DNA of 44,462 nucleotides from Saprospiraceae bacterium (lineage in GTDB: Bacteria > Bacteroidota > Bacteroidia > Chitinophagales > Saprospiraceae). How positions within the stretch are numbered: the stretch's first letter is position 1; every line of letters starts with the position of its first letter. The stretch is from the NCBI GenBank assembly GCA_029263015.1, contig JAJCYI010000018.1, positions 1-44,462 on the forward strand. Direction: 5' to 3'. The position numbers and the translations under genes were made by a program. This document shows, in pieces, positions 1 to 44,462 of the stretch. Below the pieces are notes generated by a model, which ran no database searches, was not told the origin of the DNA, and saw nothing but the letters and a program-made list of their open reading frames with translations.

Positions 1-906
1 CCTCTTTTTTGGTTTTCAGGCCGATCGGATATTGTTTATCCTCAATTCTAACCTCAACACCTAATGGTTGGCCAACATTTCGGGTTTCCGTTCTTTGAAA
101 TAACGTTTTCACTTGTTCATGGGAAGATAGAATTGAACCGCCCAGGGCTCTTTCCACATGGCAGAACAACCTTCGTTCAATAGGGTTATATTTTGAGCAA
201 TAGGGCGGATAATGGGATACTACCATAATTTTATCTATAGTTTTGGCGACACGGAGCATTGCTTTTTTGAAGGCATGGTGCCTATAAGAATTTGCCCCGC
301 CACTGTCGCACAAGACAAGGACCTGGGTGGCATCGGGATATAAGTTTATCCCAAATGCTTCCCACCACCAGATCAGGTTGTCCGCTATAAAACCTGCCGT
401 TTCATAATTGGTGCCTATAGTAATATAACCCTTGTTCTGTTTGGTATCATATATGGCCTGGGGGACTACTTTTCCTGCACTGAGATAGTCATAGTCATGA
501 TCAAAAAGCGGAACATTTTTATTGCTCAATATCGCTTGTCCCCTTGTCAAAAGGCCTAACCGTTCCTTTTTCTTGGTATCTATGGAAAGGACCGGGTTGT
601 TTTCCATACCAGTAAACAGGGCTGTGAGAAATTTGATAATCCGGAACTGCTCTTTCCTGTGGGGGCTTTTCCCTATAGCTATACTTTTGCTCGGTTTCCG
701 TTTGACATACCCGGCCTGTTTTAATATCCGTTTGACAACTTCATTACTGGTCCGTCCCCCATATGCTTCCCCATGCTTTTGGGCTATTTCCCGGGGTTTT
801 AAATAAGTCCATTTGATCTTTTCATCTATTGGGCTGCCCGCGGTATGGGCTTCTACGATCGAAAGGATTTGGGCCGTCAATCCAACCTCAGTCAATTCTT
901 TTTTTT
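1..906 (-). CDS. ISAzo13-family transposase, DDE catalytic part (frame B, truncated by window edge)
   Basis: This frame is open without a stop from the A8 run to the window edge. It reads ELTEVGLTAQILSIVEAH after the hinge. It holds the three acidic catalytic residues in family context: D in NNPVLSIDTKKKERLG (about 520-560), D in VLVLCDSGGANSYRH (about 270-320) and E in CSKYNPIERRLF (about 160-200). There is no start codon at the beginning, so expression requires a frame change from frame A: skipping one base, or transcriptional slippage on the A8 run. The absence of other lesions over about 300 codons suggests a recently active copy. Confidence 0.8.
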
Positions 907-1166
907 CGACCGCCCCCTGCTTTACGCTGACGGCTGTAGTCCACTTTAAAGTCATTTGCCCCCAAATCTTTTAACCCGTTTATTATCGTTTGACGGGAGC
1001 AATCAAAGAGCTTTGATAAATAGCGTTGGCTACCTGGGCCCAGTTGCAAATACTCTTGGGCTAAAAAGTGACGACGCTGTTTTTCTCGCAAACTGCCGAA
1101 ATAGTTTATCTTTTGTCTTGCTATTTCTTCGGTCTCATATGTTACCGTTATTGTGGTCTTGGCCAT
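888..1166 (-). CDS. ISAzo13-family transposase, N-terminal part (frame A)
   Basis: Encodes the N-terminal DNA-binding part of an ISAzo13 transposase, with a helix-turn-helix-like stretch (YLSKLFDCSRQTIINGLKDL) and the basic hinge ending GGGRKK. An in-frame start five codons further upstream (1181) is also possible. Frame A terminates at 888-890, just after a run of eight A (T8 at 899-906 on the plus strand). In family members the hinge continues directly into LTE..., and here that continuation is in the +1 frame. Frame A alone would make a protein without the catalytic domain. Confidence 0.75.
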   Translation of the reverse strand: MAKTTITVTYETEEIARQKINYFGSLREKQRRHFLAQEYLQLGPGSQRYLSKLFDCSRQTIINGLKDLGANDFKVDYSRQRKAGGGRKKRID

Positions 1167-1315
1167 GATCGTTTTTTGCAAAGATACCCACTTGGCCTAA
1201 ATTATTTATTTTCTTTTACATAGCTGTGTCCTACGGAAGTATTTTTTAAGGAAAAATAGCGGAAAAAGATGTTTTAAAAATTACCGAATTAATTAGTACG
1301 TGGCACTTATCTGTT

Positions 1316-1346
1316 GGGCTTTCGTTTGGTTTAAATAAGAAAGCCC
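1316..1346 (-). terminator. hairpin downstream of tyrA
   Basis: Inverted repeat GGGCTTTC / GAAAGCCC (8 bp arms, 15-nt loop) 10 nt beyond the tyrA stop. It is the likely end of the aromatic operon. The T-rich flank is better on the plus-strand side than on the minus side, so terminator function is only probable. Confidence 0.45.
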
Positions 1347-1355
1347 ATTTAATTT

Positions 1356-2195
1356 TTATTCAATAATTTCTCCGATCCGGTTGGCATCGACCATCTGCTG
1401 GTGGAAGCCTTCGAAATCATTTTTTATCAAAAAACTCCTGAACTGGGAAAGCACATTGATGTGTTCGTCCAGAACATCCAAAACGTTGTCTCTGTTTTGG
1501 CGGAAGATTGGCGTCCACATATCCGGTGAACTTTTCGCCAGACGAACAGTCGAAGCAAAACCGCTGCTCGCCAATTCAAAAATCTGCTTTTCATCTTTTT
1601 CTTTTTCTAAAACGGTAAGTGCCAATGCAAACGAACTGATGTGTGAAATATGCGAAACATATGCTGTATGGACATCATGCTCCTTGCTGCCAAGGCGGGT
1701 GATCTTCATGCTCATCGACTGGTACATTTTTTCCACCAGTTTGACAGCGCTTGGCCTGCTGTCTTCCACATCACAGAGTACTGTGTATTTTCCATCAAAT
1801 AAGTTGGGGATGGCAGCCTCAATACCTGAGTATTCCGTTCCTGCCATTGGGTGCGTGGCAACGAAGTTTTGGCGATTGGGGTGAGCTTTTACTGTTTTCA
1901 AAATACGCCGTTTGGTAGAGCCTACATCTATGACGACCTGATCTTCTATCAAGTCCAAAATAATTGGCAACAATCGTAACATTGCATCCACAGGTGTCGC
2001 CAAGATCACAAGATCAGCTTCGGTCACGCCTCTTTCCAAAGGCATGTCCTCGTCAATAATGCGCCGACGCAATGCCTTGTCAAGACTGCATTGAATGTTA
2101 TCCACGCCGATGATTTTACCGGCAAACCCATTCTCCTTTAAGCTGATGGCCATGCTGCCCCCAATGTGGCCCAGTCCAATGATCGTTATAGTCAT
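1356..2195 (-). CDS. tyrA: prephenate dehydrogenase
   Basis: Oxidative decarboxylation of prephenate to 4-hydroxyphenylpyruvate, the tyrosine branch. A Rossmann dinucleotide motif lies at the very N-terminus (IIGLGHIGGSMA), followed by the prephenate dehydrogenase pattern ATPVDAMLRLLP, DVGSTK and the substrate-site HPMAGTEYSG. I place the start at the ATG at 2193-2195, giving 279 residues. The frame is open 33 codons further upstream, but that part overlaps the aminotransferase and precedes the Rossmann fold. The start overlaps the upstream stop as ATGA, implying translational coupling. No chorismate mutase domain is fused and no ACT domain is seen. Confidence 0.93.
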   Translation of the reverse strand: MTITIIGLGHIGGSMAISLKENGFAGKIIGVDNIQCSLDKALRRRIIDEDMPLERGVTEADLVILATPVDAMLRLLPIILDLIEDQVVIDVGSTKRRILKTVKAHPNRQNFVATHPMAGTEYSGIEAAIPNLFDGKYTVLCDVEDSRPSAVKLVEKMYQSMSMKITRLGSKEHDVHTAYVSHISHISSFALALTVLEKEKDEKQIFELASSGFASTVRLAKSSPDMWTPIFRQNRDNVLDVLDEHINVLSQFRSFLIKNDFEGFHQQMVDANRIGEIIE

Positions 2196-3403
2196 TTTGA
2201 TGCTGTCGTTAATGTTACGGGTGCTGTCATGCGAACATGACGGTTGCTTTTTATTCTCTTTATCGCTTTCGAAAATACTTCCTCTTTTGAACAAAGTGAA
2301 ATACGGATGTACTGCTCGCCCTGTGATCCAAAAACGCCACCTGGTGTCAGGAATACATGGAACTTGTAAAGTATTTCATCCGAAAGTTCATAACTGTTGT
2401 GGTAAGTGCTGGGGATTCTTGCCCACACAAATAAACCCGCCGCACTTTCTTGCCAAGAGCAATTCAGAAGGGACAACAGTTCAAATACTTTTTCCCTCCT
2501 TTTAGAATAAATAGTATTTAATTCCTGATGCCAGCCACTTTCCAATTGCAGGGCTTTAACGGCAGCCAGTTGCACGGGCTTAAACATGCCCGAATCCATA
2601 TTGCTTTTGAAACGAAGCACGGTCTGGAGCAATGCGGTGTCCCCGGCCAACATACCCACCCGCCATCCAGCCATGTTATGCGATTTGCTGAGGGAGTTCA
2701 ATTCAAGCGCTGCTCCGCTTACATTTGGGATCGATAATATGCTCAGGTAATTATCATTTAGCGCAAAGCTGTAAGGGTTGTCGTTGACAATGAGGATGCT
2801 GTGTTTTCGGGCAAATGCAACCAGCTTCTCAAAAAATGGTTTATTGGCACTCACCCCAGTTGGCATATTAGGGTAATTGATCCATAAGATTTTCACAAGC
2901 CGCAAATCTTCTTTTTCCAAAGCATCCAAGTCTGGCAGCCAGTTGTTTTTTTCGGATAAATGGTATTCAATGACATTTGCGCCTGCCAGTTTGGTGGCAG
3001 TGCCGTATGCCGGATAGCCAGGATTGGGAACTAGCGCTGTATCGCCTTCTCCCAGAAAACTCATGGCGATATGAACAATGCCTTCTTTGGAGCCGATTAA
3101 GGGCAACACTTCATCCTCTGGGCTAAGGGATACGCCATAATATTGGGCGTACCAATTGGCAAATGCCTGCCGCAATTCTGGGATGCCCCAATAACTTTGA
3201 TAAGCATGGGTAGTCGGCAATTGGCTTTGCGAATTTAGTTCAGCAACAACGTCCTTGTGCGGTGGCAAGTCAGGGCTGCCAATGCCGAGGTTCAACACGT
3301 CTTTCCCCTCACTTCTCATAGTTGCGATCTCATGGAGTTTTTTTGAAAAATAATACTCCTGAACAGATTGTAACCTTTTAGCAGGTTGTATGATGGTCTG
3401 CAT
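2192..3403 (-). CDS. PLP-dependent class I/II aminotransferase of the aromatic operon
   Basis: Fold-type I aminotransferase of 403 residues. The PLP lysine is Lys240 in LNSLSKSHNMAGWRVG; NPGYPAYG (127-134) and INYPNMPTG (about 175-183) form the usual cofactor and substrate region. Between pheA and tyrA it most likely transaminates phenylpyruvate/4-hydroxyphenylpyruvate or prephenate in Phe and Tyr synthesis. The exact substrate cannot be read from sequence; the family also contains aspartate and LL-diaminopimelate aminotransferases. Spacing to pheA is 12 nt, and its stop overlaps the tyrA start by 4 nt. Confidence 0.88.
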   Translation of the reverse strand: MQTIIQPAKRLQSVQEYYFSKKLHEIATMRSEGKDVLNLGIGSPDLPPHKDVVAELNSQSQLPTTHAYQSYWGIPELRQAFANWYAQYYGVSLSPEDEVLPLIGSKEGIVHIAMSFLGEGDTALVPNPGYPAYGTATKLAGANVIEYHLSEKNNWLPDLDALEKEDLRLVKILWINYPNMPTGVSANKPFFEKLVAFARKHSILIVNDNPYSFALNDNYLSILSIPNVSGAALELNSLSKSHNMAGWRVGMLAGDTALLQTVLRFKSNMDSGMFKPVQLAAVKALQLESGWHQELNTIYSKRREKVFELLSLLNCSWQESAAGLFVWARIPSTYHNSYELSDEILYKFHVFLTPGGVFGSQGEQYIRISLCSKEEVFSKAIKRIKSNRHVRMTAPVTLTTASK

Positions 3404-3415
3404 TTTAATCTTATT

Positions 3416-4300
3416 TTATAGTTCAATATGTTCCCCTTCCTTGTAAACCCCCAGGATTTTTAAATCTGTGACCAATGGCTTCAATGATTCGATGCCTTGC
3501 CGCCATTGCATTTCTCCGTTACATATAAAATCTACAAAAAAGAAATATTCCCATTGTTTACCTGCAATGGGAATGGACTGGATCTTGGTCATGTTGAGAT
3601 CATAGGCAGCCATGACGCTCAACACTTTGTGCAGGCTTCCCACTTTGTGGCTAACGGAGAAACACAACGAAACTTTATTGGCACCGGAAGCTATGCGGCA
3701 TTCGGCCTCACGTTCCAATACCAAAAAACGGGTGTAGTTCATATTGTTTGTTTCGATGCTTTCGGCAATTATTTCAAGGCCATACATATCTGCTGCAAGA
3801 GAGCTGGCGATCGCTCCAGCTTCTTCCATTTTTTGTTCATTGATTTTCTTGGCACTCAATGCTGTGTCTTCTGTCTCGATCAAATGAATATGTGGGTATT
3901 GTTGAAAAAACTTCTTGCATTGGGCAATAGCCATTGGATGGGAATAGACTTCTCGGATATCCTCGATTTGTTGGTCGGGAAGCGCCATCAGGTTTTGTTT
4001 GATGCGGAGATATATTTCGCCAGAAGCTTGCAGGTGGTTCTCCAACAAGCGGTAGTAATTGCTCATAATGCTGCCCGCTAGTGTATTCTCAATGGCCATT
4101 AGGCCAAGGTCTGCAGTTTTGTTACTGACCAATTCTACCATATCATCGAAAGTATGTCCAGGAATTGCCGATACCTCCATGTCTTTAAAAAAGTGTCGAG
4201 CAGCAATATCGTGGAATGCGCCGGGGTAACCTTGTATGGCAACCTTCACCTCTTTTGGTGTCTTACCTGTAGTTTTTGATGTTTTTGTCAATGTGTCCAT
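3416..4300 (-). CDS. pheA: prephenate dehydratase
   Basis: Converts prephenate to phenylpyruvate. The PDT domain covers about residues 18-195 (VAIQGYPGAFHDIAARHFF, then NYTRFLVLERE containing the TRF motif at 190-192). A C-terminal ACT domain at about 208-285 is the usual Phe-feedback site: GSLHKVL (221-227) corresponds to the GALxxxL motif, while the ESRP motif position reads QSIP (241-244). No chorismate mutase domain is fused. The first 17 residues are Thr/Lys-rich and lie outside the domain. First gene of the operon pheA-aminotransferase-tyrA, directly downstream of a leader peptide and terminator. Confidence 0.93.
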   Translation of the reverse strand: MDTLTKTSKTTGKTPKEVKVAIQGYPGAFHDIAARHFFKDMEVSAIPGHTFDDMVELVSNKTADLGLMAIENTLAGSIMSNYYRLLENHLQASGEIYLRIKQNLMALPDQQIEDIREVYSHPMAIAQCKKFFQQYPHIHLIETEDTALSAKKINEQKMEEAGAIASSLAADMYGLEIIAESIETNNMNYTRFLVLEREAECRIASGANKVSLCFSVSHKVGSLHKVLSVMAAYDLNMTKIQSIPIAGKQWEYFFFVDFICNGEMQWRQGIESLKPLVTDLKILGVYKEGEHIEL

Positions 4301-4324
4301 TGATTAGGATTCAAAAATTTGGAC

Positions 4325-4349
4325 AAAAAAAAAGCCCCGCTTGCGGGAC
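4325..4349 (-). terminator. attenuator terminator upstream of pheA
   Basis: On the minus strand, a GC-rich hairpin GTCCCG-CAAG-CGGGGC followed directly by nine T. It is a textbook intrinsic terminator, but it lies 24 nt before the pheA start codon and 45 nt after the stop of the Phe/Tyr-rich leader peptide. Its position between promoter and first gene makes it a transcription attenuator rather than an operon end. I could not identify a convincing antiterminator; GGGA just after the leader stop can pair with TCCC of the left arm (4 bp only). Confidence 0.85.
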
Positions 4350-4394
4350 GTCCAAATTTATCTTCTTACCTGTAGAACAAAATTTAGCATTCCC

Positions 4395-4454
4395 TCATGT
4401 TTGAGCATAAAAGTAAAAGCTAAAAAAATAAAAACTGTTCTGATGCAGGTTCAT
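4395..4454 (-). CDS. Phe/Tyr-rich leader peptide of the pheA operon
   Basis: Short frame MNLHQNSFYFFSFYFYAQT (19 codons plus TGA). Eight of nine consecutive codons (residues 8-16) are Phe or Tyr (5 Phe, 3 Tyr), and the operon downstream makes exactly those two amino acids. A promoter-like element lies 20 nt upstream and an intrinsic terminator downstream, before pheA. The likely mechanism is ribosome-mediated attenuation: shortage of charged tRNA-Phe or tRNA-Tyr stalls the ribosome in the control codons and prevents terminator formation. Composition, position and terminator are directly visible; the mechanism is inferred from trp/phe/his leaders. Confidence 0.85.
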   Translation of the reverse strand: MNLHQNSFYFFSFYFYAQT

Positions 4455-4474
4455 ATTTATTTATATTGAAGGCA

Positions 4475-4482
4475 CAAACATA
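4475..4482 (-). promoter_or_regulatory. Bacteroidota -7 element of the pheA leader
   Basis: TATGTTTG on the minus strand matches the Bacteroidota -7 consensus TAnnTTTG. A CTTG (consensus TTTG) occurs 20 nt upstream. It would place transcription start shortly before the leader-peptide ATG. Confidence 0.6.
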
Positions 4483-4543
4483 TGGGGAATATCCAATTAG
4501 TGCAAGAAAGACTATGTTTTTCTTAAAGCGAAGGACTTCATCC

Positions 4544-4592
4544 AAAAAACAAAACCCCTGCAATAATTATAATTGTGGGGGTTTTGTTTTTT
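4544..4592 (-). terminator. bidirectional intrinsic terminator after the T9SS-cargo gene
   Basis: A perfect 15-bp inverted repeat (AAAAAACAAAACCCC / GGGGTTTTGTTTTTT) with a 19-nt AT-rich loop. It lies 13 nt past the stop of the minus-strand secreted-protein gene and ahead of the pheA leader promoter, so it insulates the two units. The A-rich and T-rich arms would work in either direction. Confidence 0.8.
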
Positions 4593-4605
4593 GTGGTATG
4601 CAACT

Positions 4606-5334
4606 TTATGGTCGGATATTGCGCTTGCTAATCCTCACTGTTTTCACAACTTTATTGTATTCGTCAACCATACTGACGAGGTAAATCCCGTCGGGCAAAT
4701 GAGATACATCATAACTGCTGCCATTGTGCGTGGCGAATGCTTGAACCCGTTTTCCAAGGATATTAGAAATCCAGATTTTCTTGACAAAATTATTGTTGGA
4801 CACTGAAATGAAATTAGCGGTTGGATTTGGGAATACCCGCAGGGTAGACTTCTCCCGCTCGCTGACATCGGTAGCGTTTTCAACACAAACGTCATAATCA
4901 GCAGTTGCGATAATATTGGTAGCGTCATTAATGTTGCTCAGTTGGATCATAGGTTGACCGCAACCCGAAACACCGTTTGGCTTAAAATAAAGCTGAAGGA
5001 CGGAAGTGTCTCCTGGGTTCAATTCCACGGGTACGGTTACAGGGCCACCATAATTTGTGGCAACACCATAGATATTGCAATTATTTTTATCGCATATTTT
5101 GAAGTCCCATTCTTCAGGGCAATTGGTGCCGGATGTAATGAGTTCCCATTTCACGTTCATGGTCTGGTCAGACGTATTGGTGAAAATGCCATATGCGATT
5201 TCTGAAGCGTTGGGATTTGAAAAATCAATAAGGAAGGTTTCTAGGTATGGGTTCGGCTCAACAACAAGGTCGGCTTGAGCCTGAATTTGAAGGGTGAGTA
5301 AAATAAAAAGAAAAAAAGGTATCAGTTGTTTCAT
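4606..5334 (-). CDS. secreted protein with T9SS type A sorting domain
   Basis: A 242-residue secreted protein of unknown function. The signal peptide is about residues 1-20 (hydrophobic core PFFLFILLTLQIQA, cleavage near AQA). The central region is beta-rich with a TNTSDQTMNVKW segment and several Cys (WDFKICDKNNCNIYG). The C-terminal 75 residues form a Por-secretion/T9SS type A domain (LRVFPNPTANFISV..., ...LPDGIYLVSMV...KTVRISK), which directs export through the outer membrane by the type IX system. Single-gene unit with its own terminator. The central domain was not recognised. Confidence 0.85.
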   Translation of the reverse strand: MKQLIPFFLFILLTLQIQAQADLVVEPNPYLETFLIDFSNPNASEIAYGIFTNTSDQTMNVKWELITSGTNCPEEWDFKICDKNNCNIYGVATNYGGPVTVPVELNPGDTSVLQLYFKPNGVSGCGQPMIQLSNINDATNIIATADYDVCVENATDVSEREKSTLRVFPNPTANFISVSNNNFVKKIWISNILGKRVQAFATHNGSSYDVSHLPDGIYLVSMVDEYNKVVKTVRISKRNIRP

Positions 5335-5357
5335 ATCGTTTATTTTAACTTGAACTG

Positions 5358-5365
5358 CAAAACTA
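5358..5365 (-). promoter_or_regulatory. possible -7 element for the T9SS-cargo gene
   Basis: TAGTTTTG on the minus strand matches TAnnTTTG, 24 nt before the start codon. No TTTG at 19-21 nt spacing is present, so support is partial. Confidence 0.35.
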
Positions 5366-5594
5366 AATTTATTCGGTAGTTTATCTCCACAAAATCAATA
5401 CTAAATGAGTAAAAGTCAAGTCATTTATCTTTTCTTTAACAGCAGGTACAATATAATGGTTTTGAGTGGGTAGGTGCTGTCGGATAGCGTACCCTACACA
5501 AATCAAACCATTGTTTGGGCTATGGAGAGATTGGCAAGCGTGCAAACTTTCGCATTGGAGAATTGTTTGTCTTTTTTTCAAATCAAAATTTACA

Positions 5595-6002
5595 ATGAGA
5601 ATTTCTGCCTTCCGAAGAGCCCATTTCAATGCTGCCCACCGGCTTCATAACCCCAATTGGTCGGATGAAAAAAATGCTGAGATATTTGGTCTGTGCAACC
5701 TGCCCAACTACCACGGGCACAATTACGAACTTGAGGTGAAAGTAACTGGAGAAGTTGATCCAGAAACTGGGTTTTTAATTGATTTGAAAATATTGAAAGA
5801 CATCATTAAAGAGCAAATCGAGGATCGTTTCGATCATAAAAACCTGAACCTTGATAGAGAAGAATTCAAAAACCTGAATCCAACAACTGAAAACATTTGC
5901 TATATCATTTGGGGGATCCTCCGCCAACATTTGGATAAAAAATACGACCTTGCCGTCCGGCTGTATGAAACGCCAAGAAATTTTGTGGAATATCCTGCCT
6001 GA
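5595..6002 (+). CDS. queD: 6-carboxytetrahydropterin synthase / PTPS-family protein
   Basis: QueD/6-pyruvoyltetrahydropterin synthase family, 135 residues; in bacteria usually the step making 6-carboxy-5,6,7,8-tetrahydropterin for queuosine/preQ0. Zinc-ligand histidines are visible in HFNAAHRL (His15) and HGH (His40, His42), and the catalytic Cys34 lies in FGLCNLP. The frame is open upstream to 5466, but the family start is clearly MRISAFRRAHFNAAHRL, so the ATG at 5595 is chosen. It stands alone, with no other queuosine genes nearby; a folate/biopterin role cannot be excluded. Confidence 0.9.
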   Translation: MRISAFRRAHFNAAHRLHNPNWSDEKNAEIFGLCNLPNYHGHNYELEVKVTGEVDPETGFLIDLKILKDIIKEQIEDRFDHKNLNLDREEFKNLNPTTENICYIIWGILRQHLDKKYDLAVRLYETPRNFVEYPA

Positions 6003-6038
6003 CTACCCAAACTCAACGTTCACCAACTCCTCCAATAG

Positions 6039-6692
6039 ATGCAAGAATTTACGAAAACAGACCGCAACAAAGTAAAACGCATTCCCAAACGTGGGCATTA
6101 TGACAGCAAAACCATCTATGAAATCTTGGATGCAGGCTTTCTATGCCATGCAGGATTTACAGTAGATGGACAGCCATATGTCATTCCGACCGCTTATGGC
6201 AGGGAAGGGGACATGATTTACCTCCACGGTTCTGCCAAAAGCAGGATGATGATGAACCTTGAAAAAGGCATCCCTGTCTGCATCACCGTTACTCACCTCG
6301 ATGGACTTGTGCTGGCCCGTTCTTCTTTTCACCATTCGATGAATTACCGCTCGGCAGTCGTATTTGGTACTGCTCATAAAATAGAAGGGGAGGAAAAACA
6401 AAAAGCCCTTTTTATTATTTCTGAAAACATATTGAAAGGCCGGTGGGGCGAAGCGCGGGAACCCAATGCAAAGGAAATGAAAGCGACGACTGTACTTTGC
6501 ATGGAGATTGAAAGCGCTTCCGCAAAAATCAGGACAGGCCCTCCCGGCGATGAAAAGGAAGATTATGCATTGCCTGTCTGGGCAGGGATCGTTCCTTTTT
6601 TCCAGGGAATTGGGAAACCCGAAGATGATCCACTTTTGTCGGAAGGGATTCCGGTTGACAAAAGTGTTAAGAACCTTTATGAAAAAGATTGA
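6039..6692 (+). CDS. pyridoxamine 5'-phosphate oxidase family (FMN-binding split barrel) protein
   Basis: 217 residues with the flavin-binding split-barrel pattern of the Nim/PNPOx-like family: RGHYDSKTIYEILDAGFLCHAGFTVDGQPYVIPTAYGREGDMIYLHGSAKSRMMMNL, then the strand SAVVFGTAHKIEG. Members bind FMN or F420/haem and often reduce or detoxify small compounds. The substrate here is unknown. It follows queD by 36 nt on the same strand, which may be co-transcription without functional linkage. True PNP oxidase (PdxH) motifs are not evident. Confidence 0.82.
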   Translation: MQEFTKTDRNKVKRIPKRGHYDSKTIYEILDAGFLCHAGFTVDGQPYVIPTAYGREGDMIYLHGSAKSRMMMNLEKGIPVCITVTHLDGLVLARSSFHHSMNYRSAVVFGTAHKIEGEEKQKALFIISENILKGRWGEAREPNAKEMKATTVLCMEIESASAKIRTGPPGDEKEDYALPVWAGIVPFFQGIGKPEDDPLLSEGIPVDKSVKNLYEKD

Positions 6693-6713
6693 TAGAATCG
6701 ACAATTTCTGTTG

Positions 6714-6748
6714 AAGTTAGGGGGCAACTTAAAGTTGCCCCCTAACTT
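6714..6748. repeat. perfect palindromic repeat, 17-bp arms
   Basis: AAGTTAGGGGGCAACTT, one centre base, then its exact reverse complement. It has no T tract, so it is a palindromic repeat rather than a plain terminator, though it may stop or stabilise the transcript of the upstream gene. It shares the architecture (G-rich arm, AACTT-n-AAGTT core) with the palindrome inside the allantoicase gene at 23721-23745. Confidence 0.8.
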
Positions 6749-6777
6749 GACTGCCAAATTTGGATAACTAAAAAAAT

Positions 6778-7299
6778 ATGAAAAACATAAACAAGCGCCC
6801 ACAACCACATGAATATGGTGAGTTTTATCAGGGGTACGTTGAAAAAGTAAAAACGGATAATTTGTACGAAGCTTTGGCCAGCGGTAAAAAACTTGCAGTT
6901 GATTTTTTCAAAAGCCTCCCTGACGAAAAATGGGAACATAAATACGCTCCTGGCAAATGGAACATCAAAGAATTATTGCAGCATTTGATCGATGGGGAAC
7001 GGGTATTGGCATATCGGGCACTGCGCATTGCCCGAAACGATGCGACTCCATTGCCAGGTTTCGACGAAAATGATTTTGCTGCCAATTGCCAGGCCAACAA
7101 GCGCTCACCAAATTCCTTGATAACGGAATATGAATCGGTGCGCGATTCTACCTTACACCTGTTCCGCTCGCTCGACAGCAATGAACTTAGCCGCATCGGG
7201 ACCGCCAGCAACCAACCTGCTTCTCCACTTGCCATCGGTTTTATTATCGCTGGGCACGAACTGCACCACATTGACATCATAAAAGAAAGGTATTTATAG
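6778..7299 (+). CDS. DinB family protein
   Basis: 173-residue four-helix DinB/YfiT-like putative metal-dependent protein. Candidate metal ligands are His69 (WNIKELLQHLIDGERV) and the C-terminal HELHH cluster (160-164), in the family's typical positions. The superfamily contains thiol S-transferases and DNA-damage-induced proteins, so no specific reaction is assigned. A 35-bp palindrome lies just upstream. Confidence 0.87.
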   Translation: MKNINKRPQPHEYGEFYQGYVEKVKTDNLYEALASGKKLAVDFFKSLPDEKWEHKYAPGKWNIKELLQHLIDGERVLAYRALRIARNDATPLPGFDENDFAANCQANKRSPNSLITEYESVRDSTLHLFRSLDSNELSRIGTASNQPASPLAIGFIIAGHELHHIDIIKERYL

Positions 7300-7378
7300 G
7301 CTCGGACTTGGTGCAAGTCTTTCGATGGTGGTAATGGCTTTTCCCAAAAAGCCGTATCTTACGTTTCAAAAATCGGCC

Positions 7379-8194
7379 ATGAATATTTTCTCTTCCTTAT
7401 TTTCTCTTCTTTTGACTGGGTTTCTTTTTCTGAGTTTCCAACAATCAAATCCACCTTTCATTTCTCTGAACGAAGGCCTCGTTGCACATTACACCTTCAA
7501 TCAATGCGATGCAACCGACGTAACTGACAATGGCTCAGATGGGATCATTTATGGCGAATCTGGTTGTCACTGCGGGGTGGACGGAAATGCCATATTCTTG
7601 GATGGGATAAATGACTACATTGAGTTTCCGGGAATCGTGAACCGTTGTTTTCATACAACTGATTTCACGGTCAGTTTTTATTTAAAACCCACAAAATACA
7701 GTGTGTTCAGGCAAAGCCTTTTGTCAAAAAGGGAAATTTGTGATGAGAACAACATGCTTGACCTACAACTCGATATCAATAAGAGAGAAATCAAAACCGA
7801 CCTGTACGAAACGCCTCAAAAATACTTCAAAGATATATCCCCTGAAATGCCAGACACTGACTGGGTTCATTTTGCTGTGGTTCGAAAAGGCATCTATGCA
7901 TACACCTATATAAATGGACAACTACGCCGGGAGGCCCGCCGATGCAGTGGTGTGGACATCGGCAACGAGGCCGTTTTGTCATTTTCCAACAGCATTTGTT
8001 TGTCCTCTGGCCGAATGGTCCGTTTCAAAGGCGGCCTCGATGAACTCCGTATTTATGACCGGGCACTCTCCGACGAAGAAATTGCCAAGTTATATTCGCT
8101 CCACCCCGTCGAATTCGCCGAAATTGACTGCATCAGTTTTGTCCCAGAAATTGAATCTGATAAAATGGAAAGCACCTATCTTTGTTTTAGATAA
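7379..8194 (+). CDS. secreted LamG-domain (concanavalin A-like) protein
   Basis: 271-residue exported protein with an N-terminal signal or lipid-free anchor segment (SLFSLLLTGFLFLSF). One LamG/ConA-like jelly-roll fold covers about residues 25-240: LVAHYTFNQCDATDVTDNGSDG..., DGINDYIEFPG, FTVSFYLKP, GGLDELRIYDRALSDEEIAKLY. The last phrase is the characteristic end of such domains. It is Cys-rich (NQCDA, GCHCG). The ATG at 7379 is chosen because it begins the signal segment; an upstream ATG (7325) adds 18 residues lacking that character. Probably binds carbohydrate or surface ligand; no enzymatic motif or T9SS tail is seen. Confidence 0.8.
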   Translation: MNIFSSLFSLLLTGFLFLSFQQSNPPFISLNEGLVAHYTFNQCDATDVTDNGSDGIIYGESGCHCGVDGNAIFLDGINDYIEFPGIVNRCFHTTDFTVSFYLKPTKYSVFRQSLLSKREICDENNMLDLQLDINKREIKTDLYETPQKYFKDISPEMPDTDWVHFAVVRKGIYAYTYINGQLRREARRCSGVDIGNEAVLSFSNSICLSSGRMVRFKGGLDELRIYDRALSDEEIAKLYSLHPVEFAEIDCISFVPEIESDKMESTYLCFR

Positions 8195-8213
8195 TGAGTA
8201 GTTGATTCGTGAC

Positions 8214-8276
8214 TGGTGATTAGAAAAACTACCGCACCAATCAACTAATCGCTACATACTAATTAACTAATCACCA
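8214..8276. repeat. simple-repeat inverted element before ybaB
   Basis: TGGTGATTAG (8214-8223) pairs with CTAATCACCA (8267-8276). Between them lie several degenerate copies of a CTAATCA/AACTAAT heptamer. The block ends 4 nt before the ybaB start codon, comparable to the heptamer tracts at 20588 and 21026. Confidence 0.55.
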
Positions 8277-8280
8277 AATC

Positions 8281-8601
8281 ATGTTCGGAGACTTATTGGG
8301 TAATTTAGAAGAACAACAGCAGGAAATGGCAGAAAAACTTGAAAGCATCACCGTGGAAGCGGATGCTGGAGGAGGCGCTGTTAAAGTGAGTGCAACTGCA
8401 AGTCGTAAAATTTTAAACATCAACATCGACAAAGAAAAACTCGACTGGGACGATGTAGAAATGGTGGAAGACCTCGTGCTGACTGCCGTCAACAACGCAC
8501 TCGAAAAAGCGGCTATTAAGGAAGCTGCCGAATCCAAGAAGATGATCTCACAAATGATGCCATCGGGATTGGGGGGATTGAGTGGGTTGTTTGGGAAGTG
8601 A
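8281..8601 (+). CDS. YbaB/EbfC family nucleoid-associated protein
   Basis: 106-residue small DNA-binding protein of the YbaB/EbfC family: MFGDLLGNLEEQQQEMAEKL at the start, the central VKVSATASRKILNINIDKEKL, and the acidic VEMVEDLVLTAVNNALEKA helix. Dimeric tweezer-like nucleoid protein in other bacteria. Here it is not next to dnaX/recR, the common arrangement in Proteobacteria. The stop overlaps the next long frame by 4 nt, but that gene's true start is likely 8637. Confidence 0.92.
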   Translation: MFGDLLGNLEEQQQEMAEKLESITVEADAGGGAVKVSATASRKILNINIDKEKLDWDDVEMVEDLVLTAVNNALEKAAIKEAAESKKMISQMMPSGLGGLSGLFGK

Positions 8602-8636
8602 ATAATTCCCAATTTAAAACTTCGAAAAAACCAAAT

Positions 8637-9467
8637 ATGAAAAAGTTAATCTTCTTTTTTTTGTTCCCTTTTTTATCCGGTGGGTCGGATGAATATATTA
8701 TTGAAATGGTTTCAATTTCTGAGGAAAGCAGGGACGAATATTCTCCGTGCAAGTTTGGTGATGGGCTTTTGATTAGCATTATTGACCGAGAGGAAGATTA
8801 TTACACGAAATTGTATTATGCAGAAATAATTGACGGCAGCAATTTGAGTCCTTTACAAGAAGTGCCATTCAATTTATCCAATAATTATCATATAGGCGTA
8901 GCTGATTATTGCGAAAAGAACCAAGAGCTAATATTTACACAAACCAATCTTGAAATGCATGATGGTAGGTTTGGATTATCCTTGTACAGTGGTCATATCG
9001 AAAAAGATGCTATCGTGAATCTGAACAGACTTGATTTTTGTTCAAATGAATTTACCTATCTGCATCCAACATTATCACCTGACGGGTTAGAATTAATATT
9101 TTCTTCTAACATGCAAGGGAGCGGCTATAAATTATTTGTATCAAAAAGGAATACAATTAAGGAGAAATGGCTTTATCCAGAATTGATTGATGAATTAGAT
9201 ATTGGTGGCAGCGTTTTATTTCCAAAAATTATCAATGATAGTCTAATGCTGTATTCTGCCATTTTAGATGGTGGCAAAGGGGGGCTTGATATTTATAAGA
9301 GTAAAAGAATAGACGCCGTGTGGACCTTCCCTGAAAACTGGAAAGAATTAAATTCAGAATCTGACGATTTTGGTGTCGAAATGTTGGATGAAACAAGTGG
9401 CTATTTTACATCCAGGCGCAACTCTGAAACAGATAAGATTTATTATTTTGAAATAGAAGGTGAATAA
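8637..9467 (+). CDS. exported PD40 (WD40-like) beta-propeller protein
   Basis: 276 residues. A short hydrophobic export signal (KKLIFFFLFPFLSGGS) is followed by propeller blades; HPTLSPDGLELIFSSNMQGSGYKLF is the clear PD40/TolB-type motif, and GGKGGLDIYKSKR and GYFTSRRNSETDKIYYF are related blades. Such proteins in Bacteroidota are often periplasmic or OmpA-associated; here there is no OmpA domain. The ATG at 8637 starts the signal sequence. Lower GC and different codon use from ybaB suggest separate ancestry. Confidence 0.7.
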   Translation: MKKLIFFFLFPFLSGGSDEYIIEMVSISEESRDEYSPCKFGDGLLISIIDREEDYYTKLYYAEIIDGSNLSPLQEVPFNLSNNYHIGVADYCEKNQELIFTQTNLEMHDGRFGLSLYSGHIEKDAIVNLNRLDFCSNEFTYLHPTLSPDGLELIFSSNMQGSGYKLFVSKRNTIKEKWLYPELIDELDIGGSVLFPKIINDSLMLYSAILDGGKGGLDIYKSKRIDAVWTFPENWKELNSESDDFGVEMLDETSGYFTSRRNSETDKIYYFEIEGE

Positions 9468-9568
9468 ATTTAACCATTTAGGAATTGATCTCAGAAATGA
9501 TGTGATTGATAAGATCATCCGAAGAATTGACTATTCGCTTATTGGTTTTGTGCATTTGGCGTAACCAG

Positions 9569-9609
9569 AAGCTGTACTTCCGTTTGCCCCAATCCCAGAA
9601 GTACAGCTT
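9569..9609. terminator. hairpin in the gap after the PD40 gene
   Basis: AAGCTGTACTTC / GAAGTACAGCTT, 12-bp arms with a 17-nt loop, followed on the plus strand by TTTAGC. Could terminate the PD40 transcript about 100 nt after its stop, or be another palindromic repeat. Confidence 0.5.
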
Positions 9610-9730
9610 TTAGCTACGGTTATCCCCAATTCCATATTTTCAGAAATGTACAAAACCTATAATGGTTGAGTTTAGTCGCATCCTTGACGAACTAAATATA
9701 AAATTAATAAAAAGCCAAAATTAGAAAAAT

Positions 9731-10108
9731 ATGGACTCAATTTCGCCAAACATTTTTGTTAGAGATATTAATGAGACAATTGAATTTTACAAGCAATTAG
9801 GATTTAAGCTGGTCATGAGTGTGCCAGAACAGGGTGACTTTGTTTGGGCAATGATGACTTGTGGAAACGTGACATTTATGTTTCAAACATTTGATAGTTT
9901 AGGCGCAGAGTTGCCGGTTATATCAAGGCAAGGTGGCGGTTCTTTATTGTTGTATATCCGAATAAAAGAAATTAGACTATTTCACGACAGAATTAAGGAC
10001 AAAGTGAATGTTATAAAAGGACTTGAAAAGACTTTTTACGGGGCGACAGAATTTTCTGTTCAGGACATTAACGGGTACATATTGACTTTTGCAGAAGATG
10101 AAAAGTAA
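9731..10108 (+). CDS. VOC family (glyoxalase/bleomycin-resistance fold) protein
   Basis: 125 residues with the beta-alpha-beta-beta-beta VOC pattern in two halves: SPNIFVRDINETIEFYKQLGFKLV at the N-terminus and GATEFSVQDINGYILTFAED at the C-terminus, the latter carrying the usual D-x-G/N metal-side phrase. The superfamily includes lyases, dioxygenases and antibiotic-binding proteins; the reaction here is not determinable. Overlaps the next small membrane-protein gene by 11 nt. Confidence 0.85.
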   Translation: MDSISPNIFVRDINETIEFYKQLGFKLVMSVPEQGDFVWAMMTCGNVTFMFQTFDSLGAELPVISRQGGGSLLLYIRIKEIRLFHDRIKDKVNVIKGLEKTFYGATEFSVQDINGYILTFAEDEK

Positions 10109-10412
10109 AATACTAAACCTTAGCTTAATACTTACTTCGCTCATAGGATATTTAGAGTGGGGGGAAAGCAATAATATGTTTCTATTTCAGGGTGAAGTTG
10201 AAATAATGTCAAAACTTTTTACCGATCCAGCTTCGGTAATTCACCCATTTACATTACTTCCGTTAATTGGGCAAGTATTGCTGGCCTTCACTCTATTTCA
10301 AAAAAAGCCAAATAAATTACTAACCTATTTCGGAATGGGAGGGATAGGTGTTTTGTTGTTACTTATGTTCGTTATAGGTTTGATAAGTTTAAACTATAAG
10401 ATTATAGTTTAA
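10098..10412 (+). CDS. small integral membrane protein, unknown function
   Basis: 104 residues from the ATG at 10098. Three hydrophobic segments are visible (about residues 6-21, 50-66 and 74-98: FTLLPLIGQVLLAFTLF and MGGIGVLLLLMFVIGLISL), suggesting a small inner-membrane protein. It begins inside the end of the VOC gene, so the two are probably co-translated. Family not recognised. Confidence 0.65.
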   Translation: MKSKILNLSLILTSLIGYLEWGESNNMFLFQGEVEIMSKLFTDPASVIHPFTLLPLIGQVLLAFTLFQKKPNKLLTYFGMGGIGVLLLLMFVIGLISLNYKIIV

Positions 10413-10889
10413 ACTATTCCATTTTTAGTTTCAGGGATATTGACCATCAGGTATCACCGAAGAAAAAACATCATTAAATAAAACAATACACTGAAAAAAG
10501 AAAACCGAATCGCTAATATTGTGTGATATTCATAGGGACTAATCGTTATAATTCTTCATGCCCAAATATGCTGTGTGCAATTTAAACAGATGAGCGAATT
10601 TAGACAAATAGAACAAAATTATTTTGAAATTCTGAATCAACAAAAATTGGTTGAATCAGATTTGGATTATACCAAATTGTGCCCAGTATGTTCCCAACAA
10701 AACAATACGATCATTCTTTCAGGTTTAGCGCCAGCGTAACTTAAAAGGCAACAACAAGCAGTCTGTAACTGCTAGGCCCGGCAGGGCTAAATCAGATCTA
10801 CTTTTCCTTCCTATTTCAAGTCGCGCTGATGCTAAACTTGGAAAAACAATAAGCGTAACCACTCGTCCAGCATAATAAAACCACCCACC
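10413..10889. other. intergenic stretch with a decayed small frame
   Basis: About 480 bp with little coding signal. It holds the 49-codon frame at 10590-10739 and a short GC-rich palindromic motif (GCCC-GGCA-GGGC near 10774-10787). No RNA gene or IS was recognised. It separates the plus-strand VOC unit from the convergent minus-strand M20 gene. Confidence 0.5.
10590..10739 (+). pseudogene. possible N-terminal gene fragment with CPVC motif
   Basis: A 49-codon frame, MSEFRQIEQNYFEILNQQKL... followed by YTKLCPVCSQQNN, ending at TAA. An N-terminal helix followed by a CPVC knuckle resembles the beginning of some bacterial methyltransferases or zinc-ribbon proteins, but nothing follows. It may be a truncated relic or chance; low certainty. 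Confidence 0.3.
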
Positions 10890-12356
10890 CTATTTACACG
10901 CATTCAAAACCAACTGTCGATAAAACCTGATGGTCTGCTTATACTCTTCCACGGCAATCTTTTCATCTTTTCCATGTATGCCACCGATCTGGGGGCGAGT
11001 CACTTTCACTGGTAAAAAGCGGTAGATATTATCTGACACTTCCACATAGTGCCGGGCATCCGTTGTCGCAACTACCAGAAATGGGGCGACGATGGCTTCG
11101 TGAAAAACCTGTCGGGCGGTCGTTTGTAAAATGGAATATCCGAATGTGCTCATATCTGAAATTGGCGGAGGCTCGGAGGCTTGACTATTTTCCCCCAACG
11201 AAACTTCGATGCGATCGTCTACTACACTGCGAATGTATTGCAGGGTCGTTTCTACCGACTCGCCTGGCAAAATACGGCAATTGACCTGTGCCTTTGCCTG
11301 GGCGGGAATCACATTATCCTTAAATCCACTATTTAAAATGGTTGGGGTGACAGTGGTGCGCAGCGTGGCATTGGTGGTTGGCGATTTCGACATTTGGCCG
11401 ATGACCAAATTTTTTGTCCAGCGGAGGTTGGCAAAAAGGATTTTATTGAAAAGATTCATTTCCGGCCCGATGTAGTCAAACATAGCTTTCACTGGGCCAT
11501 CTATTTTGGCTGGCGATGGTTGGTCCCGCAATTTCACAATCGCTTCGCTAAGCAAATTAATGGCAGAATCGTGCCCCGGCATGGAGGAATGGCCACCGCT
11601 CTCGACATTGGCAGTCAGGTCAATGGTGACATAGCCCTTTTCTGAAAGGCCGATCAGCGCGACAGGAGGTTTGCAGCCTGGCAAGGCATTTTCAACAACC
11701 AACCCGCCCTCGTCCACGATGAATTCGAATTCGATGTTCCGCTGTTTGAAGATATTGGCGATTGCTTTTGCCCCGTGTTCACCACCTACTTCTTCGTCGT
11801 GCCCAAAGGCAAGATATACCGTTCGCTGCGGGGAATAGTCAACAGCCAACAGCGACTCGACAGCTTCCAATATCCCACAAACTGCCAGCTTATCGTCCAG
11901 TGCCCCCCGTCCCCATAAATAGCCTTCTTTTATGGTGCCCCCAAATGGTGGCATCGACCAATCATTACCTTCATTTTCGATACCCACCACATCCATATGT
12001 CCCATCAAAAGGAAAGGGGTGAGCTTAGCATTTTGGCCTGGCCATTTCAATATATAGCTGAACCCGTTGACCATTTCTTTTTCCAGAATAGAATCGACCA
12101 AAGGATAGCTTTGCCAAAGGAAAGTATCGAGCAGCCGGAAGGCCGAGGTGTCCACATGATCTTCAAAGCTCAATGTCGGGATGCGGATGGTACTCGCCAA
12201 TCGTTCAACAGCCTCATCTTCGATCATCACTGGTTCGACGGGATCTATTTTAATTTGTTTTGAAGAAAAGGTCAGGGTGTTATAAGTGAAAATAGCGGCT
12301 ATGGCGAGCAGGGCAAGCAACAATAGACGGAACAAGAGGCGGCGGAGTTTTTTCAT
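10890..12356 (-). CDS. M20 family metallopeptidase (PM20D1/carboxypeptidase-S-like), membrane-anchored
   Basis: 488 residues. An N-terminal membrane segment (about 8-27) is followed by an M20 di-zinc hydrolase. Visible ligands and catalytic residues: LLMGHMDVV (His120, Asp122), WGRGALDDK (Asp154/155), FGHDEEVGGEHG (Glu188 general base, Glu189), VDEGG (215-219) and the late GGIHGKDEKI histidine. The SWSMPP-like NDWSMPPFGG and the Zn motifs match the carboxypeptidase S / PM20D1 subgroup, which hydrolyses peptides or N-acyl amino acids. It lies at the downstream end of the catabolic island but is separated from preA by about 300 bp, so membership is uncertain. Confidence 0.88.
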   Translation of the reverse strand: MKKLRRLLFRLLLLALLAIAAIFTYNTLTFSSKQIKIDPVEPVMIEDEAVERLASTIRIPTLSFEDHVDTSAFRLLDTFLWQSYPLVDSILEKEMVNGFSYILKWPGQNAKLTPFLLMGHMDVVGIENEGNDWSMPPFGGTIKEGYLWGRGALDDKLAVCGILEAVESLLAVDYSPQRTVYLAFGHDEEVGGEHGAKAIANIFKQRNIEFEFIVDEGGLVVENALPGCKPPVALIGLSEKGYVTIDLTANVESGGHSSMPGHDSAINLLSEAIVKLRDQPSPAKIDGPVKAMFDYIGPEMNLFNKILFANLRWTKNLVIGQMSKSPTTNATLRTTVTPTILNSGFKDNVIPAQAKAQVNCRILPGESVETTLQYIRSVVDDRIEVSLGENSQASEPPPISDMSTFGYSILQTTARQVFHEAIVAPFLVVATTDARHYVEVSDNIYRFLPVKVTRPQIGGIHGKDEKIAVEEYKQTIRFYRQLVLNACK

Positions 12357-12409
12357 GATGTTGGGAGGTTGATTTTTGGATAGCGCAAAACAACCAATTT
12401 CAGGACTGA

Positions 12410-12649
12410 CCCAATAATTTTAGGATAGTATTTTCAAAAACACAAGACACCGGTAGCTGCATCAGCACAATGTTACTTTCATCAGGTGCAGAAAATGGGG
12501 ACTGGTTCATCCCAAAATGGTCAGCGCTGGTGCTGGGCGGAATGGAAGTGGTGGATGTGCCTGGCCATCATCTCACTCTATTTCAAGAGCCAGAAGTCAA
12601 GGGCTTAGCAAAACAGCTGGAGGAGTGCTTGGACGAGGCTTGCAAATGA
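12410..12649 (+). pseudogene. C-terminal relic of an NRPS/PKS-type thioesterase
   Basis: An open stretch of 79 codons with no start-proximal domain, antisense in orientation to both neighbours. It reads NFRIVFSKTQDTG..., then MEVVDVPGHHLTLFQEPEVKGLAKQLEECL before a TGA. VPGHHLTLFQEP is the usual C-terminal His-containing segment of alpha/beta-hydrolase thioesterases ending NRPS and PKS proteins. The rest of the domain (GxSxG, Asp) is absent, and a stop in frame lies just upstream (12407-12409). It fills the space between the M20 gene and preA and marks a past insertion and deletion. Confidence 0.55.
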
Positions 12650-12653
12650 GTTT

Positions 12654-13976
12654 TCACTTCTTCAAGGCTGCTGCTGGTTCGGGCACCCAATGTCCTTTAC
12701 CACCTGCCCGGTCGTCATTGAATGAAGTCGGTGCTTTGCCATTGGCCATGTATTCTTTCCAGGTTTCGTGCTGTTGCCCGTCGTCTTTTCGGACCATGGT
12801 AATGCATTCCTCCACGGGGCAAACAAGCGAACATAAGTTACAGCCGACGCAGTTATCTTCAATTATTTCAGGGATTCGACTGTCATTCGTTGGCAACGCA
12901 ATGGCTTGATGAGCGCCATCATCACAAGCAGTATAGCAGAGTTGGCAACCAATGCATTTGTCGGCATTGATATGTGCTTTTACATTGTACTTTAAATTCA
13001 AATTTTCCCACGTTTTGACATTCGGCAATGCCTTTCCTATTAGGTCGTCCAATTTTTGAAAACCTTTTTCCCGCATGTAATTTTCCAATCCAGGGATCAT
13101 CTCCCGCACGATGCCAAAACCATAATGCATGGCCGCCGTGCAGACCTGTACATTGCTAGCGCCAAGCAGCATGTGTTCCACAGCGTCTCGCCAGTTTTCG
13201 ATGCCGCCAATGCCTGAAATGGGAATGTTGACACCGTTGTGTTGTGCACAATTTTTAACCATGTTCAGTGCGATGGGCTTCACGGCAGGGCCGCAGTAGC
13301 CGCCATTTGTACTCTTACCATCTACAATAGGGTATGGAACAAAACTATTAAGGTCAACACCGACCAAACTTTGGATTGTGTTTATCAATGAAATCGCGTC
13401 AGCATGGCCTTCGGCAGCAGCAACAGCAGGTACGGTTATGTCAGAAATATTTGGGGTTAATTTCACAATGACTGGTTTGGTAGCGACCTCCTTCACCCAG
13501 CCAACAATAGTTTTTAAAACGTCCGGTTCCTGTCCGACAGCTGATCCCATGCCCCGCTCACACATGCCATGTGGGCAGCCAAAATTCAATTCCAGTCCAT
13601 CGGCTCCAGCATTTTCGGCATCTTTGACGATCTGGTGCCATTCTGCCCTCGACTCCACCATCAGTGAGGCGACAACCGCATGGTCGGGAAAATACTTTTT
13701 TACTTCCTCGATTTCCCGCAGGTTGTCCGCCAATGGCCGGTCCGTTATCAATTCTATATTATTGAAACCGACCATCCGATTACTGCGGTAATTGACTGCA
13801 GCGTACCGGCTGGAGGTATTTATGGTGGGTACACCGAGCGTTTTCCAGACTGCTCCTCCCCATCCGGCATCAAATGCTTTCATCACTTGATAACCAGAAT
13901 TGGTCGGCGGCGCAGAGGCCAGCCAAAATGGGTTGGGAGACTTTATTCCTGCGAGGTTGGCGCTTATATCGGGCAT
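12654..13976 (-). CDS. preA: NAD-dependent dihydropyrimidine dehydrogenase subunit PreA
   Basis: Reduces uracil/thymine to the 5,6-dihydropyrimidine with PreT, first step of reductive pyrimidine degradation. FMN TIM-barrel at about residues 3-315 (LNFGCPHGMCERGMG at 130-144, KLTPNISDI at 172-180, SGIGGIENW at 254-262). The C-terminal ferredoxin-like domain carries two 4Fe-4S motifs, Cys341/344/347/351 and Cys376/379/382/386. The loop that in mammalian DPD holds the catalytic cysteine (ACGQ) reads SAVGQ here. 440 residues, usual bacterial length. Separated from preT by the four-helix-bundle gene and a large inverted repeat. Confidence 0.93.
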   Translation of the reverse strand: MPDISANLAGIKSPNPFWLASAPPTNSGYQVMKAFDAGWGGAVWKTLGVPTINTSSRYAAVNYRSNRMVGFNNIELITDRPLADNLREIEEVKKYFPDHAVVASLMVESRAEWHQIVKDAENAGADGLELNFGCPHGMCERGMGSAVGQEPDVLKTIVGWVKEVATKPVIVKLTPNISDITVPAVAAAEGHADAISLINTIQSLVGVDLNSFVPYPIVDGKSTNGGYCGPAVKPIALNMVKNCAQHNGVNIPISGIGGIENWRDAVEHMLLGASNVQVCTAAMHYGFGIVREMIPGLENYMREKGFQKLDDLIGKALPNVKTWENLNLKYNVKAHINADKCIGCQLCYTACDDGAHQAIALPTNDSRIPEIIEDNCVGCNLCSLVCPVEECITMVRKDDGQQHETWKEYMANGKAPTSFNDDRAGGKGHWVPEPAAALKK

Positions 13977-14042
13977 GAAATAGTTGTTTTATTGTTTAAA
14001 TGGTTGAATAGATTTTTGGACGGTTTGTTTCCCCCCCCTAAT

Positions 14043-14185
14043 TCAAAAATCAAACGTCATGTAATCTTAAATCAAAAATCAGTACAGGTCGAAGAAAAGA
14101 GTCTGACTTTTTAATTGTCACCCCATTGGTTGGCAATTACTTTGACCGATATATGATTTAAGATTACATGACGTTTGATTTTTGA
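14043..14185. repeat. 32-bp perfect inverted repeat between preA and the four-helix-bundle gene
   Basis: Arms 14043-14074 and 14154-14185 are exact reverse complements (32 nt, starting TCAAAAATCAAACGTCATG), with imperfect continuation into C-rich/G-rich ends. The 79-nt spacer contains a segment (14066-14102) resembling the preT 3' end. It would form a large stem in the RNA between the four-helix-bundle and preA cistrons. The ends of a small mobile unit are an alternative. Confidence 0.85.
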
Positions 14186-14203
14186 TTTGGGGGCACCATG
14201 CAT

Positions 14204-14557
14204 TCATTTATTATTTGCCGAGGTTTTTATGCTTGTGACGAATATTGAAATGAGTTTGTTGTTTTCAGAAATTATTGAGGTTAGTTTTGTTTCCGAAAAC
14301 CAATTCCTCTTTGCAATAATTCTGAGGCAAATATGTGTTTCCCGTAGCTCTTTGAGGCATACTTTTAATTTATGAATAAAATCCGCACTGGATTCTGCTC
14401 CTCTCGCTTCTCCATAATTGAGTGCAGGCGAAGTACCTGAGCGAAGCAATTGGCTTCCAAGATGTTTGGCCGCCGGCTTCTTTGGGAGAGCTTCTGCCAA
14501 ATCAATGATCCTCGAAGCAAATTCAATAAGCCTGTTTTCCAATTCTTGTGATGTCAT
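14204..14557 (-). CDS. four helix bundle protein (23S rRNA intervening-sequence protein family)
   Basis: 117-residue all-helical protein of the S23/bIVP family. Diagnostic phrases are RIIDLAEALPKKPAAKHLGSQLLRSGTSPALNYGEARGAESSADFIHKLKVCLKELRETHICLRII. Relatives are encoded in intervening sequences of 23S rRNA genes, as free-standing genes, and as the Avd accessory protein of diversity-generating retroelements; the fold binds nucleic acid. Here it lies between preT and preA, which are usually adjacent. The 16-nt sequence CTTAAATCAAAAATCA occurs at 14066 and 14583, either side of the gene, suggesting insertion. Confidence 0.88.
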   Translation of the reverse strand: MTSQELENRLIEFASRIIDLAEALPKKPAAKHLGSQLLRSGTSPALNYGEARGAESSADFIHKLKVCLKELRETHICLRIIAKRNWFSETKLTSIISENNKLISIFVTSIKTSANNK

Positions 14558-14582
14558 AGAACATGGTTTTTAAAGGGTTGTA

Positions 14583-14612
14583 CTTAAATCAAAAATCAAA
14601 TGAGAAAAGAGT
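14583..14612. repeat. direct-repeat partner of 14066-14102 flanking the four-helix-bundle gene
   Basis: CTTAAATCAAAAATCA (14583-14598) followed closely by AGAAAAGAGT (14603-14612). The same two blocks occur in the same order at 14066-14081 and 14093-14102. This copy overlaps the last codons of preT, so the other copy resembles a displaced preT tail. Confidence 0.6.
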
Positions 14613-15918
14613 GAATCCCCCTAGCCGCTTTCTTTCCTTCTGCTGCTGCGTTCACCACTTCCGCTCCGCCGTTCATAGCATCACCTCCGGCAAAATATTT
14701 TGGGTTGCTGGTTTGCAATGTATTTTCGTCCACTAATATTTTTCCTTTTTTGTCAAACTTTAGATTATTTATTTTGGAAAGAAGATCTGTTTTTTTGGAT
14801 TGGCCAGTTGCCAAAATGACGGTGTTACATTCCAATTTAAAATCACTTCCCGTTATATTGACCACTTTCCCATTTTCTGTTTTCGTTTTTATAAAATGTA
14901 CACCTTCAACTTCTTCATTTCCTAAAATAGCAACGGGTGAAACATTAAACATTCCTTTTACGCCGACAGCTTTGGCCAATTCATATTCAAAATCATATGC
15001 CCCCATTTCTTCTTTTGAACGGCGGTAAGCCAACGTCACTTTATTTGCTCCCAACCGGGCTGATTCAGATGCTGCATCCATGGCAGTATTTCCCCCGCCG
15101 ATGACAATTATCTTTTTGCCGATTTTGACATTAATTGGATTTAATTTTATTTGTTCAATATATTCGGTTGCGCCGATACAATTATTCAGGTTTCCACCTG
15201 CTATATTTAATGACCGTGTATTGCCCAAGCCAATTCCCAAAAATATAGCGTCGTATTTATTTTCCAGTTCTTTTAATTTTTCTTCTGTATCAATGCGTGA
15301 ATTATATTTAACATTAAATCCAAATTGGTTTTGCAAATAATCCATTTCCTGCATCACGTCTTCATTGGTCACCTTATAAGGAGCGCAACCATATAATGCT
15401 AAACCGGAAGAATGTTCTTTTGCTTCATATATGTTCACATTATATCCCAATAACCGCAATTCACAAGCACAGGAAATCCCTGCTGGGCCGGCTCCGATGA
15501 CAGCTATTTTTTTTCCATTGTTTTCTGCCAGTTTATATAATTTTTTATTTTTTTCAATAATGGTATTAGTGGCAAAACTTTGCAACCGCCCTATTTCAAT
15601 AGGTTTTACATTTTGATGGTTAAATACACATGCCCCCTCGCACAATACTTCAGTTGGACAAACCTTGCCGCATATATTCCCAAAATAATTGGAGTCGTAA
15701 ATTGTCTTGGCAGCACCCGCAATATTATCTGTATTTATTTGCCTGATAAATAGTGGAATATCTATGTTGGTGGGACAAGCCTGCACGCACGGCGCATCGT
15801 AACAAAACAAACATCTCGAACTTTCATAATACGCCATAGTCGGGTTCATATATGGCTTTAATTGCTCAAAGGCATGGTCTATATCCTTTTGCGATGTGGG
15901 CGTTTTATATTCGGGCAT
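14596..15918 (-). CDS. preT: NAD(P)-dependent dihydropyrimidine dehydrogenase subunit PreT
   Basis: Electron-input subunit of dihydropyrimidine dehydrogenase. N-terminal double Fe-S domain: Cys36/39/44/48 and Cys83/87/93/97. FAD-binding IGAGPAGISC at about 141-150, and a NAD(P)-binding IVIGGGNTAMDAA near 250. The glutamate-synthase small-subunit-like fold ends with NPKYFAGGDAMNGGAEVVNAAAEGKKAA. 440 residues. The coding region is noticeably more AT-rich than preA. With PreA it forms the two-protein equivalent of mammalian DPD. Confidence 0.92.
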   Translation of the reverse strand: MPEYKTPTSQKDIDHAFEQLKPYMNPTMAYYESSRCLFCYDAPCVQACPTNIDIPLFIRQINTDNIAGAAKTIYDSNYFGNICGKVCPTEVLCEGACVFNHQNVKPIEIGRLQSFATNTIIEKNKKLYKLAENNGKKIAVIGAGPAGISCACELRLLGYNVNIYEAKEHSSGLALYGCAPYKVTNEDVMQEMDYLQNQFGFNVKYNSRIDTEEKLKELENKYDAIFLGIGLGNTRSLNIAGGNLNNCIGATEYIEQIKLNPINVKIGKKIIVIGGGNTAMDAASESARLGANKVTLAYRRSKEEMGAYDFEYELAKAVGVKGMFNVSPVAILGNEEVEGVHFIKTKTENGKVVNITGSDFKLECNTVILATGQSKKTDLLSKINNLKFDKKGKILVDENTLQTSNPKYFAGGDAMNGGAEVVNAAAEGKKAARGIHSFLI

Positions 15919-15989
15919 AATTTAAATGCTGTTGGCTATTAGTTACTTAGCGATTGGCTTTTAGGGCTTCATGGTGTTTTTATAGCTAT

Positions 15990-16856
15990 TTACAATTCCG
16001 TCAATTTCCCATAAGTCTCAGGGCGTCGATCCCTGAAAAATTGCCAGGTATTTCTTACCTCCTCAATTAGGTCGAGATCGAATTCCGTAATCAGCAGTTC
16101 GTCATTGTCCTCCGAGGCCTGTGAAAATATCTGTCCGCGCGGATCAACAAAATAAGAACTGCCATAAAATTTGCCGACATTCCATGGTTGCTCCACACCG
16201 ACCCGGTTGATGCAACCCATGAAATAACCATTGGCAGCAGCATGGGCAGGCTGTTCCAATTTCCATAAATATTGCGAAAGCCCAGCAACGGTGGCGGAAG
16301 GGTTGTAAACTATTTCCGCACCATTTAATCCCAATATTCGAGCACCATCAGGGAAGTGGCGGTCATAACAAATATACACGCCGACTTTTGCATACCGGGT
16401 TTCAAAAACCGGGTAACCCAAGTTGCCGGGCTTGAAAAAGAATTTTTCCCAAAAACCAGAAGTGTGCGGGATATGATTTTTGCGGTATTTCCCCAAATAC
16501 GTTCCGTCCGCATCAATGACAGCAGCGGTATTGTACAAAACGCCTGCCTGTTCTTTTTCGAAAATAGGGACGATCATCACCATCTGGTATTTTTTCGCAT
16601 ACCCTGCCATGCGTTCTGTGGTTGGACCGGGAACGGATTCGGCGGAGGCGTACCATTTGGCATCTTGCCCTGGGCAGAAATAGGGCGTATTGAATATTTC
16701 TTGCAGACACAGGATCTGCACACCTTTTTCTCCCGCTTCCTCAATATAAGGAATGTGCTTTTGCACCATTGCTTCCATGATTTCTTCAATGGTGCCTTCG
16801 CCTTCCGTCATGGGAAGGCTCATTTGGATGAGTGCTGATTTTATTTTTCGCGGCAT
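15990..16856 (-). CDS. beta-ureidopropionase (nitrilase superfamily)
   Basis: Hydrolyses N-carbamoyl-beta-alanine to beta-alanine, CO2 and ammonia, third step of reductive pyrimidine degradation. Nitrilase triad visible: Glu53 (CLQEIFN), Lys126 (KYRKNHIPH) and Cys163 (VYICYDRHFPDGAR). The DRHFP and KYRKNHIPHTSGFWEKF phrases match the eukaryotic-type beta-ureidopropionase/N-carbamoylputrescine amidase branch. Context with dihydropyrimidinase and PreAT favours the pyrimidine role. The PIN toxin gene ends 30 nt upstream of its start. Confidence 0.9.
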   Translation of the reverse strand: MPRKIKSALIQMSLPMTEGEGTIEEIMEAMVQKHIPYIEEAGEKGVQILCLQEIFNTPYFCPGQDAKWYASAESVPGPTTERMAGYAKKYQMVMIVPIFEKEQAGVLYNTAAVIDADGTYLGKYRKNHIPHTSGFWEKFFFKPGNLGYPVFETRYAKVGVYICYDRHFPDGARILGLNGAEIVYNPSATVAGLSQYLWKLEQPAHAAANGYFMGCINRVGVEQPWNVGKFYGSSYFVDPRGQIFSQASEDNDELLITEFDLDLIEEVRNTWQFFRDRRPETYGKLTEL

Positions 16857-16886
16857 ATTTTTTCTATAGATTTTTTTATAATTATA

Positions 16887-17255
16887 TCAAATCAGTTTTA
16901 CTCCATAAGGGTGAAAGTTTGAGTCATCAGTCATTGTATGAATGTCTTCAGTCAATGCTTGCGCAATTAACATTCTATCAAAAGGATCTCTATGGTGGAA
17001 CGGTAGTTTTTGAACGGATTCAATATGGGCGAGGGTAATGTTTAAAAAATCCATTTCTTGCGGCACAAACAAATCAAAGTTTGTTGGAATATCTAATTTG
17101 CCAATGCTTGTTTTTATGGATATTTCCCACATGCTTGCAAGACTGACCAAAATATGGTTTGAAGAGTTTGTGATAATTTTTCTTCTTGAAGTAGATAGGC
17201 GTTTTTCACCTTTTACAAACCATAGTAAAATGTGTGTATCCAACAGTATATTCAT
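16887..17255 (-). CDS. PIN-domain toxin (VapC-like)
   Basis: 122-residue PIN nuclease with conserved acidic positions Asp6 (LLDTHILLWF), Glu44 (SMWEISIKTSIGKL), Asp90/Asp93 (HHRDPFDRMLIAQA) and Asp110. Type II toxins of this family cleave RNA, often tRNA. Its start follows the stop of the DUF2281-type antitoxin by 2 nt, the normal antitoxin-first order. The pair is inserted between dihydropyrimidinase and beta-ureidopropionase in the same orientation. It is clearly homologous to the PIN protein at 29599-29985. Confidence 0.88.
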   Translation of the reverse strand: MNILLDTHILLWFVKGEKRLSTSRRKIITNSSNHILVSLASMWEISIKTSIGKLDIPTNFDLFVPQEMDFLNITLAHIESVQKLPFHHRDPFDRMLIAQALTEDIHTMTDDSNFHPYGVKLI

Positions 17256-17257
17256 AT

Positions 17258-17554
17258 CTACATATATTCTTTAAAATCATCAAGAGGGGCATTGAAATCG
17301 TCCGCTATAAATTTTACCAAATGTTTTCCACTTCCAAACTTGAGGGCGACGGGTTTTCCAGAACGTTCAATTTTTACAATTGGCAAGGACCTGCTGGAAC
17401 CTGGAGGAACATCTTCATCAGATTTGTTTTGCTCAGAGTGGTTGACAATTCCCTTTTTATTTTTTGCTACTAGCTTTTCGAAAAAAATCAATAGCTCCTC
17501 TTTCATGCTTTCTGGCAATTGACTGAATTGTTTTAAAAATAATTGCTCTGTCAT
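17258..17554 (-). CDS. DUF2281-type antitoxin
   Basis: 98 residues. N-terminal helix EQLFLKQFSQLPESMKEELLIFFEKLVAKN, then a disordered linker. The C-terminal toxin-neutralising tail KFGSGKHLVKFIADDFNAPLDDFKEYM is characteristic of DUF2281 antitoxins paired with PIN toxins. The middle (LPIVKIERSGKPVALKFG) is longer than usual. A -7-like element at 17579-17586 lies just after the dihydropyrimidinase stop, so the module may be expressed separately from the operon. Confidence 0.82.
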   Translation of the reverse strand: MTEQLFLKQFSQLPESMKEELLIFFEKLVAKNKKGIVNHSEQNKSDEDVPPGSSRSLPIVKIERSGKPVALKFGSGKHLVKFIADDFNAPLDDFKEYM

Positions 17555-17578
17555 TATTATTAAGTTTATTTAAGAATC

Positions 17579-17586
17579 CAAATATA
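17579..17586 (-). promoter_or_regulatory. -7-like element for the 17258/16887 TA pair
   Basis: TATATTTG on the minus strand fits TAnnTTTG and lies 25 nt before the antitoxin ATG, in the short gap after the dihydropyrimidinase stop. No good TTTG at standard spacing was found. Confidence 0.45.
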
Positions 17587-17606
17587 AGTTTTTTACTCCA
17601 ATAAAC

Positions 17607-18989
17607 TCACACAACCTTCGACACCTTTCCCCTCCTCACAAACTCTCCATATCCTTTTTTAATTTTTACCTTACCATTATCAATCGCCATTTTTCCCCGC
17701 AATATTACCTGTTGGCATTTCCCTTTCACCTCCCAACCTTCATAGCCCGAATAATCTACGTTCATGTGGTGTGTTTCGGCTGAAAGAATATGCTCTTTAT
17801 TTGGATCAAAAATGACAAGATCGGCATCAGAGCCAGGGGAGATACAGCCTTTTTTAGGGTATATGCCAAATATCTTGGAGGCATTGGTGGAGGTGAGTTC
17901 AACATATTTGTTGGGGCTGATATTACCTTTTTCAACCCCTTCTGACCAGAGTAGTTCCATGCGGTGTTCGATAGCAGGATGACCGTTTGGTGTTTTGGAA
18001 AAATCATTCTTCCCCATCATTTTTTGTCCCCAATTGAAAGGACAGTGATCCGTGCCAACGACTTGGACCAAACCTTGGTTGAGTGCTGCCCAAAGGGCAG
18101 TTTGGTCTTTCTTTTCGCGCAATGGTGGACTCATCACCCATTTTGCGCCTTCAGGGTCTTGTTCGTATAAAGAAGCATCGAGGATCAGGTATTGAATGCA
18201 AGTTTCACCAAACACTTTTTGGTTGCGGAAAGTGGCCTCCCGCACAGCGTTAACGGCTCCCTCGCAAGTCATGTGGACAATGTAAGCGGGCACGCCAGTA
18301 TAATGCGCCATATCCGTAAAGCGCGCCGATGCCTCGGCTTCTGTTACTTCAGGTTGGGACAGGTAATGGTATAGCGGCGACAGCTTTCCCTCCGCTCGGT
18401 GCTTGGCAATCAGTTTGTCGATCATATCGCCGTTGGTGGCGTGAACGGTGACCATGCCGCCCTGTTTTTTCACCTCCTGCATGAGGTCAATCATTTGGCC
18501 GTCATCAATCATCAAAGCGCCTTTGTAGGCCATGAAAGTCTTGAAAGAAGTAATCCCTTCTTCTTCGATCATCTCGGCGATCTCTTTTTTTGTGTTTTCA
18601 TTAAAATCCGTTACGGCAATGTGGAAAGAGTAGTCGCTGAAACAATTGCCGTTGGAACGGCCCTGCCAGGTTTCAAGGGCATGGCGGAGCGATTTCCCTT
18701 GTGATTGCAGGACAAAATCAATGACCATGGTGGTGCCTCCGTGCAGGGCTGCCCTTGTGCCGGTTTCATGCGTATCGCTCGAAAAGGTACCCATGAAAGG
18801 CATATCCAGATGCACATGCGGATCAATGCCGCCAGGGAAAACAACCATATCAGTGGCATCAATAATGTCTTTGGCCTGAACCTGCAAATTTTTACCGATA
18901 GAATGAATTTTATCATACTTGATAAAAATATCAGCGTGGTAATCGTCTGATGCAGTAATGATCCTGCCATTTTTTATAAGGATGGACAT
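17607..18989 (-). CDS. dihydropyrimidinase
   Basis: Ring-opens dihydrouracil/dihydrothymine to N-carbamoyl-beta-alanine/-aminoisobutyrate. 460-residue amidohydrolase with a complete di-zinc set: His58 and His60 (GGIDPHVHLD), carbamylated Lys150 (TSFKTFMAYKG), His183 (TVHATNGD), His239 (AYIVHMTCEGA) and Asp314 (VGTDHCPF). These fall at nearly the same numbers as in bacterial D-hydantoinases. Second step of the pyrimidine pathway in the island. The 158-bp gap upstream separates it from the CitE-like gene. Confidence 0.94.
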   Translation of the reverse strand: MSILIKNGRIITASDDYHADIFIKYDKIHSIGKNLQVQAKDIIDATDMVVFPGGIDPHVHLDMPFMGTFSSDTHETGTRAALHGGTTMVIDFVLQSQGKSLRHALETWQGRSNGNCFSDYSFHIAVTDFNENTKKEIAEMIEEEGITSFKTFMAYKGALMIDDGQMIDLMQEVKKQGGMVTVHATNGDMIDKLIAKHRAEGKLSPLYHYLSQPEVTEAEASARFTDMAHYTGVPAYIVHMTCEGAVNAVREATFRNQKVFGETCIQYLILDASLYEQDPEGAKWVMSPPLREKKDQTALWAALNQGLVQVVGTDHCPFNWGQKMMGKNDFSKTPNGHPAIEHRMELLWSEGVEKGNISPNKYVELTSTNASKIFGIYPKKGCISPGSDADLVIFDPNKEHILSAETHHMNVDYSGYEGWEVKGKCQQVILRGKMAIDNGKVKIKKGYGEFVRRGKVSKVV

Positions 18990-19147
18990 GGTAGTGTATT
19001 TTGATGTTTATTTCCTGTTCCCTTTCTGGGCTAATTTTTTGGGCTAATAAAAAAGTGTTTGGCAAAATGAGAAAAATTTGGAAAGAAAGCAAATCACTGT
19101 GGCTCGACTAACAGGTTTCTCTTTACTTAACCAAACAGGCTACGTTT

Positions 19148-20578
19148 TTATTTCTTATTCCTCCCTTCCAATATTTTCAAAAAAGATCTGCTTCTTATTT
19201 CATCCAAAGTCAAGCCTGTTGCCAATATTTCTTTTTCTGAAATGGCCCCACTGTTCAATGCCCGCAAAAAATAATTTAGCAGCCCTTGGCCAGTAGCAGC
19301 ATCGTCAAATACATCACCAATCAGACTCGCACGGGCGGCTTTTTCGACAAAAGTTTTCAATCGCATAGTCGCATCGTCAATGCTTTCTAAGAAAAAAGCA
19401 AATACTGCTGCATAGCGCATCGGCAACTGTGCCGGGTTCAAATCCCAACCCTGATAAAAACCGTTCCACAGTGAGTGGCGCACATGGTCGTATCCCTGCC
19501 TCCAGGCGCGGTGAACGACTTCCAGATTTTCTTTTTTCTGTTTTTTTGAAAGCTCTTTTCCACGGTGTGGGCCGACGGGCATGATGTTCGTTGCCCCATC
19601 GGACAACCAAATGCCAGTATGAGCCAAAGCCACTTTGGTCATGTGGTGGGCGAAGTCACAAACAGGATGATCCATCGTCTGGTATTTTGCAGTGATGTTG
19701 CAAGAAGCGGTATAATCATAAGTGCCGAAATGGCAAGCGATTAAACGTCCTTGCGCAGCTAAAACAAAACGCCGCAATGGGTTTGTGCCGTCTGGTGCCA
19801 TGATGGATTGGGTGGTTTCCACCATCATTTCCATTTTCAATTCGCCATCTTTCAATCCATTTTCTTTTTCCAATATTACAAAAAACTGCACCAGTGCCAA
19901 CACCTGTTCCGTGATGGTCACTTTAGGTAGCATGACTACAAAATTGCGAGGCAGCTTCCCTTTTGTTTCTGTCAATAAAGTGCTTAAGAAAATATCCAAC
20001 GTTTGTAATCCCCGTTCTTTCATTTCCTCCGTAAAAGGTTTGATGCGGATACCGATGTATGGTGGCAGGGTTTTGCTTTTCATCCCTTTCGCCACCTCCA
20101 ATGCAGCCTGTTCAGCAGTGGCATCTTCCTCCTCGTCAGAGCGGTTGCCAAAACCATCTTCAAAATCAATGCGGAAATCTTCGACGGCTTCGGTCTCCAA
20201 TTTATTAATTACTTTTTCATAAATATTGAATGCCAATTGACCGGGGAGGTTATTCCGTTTTTCGGGAGTGGCCTTTTGGAATTTTTTTAATAGTTTTTTT
20301 ATTTCTTTTTTAGCCTTCGGTAAATCTTCATTTCCCTGCAAACCAAAAGCCTTTGCAAATACTACAAAATTTGGTGCATAAGTTTTTAAGGAGTTCAGTG
20401 CAACCTTCCCCAAACTTTCCGCAGTGTTATATTTGAATAAATTGGCGCCACCATATACGGTATGCACAGGCTGCCGTTCTGGAGTGTCGCCAGGGTAAAT
20501 ATTCTGAAAAGCAAGGTTGGCTGTTTTCAGATTATTGAAAATGGTAGATTTTTTATTTTTTGGAATACTTTGTTTCAT
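19148..20578 (-). CDS. CitE/HpcH-superfamily aldolase-like protein (DUF6986-like)
   Basis: 476 residues from the ATG at 20578; a TTG three codons upstream is the alternative. TIM-barrel lyase signatures of the HpcH/HpaI/CitE superfamily: FRIDFEDGFGNRSDEEED (aspartate/glutamate cluster), YIGIRIKPF, FVVMLPKV, MEMMVETTQSI (metal-binding Glu) and ACHFGTYDYTASCNI (metal-binding Asp). It resembles proteins annotated as aldolase or phosphoenolpyruvate kinase near allantoin genes in actinobacteria (from memory). It lies between the urate genes and dihydropyrimidinase. Possible roles are glyoxylate plus acetyl-CoA condensation or ureidoglycolate cleavage. Function is inference. Superfamily call is strong. 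Confidence 0.75.
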   Translation of the reverse strand: MKQSIPKNKKSTIFNNLKTANLAFQNIYPGDTPERQPVHTVYGGANLFKYNTAESLGKVALNSLKTYAPNFVVFAKAFGLQGNEDLPKAKKEIKKLLKKFQKATPEKRNNLPGQLAFNIYEKVINKLETEAVEDFRIDFEDGFGNRSDEEEDATAEQAALEVAKGMKSKTLPPYIGIRIKPFTEEMKERGLQTLDIFLSTLLTETKGKLPRNFVVMLPKVTITEQVLALVQFFVILEKENGLKDGELKMEMMVETTQSIMAPDGTNPLRRFVLAAQGRLIACHFGTYDYTASCNITAKYQTMDHPVCDFAHHMTKVALAHTGIWLSDGATNIMPVGPHRGKELSKKQKKENLEVVHRAWRQGYDHVRHSLWNGFYQGWDLNPAQLPMRYAAVFAFFLESIDDATMRLKTFVEKAARASLIGDVFDDAATGQGLLNYFLRALNSGAISEKEILATGLTLDEIRSRSFLKILEGRNKK

Positions 20579-20587
20579 ATTTTTCAA

Positions 20588-20636
20588 GTAAAAAGTAAAA
20601 AGTAAAAAGTAAAAAGTAAAAAGTAAAAAGTAAAAA
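20588..20636. repeat. heptanucleotide tandem repeat (GTAAAAA)x7
   Basis: Seven perfect copies of GTAAAAA, ending 9 nt before the chosen start codon of the CitE-like gene (one base from the alternative TTG). Copy number in such tracts changes by slippage. Seven-base units would change promoter or leader spacing rather than preserve helical phase. Confidence 0.95.
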
Positions 20637-20691
20637 GGTCCGTCCTGTTTTTGCCAAGCAAAAGAATTATGTTTTTTAAATTAGGGGCTAA

Positions 20692-21018
20692 TTAACTTCC
20701 TCTATATGTCGAATATCCAAAGGGGTTCAACAGCAGCGGCACGTGATAATGACTTTTATCAAAAACGGTAAAATGGATTACCACTTTTGGATAAAAACTC
20801 TTTTTGTTTTGTTTTGAAAAATAACTTCCAGTATCGAAAACCATTTCATAATTACCAGTTTCTAATGTTTTGTTTTTTGGTAATAAATCGCCGATGCGGC
20901 CATCATTGTTGGTGCTGCCCTCCGCAATTGTTTTTCCGTCTTTTTCCAAACGTATGTTTACGCCTTTGGCTGGAATGCCGATAGAGGTGTCAAGGATATG
21001 GGTAGTTATTTGGCTCAT
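20692..21018 (-). CDS. uraH: 5-hydroxyisourate hydrolase
   Basis: Transthyretin-like enzyme hydrolysing 5-hydroxyisourate to OHCU after urate oxidation. 108 residues, starting QITTHILDTSIGIPAKG with catalytic His7 and ending with the diagnostic YRGS tetrapeptide (105-108). SHYHVPLLLNPFGYSTYRGS is the classical C-terminal signature. No signal peptide. It lies between the CitE-like gene and OHCU decarboxylase, with heptamer repeats directly before its start. Confidence 0.96.
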   Translation of the reverse strand: MSQITTHILDTSIGIPAKGVNIRLEKDGKTIAEGSTNNDGRIGDLLPKNKTLETGNYEMVFDTGSYFSKQNKKSFYPKVVIHFTVFDKSHYHVPLLLNPFGYSTYRGS

Positions 21019-21025
21019 TTAATTA

Positions 21026-21091
21026 ATGGTGAATGGTGAATGGTAAATGGTGAATGGTGAAAAAGTGTGAATAAACTCACTGTTCACCATT
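21026..21091. repeat. (ATGGTGA)x5 heptamer tract with complementary arm
   Basis: Five heptamers (ATGGTGA, the third reading ATGGTAA) at 21026-21060. At 21083-21091 the complement TTCACCATT allows a 9-bp stem with 21053-21061. The complementary arm lies in the last codons of the OHCU decarboxylase gene (its C-terminal NQWLMINGEQ is encoded by repeat-like sequence). The tract ends 7 nt before the HIU hydrolase start. Confidence 0.85.
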
Positions 21092-21598
21092 AATCATTAA
21101 CCATTGGTTCAATCTTATTTCTGTAATTTTATGTTGTTCCTGCATGGCGATTGAAATTTCTTTTTCGGGATCGTTATTTAATCGTCCATTTAATATATCC
21201 AACATTTCGTTTGCGCTTTTGCCTGTAGCGCAAACGATGAAAATATAGCCGTATTTTTTTTCGTAATTTTTATTGCCGTCAGCCAACGCCTCTAAAGTTT
21301 TCATGGGTGCAACTTCAACACCCGACTGTTCTTTACTTGACCAGTTTTTTGTGCTGGCGTATTTTTTTGCTAAACTATCTATGTCTCCAATTTTCGGGTG
21401 CGCCAAAAACGCTTCCAGCCAGTCTTTTTTTTTGCATTTATTAAACCAAATATCTTTTGCTATAAAAAATAAATCGTCCCTGCTTTTAAATGGTCGGGAA
21501 GCTACTAATTGCGAAGCCCAATTTGTGGAAGCGCAGCATTTCAAAAATGCGGACAGCAATTTTTTTTCTTCTGAATTATTTATTCTTTCTAAACCCAT
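21077..21598 (-). CDS. uraD: 2-oxo-4-hydroxy-4-carboxy-5-ureidoimidazoline (OHCU) decarboxylase
   Basis: Decarboxylates OHCU to (S)-allantoin. 173 residues with the key FLAHPKIGD motif (catalytic His67) and the WSSKEQSGV segment (Glu90, Gln91) followed by YIFIVCATGKSANEML. The extreme C-terminus appears extended by invading simple-repeat sequence. Directly downstream of puuD by 20 nt and upstream of the HIU hydrolase, so urate is carried to allantoin by three consecutive genes. Confidence 0.93.
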   Translation of the reverse strand: MGLERINNSEEKKLLSAFLKCCASTNWASQLVASRPFKSRDDLFFIAKDIWFNKCKKKDWLEAFLAHPKIGDIDSLAKKYASTKNWSSKEQSGVEVAPMKTLEALADGNKNYEKKYGYIFIVCATGKSANEMLDILNGRLNNDPEKEISIAMQEQHKITEIRLNQWLMINGEQ

Positions 21599-21618
21599 AA
21601 ATCATAAATTATAATTCA

Positions 21619-23016
21619 TCATTCCACAACCGCCCCCTGCTCGATCCAGCATTGTATCAAGTCCCGTTCTTCCTGCGTCATACCTGTTTTATTGTTTTGG
21701 GGCATCGTCTTGGTCAGCACCACCCGCTGCATTATTTTATCTTTTAAATTCACGATCGCATCTGGTGTTTCATAACTGATGCCATTTGGCGGAGCTGAAT
21801 ATAGTTCGTCCGTTGGACGGGAAGAATGGCAGGAAAGGCAACGCTCTGAAATAATAGGGTAAATCTGCGTAAATGACACTTCGTTTTTACAACCGTCGGT
21901 ATTCACATTTGGAGCAGTGATGAACACCACGCCCAGCATCATCGCTACTCCAACTGGCAACATCCAAACGGTCGGTTCTCCTTTTTCCGTTAAATTATGA
22001 TAATGTTTGATCACGGCACTTGCCAGAGCAATGGCCGCTAAAACTGCCCAGTTCCACGGATGCCCGAAGGTGCTCGGAAAATGGTTGCTGATCATAATAA
22101 ATAAGACCGGCAAGGTCATATAATTATTATGCAATGAGCGTAACCCTGCATGTTTTCCCAATTCTGGATTTAATGGCTTACCTTCTTTCGCTGCATTTAC
22201 CATCGCCTTTTGCGCGGGTATGATAACAAAAAAAACATTGCCTGCCATTAGCGTTCCCAATATCGCGCCGACATGTATATAAGCTGCTCGACTATTGAAA
22301 TATTGAGAAAAGAACCAAGCTAAAAATGTAATCCCCAAAAAACCAATCAAAGAAAAAACAATTCCTTTTTTCACCAGTGGCGTTTTGCACAAAAAAGCAT
22401 AAACCACCCATGAAACCATCATTGCCCCGATGCCGATGGCAATGCCTGTTGCCGCAGAAATATCTGCTATATTTTTGTCGAGCAGCATGCCGCCGGCATT
22501 AAAATAGTAAACAATAAATAATAAGGCGATGCCGCTGATCCAAGTGAAATAGGCTTCGTATTTAAACCAATGTAGTTCTTTTGGTATTTTTTTCGGTGCA
22601 ACTTTATATTTTTCTAAATAATAAAAACCGCCGCCATGCACGGCCCATAAATTCCCGGCCAGTTCGTCCCGCAGGTTTTTTGTGCGGTTCAAACTGTTTT
22701 CCAAAAAGACAAAATAAAAAGAAGCGCCGATCCATGCAATGCCAATGGTGATATGAAACCAGCGCACGAAGAGGTTAAGCCATTCGAAAAAATGACCCTC
22801 GTATGGAGTGCCTTTTATGGCAGCATATACAACGGCGAGCAGAAAAGCGACAAGTAGGGCCAACCCTATATTTAAGTAGTTTTTTGAAAGCCCCAAATGC
22901 TCGCTTGTTTCATTTCCGTCATTTGGTTTTACTAAATTCATCAGCTTACCAATTCGTTTTGCAAGTAGTGCAAAAACGATGAGCAGCACAATAGTCGTAA
23001 TAGCAATCGCCGTCAT
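21619..23016 (-). CDS. puuD: membrane urate hydroxylase with cytochrome c domain
   Basis: Oxidises urate to 5-hydroxyisourate at the membrane. N-terminal part (about 1-350) has eight or nine hydrophobic segments and the family hallmark WLNLFVRWFHITIGIAWIGASFYFVFLENSL plus NLWAVHGGGFYYLEKYKVAPKKIP. The C-terminal cytochrome c domain has CLSCH (393-397) and a late Met (TKTMPQ). In characterised PuuD proteins electrons pass to this cytochrome rather than directly to oxygen, so no peroxide is made. 465 residues, full length. It replaces soluble uricase in this pathway. Confidence 0.93.
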   Translation of the reverse strand: MTAIAITTIVLLIVFALLAKRIGKLMNLVKPNDGNETSEHLGLSKNYLNIGLALLVAFLLAVVYAAIKGTPYEGHFFEWLNLFVRWFHITIGIAWIGASFYFVFLENSLNRTKNLRDELAGNLWAVHGGGFYYLEKYKVAPKKIPKELHWFKYEAYFTWISGIALLFIVYYFNAGGMLLDKNIADISAATGIAIGIGAMMVSWVVYAFLCKTPLVKKGIVFSLIGFLGITFLAWFFSQYFNSRAAYIHVGAILGTLMAGNVFFVIIPAQKAMVNAAKEGKPLNPELGKHAGLRSLHNNYMTLPVLFIMISNHFPSTFGHPWNWAVLAAIALASAVIKHYHNLTEKGEPTVWMLPVGVAMMLGVVFITAPNVNTDGCKNEVSFTQIYPIISERCLSCHSSRPTDELYSAPPNGISYETPDAIVNLKDKIMQRVVLTKTMPQNNKTGMTQEERDLIQCWIEQGAVVE

Positions 23017-23077
23017 TTAACTCTTTTGTGATATAACTTCTTTATTTTTTGCCGGAAACATAAATGTCGATGAGCTT

Positions 23078-24085
23078 TCACACAACAACGCCATAAATTC
23101 GCAACCGACTCACTCCTCCATCCGGGAAAATATTCAACCGTACATGCGAAAATGGCCCAGTGTTTATTATTTCTTTGTCAAAAAAATGTTCGCAATGCGG
23201 CTGCAATTTGGAAGCCGGTAATATTTCTGACCATTTAACTTTTTCTATATCAAATTTATTTTCTGCGTTTACATGACACCCTTCCAGTGAAAATTTGTCA
23301 GGATAATTTCCTTTAAAATGGCAGGTGTCCAACAGCACTTTTTCGATTTTCCCGACAGTCGCTAATTTTATGATTACCCAGTCCCTGTTATTCGGTGTGC
23401 GGTTTCTTTTTGTTTCCCAGCCATCTCCCATATTTATGCCCTTGCCGGGCATAATTAAATTATCCATTTTGCTAAAGAACATGTCATTGCATTGCAGTGC
23501 TCTGCCACCATTGATAGCTGCTGCGAGGTCAATGGTTTCACCTTTATTAAATTGCCTGGCCACTTCGCCATAGGCCCGGAATCGAGCAACGCCACCGTCG
23601 GGGAAAATATTAAGGCGGAGGTGTGTCCATGTTTTATCAGAATTTATTTCAAAAAAATGCTGGCTGCCAGGATTGAGTGGCGACTTGGTTAATACTTCTG
23701 TCCATTCAATATTTGAATGGAGGAGGTAACTTGAAGTTACCTCCTTAATTTCTCCCAAAAACGCCGCATCCACGGAAGCAAACGGCGGGTGGTTCCCCAA
23801 GAAGTGATTCGTGTCAATATCCAATCCTTTTATTTTTCCCGGTACTGCCAATTGCACAACACAATAATCATGTCCAGGTGTTCTTTTCCGGCGGCTTTCC
23901 CATCCATCCATCCATTTTCCGTGGTCGGTATATTTATCGTGGATGAAAATGCCCCTGCCAGGTTTGAGGAGGTTTTCTTTCTTGGCAAAAAAATCGTCGT
24001 TGGCATAGAGGACTTTGCCGCCGAGGCGTTCGGCTGCGAGGTCGGTCAGTTTGGTGAATATTGGTTGGTCGGTTTGGTTACGCAT
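23078..24085 (-). CDS. alc: allantoicase
   Basis: Hydrolyses allantoate to ureidoglycolate and urea. 335 residues made of two homologous allantoicase repeats: NDDFFAKKENLLKPGRGIF...GWESRRKRTPGHDYCVVQL (about 28-95) and CNDMFFSKMDNLIMPGKGINMGDGWETKRNRTPNNRDWVIIKL (about 200-245). Each is followed by an H.F/N.P segment and a closing VARFRAYG or VSRLRIYG. A perfect 25-nt palindrome (23721-23745) lies in frame in the first repeat, encoding KEVTSSYLL. Ends 62 nt before puuD. Confidence 0.94.
   Translation of the reverse strand: MRNQTDQPIFTKLTDLAAERLGGKVLYANDDFFAKKENLLKPGRGIFIHDKYTDHGKWMDGWESRRKRTPGHDYCVVQLAVPGKIKGLDIDTNHFLGNHPPFASVDAAFLGEIKEVTSSYLLHSNIEWTEVLTKSPLNPGSQHFFEINSDKTWTHLRLNIFPDGGVARFRAYGEVARQFNKGETIDLAAAINGGRALQCNDMFFSKMDNLIMPGKGINMGDGWETKRNRTPNNRDWVIIKLATVGKIEKVLLDTCHFKGNYPDKFSLEGCHVNAENKFDIEKVKWSEILPASKLQPHCEHFFDKEIINTGPFSHVRLNIFPDGGVSRLRIYGVVV
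23721..23745. repeat. perfect palindrome inside the allantoicase gene
   Basis: AGGAGGTAACTT-G-AAGTTACCTCCT, 12-bp arms. It keeps the frame open. The equivalent loop of the second allantoicase repeat is shorter by eye. Its core AACTT-n-AAGTT matches the intergenic palindrome at 6714-6748. Confidence 0.8.
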
Positions 24086-24097
24086 TTTTCTTTTTCA

Positions 24098-25435
24098 CTA
24101 TTTTAAGATCACTTTTCCACATTTCAATTTCTGCATTTTCCCTTTCTCAAAAATCTTTACGCCGCCAATATAAGTTTGCTTCACTTTGCCAAAAAGTTGT
24201 TGACCAAGGTAGGGCGTTATTTTATGTCGGTGAATAATATTTTTCTTTTTCACTTCAAACATTTCATCTGGCTGCCAGATTACGAGGTCGGCATCGTAAC
24301 CTATGGCAATCTTCCCTTTGCGATGCCCCAGCCCGATAAATCTGGCTGACTCTTCAACGAGCCAAGCTACAATATTTTTTAAAGTAAATCCTCGTTGCCT
24401 TGCTGCCGTCCAAATCACTGGCAGCAAAAATTGCAAGCTCGAAATACCGCCCCACGCCTGTATTAAATCCCCACTCTCCAATTGCTTCATTTCTGGCGGC
24501 GCTGGCGAATGGTCTGTAGCGAGGAAATCAATGATGCCATTGCCGAGGGCCTCCCAGAGTTGTTCGTTGTTTTCCCGTTCCCGAATGGGCGGCGCACACT
24601 TGAAACGGGTGTCTGCGTCAGGGATGTTTTCGGCATTAAAAAATAAATAATGAGGGCAGGTTTCGACCGTAAGCGGCAGTCCTTCTTCTTTTGCCTTTAG
24701 AATGGCAGGCAGTGCCTCCGCCGATGAGAGATGTACAATGTGAGTGCGGCAACTAAATTCCCGACACAGTGAAATCATCAGTTCTATGGCGGCATTTTCC
24801 CATGCTTTTGGACGGGAACGGAGGTAGGCTTGGTAGGAGGTGGAGTTGGTCTCCATTGTGCCGACAGCACTTTCCAACTCGCAATGCACCAGTAAGGGCA
24901 GTCCTGATTTGGCGATAGCCGCCATGCCTTTCCGCAAATCAGCCTCTGTCACGTTCGGAAATTCATCGATGCCCGAATGGGTAAGGAATGCCTTGATACC
25001 CAGGATGCCGCTCGCCAGCAAGGTTTCTGTTTCGCCCGCGTTTTCCGGGACGATGCCTCCCCAAAAACCGCAGTTTACGTGGAGCTTGCCCTCAGCTGCC
25101 GCTAGTTTTTTTTTAAAACTTTGTGGAGAAATGGTCACAGGGCTGGAATTTAGCGGCATGTCCACAAGGGTAGTGATGCCACCTGCCGCCGCGGCTTTTG
25201 TTGCAGTGTCAAAACCTTCCCAATCCGTCCGTCCTGGCTCGTTGATGTGAACATGGGGGTCAATGATGCCGGGCATGAGGATGGCATTGCCAACATCTTC
25301 GAATGGGCAGTCGATGTGTTCGGGCATTCCCTTTTTAATAGAATGGATGCGGCCCTTTTTTATGAAAATAGTAGCGGGTTGGAACTGGTCGTCGAGCCAA
25401 GTGCGGTTGGAGTGGGTGGCGAGGATTGAAGGCAT
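24098..25435 (-). CDS. allB: allantoinase
   Basis: Opens the allantoin ring to allantoate. 445-residue amidohydrolase with di-metal ligands: His61/His63 (GIIDPHVHINEPGRTDWEG), probable carbamylated Lys148 (GIKAFLTHSG), His184 (LLVHCE), His235 (THIVHLSSAEAL) and Asp308 (FLATDHSP). The EPGRTDWEGF phrase separates allantoinase from dihydroorotase and hydantoinase. Upstream of allantoicase with a 12-nt gap. Confidence 0.94.
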   Translation of the reverse strand: MPSILATHSNRTWLDDQFQPATIFIKKGRIHSIKKGMPEHIDCPFEDVGNAILMPGIIDPHVHINEPGRTDWEGFDTATKAAAAGGITTLVDMPLNSSPVTISPQSFKKKLAAAEGKLHVNCGFWGGIVPENAGETETLLASGILGIKAFLTHSGIDEFPNVTEADLRKGMAAIAKSGLPLLVHCELESAVGTMETNSTSYQAYLRSRPKAWENAAIELMISLCREFSCRTHIVHLSSAEALPAILKAKEEGLPLTVETCPHYLFFNAENIPDADTRFKCAPPIRERENNEQLWEALGNGIIDFLATDHSPAPPEMKQLESGDLIQAWGGISSLQFLLPVIWTAARQRGFTLKNIVAWLVEESARFIGLGHRKGKIAIGYDADLVIWQPDEMFEVKKKNIIHRHKITPYLGQQLFGKVKQTYIGGVKIFEKGKMQKLKCGKVILK

Positions 25436-25548
25436 GTTTTATAAAGTGGGTCTCATTTAGTTCGATCTTTTTTATTTTTTCACTCCAATTTCTGTTGTTT
25501 CTTCGCTGTCTTTATTTGCTTTTTAAAATTATGGGTACTGACAACTTG

Positions 25549-26316
25549 CTAACCAGTTCGTTTTTCAAAAGCCCCTAACGCGTCACCTGTAGCCCATCCG
25601 CCTTCAGTGGCAGCCTCCTTGTTTTCTCTAAAACCCTGTGCATCTTTTTTGATGGCTTCCTGCTTGGTTTGTTCCTCGCCAAGCATTGTAAAAATCAATT
25701 CAAGGTTGGTCATGTGGTCGCGCAAATTCTCCCGGTCGAAGCCTTTGTGTTTTTTATAATCAGAAGGTGCCAAGCCAAATGTTGCCCGGCTGATTTCGGC
25801 GGTGAGGATGGCATATTCTGCTCCTACTTTCACATCCCCATTTTGCCATTCATCGGTCAGTTGTCCTCTTATATTGATGGATTGTAAACGTTTGTCAATC
25901 CACTCGTTATCGTAACCGAGGCCTTTGTAATATTCCCTTGCCCGTTGGGCTGCAAGTTCTGGGTTCTCAATTTCTTGAACACGCTCGTAGCCTACTTTTG
26001 CTAACCATTGTTTGAAAGGTTCAGCTTTGGAGGAAGGTATGGATTGGATAATGCGGAAGATGCCTTTAAGATTGGAAGCATTCACTTTTCTTTTTTTGCC
26101 ATCTTTTGCGGTCATTGGTAGTGGGGTACAAATTGTACCCCAGTTGGTGTTTAGCCCTCCATCACGACTTCGCATTTTTTTAATATACTGACGTACATCT
26201 TTGCTTTCACTCAAAATTTCAACAACATCAGATACCGCAAACCACCACTCTTCATTATGCCAAGTTCGGCGGATTTGCTTTTCCTGAAATACGACGATTT
26301 TGTTTTCTGGTTTCAT
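25549..26316 (-). CDS. BRO/DinD-type phage antirepressor-like protein
   Basis: 255 residues from the ATG at 26316 (a start five codons earlier is possible). The N-terminal Bro-N domain (KIVVFQEKQIRRTWHNEEWWFAVSDVVEILSESKDVRQYIKKM) is followed by FKQWLAKVGYERVQEIENPE. The C-terminal DinD-like helical part has INIRGQLTDEW, FGLAPSDYKKHKG, NLRDHMTNLELIFTMLGE and ENKEAATEGG. Such genes come from phages and mobile elements or are damage-induced; none is known in purine catabolism. Here it sits between xdhB and allantoinase in operon orientation, presumably as an insertion. Confidence 0.8.
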   Translation of the reverse strand: MKPENKIVVFQEKQIRRTWHNEEWWFAVSDVVEILSESKDVRQYIKKMRSRDGGLNTNWGTICTPLPMTAKDGKKRKVNASNLKGIFRIIQSIPSSKAEPFKQWLAKVGYERVQEIENPELAAQRAREYYKGLGYDNEWIDKRLQSINIRGQLTDEWQNGDVKVGAEYAILTAEISRATFGLAPSDYKKHKGFDRENLRDHMTNLELIFTMLGEEQTKQEAIKKDAQGFRENKEAATEGGWATGDALGAFEKRTG

Positions 26317-26390
26317 TGGGTAAACGTACAATAATTTGTTTGCTTTTTAAAACTTTTTGTGCAGATCGTTGAGGTTAGCCTTCCCTTTCC

Positions 26391-28700
26391 CTATATTACT
26401 GCTACGCCATTCGCACTGTTGTTTTCAAGCTCCCCATACAACCCCATCAACACCTTCTCCGGCGTCATTGGCGCGGCATATTTTTCCAATTGTAAATCTG
26501 GATTAAACGCCAGCATCGCATTCAAAATGGCAAAATACGCTCCGATACCATACATCAGCGGCGGTTCACCAACGGCCTTTGAGCGAAAGATGGCTAGTTC
26601 CGAGCCGTCCGTATTTAGGAAATGCACGTCGATGTCTTTTGGCACGGAGTAGATGTCTGGTATTTTGTAAGTGGAAAGGGCATTGCTCATCAGGCGGCCT
26701 TCGTTGCTGTACATCAGTTCCTCCATGGTCATCCAGCCGATACCCTGCACGATGCCTCCTTCGGCCTGTCCGAGGTCAATCATACGGTTCATGCTGGCGC
26801 CGAAATCGTGTACTACTTTTACCGAATCAAATTCATAACGTCCGCGCAGGCAGTCTAAGGTAGCGGTAATAATTGCGGTGCCGTAAACATGGTAGGCAAA
26901 AGGGTGGCCCTTTTCTTTTTTTTTGTCAAAATGGATGTGAGGGGTGGCGTAATGACCCTTTGCGCTCAAGTTGACCCGCTGTGTGAACGCCAGGGAAATC
27001 AATTGTTCCCATTGCATGGAAGAGGGTTTTCCATTGACCAAAACTTGGTCATATTTCAATTCAATATTTTCCGGTTTAGTATTGAATTCAGATGCTGCAG
27101 TTTTTTGCAAACGCTCCAAGATTTGCCGACAGGCGATGGTCAATGCCTTGCCATTGAGGTCAGCAGTTGCGCTTGCCGCGGAGGGGGAAGTGTTGGCAAC
27201 CCGTGTCGTATTGGTCGACTCTATTTTTATTTTATTTATTGAAATTCCAAAGGTGTTGGCAGCCACTTGCAGCATCTTGGTATTGACGCCCTGGCCCATT
27301 TCCACTGCCCCAGTACTGATGCCAACACTTCCGTCGCTATAAACATGCACGAGGGCCCGGGCATTGTTCATTTGTGTGTTGGTAAAGGAAATGCCAAAGC
27401 AAATGGGCATCAGCGCCAGCCCTTTTTTAAATAAGGTATTTTTTTTATTAAAATCCTCGACTGCTTGTTGCATATCCGCCAAGTTGTAGCGCTCCTCCGC
27501 TCCGTCCCAGCAGGCGATGGCTTCCTTTGCTTCCGCGATTTGGCCATAAGGAAACTCATCGCCGTTTTTCAATAAATTTTTCCTTTGAATGATATTGGCC
27601 GACACTCCCAGTTCTCTCGCTGCATGGTGTATGGCTGACTCGATGACGAACATTGCCTGTGGCCCGCCGAAGCCGCGGAAGGCAGTATTCGGCGGCAGAT
27701 TGGTGCGGCAAGAGTAAGCTGTTGCAGTCACGTTCGGTAGGAAGTAACTGTTGTTCGCGTGGAACAGCGTGCGCTCCATGATGGCAGGGGAAAGATCAGC
27801 GGCAGCGCCCGCATTTTGGTAGTACGTGGCCTCGTATGCGACGATATTAAAATGCTCGTCCAGCCCGATTTTATAATCGGAAGAATAAGGATGGCGTTTG
27901 CCGGTCATACGCATGTCGTCCATGCGGTGCAGTATCAGTTTGATTGGTTTTTGCAAATGAAAAACGCCCAGCGCTACCATCACGCCCCAGCCTGTGGCCT
28001 GATCTTCCTTCCCGCCGAAGCCACCGCCGAGACGAGTCACGTCCACCTCGATTTTGTGCATGGGGATGCCGAGAACTTTGGCTACCGTGCGTTGCATTGC
28101 CGTCGGCCCCTGTGTGGAGGAGGAGATGCGGATGCTGCCGTTTTCCATCGGGTAGCCATATGCCCCCTGCGTCTCGATGTATAAATGTTCCTGTCCACCC
28201 GATTCGGCAATGCCCTCGAAGACGTATTTACATTTTTGAAATGCCGCCCCAACATTACCGAGCTGGAAGGTGCGGGGTGGTATAATAAGGTGTCCTGCAG
28301 CCTGCGCCTCCCGAGGGTCGGTGATGACGGGCAGCGGTTCTATATCTACTTCTATTTTATGCAATGCCGCCCTTGCCTGCGCCTCCGTTTCGGCAATGAC
28401 CAAGGCGATGGGCTGTCCCCGAAAATGCACTTCCCCCTCTGCCAGCAAAGGCTCATCGGGAATAATGCCGCCGATTTGGTTGTCGCTGGGAATGTCTTCG
28501 TGGGTGAAAATCCGCACGATGCCGGGTTCGTTTTGCGCAGCGGAAATGTCGAGGTGGTTGATTTTTCCGTGAGCCTCTGAGGAGGCGAAGACGGCGGCAT
28601 GGAGGGTGCCACTGCGCACGGGGATGTCGTCCACGTAAATGGATTGACCTCGGACGTGAGAGTAGGAGTCGAGGTTGGGGAGCTGGGCAATTGGTTTCAT
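26391..28700 (-). CDS. xdhB: xanthine dehydrogenase, molybdopterin-binding subunit
   Basis: Large catalytic subunit converting hypoxanthine/xanthine to urate. 769 residues. Molybdopterin-site motifs are GGGFGGKED (225-233) and RGFGGPQ (342-348), with the catalytic Glu712 in KAVGEPPLMYGIGAYFA. GAVEMGQGVNTKMLQVAA and TSPSAASATADLNGKA are typical of the family. The ATG shares one base with the stop of the PIN gene upstream (TAATG), so a toxin gene is translationally coupled to a metabolic enzyme. No XdhC cofactor-insertion gene is in the window. Confidence 0.95.
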   Translation of the reverse strand: MKPIAQLPNLDSYSHVRGQSIYVDDIPVRSGTLHAAVFASSEAHGKINHLDISAAQNEPGIVRIFTHEDIPSDNQIGGIIPDEPLLAEGEVHFRGQPIALVIAETEAQARAALHKIEVDIEPLPVITDPREAQAAGHLIIPPRTFQLGNVGAAFQKCKYVFEGIAESGGQEHLYIETQGAYGYPMENGSIRISSSTQGPTAMQRTVAKVLGIPMHKIEVDVTRLGGGFGGKEDQATGWGVMVALGVFHLQKPIKLILHRMDDMRMTGKRHPYSSDYKIGLDEHFNIVAYEATYYQNAGAAADLSPAIMERTLFHANNSYFLPNVTATAYSCRTNLPPNTAFRGFGGPQAMFVIESAIHHAARELGVSANIIQRKNLLKNGDEFPYGQIAEAKEAIACWDGAEERYNLADMQQAVEDFNKKNTLFKKGLALMPICFGISFTNTQMNNARALVHVYSDGSVGISTGAVEMGQGVNTKMLQVAANTFGISINKIKIESTNTTRVANTSPSAASATADLNGKALTIACRQILERLQKTAASEFNTKPENIELKYDQVLVNGKPSSMQWEQLISLAFTQRVNLSAKGHYATPHIHFDKKKEKGHPFAYHVYGTAIITATLDCLRGRYEFDSVKVVHDFGASMNRMIDLGQAEGGIVQGIGWMTMEELMYSNEGRLMSNALSTYKIPDIYSVPKDIDVHFLNTDGSELAIFRSKAVGEPPLMYGIGAYFAILNAMLAFNPDLQLEKYAAPMTPEKVLMGLYGELENNSANGVAVI

Positions 28701-29107
28701 TATTTCTCCAATTCTTTTTTAAATGCCTCCGCATCGATGATTGCCACTTTTGGAAAATCAATCTTCCTCAATATTTGAAAATGCTTGTCGTGGCTCACCA
28801 AATATTTTGCATTCCCAGTAATTGCGCAATCGACAAACTTGTTGTCGTCGGGGTCAGCGATTATTATTTTCCATGCAAAATAATTAGTGACAAATACAAC
28901 ATTAGGGGCATTTTCGATAATTTGAAGAATGGTAGAAGCAAGTTCCTCTCCCATGTGTCTTTCCAATATTTCTTCATATTCAAATAGAATTTCCGTGGAT
29001 ACGCAAAGCGTAAATTCCTCATTTAAAAAACTATCAAAAATCCAACGGAATTCAGAATTGGAGGAAATGCTGACAAGCAGGATGTTGGTGTCTATTACTA
29101 CTCGCAT
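28700..29107 (-). CDS. PIN-domain toxin, COG1569-like
   Basis: 135 residues. Acidic PIN residues: Asp6 (RVVIDTNILLVSISS), Glu42/Glu46 (LFEYEEIL), Asp85/Asp88/Asp93 (ADPDDNKFVDCAI) and Asp107 (VSHDKHF). The phrase YLVSHDKHFQIL is typical of the 'putative toxin-antitoxin system toxin component, PIN family'. It follows its presumed antitoxin by 5 nt. The stop TAA overlaps the xdhB start. Different subfamily from the two DUF2281-linked PIN proteins. Confidence 0.88.
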   Translation of the reverse strand: MRVVIDTNILLVSISSNSEFRWIFDSFLNEEFTLCVSTEILFEYEEILERHMGEELASTILQIIENAPNVVFVTNYFAWKIIIADPDDNKFVDCAITGNAKYLVSHDKHFQILRKIDFPKVAIIDAEAFKKELEK

Positions 29108-29112
29108 GGGAA

Positions 29113-29349
29113 TTATTTGCGATTATAAGGAGTGCGCATATGCGTATTTGCAAACCGCTTCATATCCTCGTTCGTCCACTCTTTTTCTTCCCATTTTTCA
29201 TCAGCCAAACGAGTTGCTTTTTCGGCCAAGTACCTCACCAGTAAACGTTTTATAGCGAGTAAATCAGTTTCACCCAAATCTCTAGAAAACAACTTCAATA
29301 ATTCCAGTTGGATATTGTTGAGCGGTGTTTTTAAAGTTTGTGCTTCCAT
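29113..29349 (-). CDS. antitoxin of the COG1569-type PIN pair
   Basis: 78 residues: LNNIQLELLKLFSRDLGETDLLAIKRLLVRYLAEKATRLADEKWEEKEWTNEDMKRFANTHMRTPYNRK. The pattern 'LN.IQ.ELLKLFS...E..L..IK..L..Y.AEKA...AD..W' is a common Bacteroidota antitoxin-like protein preceding PIN toxins. Helical oligomerisation part first, charged toxin-binding tail last. The only recognisable partner is the PIN gene 5 nt downstream. Confidence 0.78.
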   Translation of the reverse strand: MEAQTLKTPLNNIQLELLKLFSRDLGETDLLAIKRLLVRYLAEKATRLADEKWEEKEWTNEDMKRFANTHMRTPYNRK

Positions 29350-29406
29350 GTTTTTTTAATTTTTTATAAAAATACGAAATTCGTTTTGTTTGGTAACATT
29401 TTACTC

Positions 29407-29550
29407 TTAAACCAATTCCTCCAACCTCAATTCGTTATTTCCCACCTCCAAAAAACAGCCAAAAAACAACTGCCTCAAAAGTAGCCTTTTATATTCCTCC
29501 GTTCCCCTCGCATCACTAATCGGCGATATTTCCTCTTGAATGATCGCCGC
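29407..29550 (-). pseudogene. relic of a second xdhA 3' end
   Basis: 47 codons plus TAA matching the last 47 codons of xdhA (30411-30554). By eye about 19 of 142 nt differ (near 87% identity), but only 5 of 47 residues do. It reads IQEEISPISDARGTEEYKRL...FFGCFLEVGNNELRLEELV. Similarity ends at about 29553, where the frame meets a stop. Mostly synonymous divergence means the copy evolved as a working gene elsewhere before becoming a fragment. One PIN module and the 122-bp element lie between it and the intact xdhA end. Confidence 0.88.
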
Positions 29551-29598
29551 ATTTTATTAGAAGTTGAAGATAGGGTTTAAGCCCGCAGGTAAATGAAG

Positions 29599-29985
29599 TC
29601 AAGCCCAAACAACACCAACCTTATAACCCTTGAATTTCTCATCATGTGTTATGATTTCAATATTTTCCGACATTGCTTGCGCAATAATCATTCTGTCAAA
29701 AGGGTCATTGTGGTGGAAGGGAAGGATTGAAAGTACTTGGTAATGTGCAAAATCGAAAGGTAGTAGGACAAAACCATTTTGCAATAATAATAATTCTAAT
29801 TGTTGGATGGAGTACCCTAATTTCAATTTGCCGATACTCACTTTGATGGCCATTTCCCAGAGCGAGGCATGACTGACAAACAAATCGTTGGCAGGGTCAT
29901 TTAGAATGGACAAAATTGATGGTTTCAACGCCGTATTATTTTCAGCATGCCAAATCAGGACGTGTGTATCAATCAAGTATTTCAT
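29599..29985 (-). CDS. PIN-domain toxin (VapC-like)
   Basis: 128 residues with Asp6 (LIDTHVLIWHAE), Glu44 (SLWEMAIKVSIGKL), Asp94/Asp97 (HHNDPFDRMIIAQA) and Asp115 (ITHDEKF). Same subfamily as the toxin at 16887-17255, with parallel wording at every motif, so the two modules are related but diverged. The start overlaps the antitoxin stop by 4 nt. Between xdhA and xdhB, flanked by the xdhA-tail relic and the 122-bp element. Confidence 0.9.
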   Translation of the reverse strand: MKYLIDTHVLIWHAENNTALKPSILSILNDPANDLFVSHASLWEMAIKVSIGKLKLGYSIQQLELLLLQNGFVLLPFDFAHYQVLSILPFHHNDPFDRMIIAQAMSENIEIITHDEKFKGYKVGVVWA

Positions 29986-30194
29986 GTGGGCATGTAGTCT
30001 TCAAACCCTTCAGGTGTCGCATCAAAGTCTGAGGCGACATATAAAAAAATGCCTTTGCCCCAGCCAGGTTTCCGGAAGGGCTTTTGAGGAGGAGTGGCGA
30101 CCTTCTTTAAGCTGAGTAATTTATTAAGTAACTTATTGTCCTTTAAATAACTGATCCAGACAATTAATTCCAGTTTTATTGATTCGGTAGACAT
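29982..30194 (-). CDS. DUF2281-type antitoxin
   Basis: 70 residues. The C-terminal PGWGKGIFLYVASDFDATPEGFEDYM is the DUF2281 tail seen in PIN-linked antitoxins; the N-terminus is a short helix (ESIKLELIVWISYLKDNKLLNKLLSLKK). Smaller than the homologue at 17258. Overlaps the toxin start by 4 nt. A -7-like element is 16 nt upstream. Confidence 0.82.
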   Translation of the reverse strand: MSTESIKLELIVWISYLKDNKLLNKLLSLKKVATPPQKPFRKPGWGKGIFLYVASDFDATPEGFEDYMPT

Positions 30195-30209
30195 AGATTT
30201 ATGTTTTTA

Positions 30210-30217
30210 CAAAGTTA
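30210..30217 (-). promoter_or_regulatory. -7-like element for the 29982/29599 TA pair
   Basis: TAACTTTG on the minus strand fits TAnnTTTG, 16 nt before the antitoxin ATG. No well-placed TTTG upstream. Confidence 0.4.
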
Positions 30218-30238
30218 CCCTTTTTAACTTTTATGGTA

Positions 30239-30360
30239 CTTTGACAAATCCCGTGATTTTAGTTTTCATAGCGGGTGAAAGGTGACACCTTTCCAAAAGG
30301 TGTCACCTTTTGGCTTCCTTTTACCATTTGGTTTGAGGGTTTCCACGGGATTTGTCAAAG
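30239..30360. repeat. 122-bp MITE-like element with 17-bp terminal inverted repeats
   Basis: CTTTGACAAATCCCGTG at 30239-30255 and its exact complement at 30344-30360 bound a segment with no gene. Inside is a second perfect palindrome (30278-30292 and 30296-30310, AAAGGTGACACCTTT with a 3-nt loop). No clear target duplication is visible. It lies in the gap between xdhA and the DUF2281 antitoxin, so its transcript would fold strongly within the operon mRNA. Confidence 0.8.
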
Positions 30361-30410
30361 AACCACTTTTATTAACTAACGCCTTTTGGTTCGATTTAAT
30401 TCAGGTGTTT

Positions 30411-31844
30411 TTAAACCAATTCCCCCAACCTCAATTCGTTATTTTCCATTTCCAAAAAGCACCCAAAAAACAACTGTCTCAAAAGCAGCCGTTTATATTC
30501 CTCTGTCCCCCTCGCATCGCTGATCGGTGATATTTCTTCTTGAATAACCGCGCCTGTTTTTTTAATTAAATCCGCATTTATTTTTTGTCCTTTCATTGTC
30601 GCCGAACTCCGCTCCAAATACATTGGTACCGGCCCGACGCCACCAGCGGAAATATGTGCTTCCTGAATTGTTTCCCCGTCCATTTTTAATAAGCAAGCAG
30701 TGTTCACGCTGGCGATATCGAGATGGGTTCGCTTGCATACTTTTTCAAAATGGAAATGGTCTGTCTTTTTGGGGATTTCAAAAAATATAGATTCGATATA
30801 TTCGTCGGGGGCTTTGTCTAATGTTTTATAGCCTTTGTAAAAATGCCGCAATTTCAACGTGCGTTTATTTCCGTTTGTATTTAAAACAATGCTGCTGTCG
30901 AGGGCGAGGAAAAAGATGGTCAGGTCGCCGATGGGGGAGGCGTTGACGAGGTTGCCGCCGAGGGTGCCCATGTTGCGGATGGGCGTGGAGGATACCAATT
31001 TTATATGTTGTCGGAGTTTTGGAAAAATGGACTGCATGAGCGGTGATTCCTGTAGGTCGGTAGCAGTGACTGCTGCGCCGATGTGGCAATGGCCTCCCGC
31101 TTCGTATATTCCGTTTAATTCTTTTTGGTCAAATATCGGCTTGATGGAGGCATTCGCCATCGTCTCAGGTTTTTGCACAAACAGGTCGGTGCCGCCACCG
31201 ACGAAAGTACCATTTCCTTTATTTTGTTTTTTGGAAAATGTGCTATCGGGAAGCGCTTCGAAACGCTCTCTTATTGTCAAAAAATAATGAGGTAGGTAAT
31301 GATTTTCGACAAGCCATTGGAGGCGGTTCTCTTTTGGTTGGTCGACTGTTTTTTGGGCTATTTGGGCAGCAGCCCTTTCGAGGGATTTATAGCCGGTGCA
31401 GCGACAAATGTTGCCGTCTATTGCAGCAATGGCAGGGCTTACACCTGACAGGTTTTCAAAACCTGTCAGGTGTGTGGGTTGATGCATGGTAAACCCCGTT
31501 AGCGACACCACAAAACCGACAGTACAAAAACCGCACTGCGTCCCTCCTTCTTCCACGATGGCCTGTTGCACAGGCGATAGTTCTTCCATGTTCAAGCCCT
31601 CGATAGTAACGATATGCTTGCCCTGTGCATTGGACAGAGGCATGAGACAGGAAGTCATGCTGTGATAGCGGAGGTGGCCGTTTTCTATTTCCCCGACGAG
31701 GATGGTACATGCACCGCAGTCGCCTTCCCGGCAGCCGATTTTAGTGCCGACCAAATGTTTGTGGTAGCGCACGAAGTCGAGTACCGTTGTACCTGAGGGG
31801 AGAGGGGTTTGGATGGTTTGGTTGTTTAATAGGAAAGTGGTCAT
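30411..31844 (-). CDS. xdhA: xanthine dehydrogenase, 2Fe-2S and FAD subunit
   Basis: 477 residues from the ATG at 31844; a start 23 codons upstream would overlap the transporter end and lacks family character. Plant-type 2Fe-2S Cys38/43/46/66 (GCREGDCGACTIL), second cluster Cys104/107 and Cys147/149 (QCGFCTVGF, GNICRCTGY). The FAD domain begins at about residue 210 (GTFVGGGTDLFVQK; TPIRNMGTLGGNLVNASPIGD). A perfect 33-nt palindrome encodes THLTGFENLSGV (about 124-135) before the second half-cluster, an insertion relative to the usual spacing. Its last 47 codons are duplicated downstream at 29407. Confidence 0.94.
   Translation of the reverse strand: MTTFLLNNQTIQTPLPSGTTVLDFVRYHKHLVGTKIGCREGDCGACTILVGEIENGHLRYHSMTSCLMPLSNAQGKHIVTIEGLNMEELSPVQQAIVEEGGTQCGFCTVGFVVSLTGFTMHQPTHLTGFENLSGVSPAIAAIDGNICRCTGYKSLERAAAQIAQKTVDQPKENRLQWLVENHYLPHYFLTIRERFEALPDSTFSKKQNKGNGTFVGGGTDLFVQKPETMANASIKPIFDQKELNGIYEAGGHCHIGAAVTATDLQESPLMQSIFPKLRQHIKLVSSTPIRNMGTLGGNLVNASPIGDLTIFFLALDSSIVLNTNGNKRTLKLRHFYKGYKTLDKAPDEYIESIFFEIPKKTDHFHFEKVCKRTHLDIASVNTACLLKMDGETIQEAHISAGGVGPVPMYLERSSATMKGQKINADLIKKTGAVIQEEISPISDARGTEEYKRLLLRQLFFGCFLEMENNELRLGELV
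31441..31473. repeat. perfect palindrome inside xdhA, 16-bp arms
   Basis: ACACCTGACAGGTTTT-C-AAAACCTGTCAGGTGT. 33 nt is 11 codons, so it preserves the frame. It falls in the linker between the CGFC and GNICRC iron-sulfur segments, where length variation should be tolerated. Confidence 0.9.
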
Positions 31845-31852
31845 ATTGATAA

Positions 31853-33313
31853 TTATTTCATTTTTTCCAAAACCCAATAAATGCCAAACGAAAGGAAGAA
31901 GGTCACGAACCAAGCATAGCCGTATAATTCCATTAAAAAATTGCCGATGCTATCAGCAGAAATTACACCGACCGTTGCCAAAAAACCAGGAAGGACTGGC
32001 AGTATGCTCAGCACAAAAGCAATCCACGCATTTTTGTTCCAACCTTTATATATGCCATCGGTCTTAAAAAGTTGGGCCAAGTTGAGTTCCGTTTTTCTGA
32101 TGATATAATAATCGCAGATCATGATGCCGGCCAATGCGCCTAGCAATGCCGAGTAGGCGATGAGCCAGACGAAAATATAGCCATGCGGGTCGGCCAGCAG
32201 CTTCCACGGGAAGATCAAAATGCCGATGATGCCGGTGATATAGCCGCCCATTCGGAAGCTGATTTTTTTCGGGGCAATATTGGCGAAGCTGTTGGCTGGA
32301 GCAACTACGTTGGCAGCGATGTTGGTGGACAGCGTGGCGATGACAAGGCCTAACATTGCAACGACGACGACCAGCGGCGATTCAAATTTGCCGAGCAAAA
32401 CAACAGGGTCCCAGATAGCTTCGCCAAAAATCAAGACCGTTGCGCTGGTCACGGCGATGCCGATAAAGGAATAAAATGCCATCGTGCCAGGCAGTCCGAT
32501 TGCTTGTCCGAGGATTTGGTCTTTTTGTGATTTGGCGTAACGGGTGAAGTCAGGGATGTTGAGAGAAAGGGTTGCCCAAAAACCGACCATGGCAGTCAAG
32601 CTCGGCCAGAATATTTTCCAAAAATCAACTTCTGTATTGGCAGCCAATTGATAAGAAGCATCTAGCATTTCACCCAACGAACCAACCTCTGCCCATGCCC
32701 ACCCCAGAAGTGCAACTCCAATAAGCAGCAAGAAAGGCGCTGCCCAGGTTTCTAGCTTTTTAATGGAATCAATGCCTTTATAAACAATGTACATATTGAT
32801 GAACCAAAAGAGCATGAAGCAACCGAACTGCCCTAAATTAATGCCGATGAAATCACCGAGGTAAAGGCTGTCTTCGAGACCCGGCATTAGTGCCAGCAGC
32901 ATTTGATAAATAGCTGCCCCTCCGATCCATGTCTGAATGCCGAACCACCCGCAGGCGACCAGACCCCTCAGCAGGCCTGCGAGTATGGCACCATCTATCC
33001 CAAAATTCAACCGCAAAAAAACGGGCAAAGGGATGCCGTATTTTGTGCCAACGTGGGCATTGAGGATCATTGGAATCAGCACGATGACGTTTCCCAAAAG
33101 GATGGTGATGAGTGCTTGCCACCAGTTCATGCCCTGCTCGATCATGCTGCTGGCCAGCATATAGGTTGGTATGCAAACGGCCATGCCCACCCAGATGGCG
33201 GCGATGTTCCACTTGTCCCAAGTGCGCTTGGAAGCGGGTACGGGGGCGAAGTCTTCGCTGTATAGTGGGGAGGCAGAAACGTCTTCTTGGAGTTCGATTA
33301 TTTCTTGTTTCAT
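31853..33313 (-). CDS. NCS1-family nucleobase/allantoin:cation symporter
   Basis: 486 residues with about 12 hydrophobic segments and NCS1 signatures: WVGMAVCIPTYMLASSMIEQGMNWWQALITILLGNVIVLIPMILNAH, GIPLPVFLRLNFGIDGAILAGLLRGLVACGWFGIQTWIGG, and NIPDFTRYAKSQKDQ. NCS1 carriers import uracil, hydantoins, allantoin, cytosine or purines. Context with both purine and pyrimidine catabolism fits a base or allantoin importer; substrate not resolvable. Ends 8 nt before xdhA, so the two are co-transcribed. Confidence 0.9.
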   Translation of the reverse strand: MKQEIIELQEDVSASPLYSEDFAPVPASKRTWDKWNIAAIWVGMAVCIPTYMLASSMIEQGMNWWQALITILLGNVIVLIPMILNAHVGTKYGIPLPVFLRLNFGIDGAILAGLLRGLVACGWFGIQTWIGGAAIYQMLLALMPGLEDSLYLGDFIGINLGQFGCFMLFWFINMYIVYKGIDSIKKLETWAAPFLLLIGVALLGWAWAEVGSLGEMLDASYQLAANTEVDFWKIFWPSLTAMVGFWATLSLNIPDFTRYAKSQKDQILGQAIGLPGTMAFYSFIGIAVTSATVLIFGEAIWDPVVLLGKFESPLVVVVAMLGLVIATLSTNIAANVVAPANSFANIAPKKISFRMGGYITGIIGILIFPWKLLADPHGYIFVWLIAYSALLGALAGIMICDYYIIRKTELNLAQLFKTDGIYKGWNKNAWIAFVLSILPVLPGFLATVGVISADSIGNFLMELYGYAWFVTFFLSFGIYWVLEKMK

Positions 33314-33401
33314 ACTATGGTAGGTTTTCGTTTAAACGCCATAACCCTTAGCAACGGTCATAGAATACCATACCGACTTCGGTTGAGTAATTTTTTGACC
33401 G

Positions 33402-33872
33402 CTACTTAGCTTTTTTACCTTTTAAATGCTCAATGTCTTGTAAATCTTTTAGCCTGCCAGATGCTTGTTTGGCTTTCAATAAGTTTGTCAAATTGATAGT
33501 TTTTACTAGAATGCCGTCTGATCTCATGTCCAGTGAATATGGAAATACCGATATAAAATCCAGCCCTTTCAAATCAGTGATGACATCAATGCTTACGGGG
33601 GAAATACCAAATGAAAATACATCGGACTGCTTGTGGTCGAGGAATTTTTCGAGCGTCATATCAAAAACAGGCATTCCAAAAAGATGAAATGCTTGAGTGA
33701 TCTTTTCGTAATTCTCGGTAGTTCTTTCTACCCAAATATCCATGTCGCCTGTGTTGCGGGCATAACCATGAAAAATGACGGCATAGCCTCCCACAAGCAT
33801 ATATTTCACTTCAGCCGAGTTTAGGGCTTTTATGAAATCCAAAAAATCGGGATGTAATCGAACCTGATTCAT
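33402..33872 (-). CDS. nucleotidyltransferase (MNT/AbiEii-like), probable TA-type toxin
   Basis: 156 residues. Nucleotidyltransferase core KYMLVGGYAVIFHGYARNTGDMDIWVERT with GG at 28-29 and the metal-binding Asp43/Asp45 pair, then SIDVITDLKGLDF. Such stand-alone domains pair with small proteins in AbiE-like or MNT-type toxin-antitoxin systems. Its start overlaps the stop of the 72-residue gene upstream by 4 nt. A housekeeping role in nucleobase catabolism is not expected. Confidence 0.78.
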   Translation of the reverse strand: MNQVRLHPDFLDFIKALNSAEVKYMLVGGYAVIFHGYARNTGDMDIWVERTTENYEKITQAFHLFGMPVFDMTLEKFLDHKQSDVFSFGISPVSIDVITDLKGLDFISVFPYSLDMRSDGILVKTINLTNLLKAKQASGRLKDLQDIEHLKGKKAK

Positions 33873-34087
33873 TGTTTCCTCATGCTGAATTTAGTCTTAT
33901 CCATTCGTGGCGGATTCGAGGGATCAAAACCATAAGCAATGCTGTTGAGGTAATGAGTAGCAGCCAGTCGCTCATCTACAGATTTTTTTTGCCAAAAAAT
34001 ATTGTTTCGTTGACTTTGCTCCTCTATTTTACCTGACCAAAATGCAGTTCGATCAAGTCGAATAAGTGCTTCGTTGTTGGGATCCAT
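33869..34087 (-). CDS. small partner protein of the nucleotidyltransferase
   Basis: 72 residues: MDPNNEALIRLDRTAFWSGKIEEQSQRNNIFWQKKSVDERLAATHYLNSIAYGFDPSNPPRMDKTKF. No fold recognised beyond two helices; the 'K.P..R...HYL...AYGFD...PPR.DK..F' pattern is common in Bacteroidota proteins preceding nucleotidyltransferases. Likely the cognate partner of a TA-like pair. ATGA overlap with the nucleotidyltransferase; lies 12 nt after the AGXT2-type aminotransferase. Confidence 0.65.
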   Translation of the reverse strand: MDPNNEALIRLDRTAFWSGKIEEQSQRNNIFWQKKSVDERLAATHYLNSIAYGFDPSNPPRMDKTKFSMRKQ

Positions 34088-34099
34088 TATTATAAGAAT

Positions 34100-35419
34100 T
34101 TAGATTTTTACCTTTCCCAAAGCCTTTTCCAACAAATCCAGCGCTACTGCCACATCCTCCTCCGTCGCTGTCATCGGCGGCGAAATGCGGATCACGTTTC
34201 CGTACATCCCTCCTTTTCCGATCAGCAGGCCAAGTTCGCGGGTAGCTTCAAAGAGTTGTTTCGTGGCCTCGGTGGAAGGCTCTTTGCTTTGGCGGTCGTT
34301 GACCAATTCCAACCCTTGCATCAGTCCCATTCCGCGTACGTCGCCAATAAAAGCGTATTTTTCTTTCATTTTTTCCAAACCACCGCGGAGCATACTGCCG
34401 ACTTTGGCGACATGTTGCGGATTGGCCTCTTTTTCCAAAACTTCCAATGTTGCAGACGAGGCGGCACAAGAGACAGGATTGCCGCCAAAAGTGCTGATAG
34501 TCAGGCCTGCGCCTTTGGTGCTCTCCGCAATTTCAGGCGTGGTGATGGTATTGGCGAGGGGAAAGCCGTTGGCGATGCTTTTGGCCATCGTCATGATGTC
34601 CGGTTCGACCCCCCAATGTTCGATGCCGAACCATTTATCACCCGTGCGGCCAAAGCCGGTTTGCACTTCGTCCGCAATGAACAATCCTTCGTAATGTTTG
34701 ATAATGTCTTTTACTATTTTAAAATATTCAGGCGGGGGAGTAATAAACCCTCCAACACCTTGGATCGGCTCGGCGATGAATGCAGCGATCCTTCCTGAAG
34801 TGGTCGTTTTGATGGTATCTTCCACATCTTGAGCGCAGGCAACGCCACAACTTGGATAGGTCATTTTATAAGGGCAGCGATAGCAGTATGGATTCAGGGC
34901 GTGCTTGATGCCTAAAATGTGGGTGCCTCCGATGCGCCACGGCGACTGGCCTGTAAGACTCATACCGATGGCCGATCGTCCGCTGTAACCATGCCGCAAG
35001 GCGATGACCTCCTGATTTCCTGTGTGGCCTTTTGCTAAAAAAACAGCCGTCTCATCAGCATCGGTGCCGGAGGGGGTAAAATAGGAAACCTGCAATTTGC
35101 CTGGTGCGAGTTCCGCCATTTTTTCTGCTAAATTGACGTGCCCTTCATTTGGATAGAGGGTGGAGGAATGGATCATTTTTTCCGTTTGCTCTTGAACTGC
35201 TTTTGTCACTTCAGGGCGGTTATGGCCGACACTAGTGGTAAGGATGCCACCAAAAAAGTCGAGGTATTTTTTCCCTTCCACGTCCCAGACGTACATCCCG
35301 TCACCGCGTTCGAGCGGGAGCGGCTCGGTGTAATATAGGAGGTGGTTTGGCCAAAGGTATTTTTTTTGTTTTTCGAGGATTTGGGACTTTTTGTTTTGAA
35401 CGGTTTCACTTGTATTCAT
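34100..35419 (-). CDS. class III aminotransferase, AGXT2-like (beta-alanine/aminoisobutyrate or glyoxylate)
   Basis: 439 residues. PLP-binding Lys280 (MTMAKSIANGFPLA) and Asp250 (LFIADEVQTGFGRTG); THILGIKHALNPYCYRCPYKMTYPSCGVAC with Cys179/182/191/195 is the AGXT2-branch signature. AGXT2 enzymes transaminate beta-alanine or D-3-aminoisobutyrate with pyruvate and also convert glyoxylate to glycine. In this island it can turn the beta-alanine from pyrimidine breakdown into malonate semialdehyde and may also use glyoxylate from the purine arm as acceptor. The double role is inference from the family and context. Confidence 0.88.
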   Translation of the reverse strand: MNTSETVQNKKSQILEKQKKYLWPNHLLYYTEPLPLERGDGMYVWDVEGKKYLDFFGGILTTSVGHNRPEVTKAVQEQTEKMIHSSTLYPNEGHVNLAEKMAELAPGKLQVSYFTPSGTDADETAVFLAKGHTGNQEVIALRHGYSGRSAIGMSLTGQSPWRIGGTHILGIKHALNPYCYRCPYKMTYPSCGVACAQDVEDTIKTTTSGRIAAFIAEPIQGVGGFITPPPEYFKIVKDIIKHYEGLFIADEVQTGFGRTGDKWFGIEHWGVEPDIMTMAKSIANGFPLANTITTPEIAESTKGAGLTISTFGGNPVSCAASSATLEVLEKEANPQHVAKVGSMLRGGLEKMKEKYAFIGDVRGMGLMQGLELVNDRQSKEPSTEATKQLFEATRELGLLIGKGGMYGNVIRISPPMTATEEDVAVALDLLEKALGKVKI

Positions 35420-35577
35420 GATGAATTTATTTGTTTTGGCAGGTAGTTTGGGATCGTTCTAACATTATATTTCGAATTGATTGTGAGTGTGATAAAACCA
35501 GAACTTGTGAAACTTAGTATTCTTAGTGAACGCGGGCTATTAGTTGTATGAAATTGATTTTCAAAAGATTAGATAAT

Positions 35578-35610
35578 AAAACTTGGAAGCTATGAGAGCT
35601 TCCAAGTTTT
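35578..35610 (-). terminator. bidirectional intrinsic terminator after the SRPBCC gene
   Basis: AAAACTTGGAAGCT / AGCTTCCAAGTTTT, 14-bp arms and a 5-nt loop, with A/T-rich ends. It lies 30 nt past the SRPBCC stop on the minus strand, so the AGXT2-type gene downstream probably starts a new transcript. Confidence 0.8.
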
Positions 35611-35639
35611 ATACCGCTTTGACAATTAAGCATCCAAAA

Positions 35640-36236
35640 TTATTGTTCACTATCGGAGGCAGCACTCTCAACGGCATCGGCTGCTGCTTCCAAAACCGGT
35701 TCTGGAAAATAGTCTGTCGTATTTGCTTCGATTTCTTCTTTTAACCTGTTGTACATCTTGTCATTTTGATCTTTGAAAGCACCTTTCATCAATGCAAACA
35801 TGGACCGCATGAACATGCCTTTACCCTCCGCAATGGCATTCGTGGTAATAATCGTTGTATTATCGTCTTTGGCAGCAAACTTGATATCCACTTGATTTGT
35901 CATTACGTCCATTTCAAACTTTAAGGCGTACTGTTCCATTTCTTTTATAGCCATCACTTCTTCCGTCATTTCCATTGTTTCGCCATTCTGGACGATGGTT
36001 ATTTTGGACGTAGCGCCGACTTCGTTTTTCGTGCCACTTAACAACTCCATGCCCTCCAGTCCTTCAACCCATTGGCTGGCTTTACTCTCATCCATAAATA
36101 CTGCCCAGGATTCATTGAGCGATTTGTTCACCTCTACTTCGGTGGAATAACTGACCTTTGGCGTGAAAACGCCGAGCAAAAAGAAAATGGCGACCAAAGC
36201 AGCGATGACGCCCAGACTGATTTTTAAGATTTTCAT
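35640..36236 (-). CDS. SRPBCC family protein with N-terminal membrane anchor
   Basis: 198 residues. Hydrophobic N-terminal segment (LKISLGVIAALVAIFFLLGVF) followed by a START/SRPBCC ligand-binding fold: VSYSTEVEVNKSLNESWAVFMDESKASQWVEGLEGMELLSG, GATSKITIVQNGETMEMTEEVMAI, TNAIAEGKGMFMRSMFALMKGAFK. The acidic C-terminal tail is low complexity. Binds a hydrophobic ligand or acts in envelope homeostasis; no link to nucleobase catabolism is evident. Own terminator downstream. Confidence 0.82.
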   Translation of the reverse strand: MKILKISLGVIAALVAIFFLLGVFTPKVSYSTEVEVNKSLNESWAVFMDESKASQWVEGLEGMELLSGTKNEVGATSKITIVQNGETMEMTEEVMAIKEMEQYALKFEMDVMTNQVDIKFAAKDDNTTIITTNAIAEGKGMFMRSMFALMKGAFKDQNDKMYNRLKEEIEANTTDYFPEPVLEAAADAVESAASDSEQ

Positions 36237-36263
36237 GATAAAATGATTTTAGGAAATGAATGT

Positions 36264-36398
36264 TTAGTAACGGTCAAAAAATAACTTCCCCTTGGCTTTT
36301 CCTTTTTTTAATAATTCTTTGAAATAGGCGTTGACCTCTTTCAGTAAGCGTACATCTTCCGTTTGGAAAAGCAATTTGACAATCTCTGTTTTCAACAT
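36264..36398 (-). CDS. 44-residue antitoxin-like small protein or relic
   Basis: Frame MLKTEIVKLLFQTEDVRLLKEVNAYF..., then KELLKKGKAKGKLFFDRY, ending at TAA. The N-terminal amphipathic helix resembles the dimerisation helix of Bacteroidota antitoxins, but no toxin gene follows; the SRPBCC gene is next. Could be an orphan antitoxin or the remnant of a lost module. The sequence around its stop (about 36265-36287) is nearly repeated in opposite orientation at about 33383-33404. Confidence 0.45.
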   Translation of the reverse strand: MLKTEIVKLLFQTEDVRLLKEVNAYFKELLKKGKAKGKLFFDRY

Positions 36399-36402
36399 GG
36401 TG

Positions 36403-36433
36403 TTTGGAGGAAGTTTCGGATTTTTTATATTTG
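36403..36433 (+). promoter_or_regulatory. consensus Bacteroidota promoter of the 36478 TA module
   Basis: TTTG (36403-36406), exactly 19 nt spacer, TATATTTG (36426-36433): a perfect match to TTTG-N19-TAnnTTTG. It points at the plus-strand antitoxin gene starting at 36478, showing that this module carries its own promoter and is transcribed against the surrounding genes. Confidence 0.85.
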
Positions 36434-36477
36434 TAAGGTTATCGTAATTTAGCTTTCTTTACAAAATAAGTATAACC

Positions 36478-36696
36478 ATGACAGCAGAATTCATTCTTCA
36501 TTTCGATACGGTAGATGACTTTTTGCGCTTACTTGATTTACTGAAAGAAAGCGGCATTAAAGACTTTGCTTTCAAGCCAAAAATCCGCCAGAAAAAAACT
36601 GGTGGCCAACCGAAAAGGAAATGGAACTTTGGCATTGGCGACTTGGGAGGCAAACTCGATCGCACAAACATCCGCGATTATGCCTACAAAGCCTAA
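36478..36696 (+). CDS. antitoxin of a plus-strand PIN module
   Basis: 72 residues: an N-terminal segment (FILHFDTVDDFLRLLDLLKESGIKDFAFKPK), a basic linker (RQKKTGGQPKRKW) and a C-terminal tail (FGIGDLGGKLDRTNIRDYAYKA) resembling toxin-binding tails of PIN-linked antitoxins. Preceded by a consensus promoter. Its end overlaps the start of the PIN gene by 17 nt. Family not named with certainty; the role is inferred from architecture and partner. Confidence 0.75.
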   Translation: MTAEFILHFDTVDDFLRLLDLLKESGIKDFAFKPKIRQKKTGGQPKRKWNFGIGDLGGKLDRTNIRDYAYKA

Positions 36697-37093
36697 AACG
36701 CTGGTTGATACCAATATTTTCATTTATTCCTACGATGCCACTTCAATTTACCACAAAAAAGTCGTTAGGTTTTTAAATGATCCGAGTTTCGATCTCTATA
36801 CTCCCACAAAAAATATTTCAGAGTTCTTTGCGGTGCTTTCCAAACTGGGACAGCCATTTCCCAAAGTGTTCTCTTTTTATCAGAACATCAAATCCAACAC
36901 TGGTCTGTTATTTCCGAATACAAGCAGCCTTTCCATTTTTGAAATCCTCTTGCAGAAATACGAACCAAAAGGAAACAAAGTCTATGACATGGAAATTGTT
37001 TCCATCGCATTGGACAATAGAATTACGGAAATATCTACCGTCAATGTCAAAGATTTTGCAGGCATTTCGGAAATTAAAGTTCGGACAATTTAA
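36680..37093 (+). CDS. PIN-domain toxin (VapC-like), plus strand
   Basis: 137 residues from the ATG at 36680; a longer frame to 36566 lies entirely inside the antitoxin gene in another frame and is not chosen. PIN residues: Asp10 (TLVDTNIFIYSYD), Glu48 (NISEFFAVL), the later acidic KVYDMEIVSIALDN and the closing TVNVKDFAGI. It is convergent with the semialdehyde dehydrogenase gene, 10 bp apart with no obvious terminator, so antisense read-through either way is possible. Confidence 0.85.
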   Translation: MPTKPKTLVDTNIFIYSYDATSIYHKKVVRFLNDPSFDLYTPTKNISEFFAVLSKLGQPFPKVFSFYQNIKSNTGLLFPNTSSLSIFEILLQKYEPKGNKVYDMEIVSIALDNRITEISTVNVKDFAGISEIKVRTI

Positions 37094-37103
37094 ACAAAAA
37101 AAA

Positions 37104-38573
37104 TCAACTTGCCCAATCCTTCCAAGCCTTCGGATCCCACTTCGTTGTCCGTTTTTTCAGCTTCGTCCAGAAGGCAATAGAGCTTTTACCAGTGATGTCG
37201 CCGACGCCAAAACGGGACTCGTTCCAGCCGCCAAAAGAGAAAGGTTCGCGGGGCACCGGTACGCCGATGTTCACGCCGACCATGCCTGCGCTCACCCGCT
37301 CCATCACGTAATCGGCGAGGCCGCCGTTTTCGGTAAACACGGAGGAGGCGTTGCCGTAGTTCGAGCTGTTTTCGATGCGGATGGCTTCGTCAATATCGTT
37401 GGTTCGCATGATGGCCAGCACGGGGCCAAATACTTCTTCTTTGGCAATGGCCATGTCTGGTGTCACGTGATCTATCACCGTTGGGCCAACATAAAAACCG
37501 CCCTCTTTCCCAGACACGGTTGCATTCCTTCCGTCCAAAAGTACCTTTGCTCCGGCAGCTTCGGCTTCGCTGATGTAGCGTTCGATGCGTTCTTTTGCTT
37601 CTTTTGAGATGACCGAGCCGAGGTTTTCGCCCGGCACTATTTTTTTTGATTCCTCACAGATTTGCGCTATAATATGATCCACATTGCCGACGGCAACCAT
37701 CGCCGAAGCGGCCATGCACCTTTGCCCCGCGCAGCCCGACATGGAGGCTGCGATATTGGCAGAGGAAATGTCGGGGTTGGCATCTTCAAGTACAATGAGG
37801 TGGTTTTTGGCACCGCCGAGGGCGATGCATCTTTTAAGGTTGGAGGAGGCCCGGCGGTAAACAATTTTGGCAACTTTGGTAGAACCGACAAACGAAACGG
37901 CTTTGATGCCTGGGTGGTCGCAAATAGCTTCTACTATTTCTTTGTCCCCATTGACGATATTTAAAACACCATCTGGCAGTCCTGCTTCTTTTAATAATTC
38001 TGCAATGCGCTGTGCACTCAGTGGCACAAGCTCGGAAGGTTTTAAAATCATGCAATTGCCGAGAGCGATGGCATTTGGTATCGTCCAGAGCGGCACCATA
38101 AAAGGGAAATTGAAAGGGGAAATAGAAGCGACTACGCCCAATGGCCGATGCGATGTCCGGCATTCCACGCCTTTGCTAACCTCCTGTATTTCATCGTTCA
38201 GAATGGTCGGCAGGGCACAGGCAACTTCTGATAGTTCCATGCCTTTCAACACTTCTGCCTTTGCCTCTCCGTAAATCTTTCCATTTTCGAGGCAGACCAG
38301 TTCGGTGAGTTCGTGCATGTGTTTTTCCAATAGGCTGCGGAATTTATAAAACACCTGTACCCGATCTTTGATGGTCATTCTCGACCAACTAGGAAATGCT
38401 TCTTGGGCTGCCTTTACCGCTTCGTCCAAAACGGCCTTTCCTGACAATGGGACAGTGGAAATGGCAGCTCCGTCAGAGGGGTTCAAGACTTCCATGGAGC
38501 GGCCATTGGTTTTTATGAAAGCTCCTTTGATATAGTTTTTTACAGATGGTTGGGATGTGGTTGAAACACTCAT
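37104..38573 (-). CDS. mmsA: CoA-acylating (methyl)malonate-semialdehyde dehydrogenase
   Basis: 489 residues, aldehyde dehydrogenase superfamily. Catalytic Cys286 in SGCAGQRCMAAS. NAD-site ASISPFNFPFMVPLWTIPNAIALGNCMILKPSE and VSFVGSTKVAKIVYRRAS are typical of MmsA/IolA, which lack the usual general-base glutamate and release acyl-CoA. Malonate semialdehyde from beta-alanine gives acetyl-CoA and CO2; methylmalonate semialdehyde (thymine or valine) gives propionyl-CoA. It closes the pyrimidine branch; a valine or inositol role is a known alternative. Confidence 0.92.
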   Translation of the reverse strand: MSVSTTSQPSVKNYIKGAFIKTNGRSMEVLNPSDGAAISTVPLSGKAVLDEAVKAAQEAFPSWSRMTIKDRVQVFYKFRSLLEKHMHELTELVCLENGKIYGEAKAEVLKGMELSEVACALPTILNDEIQEVSKGVECRTSHRPLGVVASISPFNFPFMVPLWTIPNAIALGNCMILKPSELVPLSAQRIAELLKEAGLPDGVLNIVNGDKEIVEAICDHPGIKAVSFVGSTKVAKIVYRRASSNLKRCIALGGAKNHLIVLEDANPDISSANIAASMSGCAGQRCMAASAMVAVGNVDHIIAQICEESKKIVPGENLGSVISKEAKERIERYISEAEAAGAKVLLDGRNATVSGKEGGFYVGPTVIDHVTPDMAIAKEEVFGPVLAIMRTNDIDEAIRIENSSNYGNASSVFTENGGLADYVMERVSAGMVGVNIGVPVPREPFSFGGWNESRFGVGDITGKSSIAFWTKLKKRTTKWDPKAWKDWAS

Positions 38574-38603
38574 GTTTTATTTTTTAAAATATAAATTGTT
38601 AAT

Positions 38604-38611
38604 CAAATGTA
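38604..38611 (-). promoter_or_regulatory. -7-like element upstream of mmsA
   Basis: TACATTTG on the minus strand fits TAnnTTTG, about 30 nt before the mmsA start in the 134-bp gap after the class III aminotransferase. No standard -33 TTTG; moderate support as the start of the island transcript. Confidence 0.45.
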
Positions 38612-38707
38612 TCGCCAAGTTTACGGCTTTTTATAGTAAAATTAAAAATGGAAGATGGCATCGGGTTTCAATAAGGTCAACTCATCGAAAGTGTTCTTTG
38701 CATTAAT

Positions 38708-39895
38708 TTAGGGGGCAATCAAATCCATTGCATCTAAAATCACCTGACATGCTTGCCTGATCTCTTTTTCTGAAATGGTGAGCGGGGGGGCAATGCGGAG
38801 ACTGCGATCGTTGAACAGGAACCAGTCCGTGATAACACCATTATCTAAGCAATGATATTGCACTTTTCTGAGTTTGTCAAAATCTTCCATTTCGACTGCC
38901 ATCAATAACCCTGCGCTTCGGACTTCTTTGATAGCTGGATGAACCAATAGGCTGCGAAAAAGCCTTTCTTTTTTTTTCACTTTTTCAATATGGTTTTCTT
39001 CTAACAAAACCTGCAAAGTAGCAAGCCCGGCAGCACAGCTGACAGGGTGTCCGCCAAAAGTAGTGATGTGGCCGAGTGGCGGGTCGTGGGCCAATACCGC
39101 CATTATCTTTTTTGATGAAACGAATGCGCCAACCGGCATGCCACCACCCATTCCTTTGGCTAAAAGTAAAACATCAGGAACAACGCCATACTGCTGGAAC
39201 GCCCAAAGCGACCCTGTGCGCCCATATCCCGCCTGAACTTCGTCCAACACCAATAAAGCGCCCATCTCATCGCAGCGTTGGCGGATTTTTTTAAGGTAGT
39301 CATTTGCCGGAAGGCAAATACCGGACTCCCCCTGCACGGTTTCTAGGATGACGCAGGCGGTTTTTGAAGTGATTCTCTCAAGGTCTTTTTCAATATTGAA
39401 ATCAATATGAGTGATTCCGGGCAGCAATGGGTAAAATGCCTGCGAGAAAGTGGTTGGTGACATAAGGCTGGCAGCACCTTGAGTGCTCCCGTGGTAGGCA
39501 TTGCGGCAGGCAATTATTTCGCTCCGGCCGGTAAAGCGTTTGGCTAACTTCATGGCACCTTCAGTCGCTTCACTGCCAGAGTTGACGAAAAAAACATTGT
39601 CGAGGGGAGCGGGCAGGTGCTCAGTCAGCAATTGGGCAAGCTTGACTTGCGGAGACAAAATATATTCCCCGTAAACGAGCGTGTGCAAGTAACGATCGAG
39701 CTGGTTTTTTACCGCCTCGACCACTTTTGGGTGGCGATGGCCAAGGGCACTGACGCCAATGCCAGCAATTAAATCGAGGTAAGGTTTCCCGTTTTTATCA
39801 AAAAGATAACTGCCTTCTGCACGATCTATTTCGAGCATGAGCGGGAGGTCACTGGTCTGGGTGACGTGGTTGAGGAAGAGTTGTCTTAGGTTCAA
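38708..39895 (-). CDS. class III PLP-dependent aminotransferase, acetylornithine-aminotransferase-like
   Basis: 395 residues. PLP Lys247 (VLLLAKGMGGGMPVGAF), Asp218 (LLVLDEVQAGYGRTG), NSGSEATEGAMKLAKRFTGR (105-124) and CRNAYHGSTQGAASL (130-144). Shorter than the AGXT2-type enzyme at 34100, without its Cys cluster. The superfamily covers acetylornithine, GABA, ornithine and beta-alanine aminotransferases. No arginine genes are adjacent, so the substrate is open. It lies upstream of mmsA in the same direction and could supply it, but a promoter-like element between them argues for a separate unit. Confidence 0.85.
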   Translation of the reverse strand: MNLRQLFLNHVTQTSDLPLMLEIDRAEGSYLFDKNGKPYLDLIAGIGVSALGHRHPKVVEAVKNQLDRYLHTLVYGEYILSPQVKLAQLLTEHLPAPLDNVFFVNSGSEATEGAMKLAKRFTGRSEIIACRNAYHGSTQGAASLMSPTTFSQAFYPLLPGITHIDFNIEKDLERITSKTACVILETVQGESGICLPANDYLKKIRQRCDEMGALLVLDEVQAGYGRTGSLWAFQQYGVVPDVLLLAKGMGGGMPVGAFVSSKKIMAVLAHDPPLGHITTFGGHPVSCAAGLATLQVLLEENHIEKVKKKERLFRSLLVHPAIKEVRSAGLLMAVEMEDFDKLRKVQYHCLDNGVITDWFLFNDRSLRIAPPLTISEKEIRQACQVILDAMDLIAP

Positions 39896-40306
39896 TATTT
39901 TGGATATAAGTTTTAGTAAAAAATCAGGATAGTTATGAAATGGCGGTTACATTTTTCGCCTCCATAACATAATTGGCATAAAGCATTTTCTATTTGAACG
40001 ATAAAAAATTACAGTGCTTTAGCGGGTATCTTATTTATTTCCTGACCCTTAATGGCCAATTCGGAATACTTGAAAGAATCTTGTTTAGTTTTGCCACTAT
40101 TTTAAATGTGACAAACGGGTACAACTTTTTAAGTTTTCACAAGTTCTTTCAATGCGTTTTCTGCATCCTGTCCGTTTGAGAGAAGATGTTGGTGCGCAAA
40201 AGGACTAGTCGCCCTGAAATTTTATCGTTCAATAAAATATTAATCAAGGTTGAATAGGGCACTTTCCAAACTACATCCATCTGCCATTTGAAGAACTAAG
40301 ATAGTT
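39896..40306. other. intergenic region between divergent units
   Basis: 410 bp between the minus-strand aminotransferase and the plus-strand DUF5686 gene; it must contain both promoters. TAGTTTTG at 40086-40093 fits the -7 consensus on the plus strand but lacks a matching -33 and is over 200 nt from the ATG. The only frames (such as 39994-40179) have no protein-like composition. No repeats or RNA recognised. Confidence 0.5.
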
Positions 40307-42886
40307 ATGAAATTCCTTAAGTTGAAAAATCAATTTTTTTTAAGCCTGTTTTTCTGCTGCTTTTCGCTGGTTGCCGTTTCGCAAAAAATGACTGTTGTGA
40401 AAGGTTCTGTTATTGATGCAGAGACGAAAGAGGCTTTGATTTTTGTAAATGTAGCATTTGTTGGCACAAACGTCGGGATAGAAACTGACTTCGATGGCAA
40501 ATTTGAACTTGATTCAAAATTTGCCTCTGATTCTATCCAAGTCTCATATATTGGTTACGAAACCCAGACTATTGCTATTGAAAAAGGGGCGAGACAGACA
40601 CTAAATGTGGTGCTGTCCCCGGCATCCATGAATTTGGGAACGGTCGTAGTGGAAGCGAAAAAGAGAGGTTACAAAAGAAAAAACAATCCAGCGGTTGCTT
40701 TGATAAAAAATGTGATTGCCCATAAAGATGATAACCGCATTGAGGCACAGGATTTTTATGAATATGACAAATACGAAAAGGTGGAATTTGATTTGAACAA
40801 CTTCAACCCTGAGAAAATGAGGAAGCGTAGGTCCTTTAAAAAATTCCAATTCCTTTTTGATTATGTGGACACTTCAGAGCTAAACGGAAAGCCTTACCTG
40901 CCGTTTTTTATTCAAGAAACCTCTTCCAAAGTTTATTACCGAAAAAATACAGATACTAAAAGAGAATACCGGGAGGGTGTAAACGTGACCGGAATCGAAG
41001 ATTATATTGATCTGGAGGATTTTACGACGATGATGGACATTCTCTATGACGATATCAATATCTATGAGAATGATGTAAGGATGCTCGATCTGACTTTTAT
41101 GAGTCCTTTAAGTCCTCTGGCAAATTCGTATTATCGTTTTTACATAACCGATACTGCTGCGGTTGTGAACCAAAACACTTGCATCAAATTATCTTTCATG
41201 CCAGTGAACAAACAGAACATTGCTTTCAGGGGTGATTTGTTCATTTTGAAAGATTCGACTTATGCGGTGGTGAAAGCCGATTTGGGTATTACTAAACAGA
41301 TCAACCTCAATTTTGTGGAAGACCTAAAGTTGGTGCAGGAGTTCACTCAAAAAAATGGGGTTTGGGTTTTGTCGAACGATAAGTTAATCCTCGATTTTGC
41401 TGTTTTCAAAAAAGGAACTGGAGTTTTTGGGAAAAGGGAAGTTTCATATAAAGATTTTGTTTTTGGTGAAGAACGGGAAGATGATATTTATAGTGGGACA
41501 GAGCAAGTGGCTGCTGCCGATGATGCTTACAAAAAGGATGAAAAATTTTGGCAAAGCGTGCGGCACGATACTTTAACGGTACAGGAGCAAGGGGTGTACG
41601 ATATGATTGATACCCTCCAGAAAGCACCTGCTTTCAAGACGATGATGACGATTCTACAACTGGTATTTACTGGGTACAAAGCAGTTGGGCCGTTTGATGT
41701 TGGGCCAATAGGCAATTTTTACAGTTATAATCCGGTGGAGGGTCTTCGAGCCAAAATAGGTGGGGAAACCAATTTAAAGTTTAACCCAAAATTTTTATTC
41801 GCTGGATATACGGCGTATGGGTTCACTGATACAGAATGGAAATATGGTGGATCATTTTTGTATTCTTTCAAAGAGGATTTCAAAGCTAGCCCCAAGCATT
41901 TTTTCAAGTTTGCCTATCAGCACGATGTGCAGTTGGTAGGACAGAGGCTGAAGTTTTCAAGTTCTGACAATTTTTTCCTTTCCCTACAGCGCGGCAGCAG
42001 GGACAAAATGCTTTTTTACAATAGGTATAAAGTTGAATATTTCATTGAATCGTCGAACAATATTTCATGGGATTTCACTTATACTAATGCAGATCAAAAG
42101 GCTTACGGCGGGACGGTGTTGAAATATACTGATCCAGACACCCAAGAAACAGCATTTTTCCCAAGTATCCGCACCAGCGAAATTGGTTTGGTATTTAGGT
42201 TTGCACCGAATGAGCAATATCTGAATGGGCGGTCCTACAGAGTGCCTGTGTTTAACAAATTCCCAGTTTTTAGATTAACGCTTAATACTGGTATTGAAGA
42301 TATGCTTGGAGGAGATTACACTTATGGTAGTGCAACCTTAAATATCTTTAAGCGCTTTTATCTATCGTTGCTCGGAAGCATGCGTTTTGAAATTGAAGGT
42401 GGAAAATACTGGGGCGAGGGTACTCCCTATTTTTTGTTGCACCTGCCAAGGGCAAACCAAAGTTTTGCCTACCGTTCTGGAGATTTCAATATGATGAATT
42501 ACCAAGAGTTTGTAAACGATGCATTTGTCTGGGCAGGAATGGAACATTATTTCAATGGGTTCTTTTTTAACAAAATACCATTATTGCGAAAATTGAAATT
42601 GAGGGAAGTAGTTTCTTTTAAAGCTATTTACGGTCAATTATCCGATGCAAACAATCCAGACAAAAATCCTGAACTGATTCAGTTTGTTGAAGAAGATGGG
42701 CGGTCTATTACTTATACCCTAGAAGAAAAACCATACATGGAAGCCAGCGTAGGTGTCATGAATATTTTTAAATTTGGCCGTATTGATATGGTCAGGAGAT
42801 TGAACTATCTTCAACACCCCGAAATACCCACAATGTTTGGAGTAAAAGGGTTGAGTATGAGGCTCAAAATGTCTTTTAGTTTTTGA
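40307..42886 (+). CDS. DUF5686 and carboxypeptidase-like regulatory domain outer-membrane protein
   Basis: 859 residues. Signal peptide about 1-25 (FFLSLFFCCFSLVAVSQ). A carboxypeptidase-regulatory-like beta-sandwich at about 27-105 (VVKGSVIDAETKEALIFVNVAFVGTNVGIETDFDGKFEL...SYIGYETQ) resembles the N-terminus of TonB-dependent SusC receptors. The DUF5686 body (ALIKNVIAHKDDNR..., GVFGKREVSY..., NPVEGLRAKIGGE) ends in alternating outer-membrane strands finishing LSMRLKMSFSF, with a terminal aromatic as in beta-barrels. No TonB box or plug. Bacteroidota-specific; probably envelope biogenesis, exact role unknown. Confidence 0.88.
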   Translation: MKFLKLKNQFFLSLFFCCFSLVAVSQKMTVVKGSVIDAETKEALIFVNVAFVGTNVGIETDFDGKFELDSKFASDSIQVSYIGYETQTIAIEKGARQTLNVVLSPASMNLGTVVVEAKKRGYKRKNNPAVALIKNVIAHKDDNRIEAQDFYEYDKYEKVEFDLNNFNPEKMRKRRSFKKFQFLFDYVDTSELNGKPYLPFFIQETSSKVYYRKNTDTKREYREGVNVTGIEDYIDLEDFTTMMDILYDDINIYENDVRMLDLTFMSPLSPLANSYYRFYITDTAAVVNQNTCIKLSFMPVNKQNIAFRGDLFILKDSTYAVVKADLGITKQINLNFVEDLKLVQEFTQKNGVWVLSNDKLILDFAVFKKGTGVFGKREVSYKDFVFGEEREDDIYSGTEQVAAADDAYKKDEKFWQSVRHDTLTVQEQGVYDMIDTLQKAPAFKTMMTILQLVFTGYKAVGPFDVGPIGNFYSYNPVEGLRAKIGGETNLKFNPKFLFAGYTAYGFTDTEWKYGGSFLYSFKEDFKASPKHFFKFAYQHDVQLVGQRLKFSSSDNFFLSLQRGSRDKMLFYNRYKVEYFIESSNNISWDFTYTNADQKAYGGTVLKYTDPDTQETAFFPSIRTSEIGLVFRFAPNEQYLNGRSYRVPVFNKFPVFRLTLNTGIEDMLGGDYTYGSATLNIFKRFYLSLLGSMRFEIEGGKYWGEGTPYFLLHLPRANQSFAYRSGDFNMMNYQEFVNDAFVWAGMEHYFNGFFFNKIPLLRKLKLREVVSFKAIYGQLSDANNPDKNPELIQFVEEDGRSITYTLEEKPYMEASVGVMNIFKFGRIDMVRRLNYLQHPEIPTMFGVKGLSMRLKMSFSF

Positions 42887-43057
42887 TGAAAAATGCTTAC
42901 AACCATTTTGTGTGAACGGGTTACTTTAGCAATATAGACACGCTCTAAGCAAACATTCACAGAGATTCTTTCCATTCGCTCTGCAATACAGAATTTACTC
43001 GCTACTTTTGCGGGGCATTTTTCACATTCATAAATCAGTACACATTCCTTTTTCATT

Positions 43058-43768
43058 ATGAGCGAGAACCTGCTCAAAAAATACGGCCAGCCCTTTGTTT
43101 ATAGGGTTATCAATCCTTTTATTGACTTACTGGTCAAGTGGAAGGTGCGGCCCAACACCATTACTACTCTGGGGCTTCTTATCAATACTGCCGCAACTGT
43201 GGTCTTTATCTGGGGAGCTGAGTTTGGCCAAAGAAACGACCACTCTTTTGTTGGGTGGGCAGGTGCCGTAATCCTATTTGGAGGTTTGTTTGACATGGTT
43301 GATGGACGTTTGGCTAGGGTGGGTAAAATGGCTTCATTATTTGGCGCCCTATATGATTCGGTACTTGACCGTTATAGCGAAATGATCATGTTTTTGGGTA
43401 TTTGTTGGTATCTGGTTGCGCATAGTTATTTCCTGAGTTCATTGTTTGCTTTTATTGCGCTGATAGGTTCGGTGATGGTAAGTTATACAAGGGCTAGGGC
43501 AGAGGCCTTGGGTGCAAATGCCGATGTCGGGTTTATGCAAAGACCCGAGCGGGTTATTCTTATTGGTGTTTCAGCATTGACTTGTGGTATTTTTTCTGCC
43601 CAGGTTGGTGGGGATGTAAAAATCACAATAGATTGGTTGCCATTTCCTTTATTCGAGACCATAACCATATTTACTTTTCCCATTTTTGTGATGGCAATTC
43701 TCACAAATATTACTGCGTTGAGACGCCTTCTATTTGTGAAAAAGGAATTGGAACAAAAAAATACATGA
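43058..43768 (+). CDS. CDP-alcohol phosphatidyltransferase
   Basis: 236-residue integral membrane enzyme with the full active-site signature DG-x2-AR-x8-G-x3-D-x3-D at about residues 87-108 (DGRLARVGKMASLFGALYDSVLDRYSE). Six or so membrane segments. It transfers a phosphatidyl group from CDP-diacylglycerol to an alcohol such as inositol phosphate, glycerol phosphate or serine. Pairing with a DUF4833 gene one base downstream is reminiscent of Bacteroidota inositol-lipid loci, but no inositol synthase is in the window, so the acceptor is open. Confidence 0.9.
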   Translation: MSENLLKKYGQPFVYRVINPFIDLLVKWKVRPNTITTLGLLINTAATVVFIWGAEFGQRNDHSFVGWAGAVILFGGLFDMVDGRLARVGKMASLFGALYDSVLDRYSEMIMFLGICWYLVAHSYFLSSLFAFIALIGSVMVSYTRARAEALGANADVGFMQRPERVILIGVSALTCGIFSAQVGGDVKITIDWLPFPLFETITIFTFPIFVMAILTNITALRRLLFVKKELEQKNT

Positions 43769-43769
43769 C

Positions 43770-44321
43770 ATGAAACGTTTGATGTTTATTATTTCAATAG
43801 TCTGTTTATTATTTATCGCTGCTGAAGCACAAGAATTAAAAAATGGCCGGCCTGGATATTTCCCAATTCCCCCTAAAAAGGAAAATTCGCTTTTTTTCAT
43901 CCAAAGAAATAAGAATGAGAATACCATTGTCTATGATGCCAACATGCAAAGTAATGGCGAATTTAAAAAAAACAAACCTATTGATACTTATTGGCTCAGG
44001 TATACTAGCACAGGTTATCGGAAGGAATTAGGTTGGCTGGAACGTACTTTTGCTTACGGTTATAGTTCAAAAAAAGATAAAAATGGGAATGGCCGTTGGA
44101 TTGAACTGGCAGCTTACGACGAGAGAAAAATACACCTGAAAAAATCAACAGACGATAAACCCATCGCTACTATAACCTGCAATGGAAAAGAATGCAAGCT
44201 TGATTATATATATGTGTTTGTTGATGAATCAAGCACTTGGCCAAGAGTCATACATGTAGATATACATGGAGTAGAAGTCGATTCTGGGATCCCTCAGGTT
44301 GAACGTATACTTAACAAATAA
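43770..44321 (+). CDS. DUF4833 domain exported protein
   Basis: 183 residues. Signal peptide about 1-20 (MFIISIVCLLFIAAEAQ). Single domain with FFIQRNKNENTIVYDANM, PIDTYWLRYTSTGYRKELGWLERTFAYGY, WIELAAYDERKIHLKK and YVFVDESSTWPRVIHVDIHG, matching the DUF4833 pattern as I remember it. Starts 1 nt after the phosphatidyltransferase stop (TGAcATG), so tightly coupled to it. Periplasmic; probably works on the lipid made upstream, which is inference. Confidence 0.8.
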   Translation: MKRLMFIISIVCLLFIAAEAQELKNGRPGYFPIPPKKENSLFFIQRNKNENTIVYDANMQSNGEFKKNKPIDTYWLRYTSTGYRKELGWLERTFAYGYSSKKDKNGNGRWIELAAYDERKIHLKKSTDDKPIATITCNGKECKLDYIYVFVDESSTWPRVIHVDIHGVEVDSGIPQVERILNK

Positions 44322-44325
44322 AAAC

Positions 44326-44424
44326 ATGAGTCATCCCATAAGTAAAGTGTACACGTTTTTTCGCTCTTTTGGACTGAAAAACGTGCAAATTCCAGTGGAT
44401 AAAGGGATAAATGGGACATTTTAG
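44326..44424 (+). CDS. possible 32-residue small protein
   Basis: Frame MSHPISKVYTFFRSFG... to TAG, starting 4 nt after the DUF4833 stop. Composition is protein-like but the frame is short and the family unknown; may be the last cistron of this operon or chance. Confidence 0.25.
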   Translation: MSHPISKVYTFFRSFGLKNVQIPVDKGINGTF

Positions 44425-44462
44425 GAAGAATCCTTTAGCTATTGTTCTAAATTATACTCCTG

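Follow-up and report, generated by a model that had tools for sequence, protein, structure and literature searches.

Relic gene ends flank toxin-antitoxin and defence-type cassettes in a Saprospiraceae genome and suggest entry by exchange of ordinary gene ends

The movement of lone toxin-antitoxin (TA) pairs between chromosomes without a transposase or integrase is an old open question. The xanthine dehydrogenase locus of a Saprospiraceae bacterium raises it in concrete form: how did a PIN-type pair come to lie between an intact xdhA and a second, diverged copy of the xdhA 3' end? The locus was analysed within a window of 44,462 nt, the whole stretch of DNA under study. The order on the minus strand is xdhA, a MITE-like element, the PIN pair, the relic tail, a second PIN pair that an earlier sequence-only reading did not include, and xdhB (Table 1).

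Table 1. Features of the xdhA-xdhB locus, with positions in the window.
Feature	Position	Strand	Remarks
xdhA (2Fe-2S/FAD subunit, xanthine dehydrogenase)	30411..31844	-	intact; Pfam Fer2, Fer2_2, FAD_binding_5, CO_deh_flav_C
Resident xdhA tail, last 48 codons + stop	30411-30557	-	tail alignment
MITE-like element	30234..30365	.	22-nt inverted ends (30234-30255 and 30344-30365) and inner palindrome; 132 bp overall
Cassette 1 antitoxin, putative, DUF2281-like	29982..30194	-	below Pfam cut-off
Cassette 1 PIN toxin (predicted)	29599..29985	-	PF01850, E 4.3e-18
Relic xdhA tail, 48 codons + stop	29407..29553	-	open frame, without start codon
Second pair, putative antitoxin	29113..29349	-	no Pfam match; in relic-xdhB gap; pair spans 29349-28700
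Second pair, PIN_3 toxin (predicted)	28700..29107	-	PF13470, E 8e-20; end abuts xdhB start
xdhB (molybdopterin subunit)	26391..28700	-	parted from xdhA by the inserts
Direct repeat	29407-29558 / 30411-30562		152 nt, 86% identity

The repeat that contains the two tails is the only one above 80% identity among the four direct-repeat families of at least 45 nt reported in the 44 kb window. Across 48 sense codons, 123 of 144 nucleotides are the same (85.4%); of the nucleotide differences 15 are synonymous and 6 nonsynonymous, and 6 of 48 residues are changed. This confirms the duplicated tail of the sequence-only reading, with five residue changes in the last 47 codons. The repeat alignment, together with a match of the relic to the xdhA protein (E 7.9e-20), rules out chance similarity. 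The relic starts 40-45 nt past the PIN stop codon of cassette 1, and the homology stops at the common TAA stop.

Cassette 1 is, as judged from its domains, a type II TA pair with a predicted PIN toxin. The toxin scores 66.5 bits against PF01850 (family cut-off 23.6); the putative antitoxin is a 70-aa ORF that shares 4 nt with the start of the toxin gene and scores 18.8 bits against DUF2281, under the cut-off of 26.5. PADLOC returned no match for either protein. The PIN assignment made earlier stands, the DUF2281 label is weak, and the element with terminal inverted repeats measures 132 bp rather than 122. No integrase lies between the xdhA copies, where the gene-strand ORFs of at least 50 codons are the antitoxin and the PIN toxin only. 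The MITE occurs at six further places in the same genome (95-99% across 131-154 nt); because of these many other copies it was judged incidental and rejected as the vehicle of the insert.

The locus was compared with 15 loci of relatives (the top 13 of one match list and two of another). In 13 of these, xdhB lies at most about 460 nt from xdhA; the exceptions are locus L025 and the nearest relative, G010. G010 was rejected as an empty-site strain, since a peptidase-like gene comes after its xdhA and its xdhB stands at the start of a separate contig; in the roughly 190 bases ahead of that xdhB, blastn with the window stretch gave no relic. Neither a donor genome nor an insert-free strain was found for xdhA among the relatives searched. 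For xdhA the resident tail is 79.9% and the relic tail 78.5% identical to G010, which does not tell host from donor tail. A sliding comparison of xdhA with G010, made for a donor segment, gave no clear step at the tail; identity falls mid-gene (windows from codon 100 to 160) and is variable elsewhere.

The differences between the tails nevertheless bear on their ancestry. In an outgroup-free test pooled over four gene/relic pairs, nonsynonymous changes make up 28 of the 75 differences against an expectation of at least 58.7% (P 1.5e-4), so that the divergence of the pooled tails is mostly selected. The same test gives P 0.005 for xdhA alone and is not significant alone for the sigma-54-regulator-like gene (P 0.15) and the genome's own purL (P 0.17). 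A relic-branch count of 22 synonymous to 14 nonsynonymous changes gave P 9e-6, and the xdhA relic branch, with G010 as the single outgroup, carries 8 synonymous to 3 nonsynonymous changes where neutrality predicts 27% synonymous (P 0.0023). The relics of the TonB-receptor-like gene, C139, C142:38508, C242, G003 and G156 were left out as short, decayed or without a tested outgroup. Because nonsynonymous differences are too few, both tails were probably functional for much of their divergence, and the protein-level selection on both that the sequence-only reading had inferred from the mostly synonymous differences is borne out. In-place duplication followed by neutral decay of the relic is rejected on these substitution patterns for xdhA and for the pooled pairs, which support a different ancestry of the two tails.

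The structure recurs. A scan of 1.32 of the 6.95 Mb of this one draft, non-random because 17 of its stretches were picked around PIN genes, found a downstream relic of the gene's own 3' end for 7 of 867 genes, versus one weak 5' case; for five of the seven, the DNA between gene and relic carries TA or defence-type genes. The genes are xdhA (cargo a PIN pair); the sigma-54-regulator-like gene (PIN pair; relic 94.7% across 414 nt); a TonB-receptor-like gene (AbiEii pair, Fic gene and PIN_3 pair; three relics); a 423-codon gene on contig C139 (DUF4143 ATPase; relic 62 nt, 98%); purL (GHKL ATPase, HNH and type II methylase; relic 93.9% across 264 nt); the gene at C142:38508-42080 (RiPP-type cluster); and a methyltransferase-like gene on C242 (transposase-like gene). 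Two were counted by judgement after the script had labelled their relics paralogs: at C142:38508 the relic lies under a different reading frame, and the sigma-54 relic has an open frame of 125 codons of its own. Seven head matches fell inside ORFs, six judged real paralogous gene pairs and one being the sigma-54 relic itself. The wrong-direction background outside long ORFs was one tail upstream and five heads downstream. PIN loci are over-represented within gene/relic repeats, with 3 of 20 versus 1.24% of the sequence spanned (P 0.0019).

Further TA modules with a duplicated gene 3' end on either side, which the sequence-only reading had proposed to look for, thus exist in the same genome, and they were found in relatives as well. 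Relics of the purL tail occur in four genomes: our own, G003 (two), G008 and G156, with TA-like genes near those of the relatives; the tail search gave four extra rows in three genomes (51 with a match, 130 searched). The G008 relic is 87.9% identical to its own gene and 84.8% to the G004 gene, and the tree gave supports (43 and 55) that do not place it. In other genera of the family, 6 of 40 PIN loci are flanked by direct repeats, as a raw count. In two of the six (L297 and L307) a PIN pair separates a gene from its relic tail; the others show a repeated terminator-like hairpin (L296), intergenic repeats (L302, L321) or an unclassified array of repeats of about 80 nt each (L289). Loci L293, L299, L305, L308 and L324, with repeats elsewhere than around the PIN gene, were not counted.

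The joints differ among cases. The L307 tails show one difference in the first 166 alignment columns and 44 in the other 135; this sharp step suggests recombination with diverged DNA and points to a crossover inside the tail, where such a step would be expected. It is the only internal step; there is none in xdhA, and in our own purL the differences gather at the 5' end, the opposite of L307. Homology extends beyond the stop codon by 155 nt in L297 and 67 nt in L307. In all seven genes of our own genome it ends, as judged by eye, no more than about 6 nt from the stop codon, even where the tails are 94-98% identical, which counts against strain-to-strain recombination because a shared 3' flank is often expected. 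Relic lengths vary from about 47 to 470 nt, and by eye the alignments show no motif common to different genes where their relics begin. A shared start, within 2 nt by blastn, is seen for the three TonB relics alone, although for one the tblastn match extends further.

We consider the best reading, and a reasonably probable one, to be capture of cassettes from relatives, anchored by homology and completed illegitimately. The incoming DNA, from a related bacterium, would have held that bacterium's xdhA 3' end and then a PIN pair, and would have recombined with the resident xdhA. Homologous recombination within the gene would have made the first joint and kept a complete, foreign-derived tail, and the second joint would be non-homologous and lie within the original tail that was displaced; both types of joint, and the foreign origin of the kept tail, are what we infer. 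The product would be an intact xdhA, a TA cassette and a relic of the old tail, with the MITE arriving separately. Repeated events at one gene could give cassette arrays spaced by old tails, as at the TonB-receptor-like gene and purL. Entry may have been by natural transformation or another route, and the TA or defence cargo was presumably kept by addiction or benefit. The near-equal TonB starts count against this capture, since they are not expected from random illegitimate joining.

Insertion with long target duplication, in which a cassette inserts, about 50-500 bp of target are duplicated and the relic decays in place, would leave a product of the same shape, with host direct repeats flanking the insert. 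Nobusato reportedly described such insertion of restriction-modification genes in 2000. In Helicobacter, restriction-modification genes insert with long target duplication, the reviewed repeats being long, variable and of the order of 100 bp (PMC3031569, PMC1643837, PMC3874152); both systems combine addiction-type genes with host direct repeats of about 100 bp and no known mobile element. The L321 repeats around a PIN pair, 97% alike across 138 nt and not in a gene tail, and the 98% alike C139 repeat fit this explanation. Against it stand the shortage of nonsynonymous differences (28 of 75, P 1.5e-4), the abrupt identity change in L307 and the end of own-genome homology at stop codons, which an arbitrary duplication would ignore. 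Our repeats, unlike those, are gene 3' ends in our own genome, with selected divergence, PIN cargo and tail arrays, and we rate target duplication as unlikely. In Microcystis, a TA pair likewise lies behind a gene, MaOC1, between direct repeats, but these 152-bp repeats are identical, start 14 bp past the stop codon, contain inverted repeats and are not a gene tail (PMC7935541).

Some prophages and islands insert into the 3' end of a gene and rebuild that end, e14 in icd being an example; there too an element-borne tail restores the host gene and the displaced tail is left, whereas here neither an integrase nor a constant core was found. A cassette system for which the gene tail serves as attachment site or homology arm, moving through a circle or a trans-supplied integrase in the manner of integron cassettes, would account for the shared TonB starts, for the similar promoter-side DNA before two TonB relics (by eye), for G005, where different TA pairs stand behind the same tail plus leader (by eye), for homology ending at stop codons, and for a frame restored as in integrase elements. 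The absence of an integrase between the copies, the lack of a common start motif by eye, the widely varying relic lengths and the L307 step make it distinctly improbable. The same start-motif, length and L307 observations leave the likeness to integrase-type integration in the sequence-only reading unsupported; its other half, a cassette whose homologous tail of different ancestry restored the frame, is supported by the substitution tests. Tandem duplication of xdhA, with decay of all but the tail and a TA pair inserted between, agrees with the common orientation of the copies and has a likely parallel in C225:43976, which was classed as a decayed tandem copy from its head and tail matches and left out of the seven. 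It is very hard to square with seven tail cases versus one weak head case, with the four extra purL tail rows set against no extra purL head among 120 genomes searched, 50 of which had a match (a less sensitive control because the head is less conserved), or with our own genome, where no second xdhA longer than the relic is among the matches listed. An assembly artefact merging two strains' versions of the locus is conceivable in a genome of 245 contigs whose named relatives are metagenome assemblies, but no long exact repeat lies at the PIN gene/relic joint and the same structure is found in other genomes; it is the least probable explanation.

The capture that we favour has a counterpart in the effector-immunity arrays of the Vibrio cholerae type VI secretion system, for which homology-facilitated illegitimate recombination was proposed, not demonstrated (PMC5361080). 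The two share an upstream homology anchor, a non-homologous downstream joint, a displaced 3' gene end moved downstream and arrays formed by repetition. There the anchor is the weapon gene itself, which gains a new 3' part; here the anchors are ordinary (xdhA, purL, TonB receptor), the product is little changed and the cargo is TA or defence genes. Such capture at ordinary genes looks new for TA/defence cassettes; top-ranked literature results, covering few subscription journals, included no report of gene-tail relics around TA cassettes.

These results suggest that TA and defence-type genes can enter a genome by swapping an ordinary gene's end for another strain's. The relic tails record the event legibly, giving its polarity and a rough age, and with strains to hand they would allow donor tails to be distinguished from host tails. 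Searching downstream of a gene for a diverged copy of its own 3' end may also, judging by the scan, be a simple way of finding defence cassettes. A broader idea, possible but doubtful, is an integrase-less distributed cassette system, in which TA and defence genes travel with the tails, sometimes the leaders, of conserved genes such as purL. If so, the tail would act as a landing sequence in related genomes, the gene would be rebuilt precisely up to its stop codon, arrays would build up with old tails between, and any conserved gene end may be an attachment site for defence cargo.

Read on the minus strand, the locus runs permease, xdhA, MITE, antitoxin, PIN toxin, relic xdhA tail, second antitoxin, second PIN toxin and xdhB. 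The duplicated xdhA tail described in the sequence-only reading is real: it covers 48 codons, with 123 of 144 nucleotides identical and six residue changes between relic and resident copy. The relic contains no internal stop and closes with the same stop codon as xdhA, where the homology ends. Because xdhB lies no more than about 460 nt from xdhA in 13 of the 15 relatives' loci examined (the 13 best of 57 genomes with some match, from 100 searched, plus two more related loci), the TA modules are inserts within a gene pair that usually stays together. In G010, the nearest relative, the two genes lie on separate contigs, and no relic was found in the roughly 190 bases available 5' of xdhB; G010 also has a pair about 42% identical to the window's second PIN pair, upstream of the permease gene assigned to the same gene group.

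The MITE, 132 bp with 22-nt inverted ends, probably plays no part in the mechanism, since near-identical copies (95-99% over 131-154 nt) occur at six other places in the genome, along with many partial matches. A 33-nt palindrome within the xdhA coding sequence recurs elsewhere (C168, C76 and C59) and appears to be a REP-like element that the gene has accommodated. The window's third PIN pair sits tightly between two other genes; its DUF2281 antitoxin scores 31.9 bits, over the cut-off, and no repeat was found flanking the pair.

Tail relics were sought in the genome across 25 contig stretches (1.32 of 6.95 Mb), 17 of the fetched pieces having been picked around PIN genes. The last 50 residues of 867 ORFs (120 codons or longer) were compared with the following 6 kb, and the first 50 with the preceding 6 kb, on the same strand (E <= 1e-4). 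A relic of the gene's own tail was found downstream of seven, and a single head case was weak (31% over 32 residues); this imbalance suggests polarity, short of proof. PADLOC matched the Fic (SoFic, 2e-37), AbiEii (2.4e-6) and DUF4143 (PDC-S01, 9e-97) genes and, in the purL cargo, the methylase (5e-148) and HNH protein (PtuB-like, 1e-13); the window's PIN and antitoxin had no PADLOC match. The operon behind purL is possibly an unrecognised RM-like defence system. Four paralogous genes in a row adjoin the TonB array, their C-terminal ends alike at 70-90%.

Library searches back the names of the PIN toxins, xdhA, xdhB, AbiEii, DUF6922, Fic, DUF4143, GHKL ATPase and Eco57I-type methylase. Those of the permease, purL, sigma-54 regulator, TonB receptor, peptidase, methyltransferase-like gene, RAYT/transposase-like gene, SPASM, UPF0175, nucleotidyltransferase and ParE-like genes are our presumptive readings of the sequence.

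Genes with tail relics, repeats at PIN loci and neighbouring features (C, contigs of this genome; G, relatives' genomes; L, loci)
Feature	Location	Strand	Content
xdhA	window	-	PIN pair and MITE between gene and relic
Relic xdhA tail	window 29407-29553	-	aligns to last 48 codons of xdhA (30411-30557)
MITE	window 30234-30365		
Third PIN pair	window 16887-17554		
Palindrome	window 31441-31473		
sigma-54 regulator	C194		PIN pair, then relic of 138 codons; second, decayed relic further on
TonB receptor	C142		AbiEii/DUF6922 pair, relic 1, Fic gene, relic 2, PIN_3 pair, relic 3
TonB-adjoining paralogues	C142:56981-58381, 59053-60444, 62873-64765, 65115-67508		in L136, L099
423-codon gene	C139		DUF4143 ATPase; relic 62 nt
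Gene	C142:38508-42080		ATP-grasp gene (MvdD-type domain, 27.5 bits, cut-off 27) and SPASM-like gene
purL	C89		GHKL ATPase, receiver-like, HNH, Eco57I-type methylase, relic, then small-ORF pair without Pfam match
Operon behind purL	L141 6309-11694		GHKL-type ATPase, receiver-like protein, HNH protein, Eco57I-type methylase
Methyltransferase-like gene	C242		RAYT-like gene; relic ~47 nt
PIN locus repeats	L297, L307		gene tails
PIN locus repeats	L302, L321		intergenic
PIN locus repeat	L296		terminator-like hairpin
PIN locus repeats	L289: 1010, 2094, 2915, 4183		array of ~80-nt repeats, ~1 kb apart, between PIN and other small genes; resembles integron cassette array
Gene and relic C-termini	L307 5320-5612		clearly differ after almost identical stretch; natural place to locate crossover
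PIN-like pair in G010	L051 3592-4208		

PIN searches of the genome gave 21 places, one of them an excluded fragment (C210). At three of the 20 loci examined the PIN gene lay between such direct repeats, against 1.24% of sequence spanned by repeats 300 to 3000 nt apart (P 0.0019). Flanking direct repeats were also present at six of 40 family PIN loci, sampled from 87 matches outside this genome (102 in all). TA modules between duplicated gene 3' ends, which the sequence-only reading had proposed to look for, thus occur both in this genome and in relatives (L297, L307).

The purL tail is likewise repeated downstream of purL in two genomes of the same genus, G008 and G003 (14 searched, 12 with any match, eight with a strong one), and, outside that genus, in G156 (130 searched, 51 with a match; four extra tail rows, in G000, G003 and G156). 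At the protein level the G003 relics match weakly (E 2e-5 to 5e-4), though the first is plain in DNA. G008 has a TA-like pair close by, G003 has UPF0175- and PIN-like genes, and in G156 the neighbours are nucleotidyltransferase- and HTH-like. In G005, two TA-like units flank a shorter tail piece that has the same leader. In G004, purL is followed by a UPF0175/PIN-like pair and no relic there is convincing; the DNA fetched from G001, G011 and G013 contained none. A purL head control gave no extra copy in 50 genomes with a match (120 searched), and was less sensitive than the tail search because the head is less conserved.

Synonymous/nonsynonymous differences between gene and relic were 15/6 for xdhA (P 0.005), 12/10 for sigma-54 (P 0.15), 9/7 for own purL (P 0.17) and 11/5 for G008 purL (P 0.025). 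Had the relic arisen in place and drifted beside a constrained resident, at least 58.7% nonsynonymous would be expected; the four pairs pooled give 28 of 75 (37%; P 1.5e-4 at the most lenient setting), which supports the earlier proposal that mostly synonymous divergence reflects selection on both xdhA tails. Polarisation with outgroups assigns 22 synonymous and 14 nonsynonymous changes to the relic branches, where neutrality would give 26% synonymous (P 9e-6; polarisation is rough, with one distant outgroup for xdhA and sigma-54). This nonsynonymous deficit and synonymous excess indicate that the tails passed much of their divergence within working genes, most simply in different genomes. At L307 (genome G103), the gene and relic tails show 1 difference in the first 166 alignment columns and 44 in the remaining 135, or 9/190 versus 36/111 when split at 190 (P 3e-10), both split points being picked post hoc. 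Uniform decay of the relic does not yield this step, whereas a crossover inside the tail, between resident and diverged incoming DNA, can account for it.

Homology-anchored capture with a non-homologous second joint is most likely how insertion works. DNA of a relative would arrive with a gene tail and a cassette; one joint would come from homologous pairing at the gene, the other, needing no homology, would form inside the old tail. The gene would remain intact with its tail partly foreign, cassette and old tail would be left behind it, and arrays would arise by repetition. The nearest alternative, insertion with a long target duplication, could hold for intergenic repeats such as those at L321. 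A process like that of integron cassettes is possible, because the starts of the three TonB relics fall within 2 nt of one another and homology ends so often at the stop codon. Capture anchored by homology is the mechanism proposed for effector-immunity arrays of Vibrio cholerae (PMC5361080). Among the papers listed, no description was found of ordinary gene ends used for TA/defence cassettes, or of tail arrays. We conclude that the tail-relic phenomenon is real and recurrent, and that it is explained in kind by known recombination.
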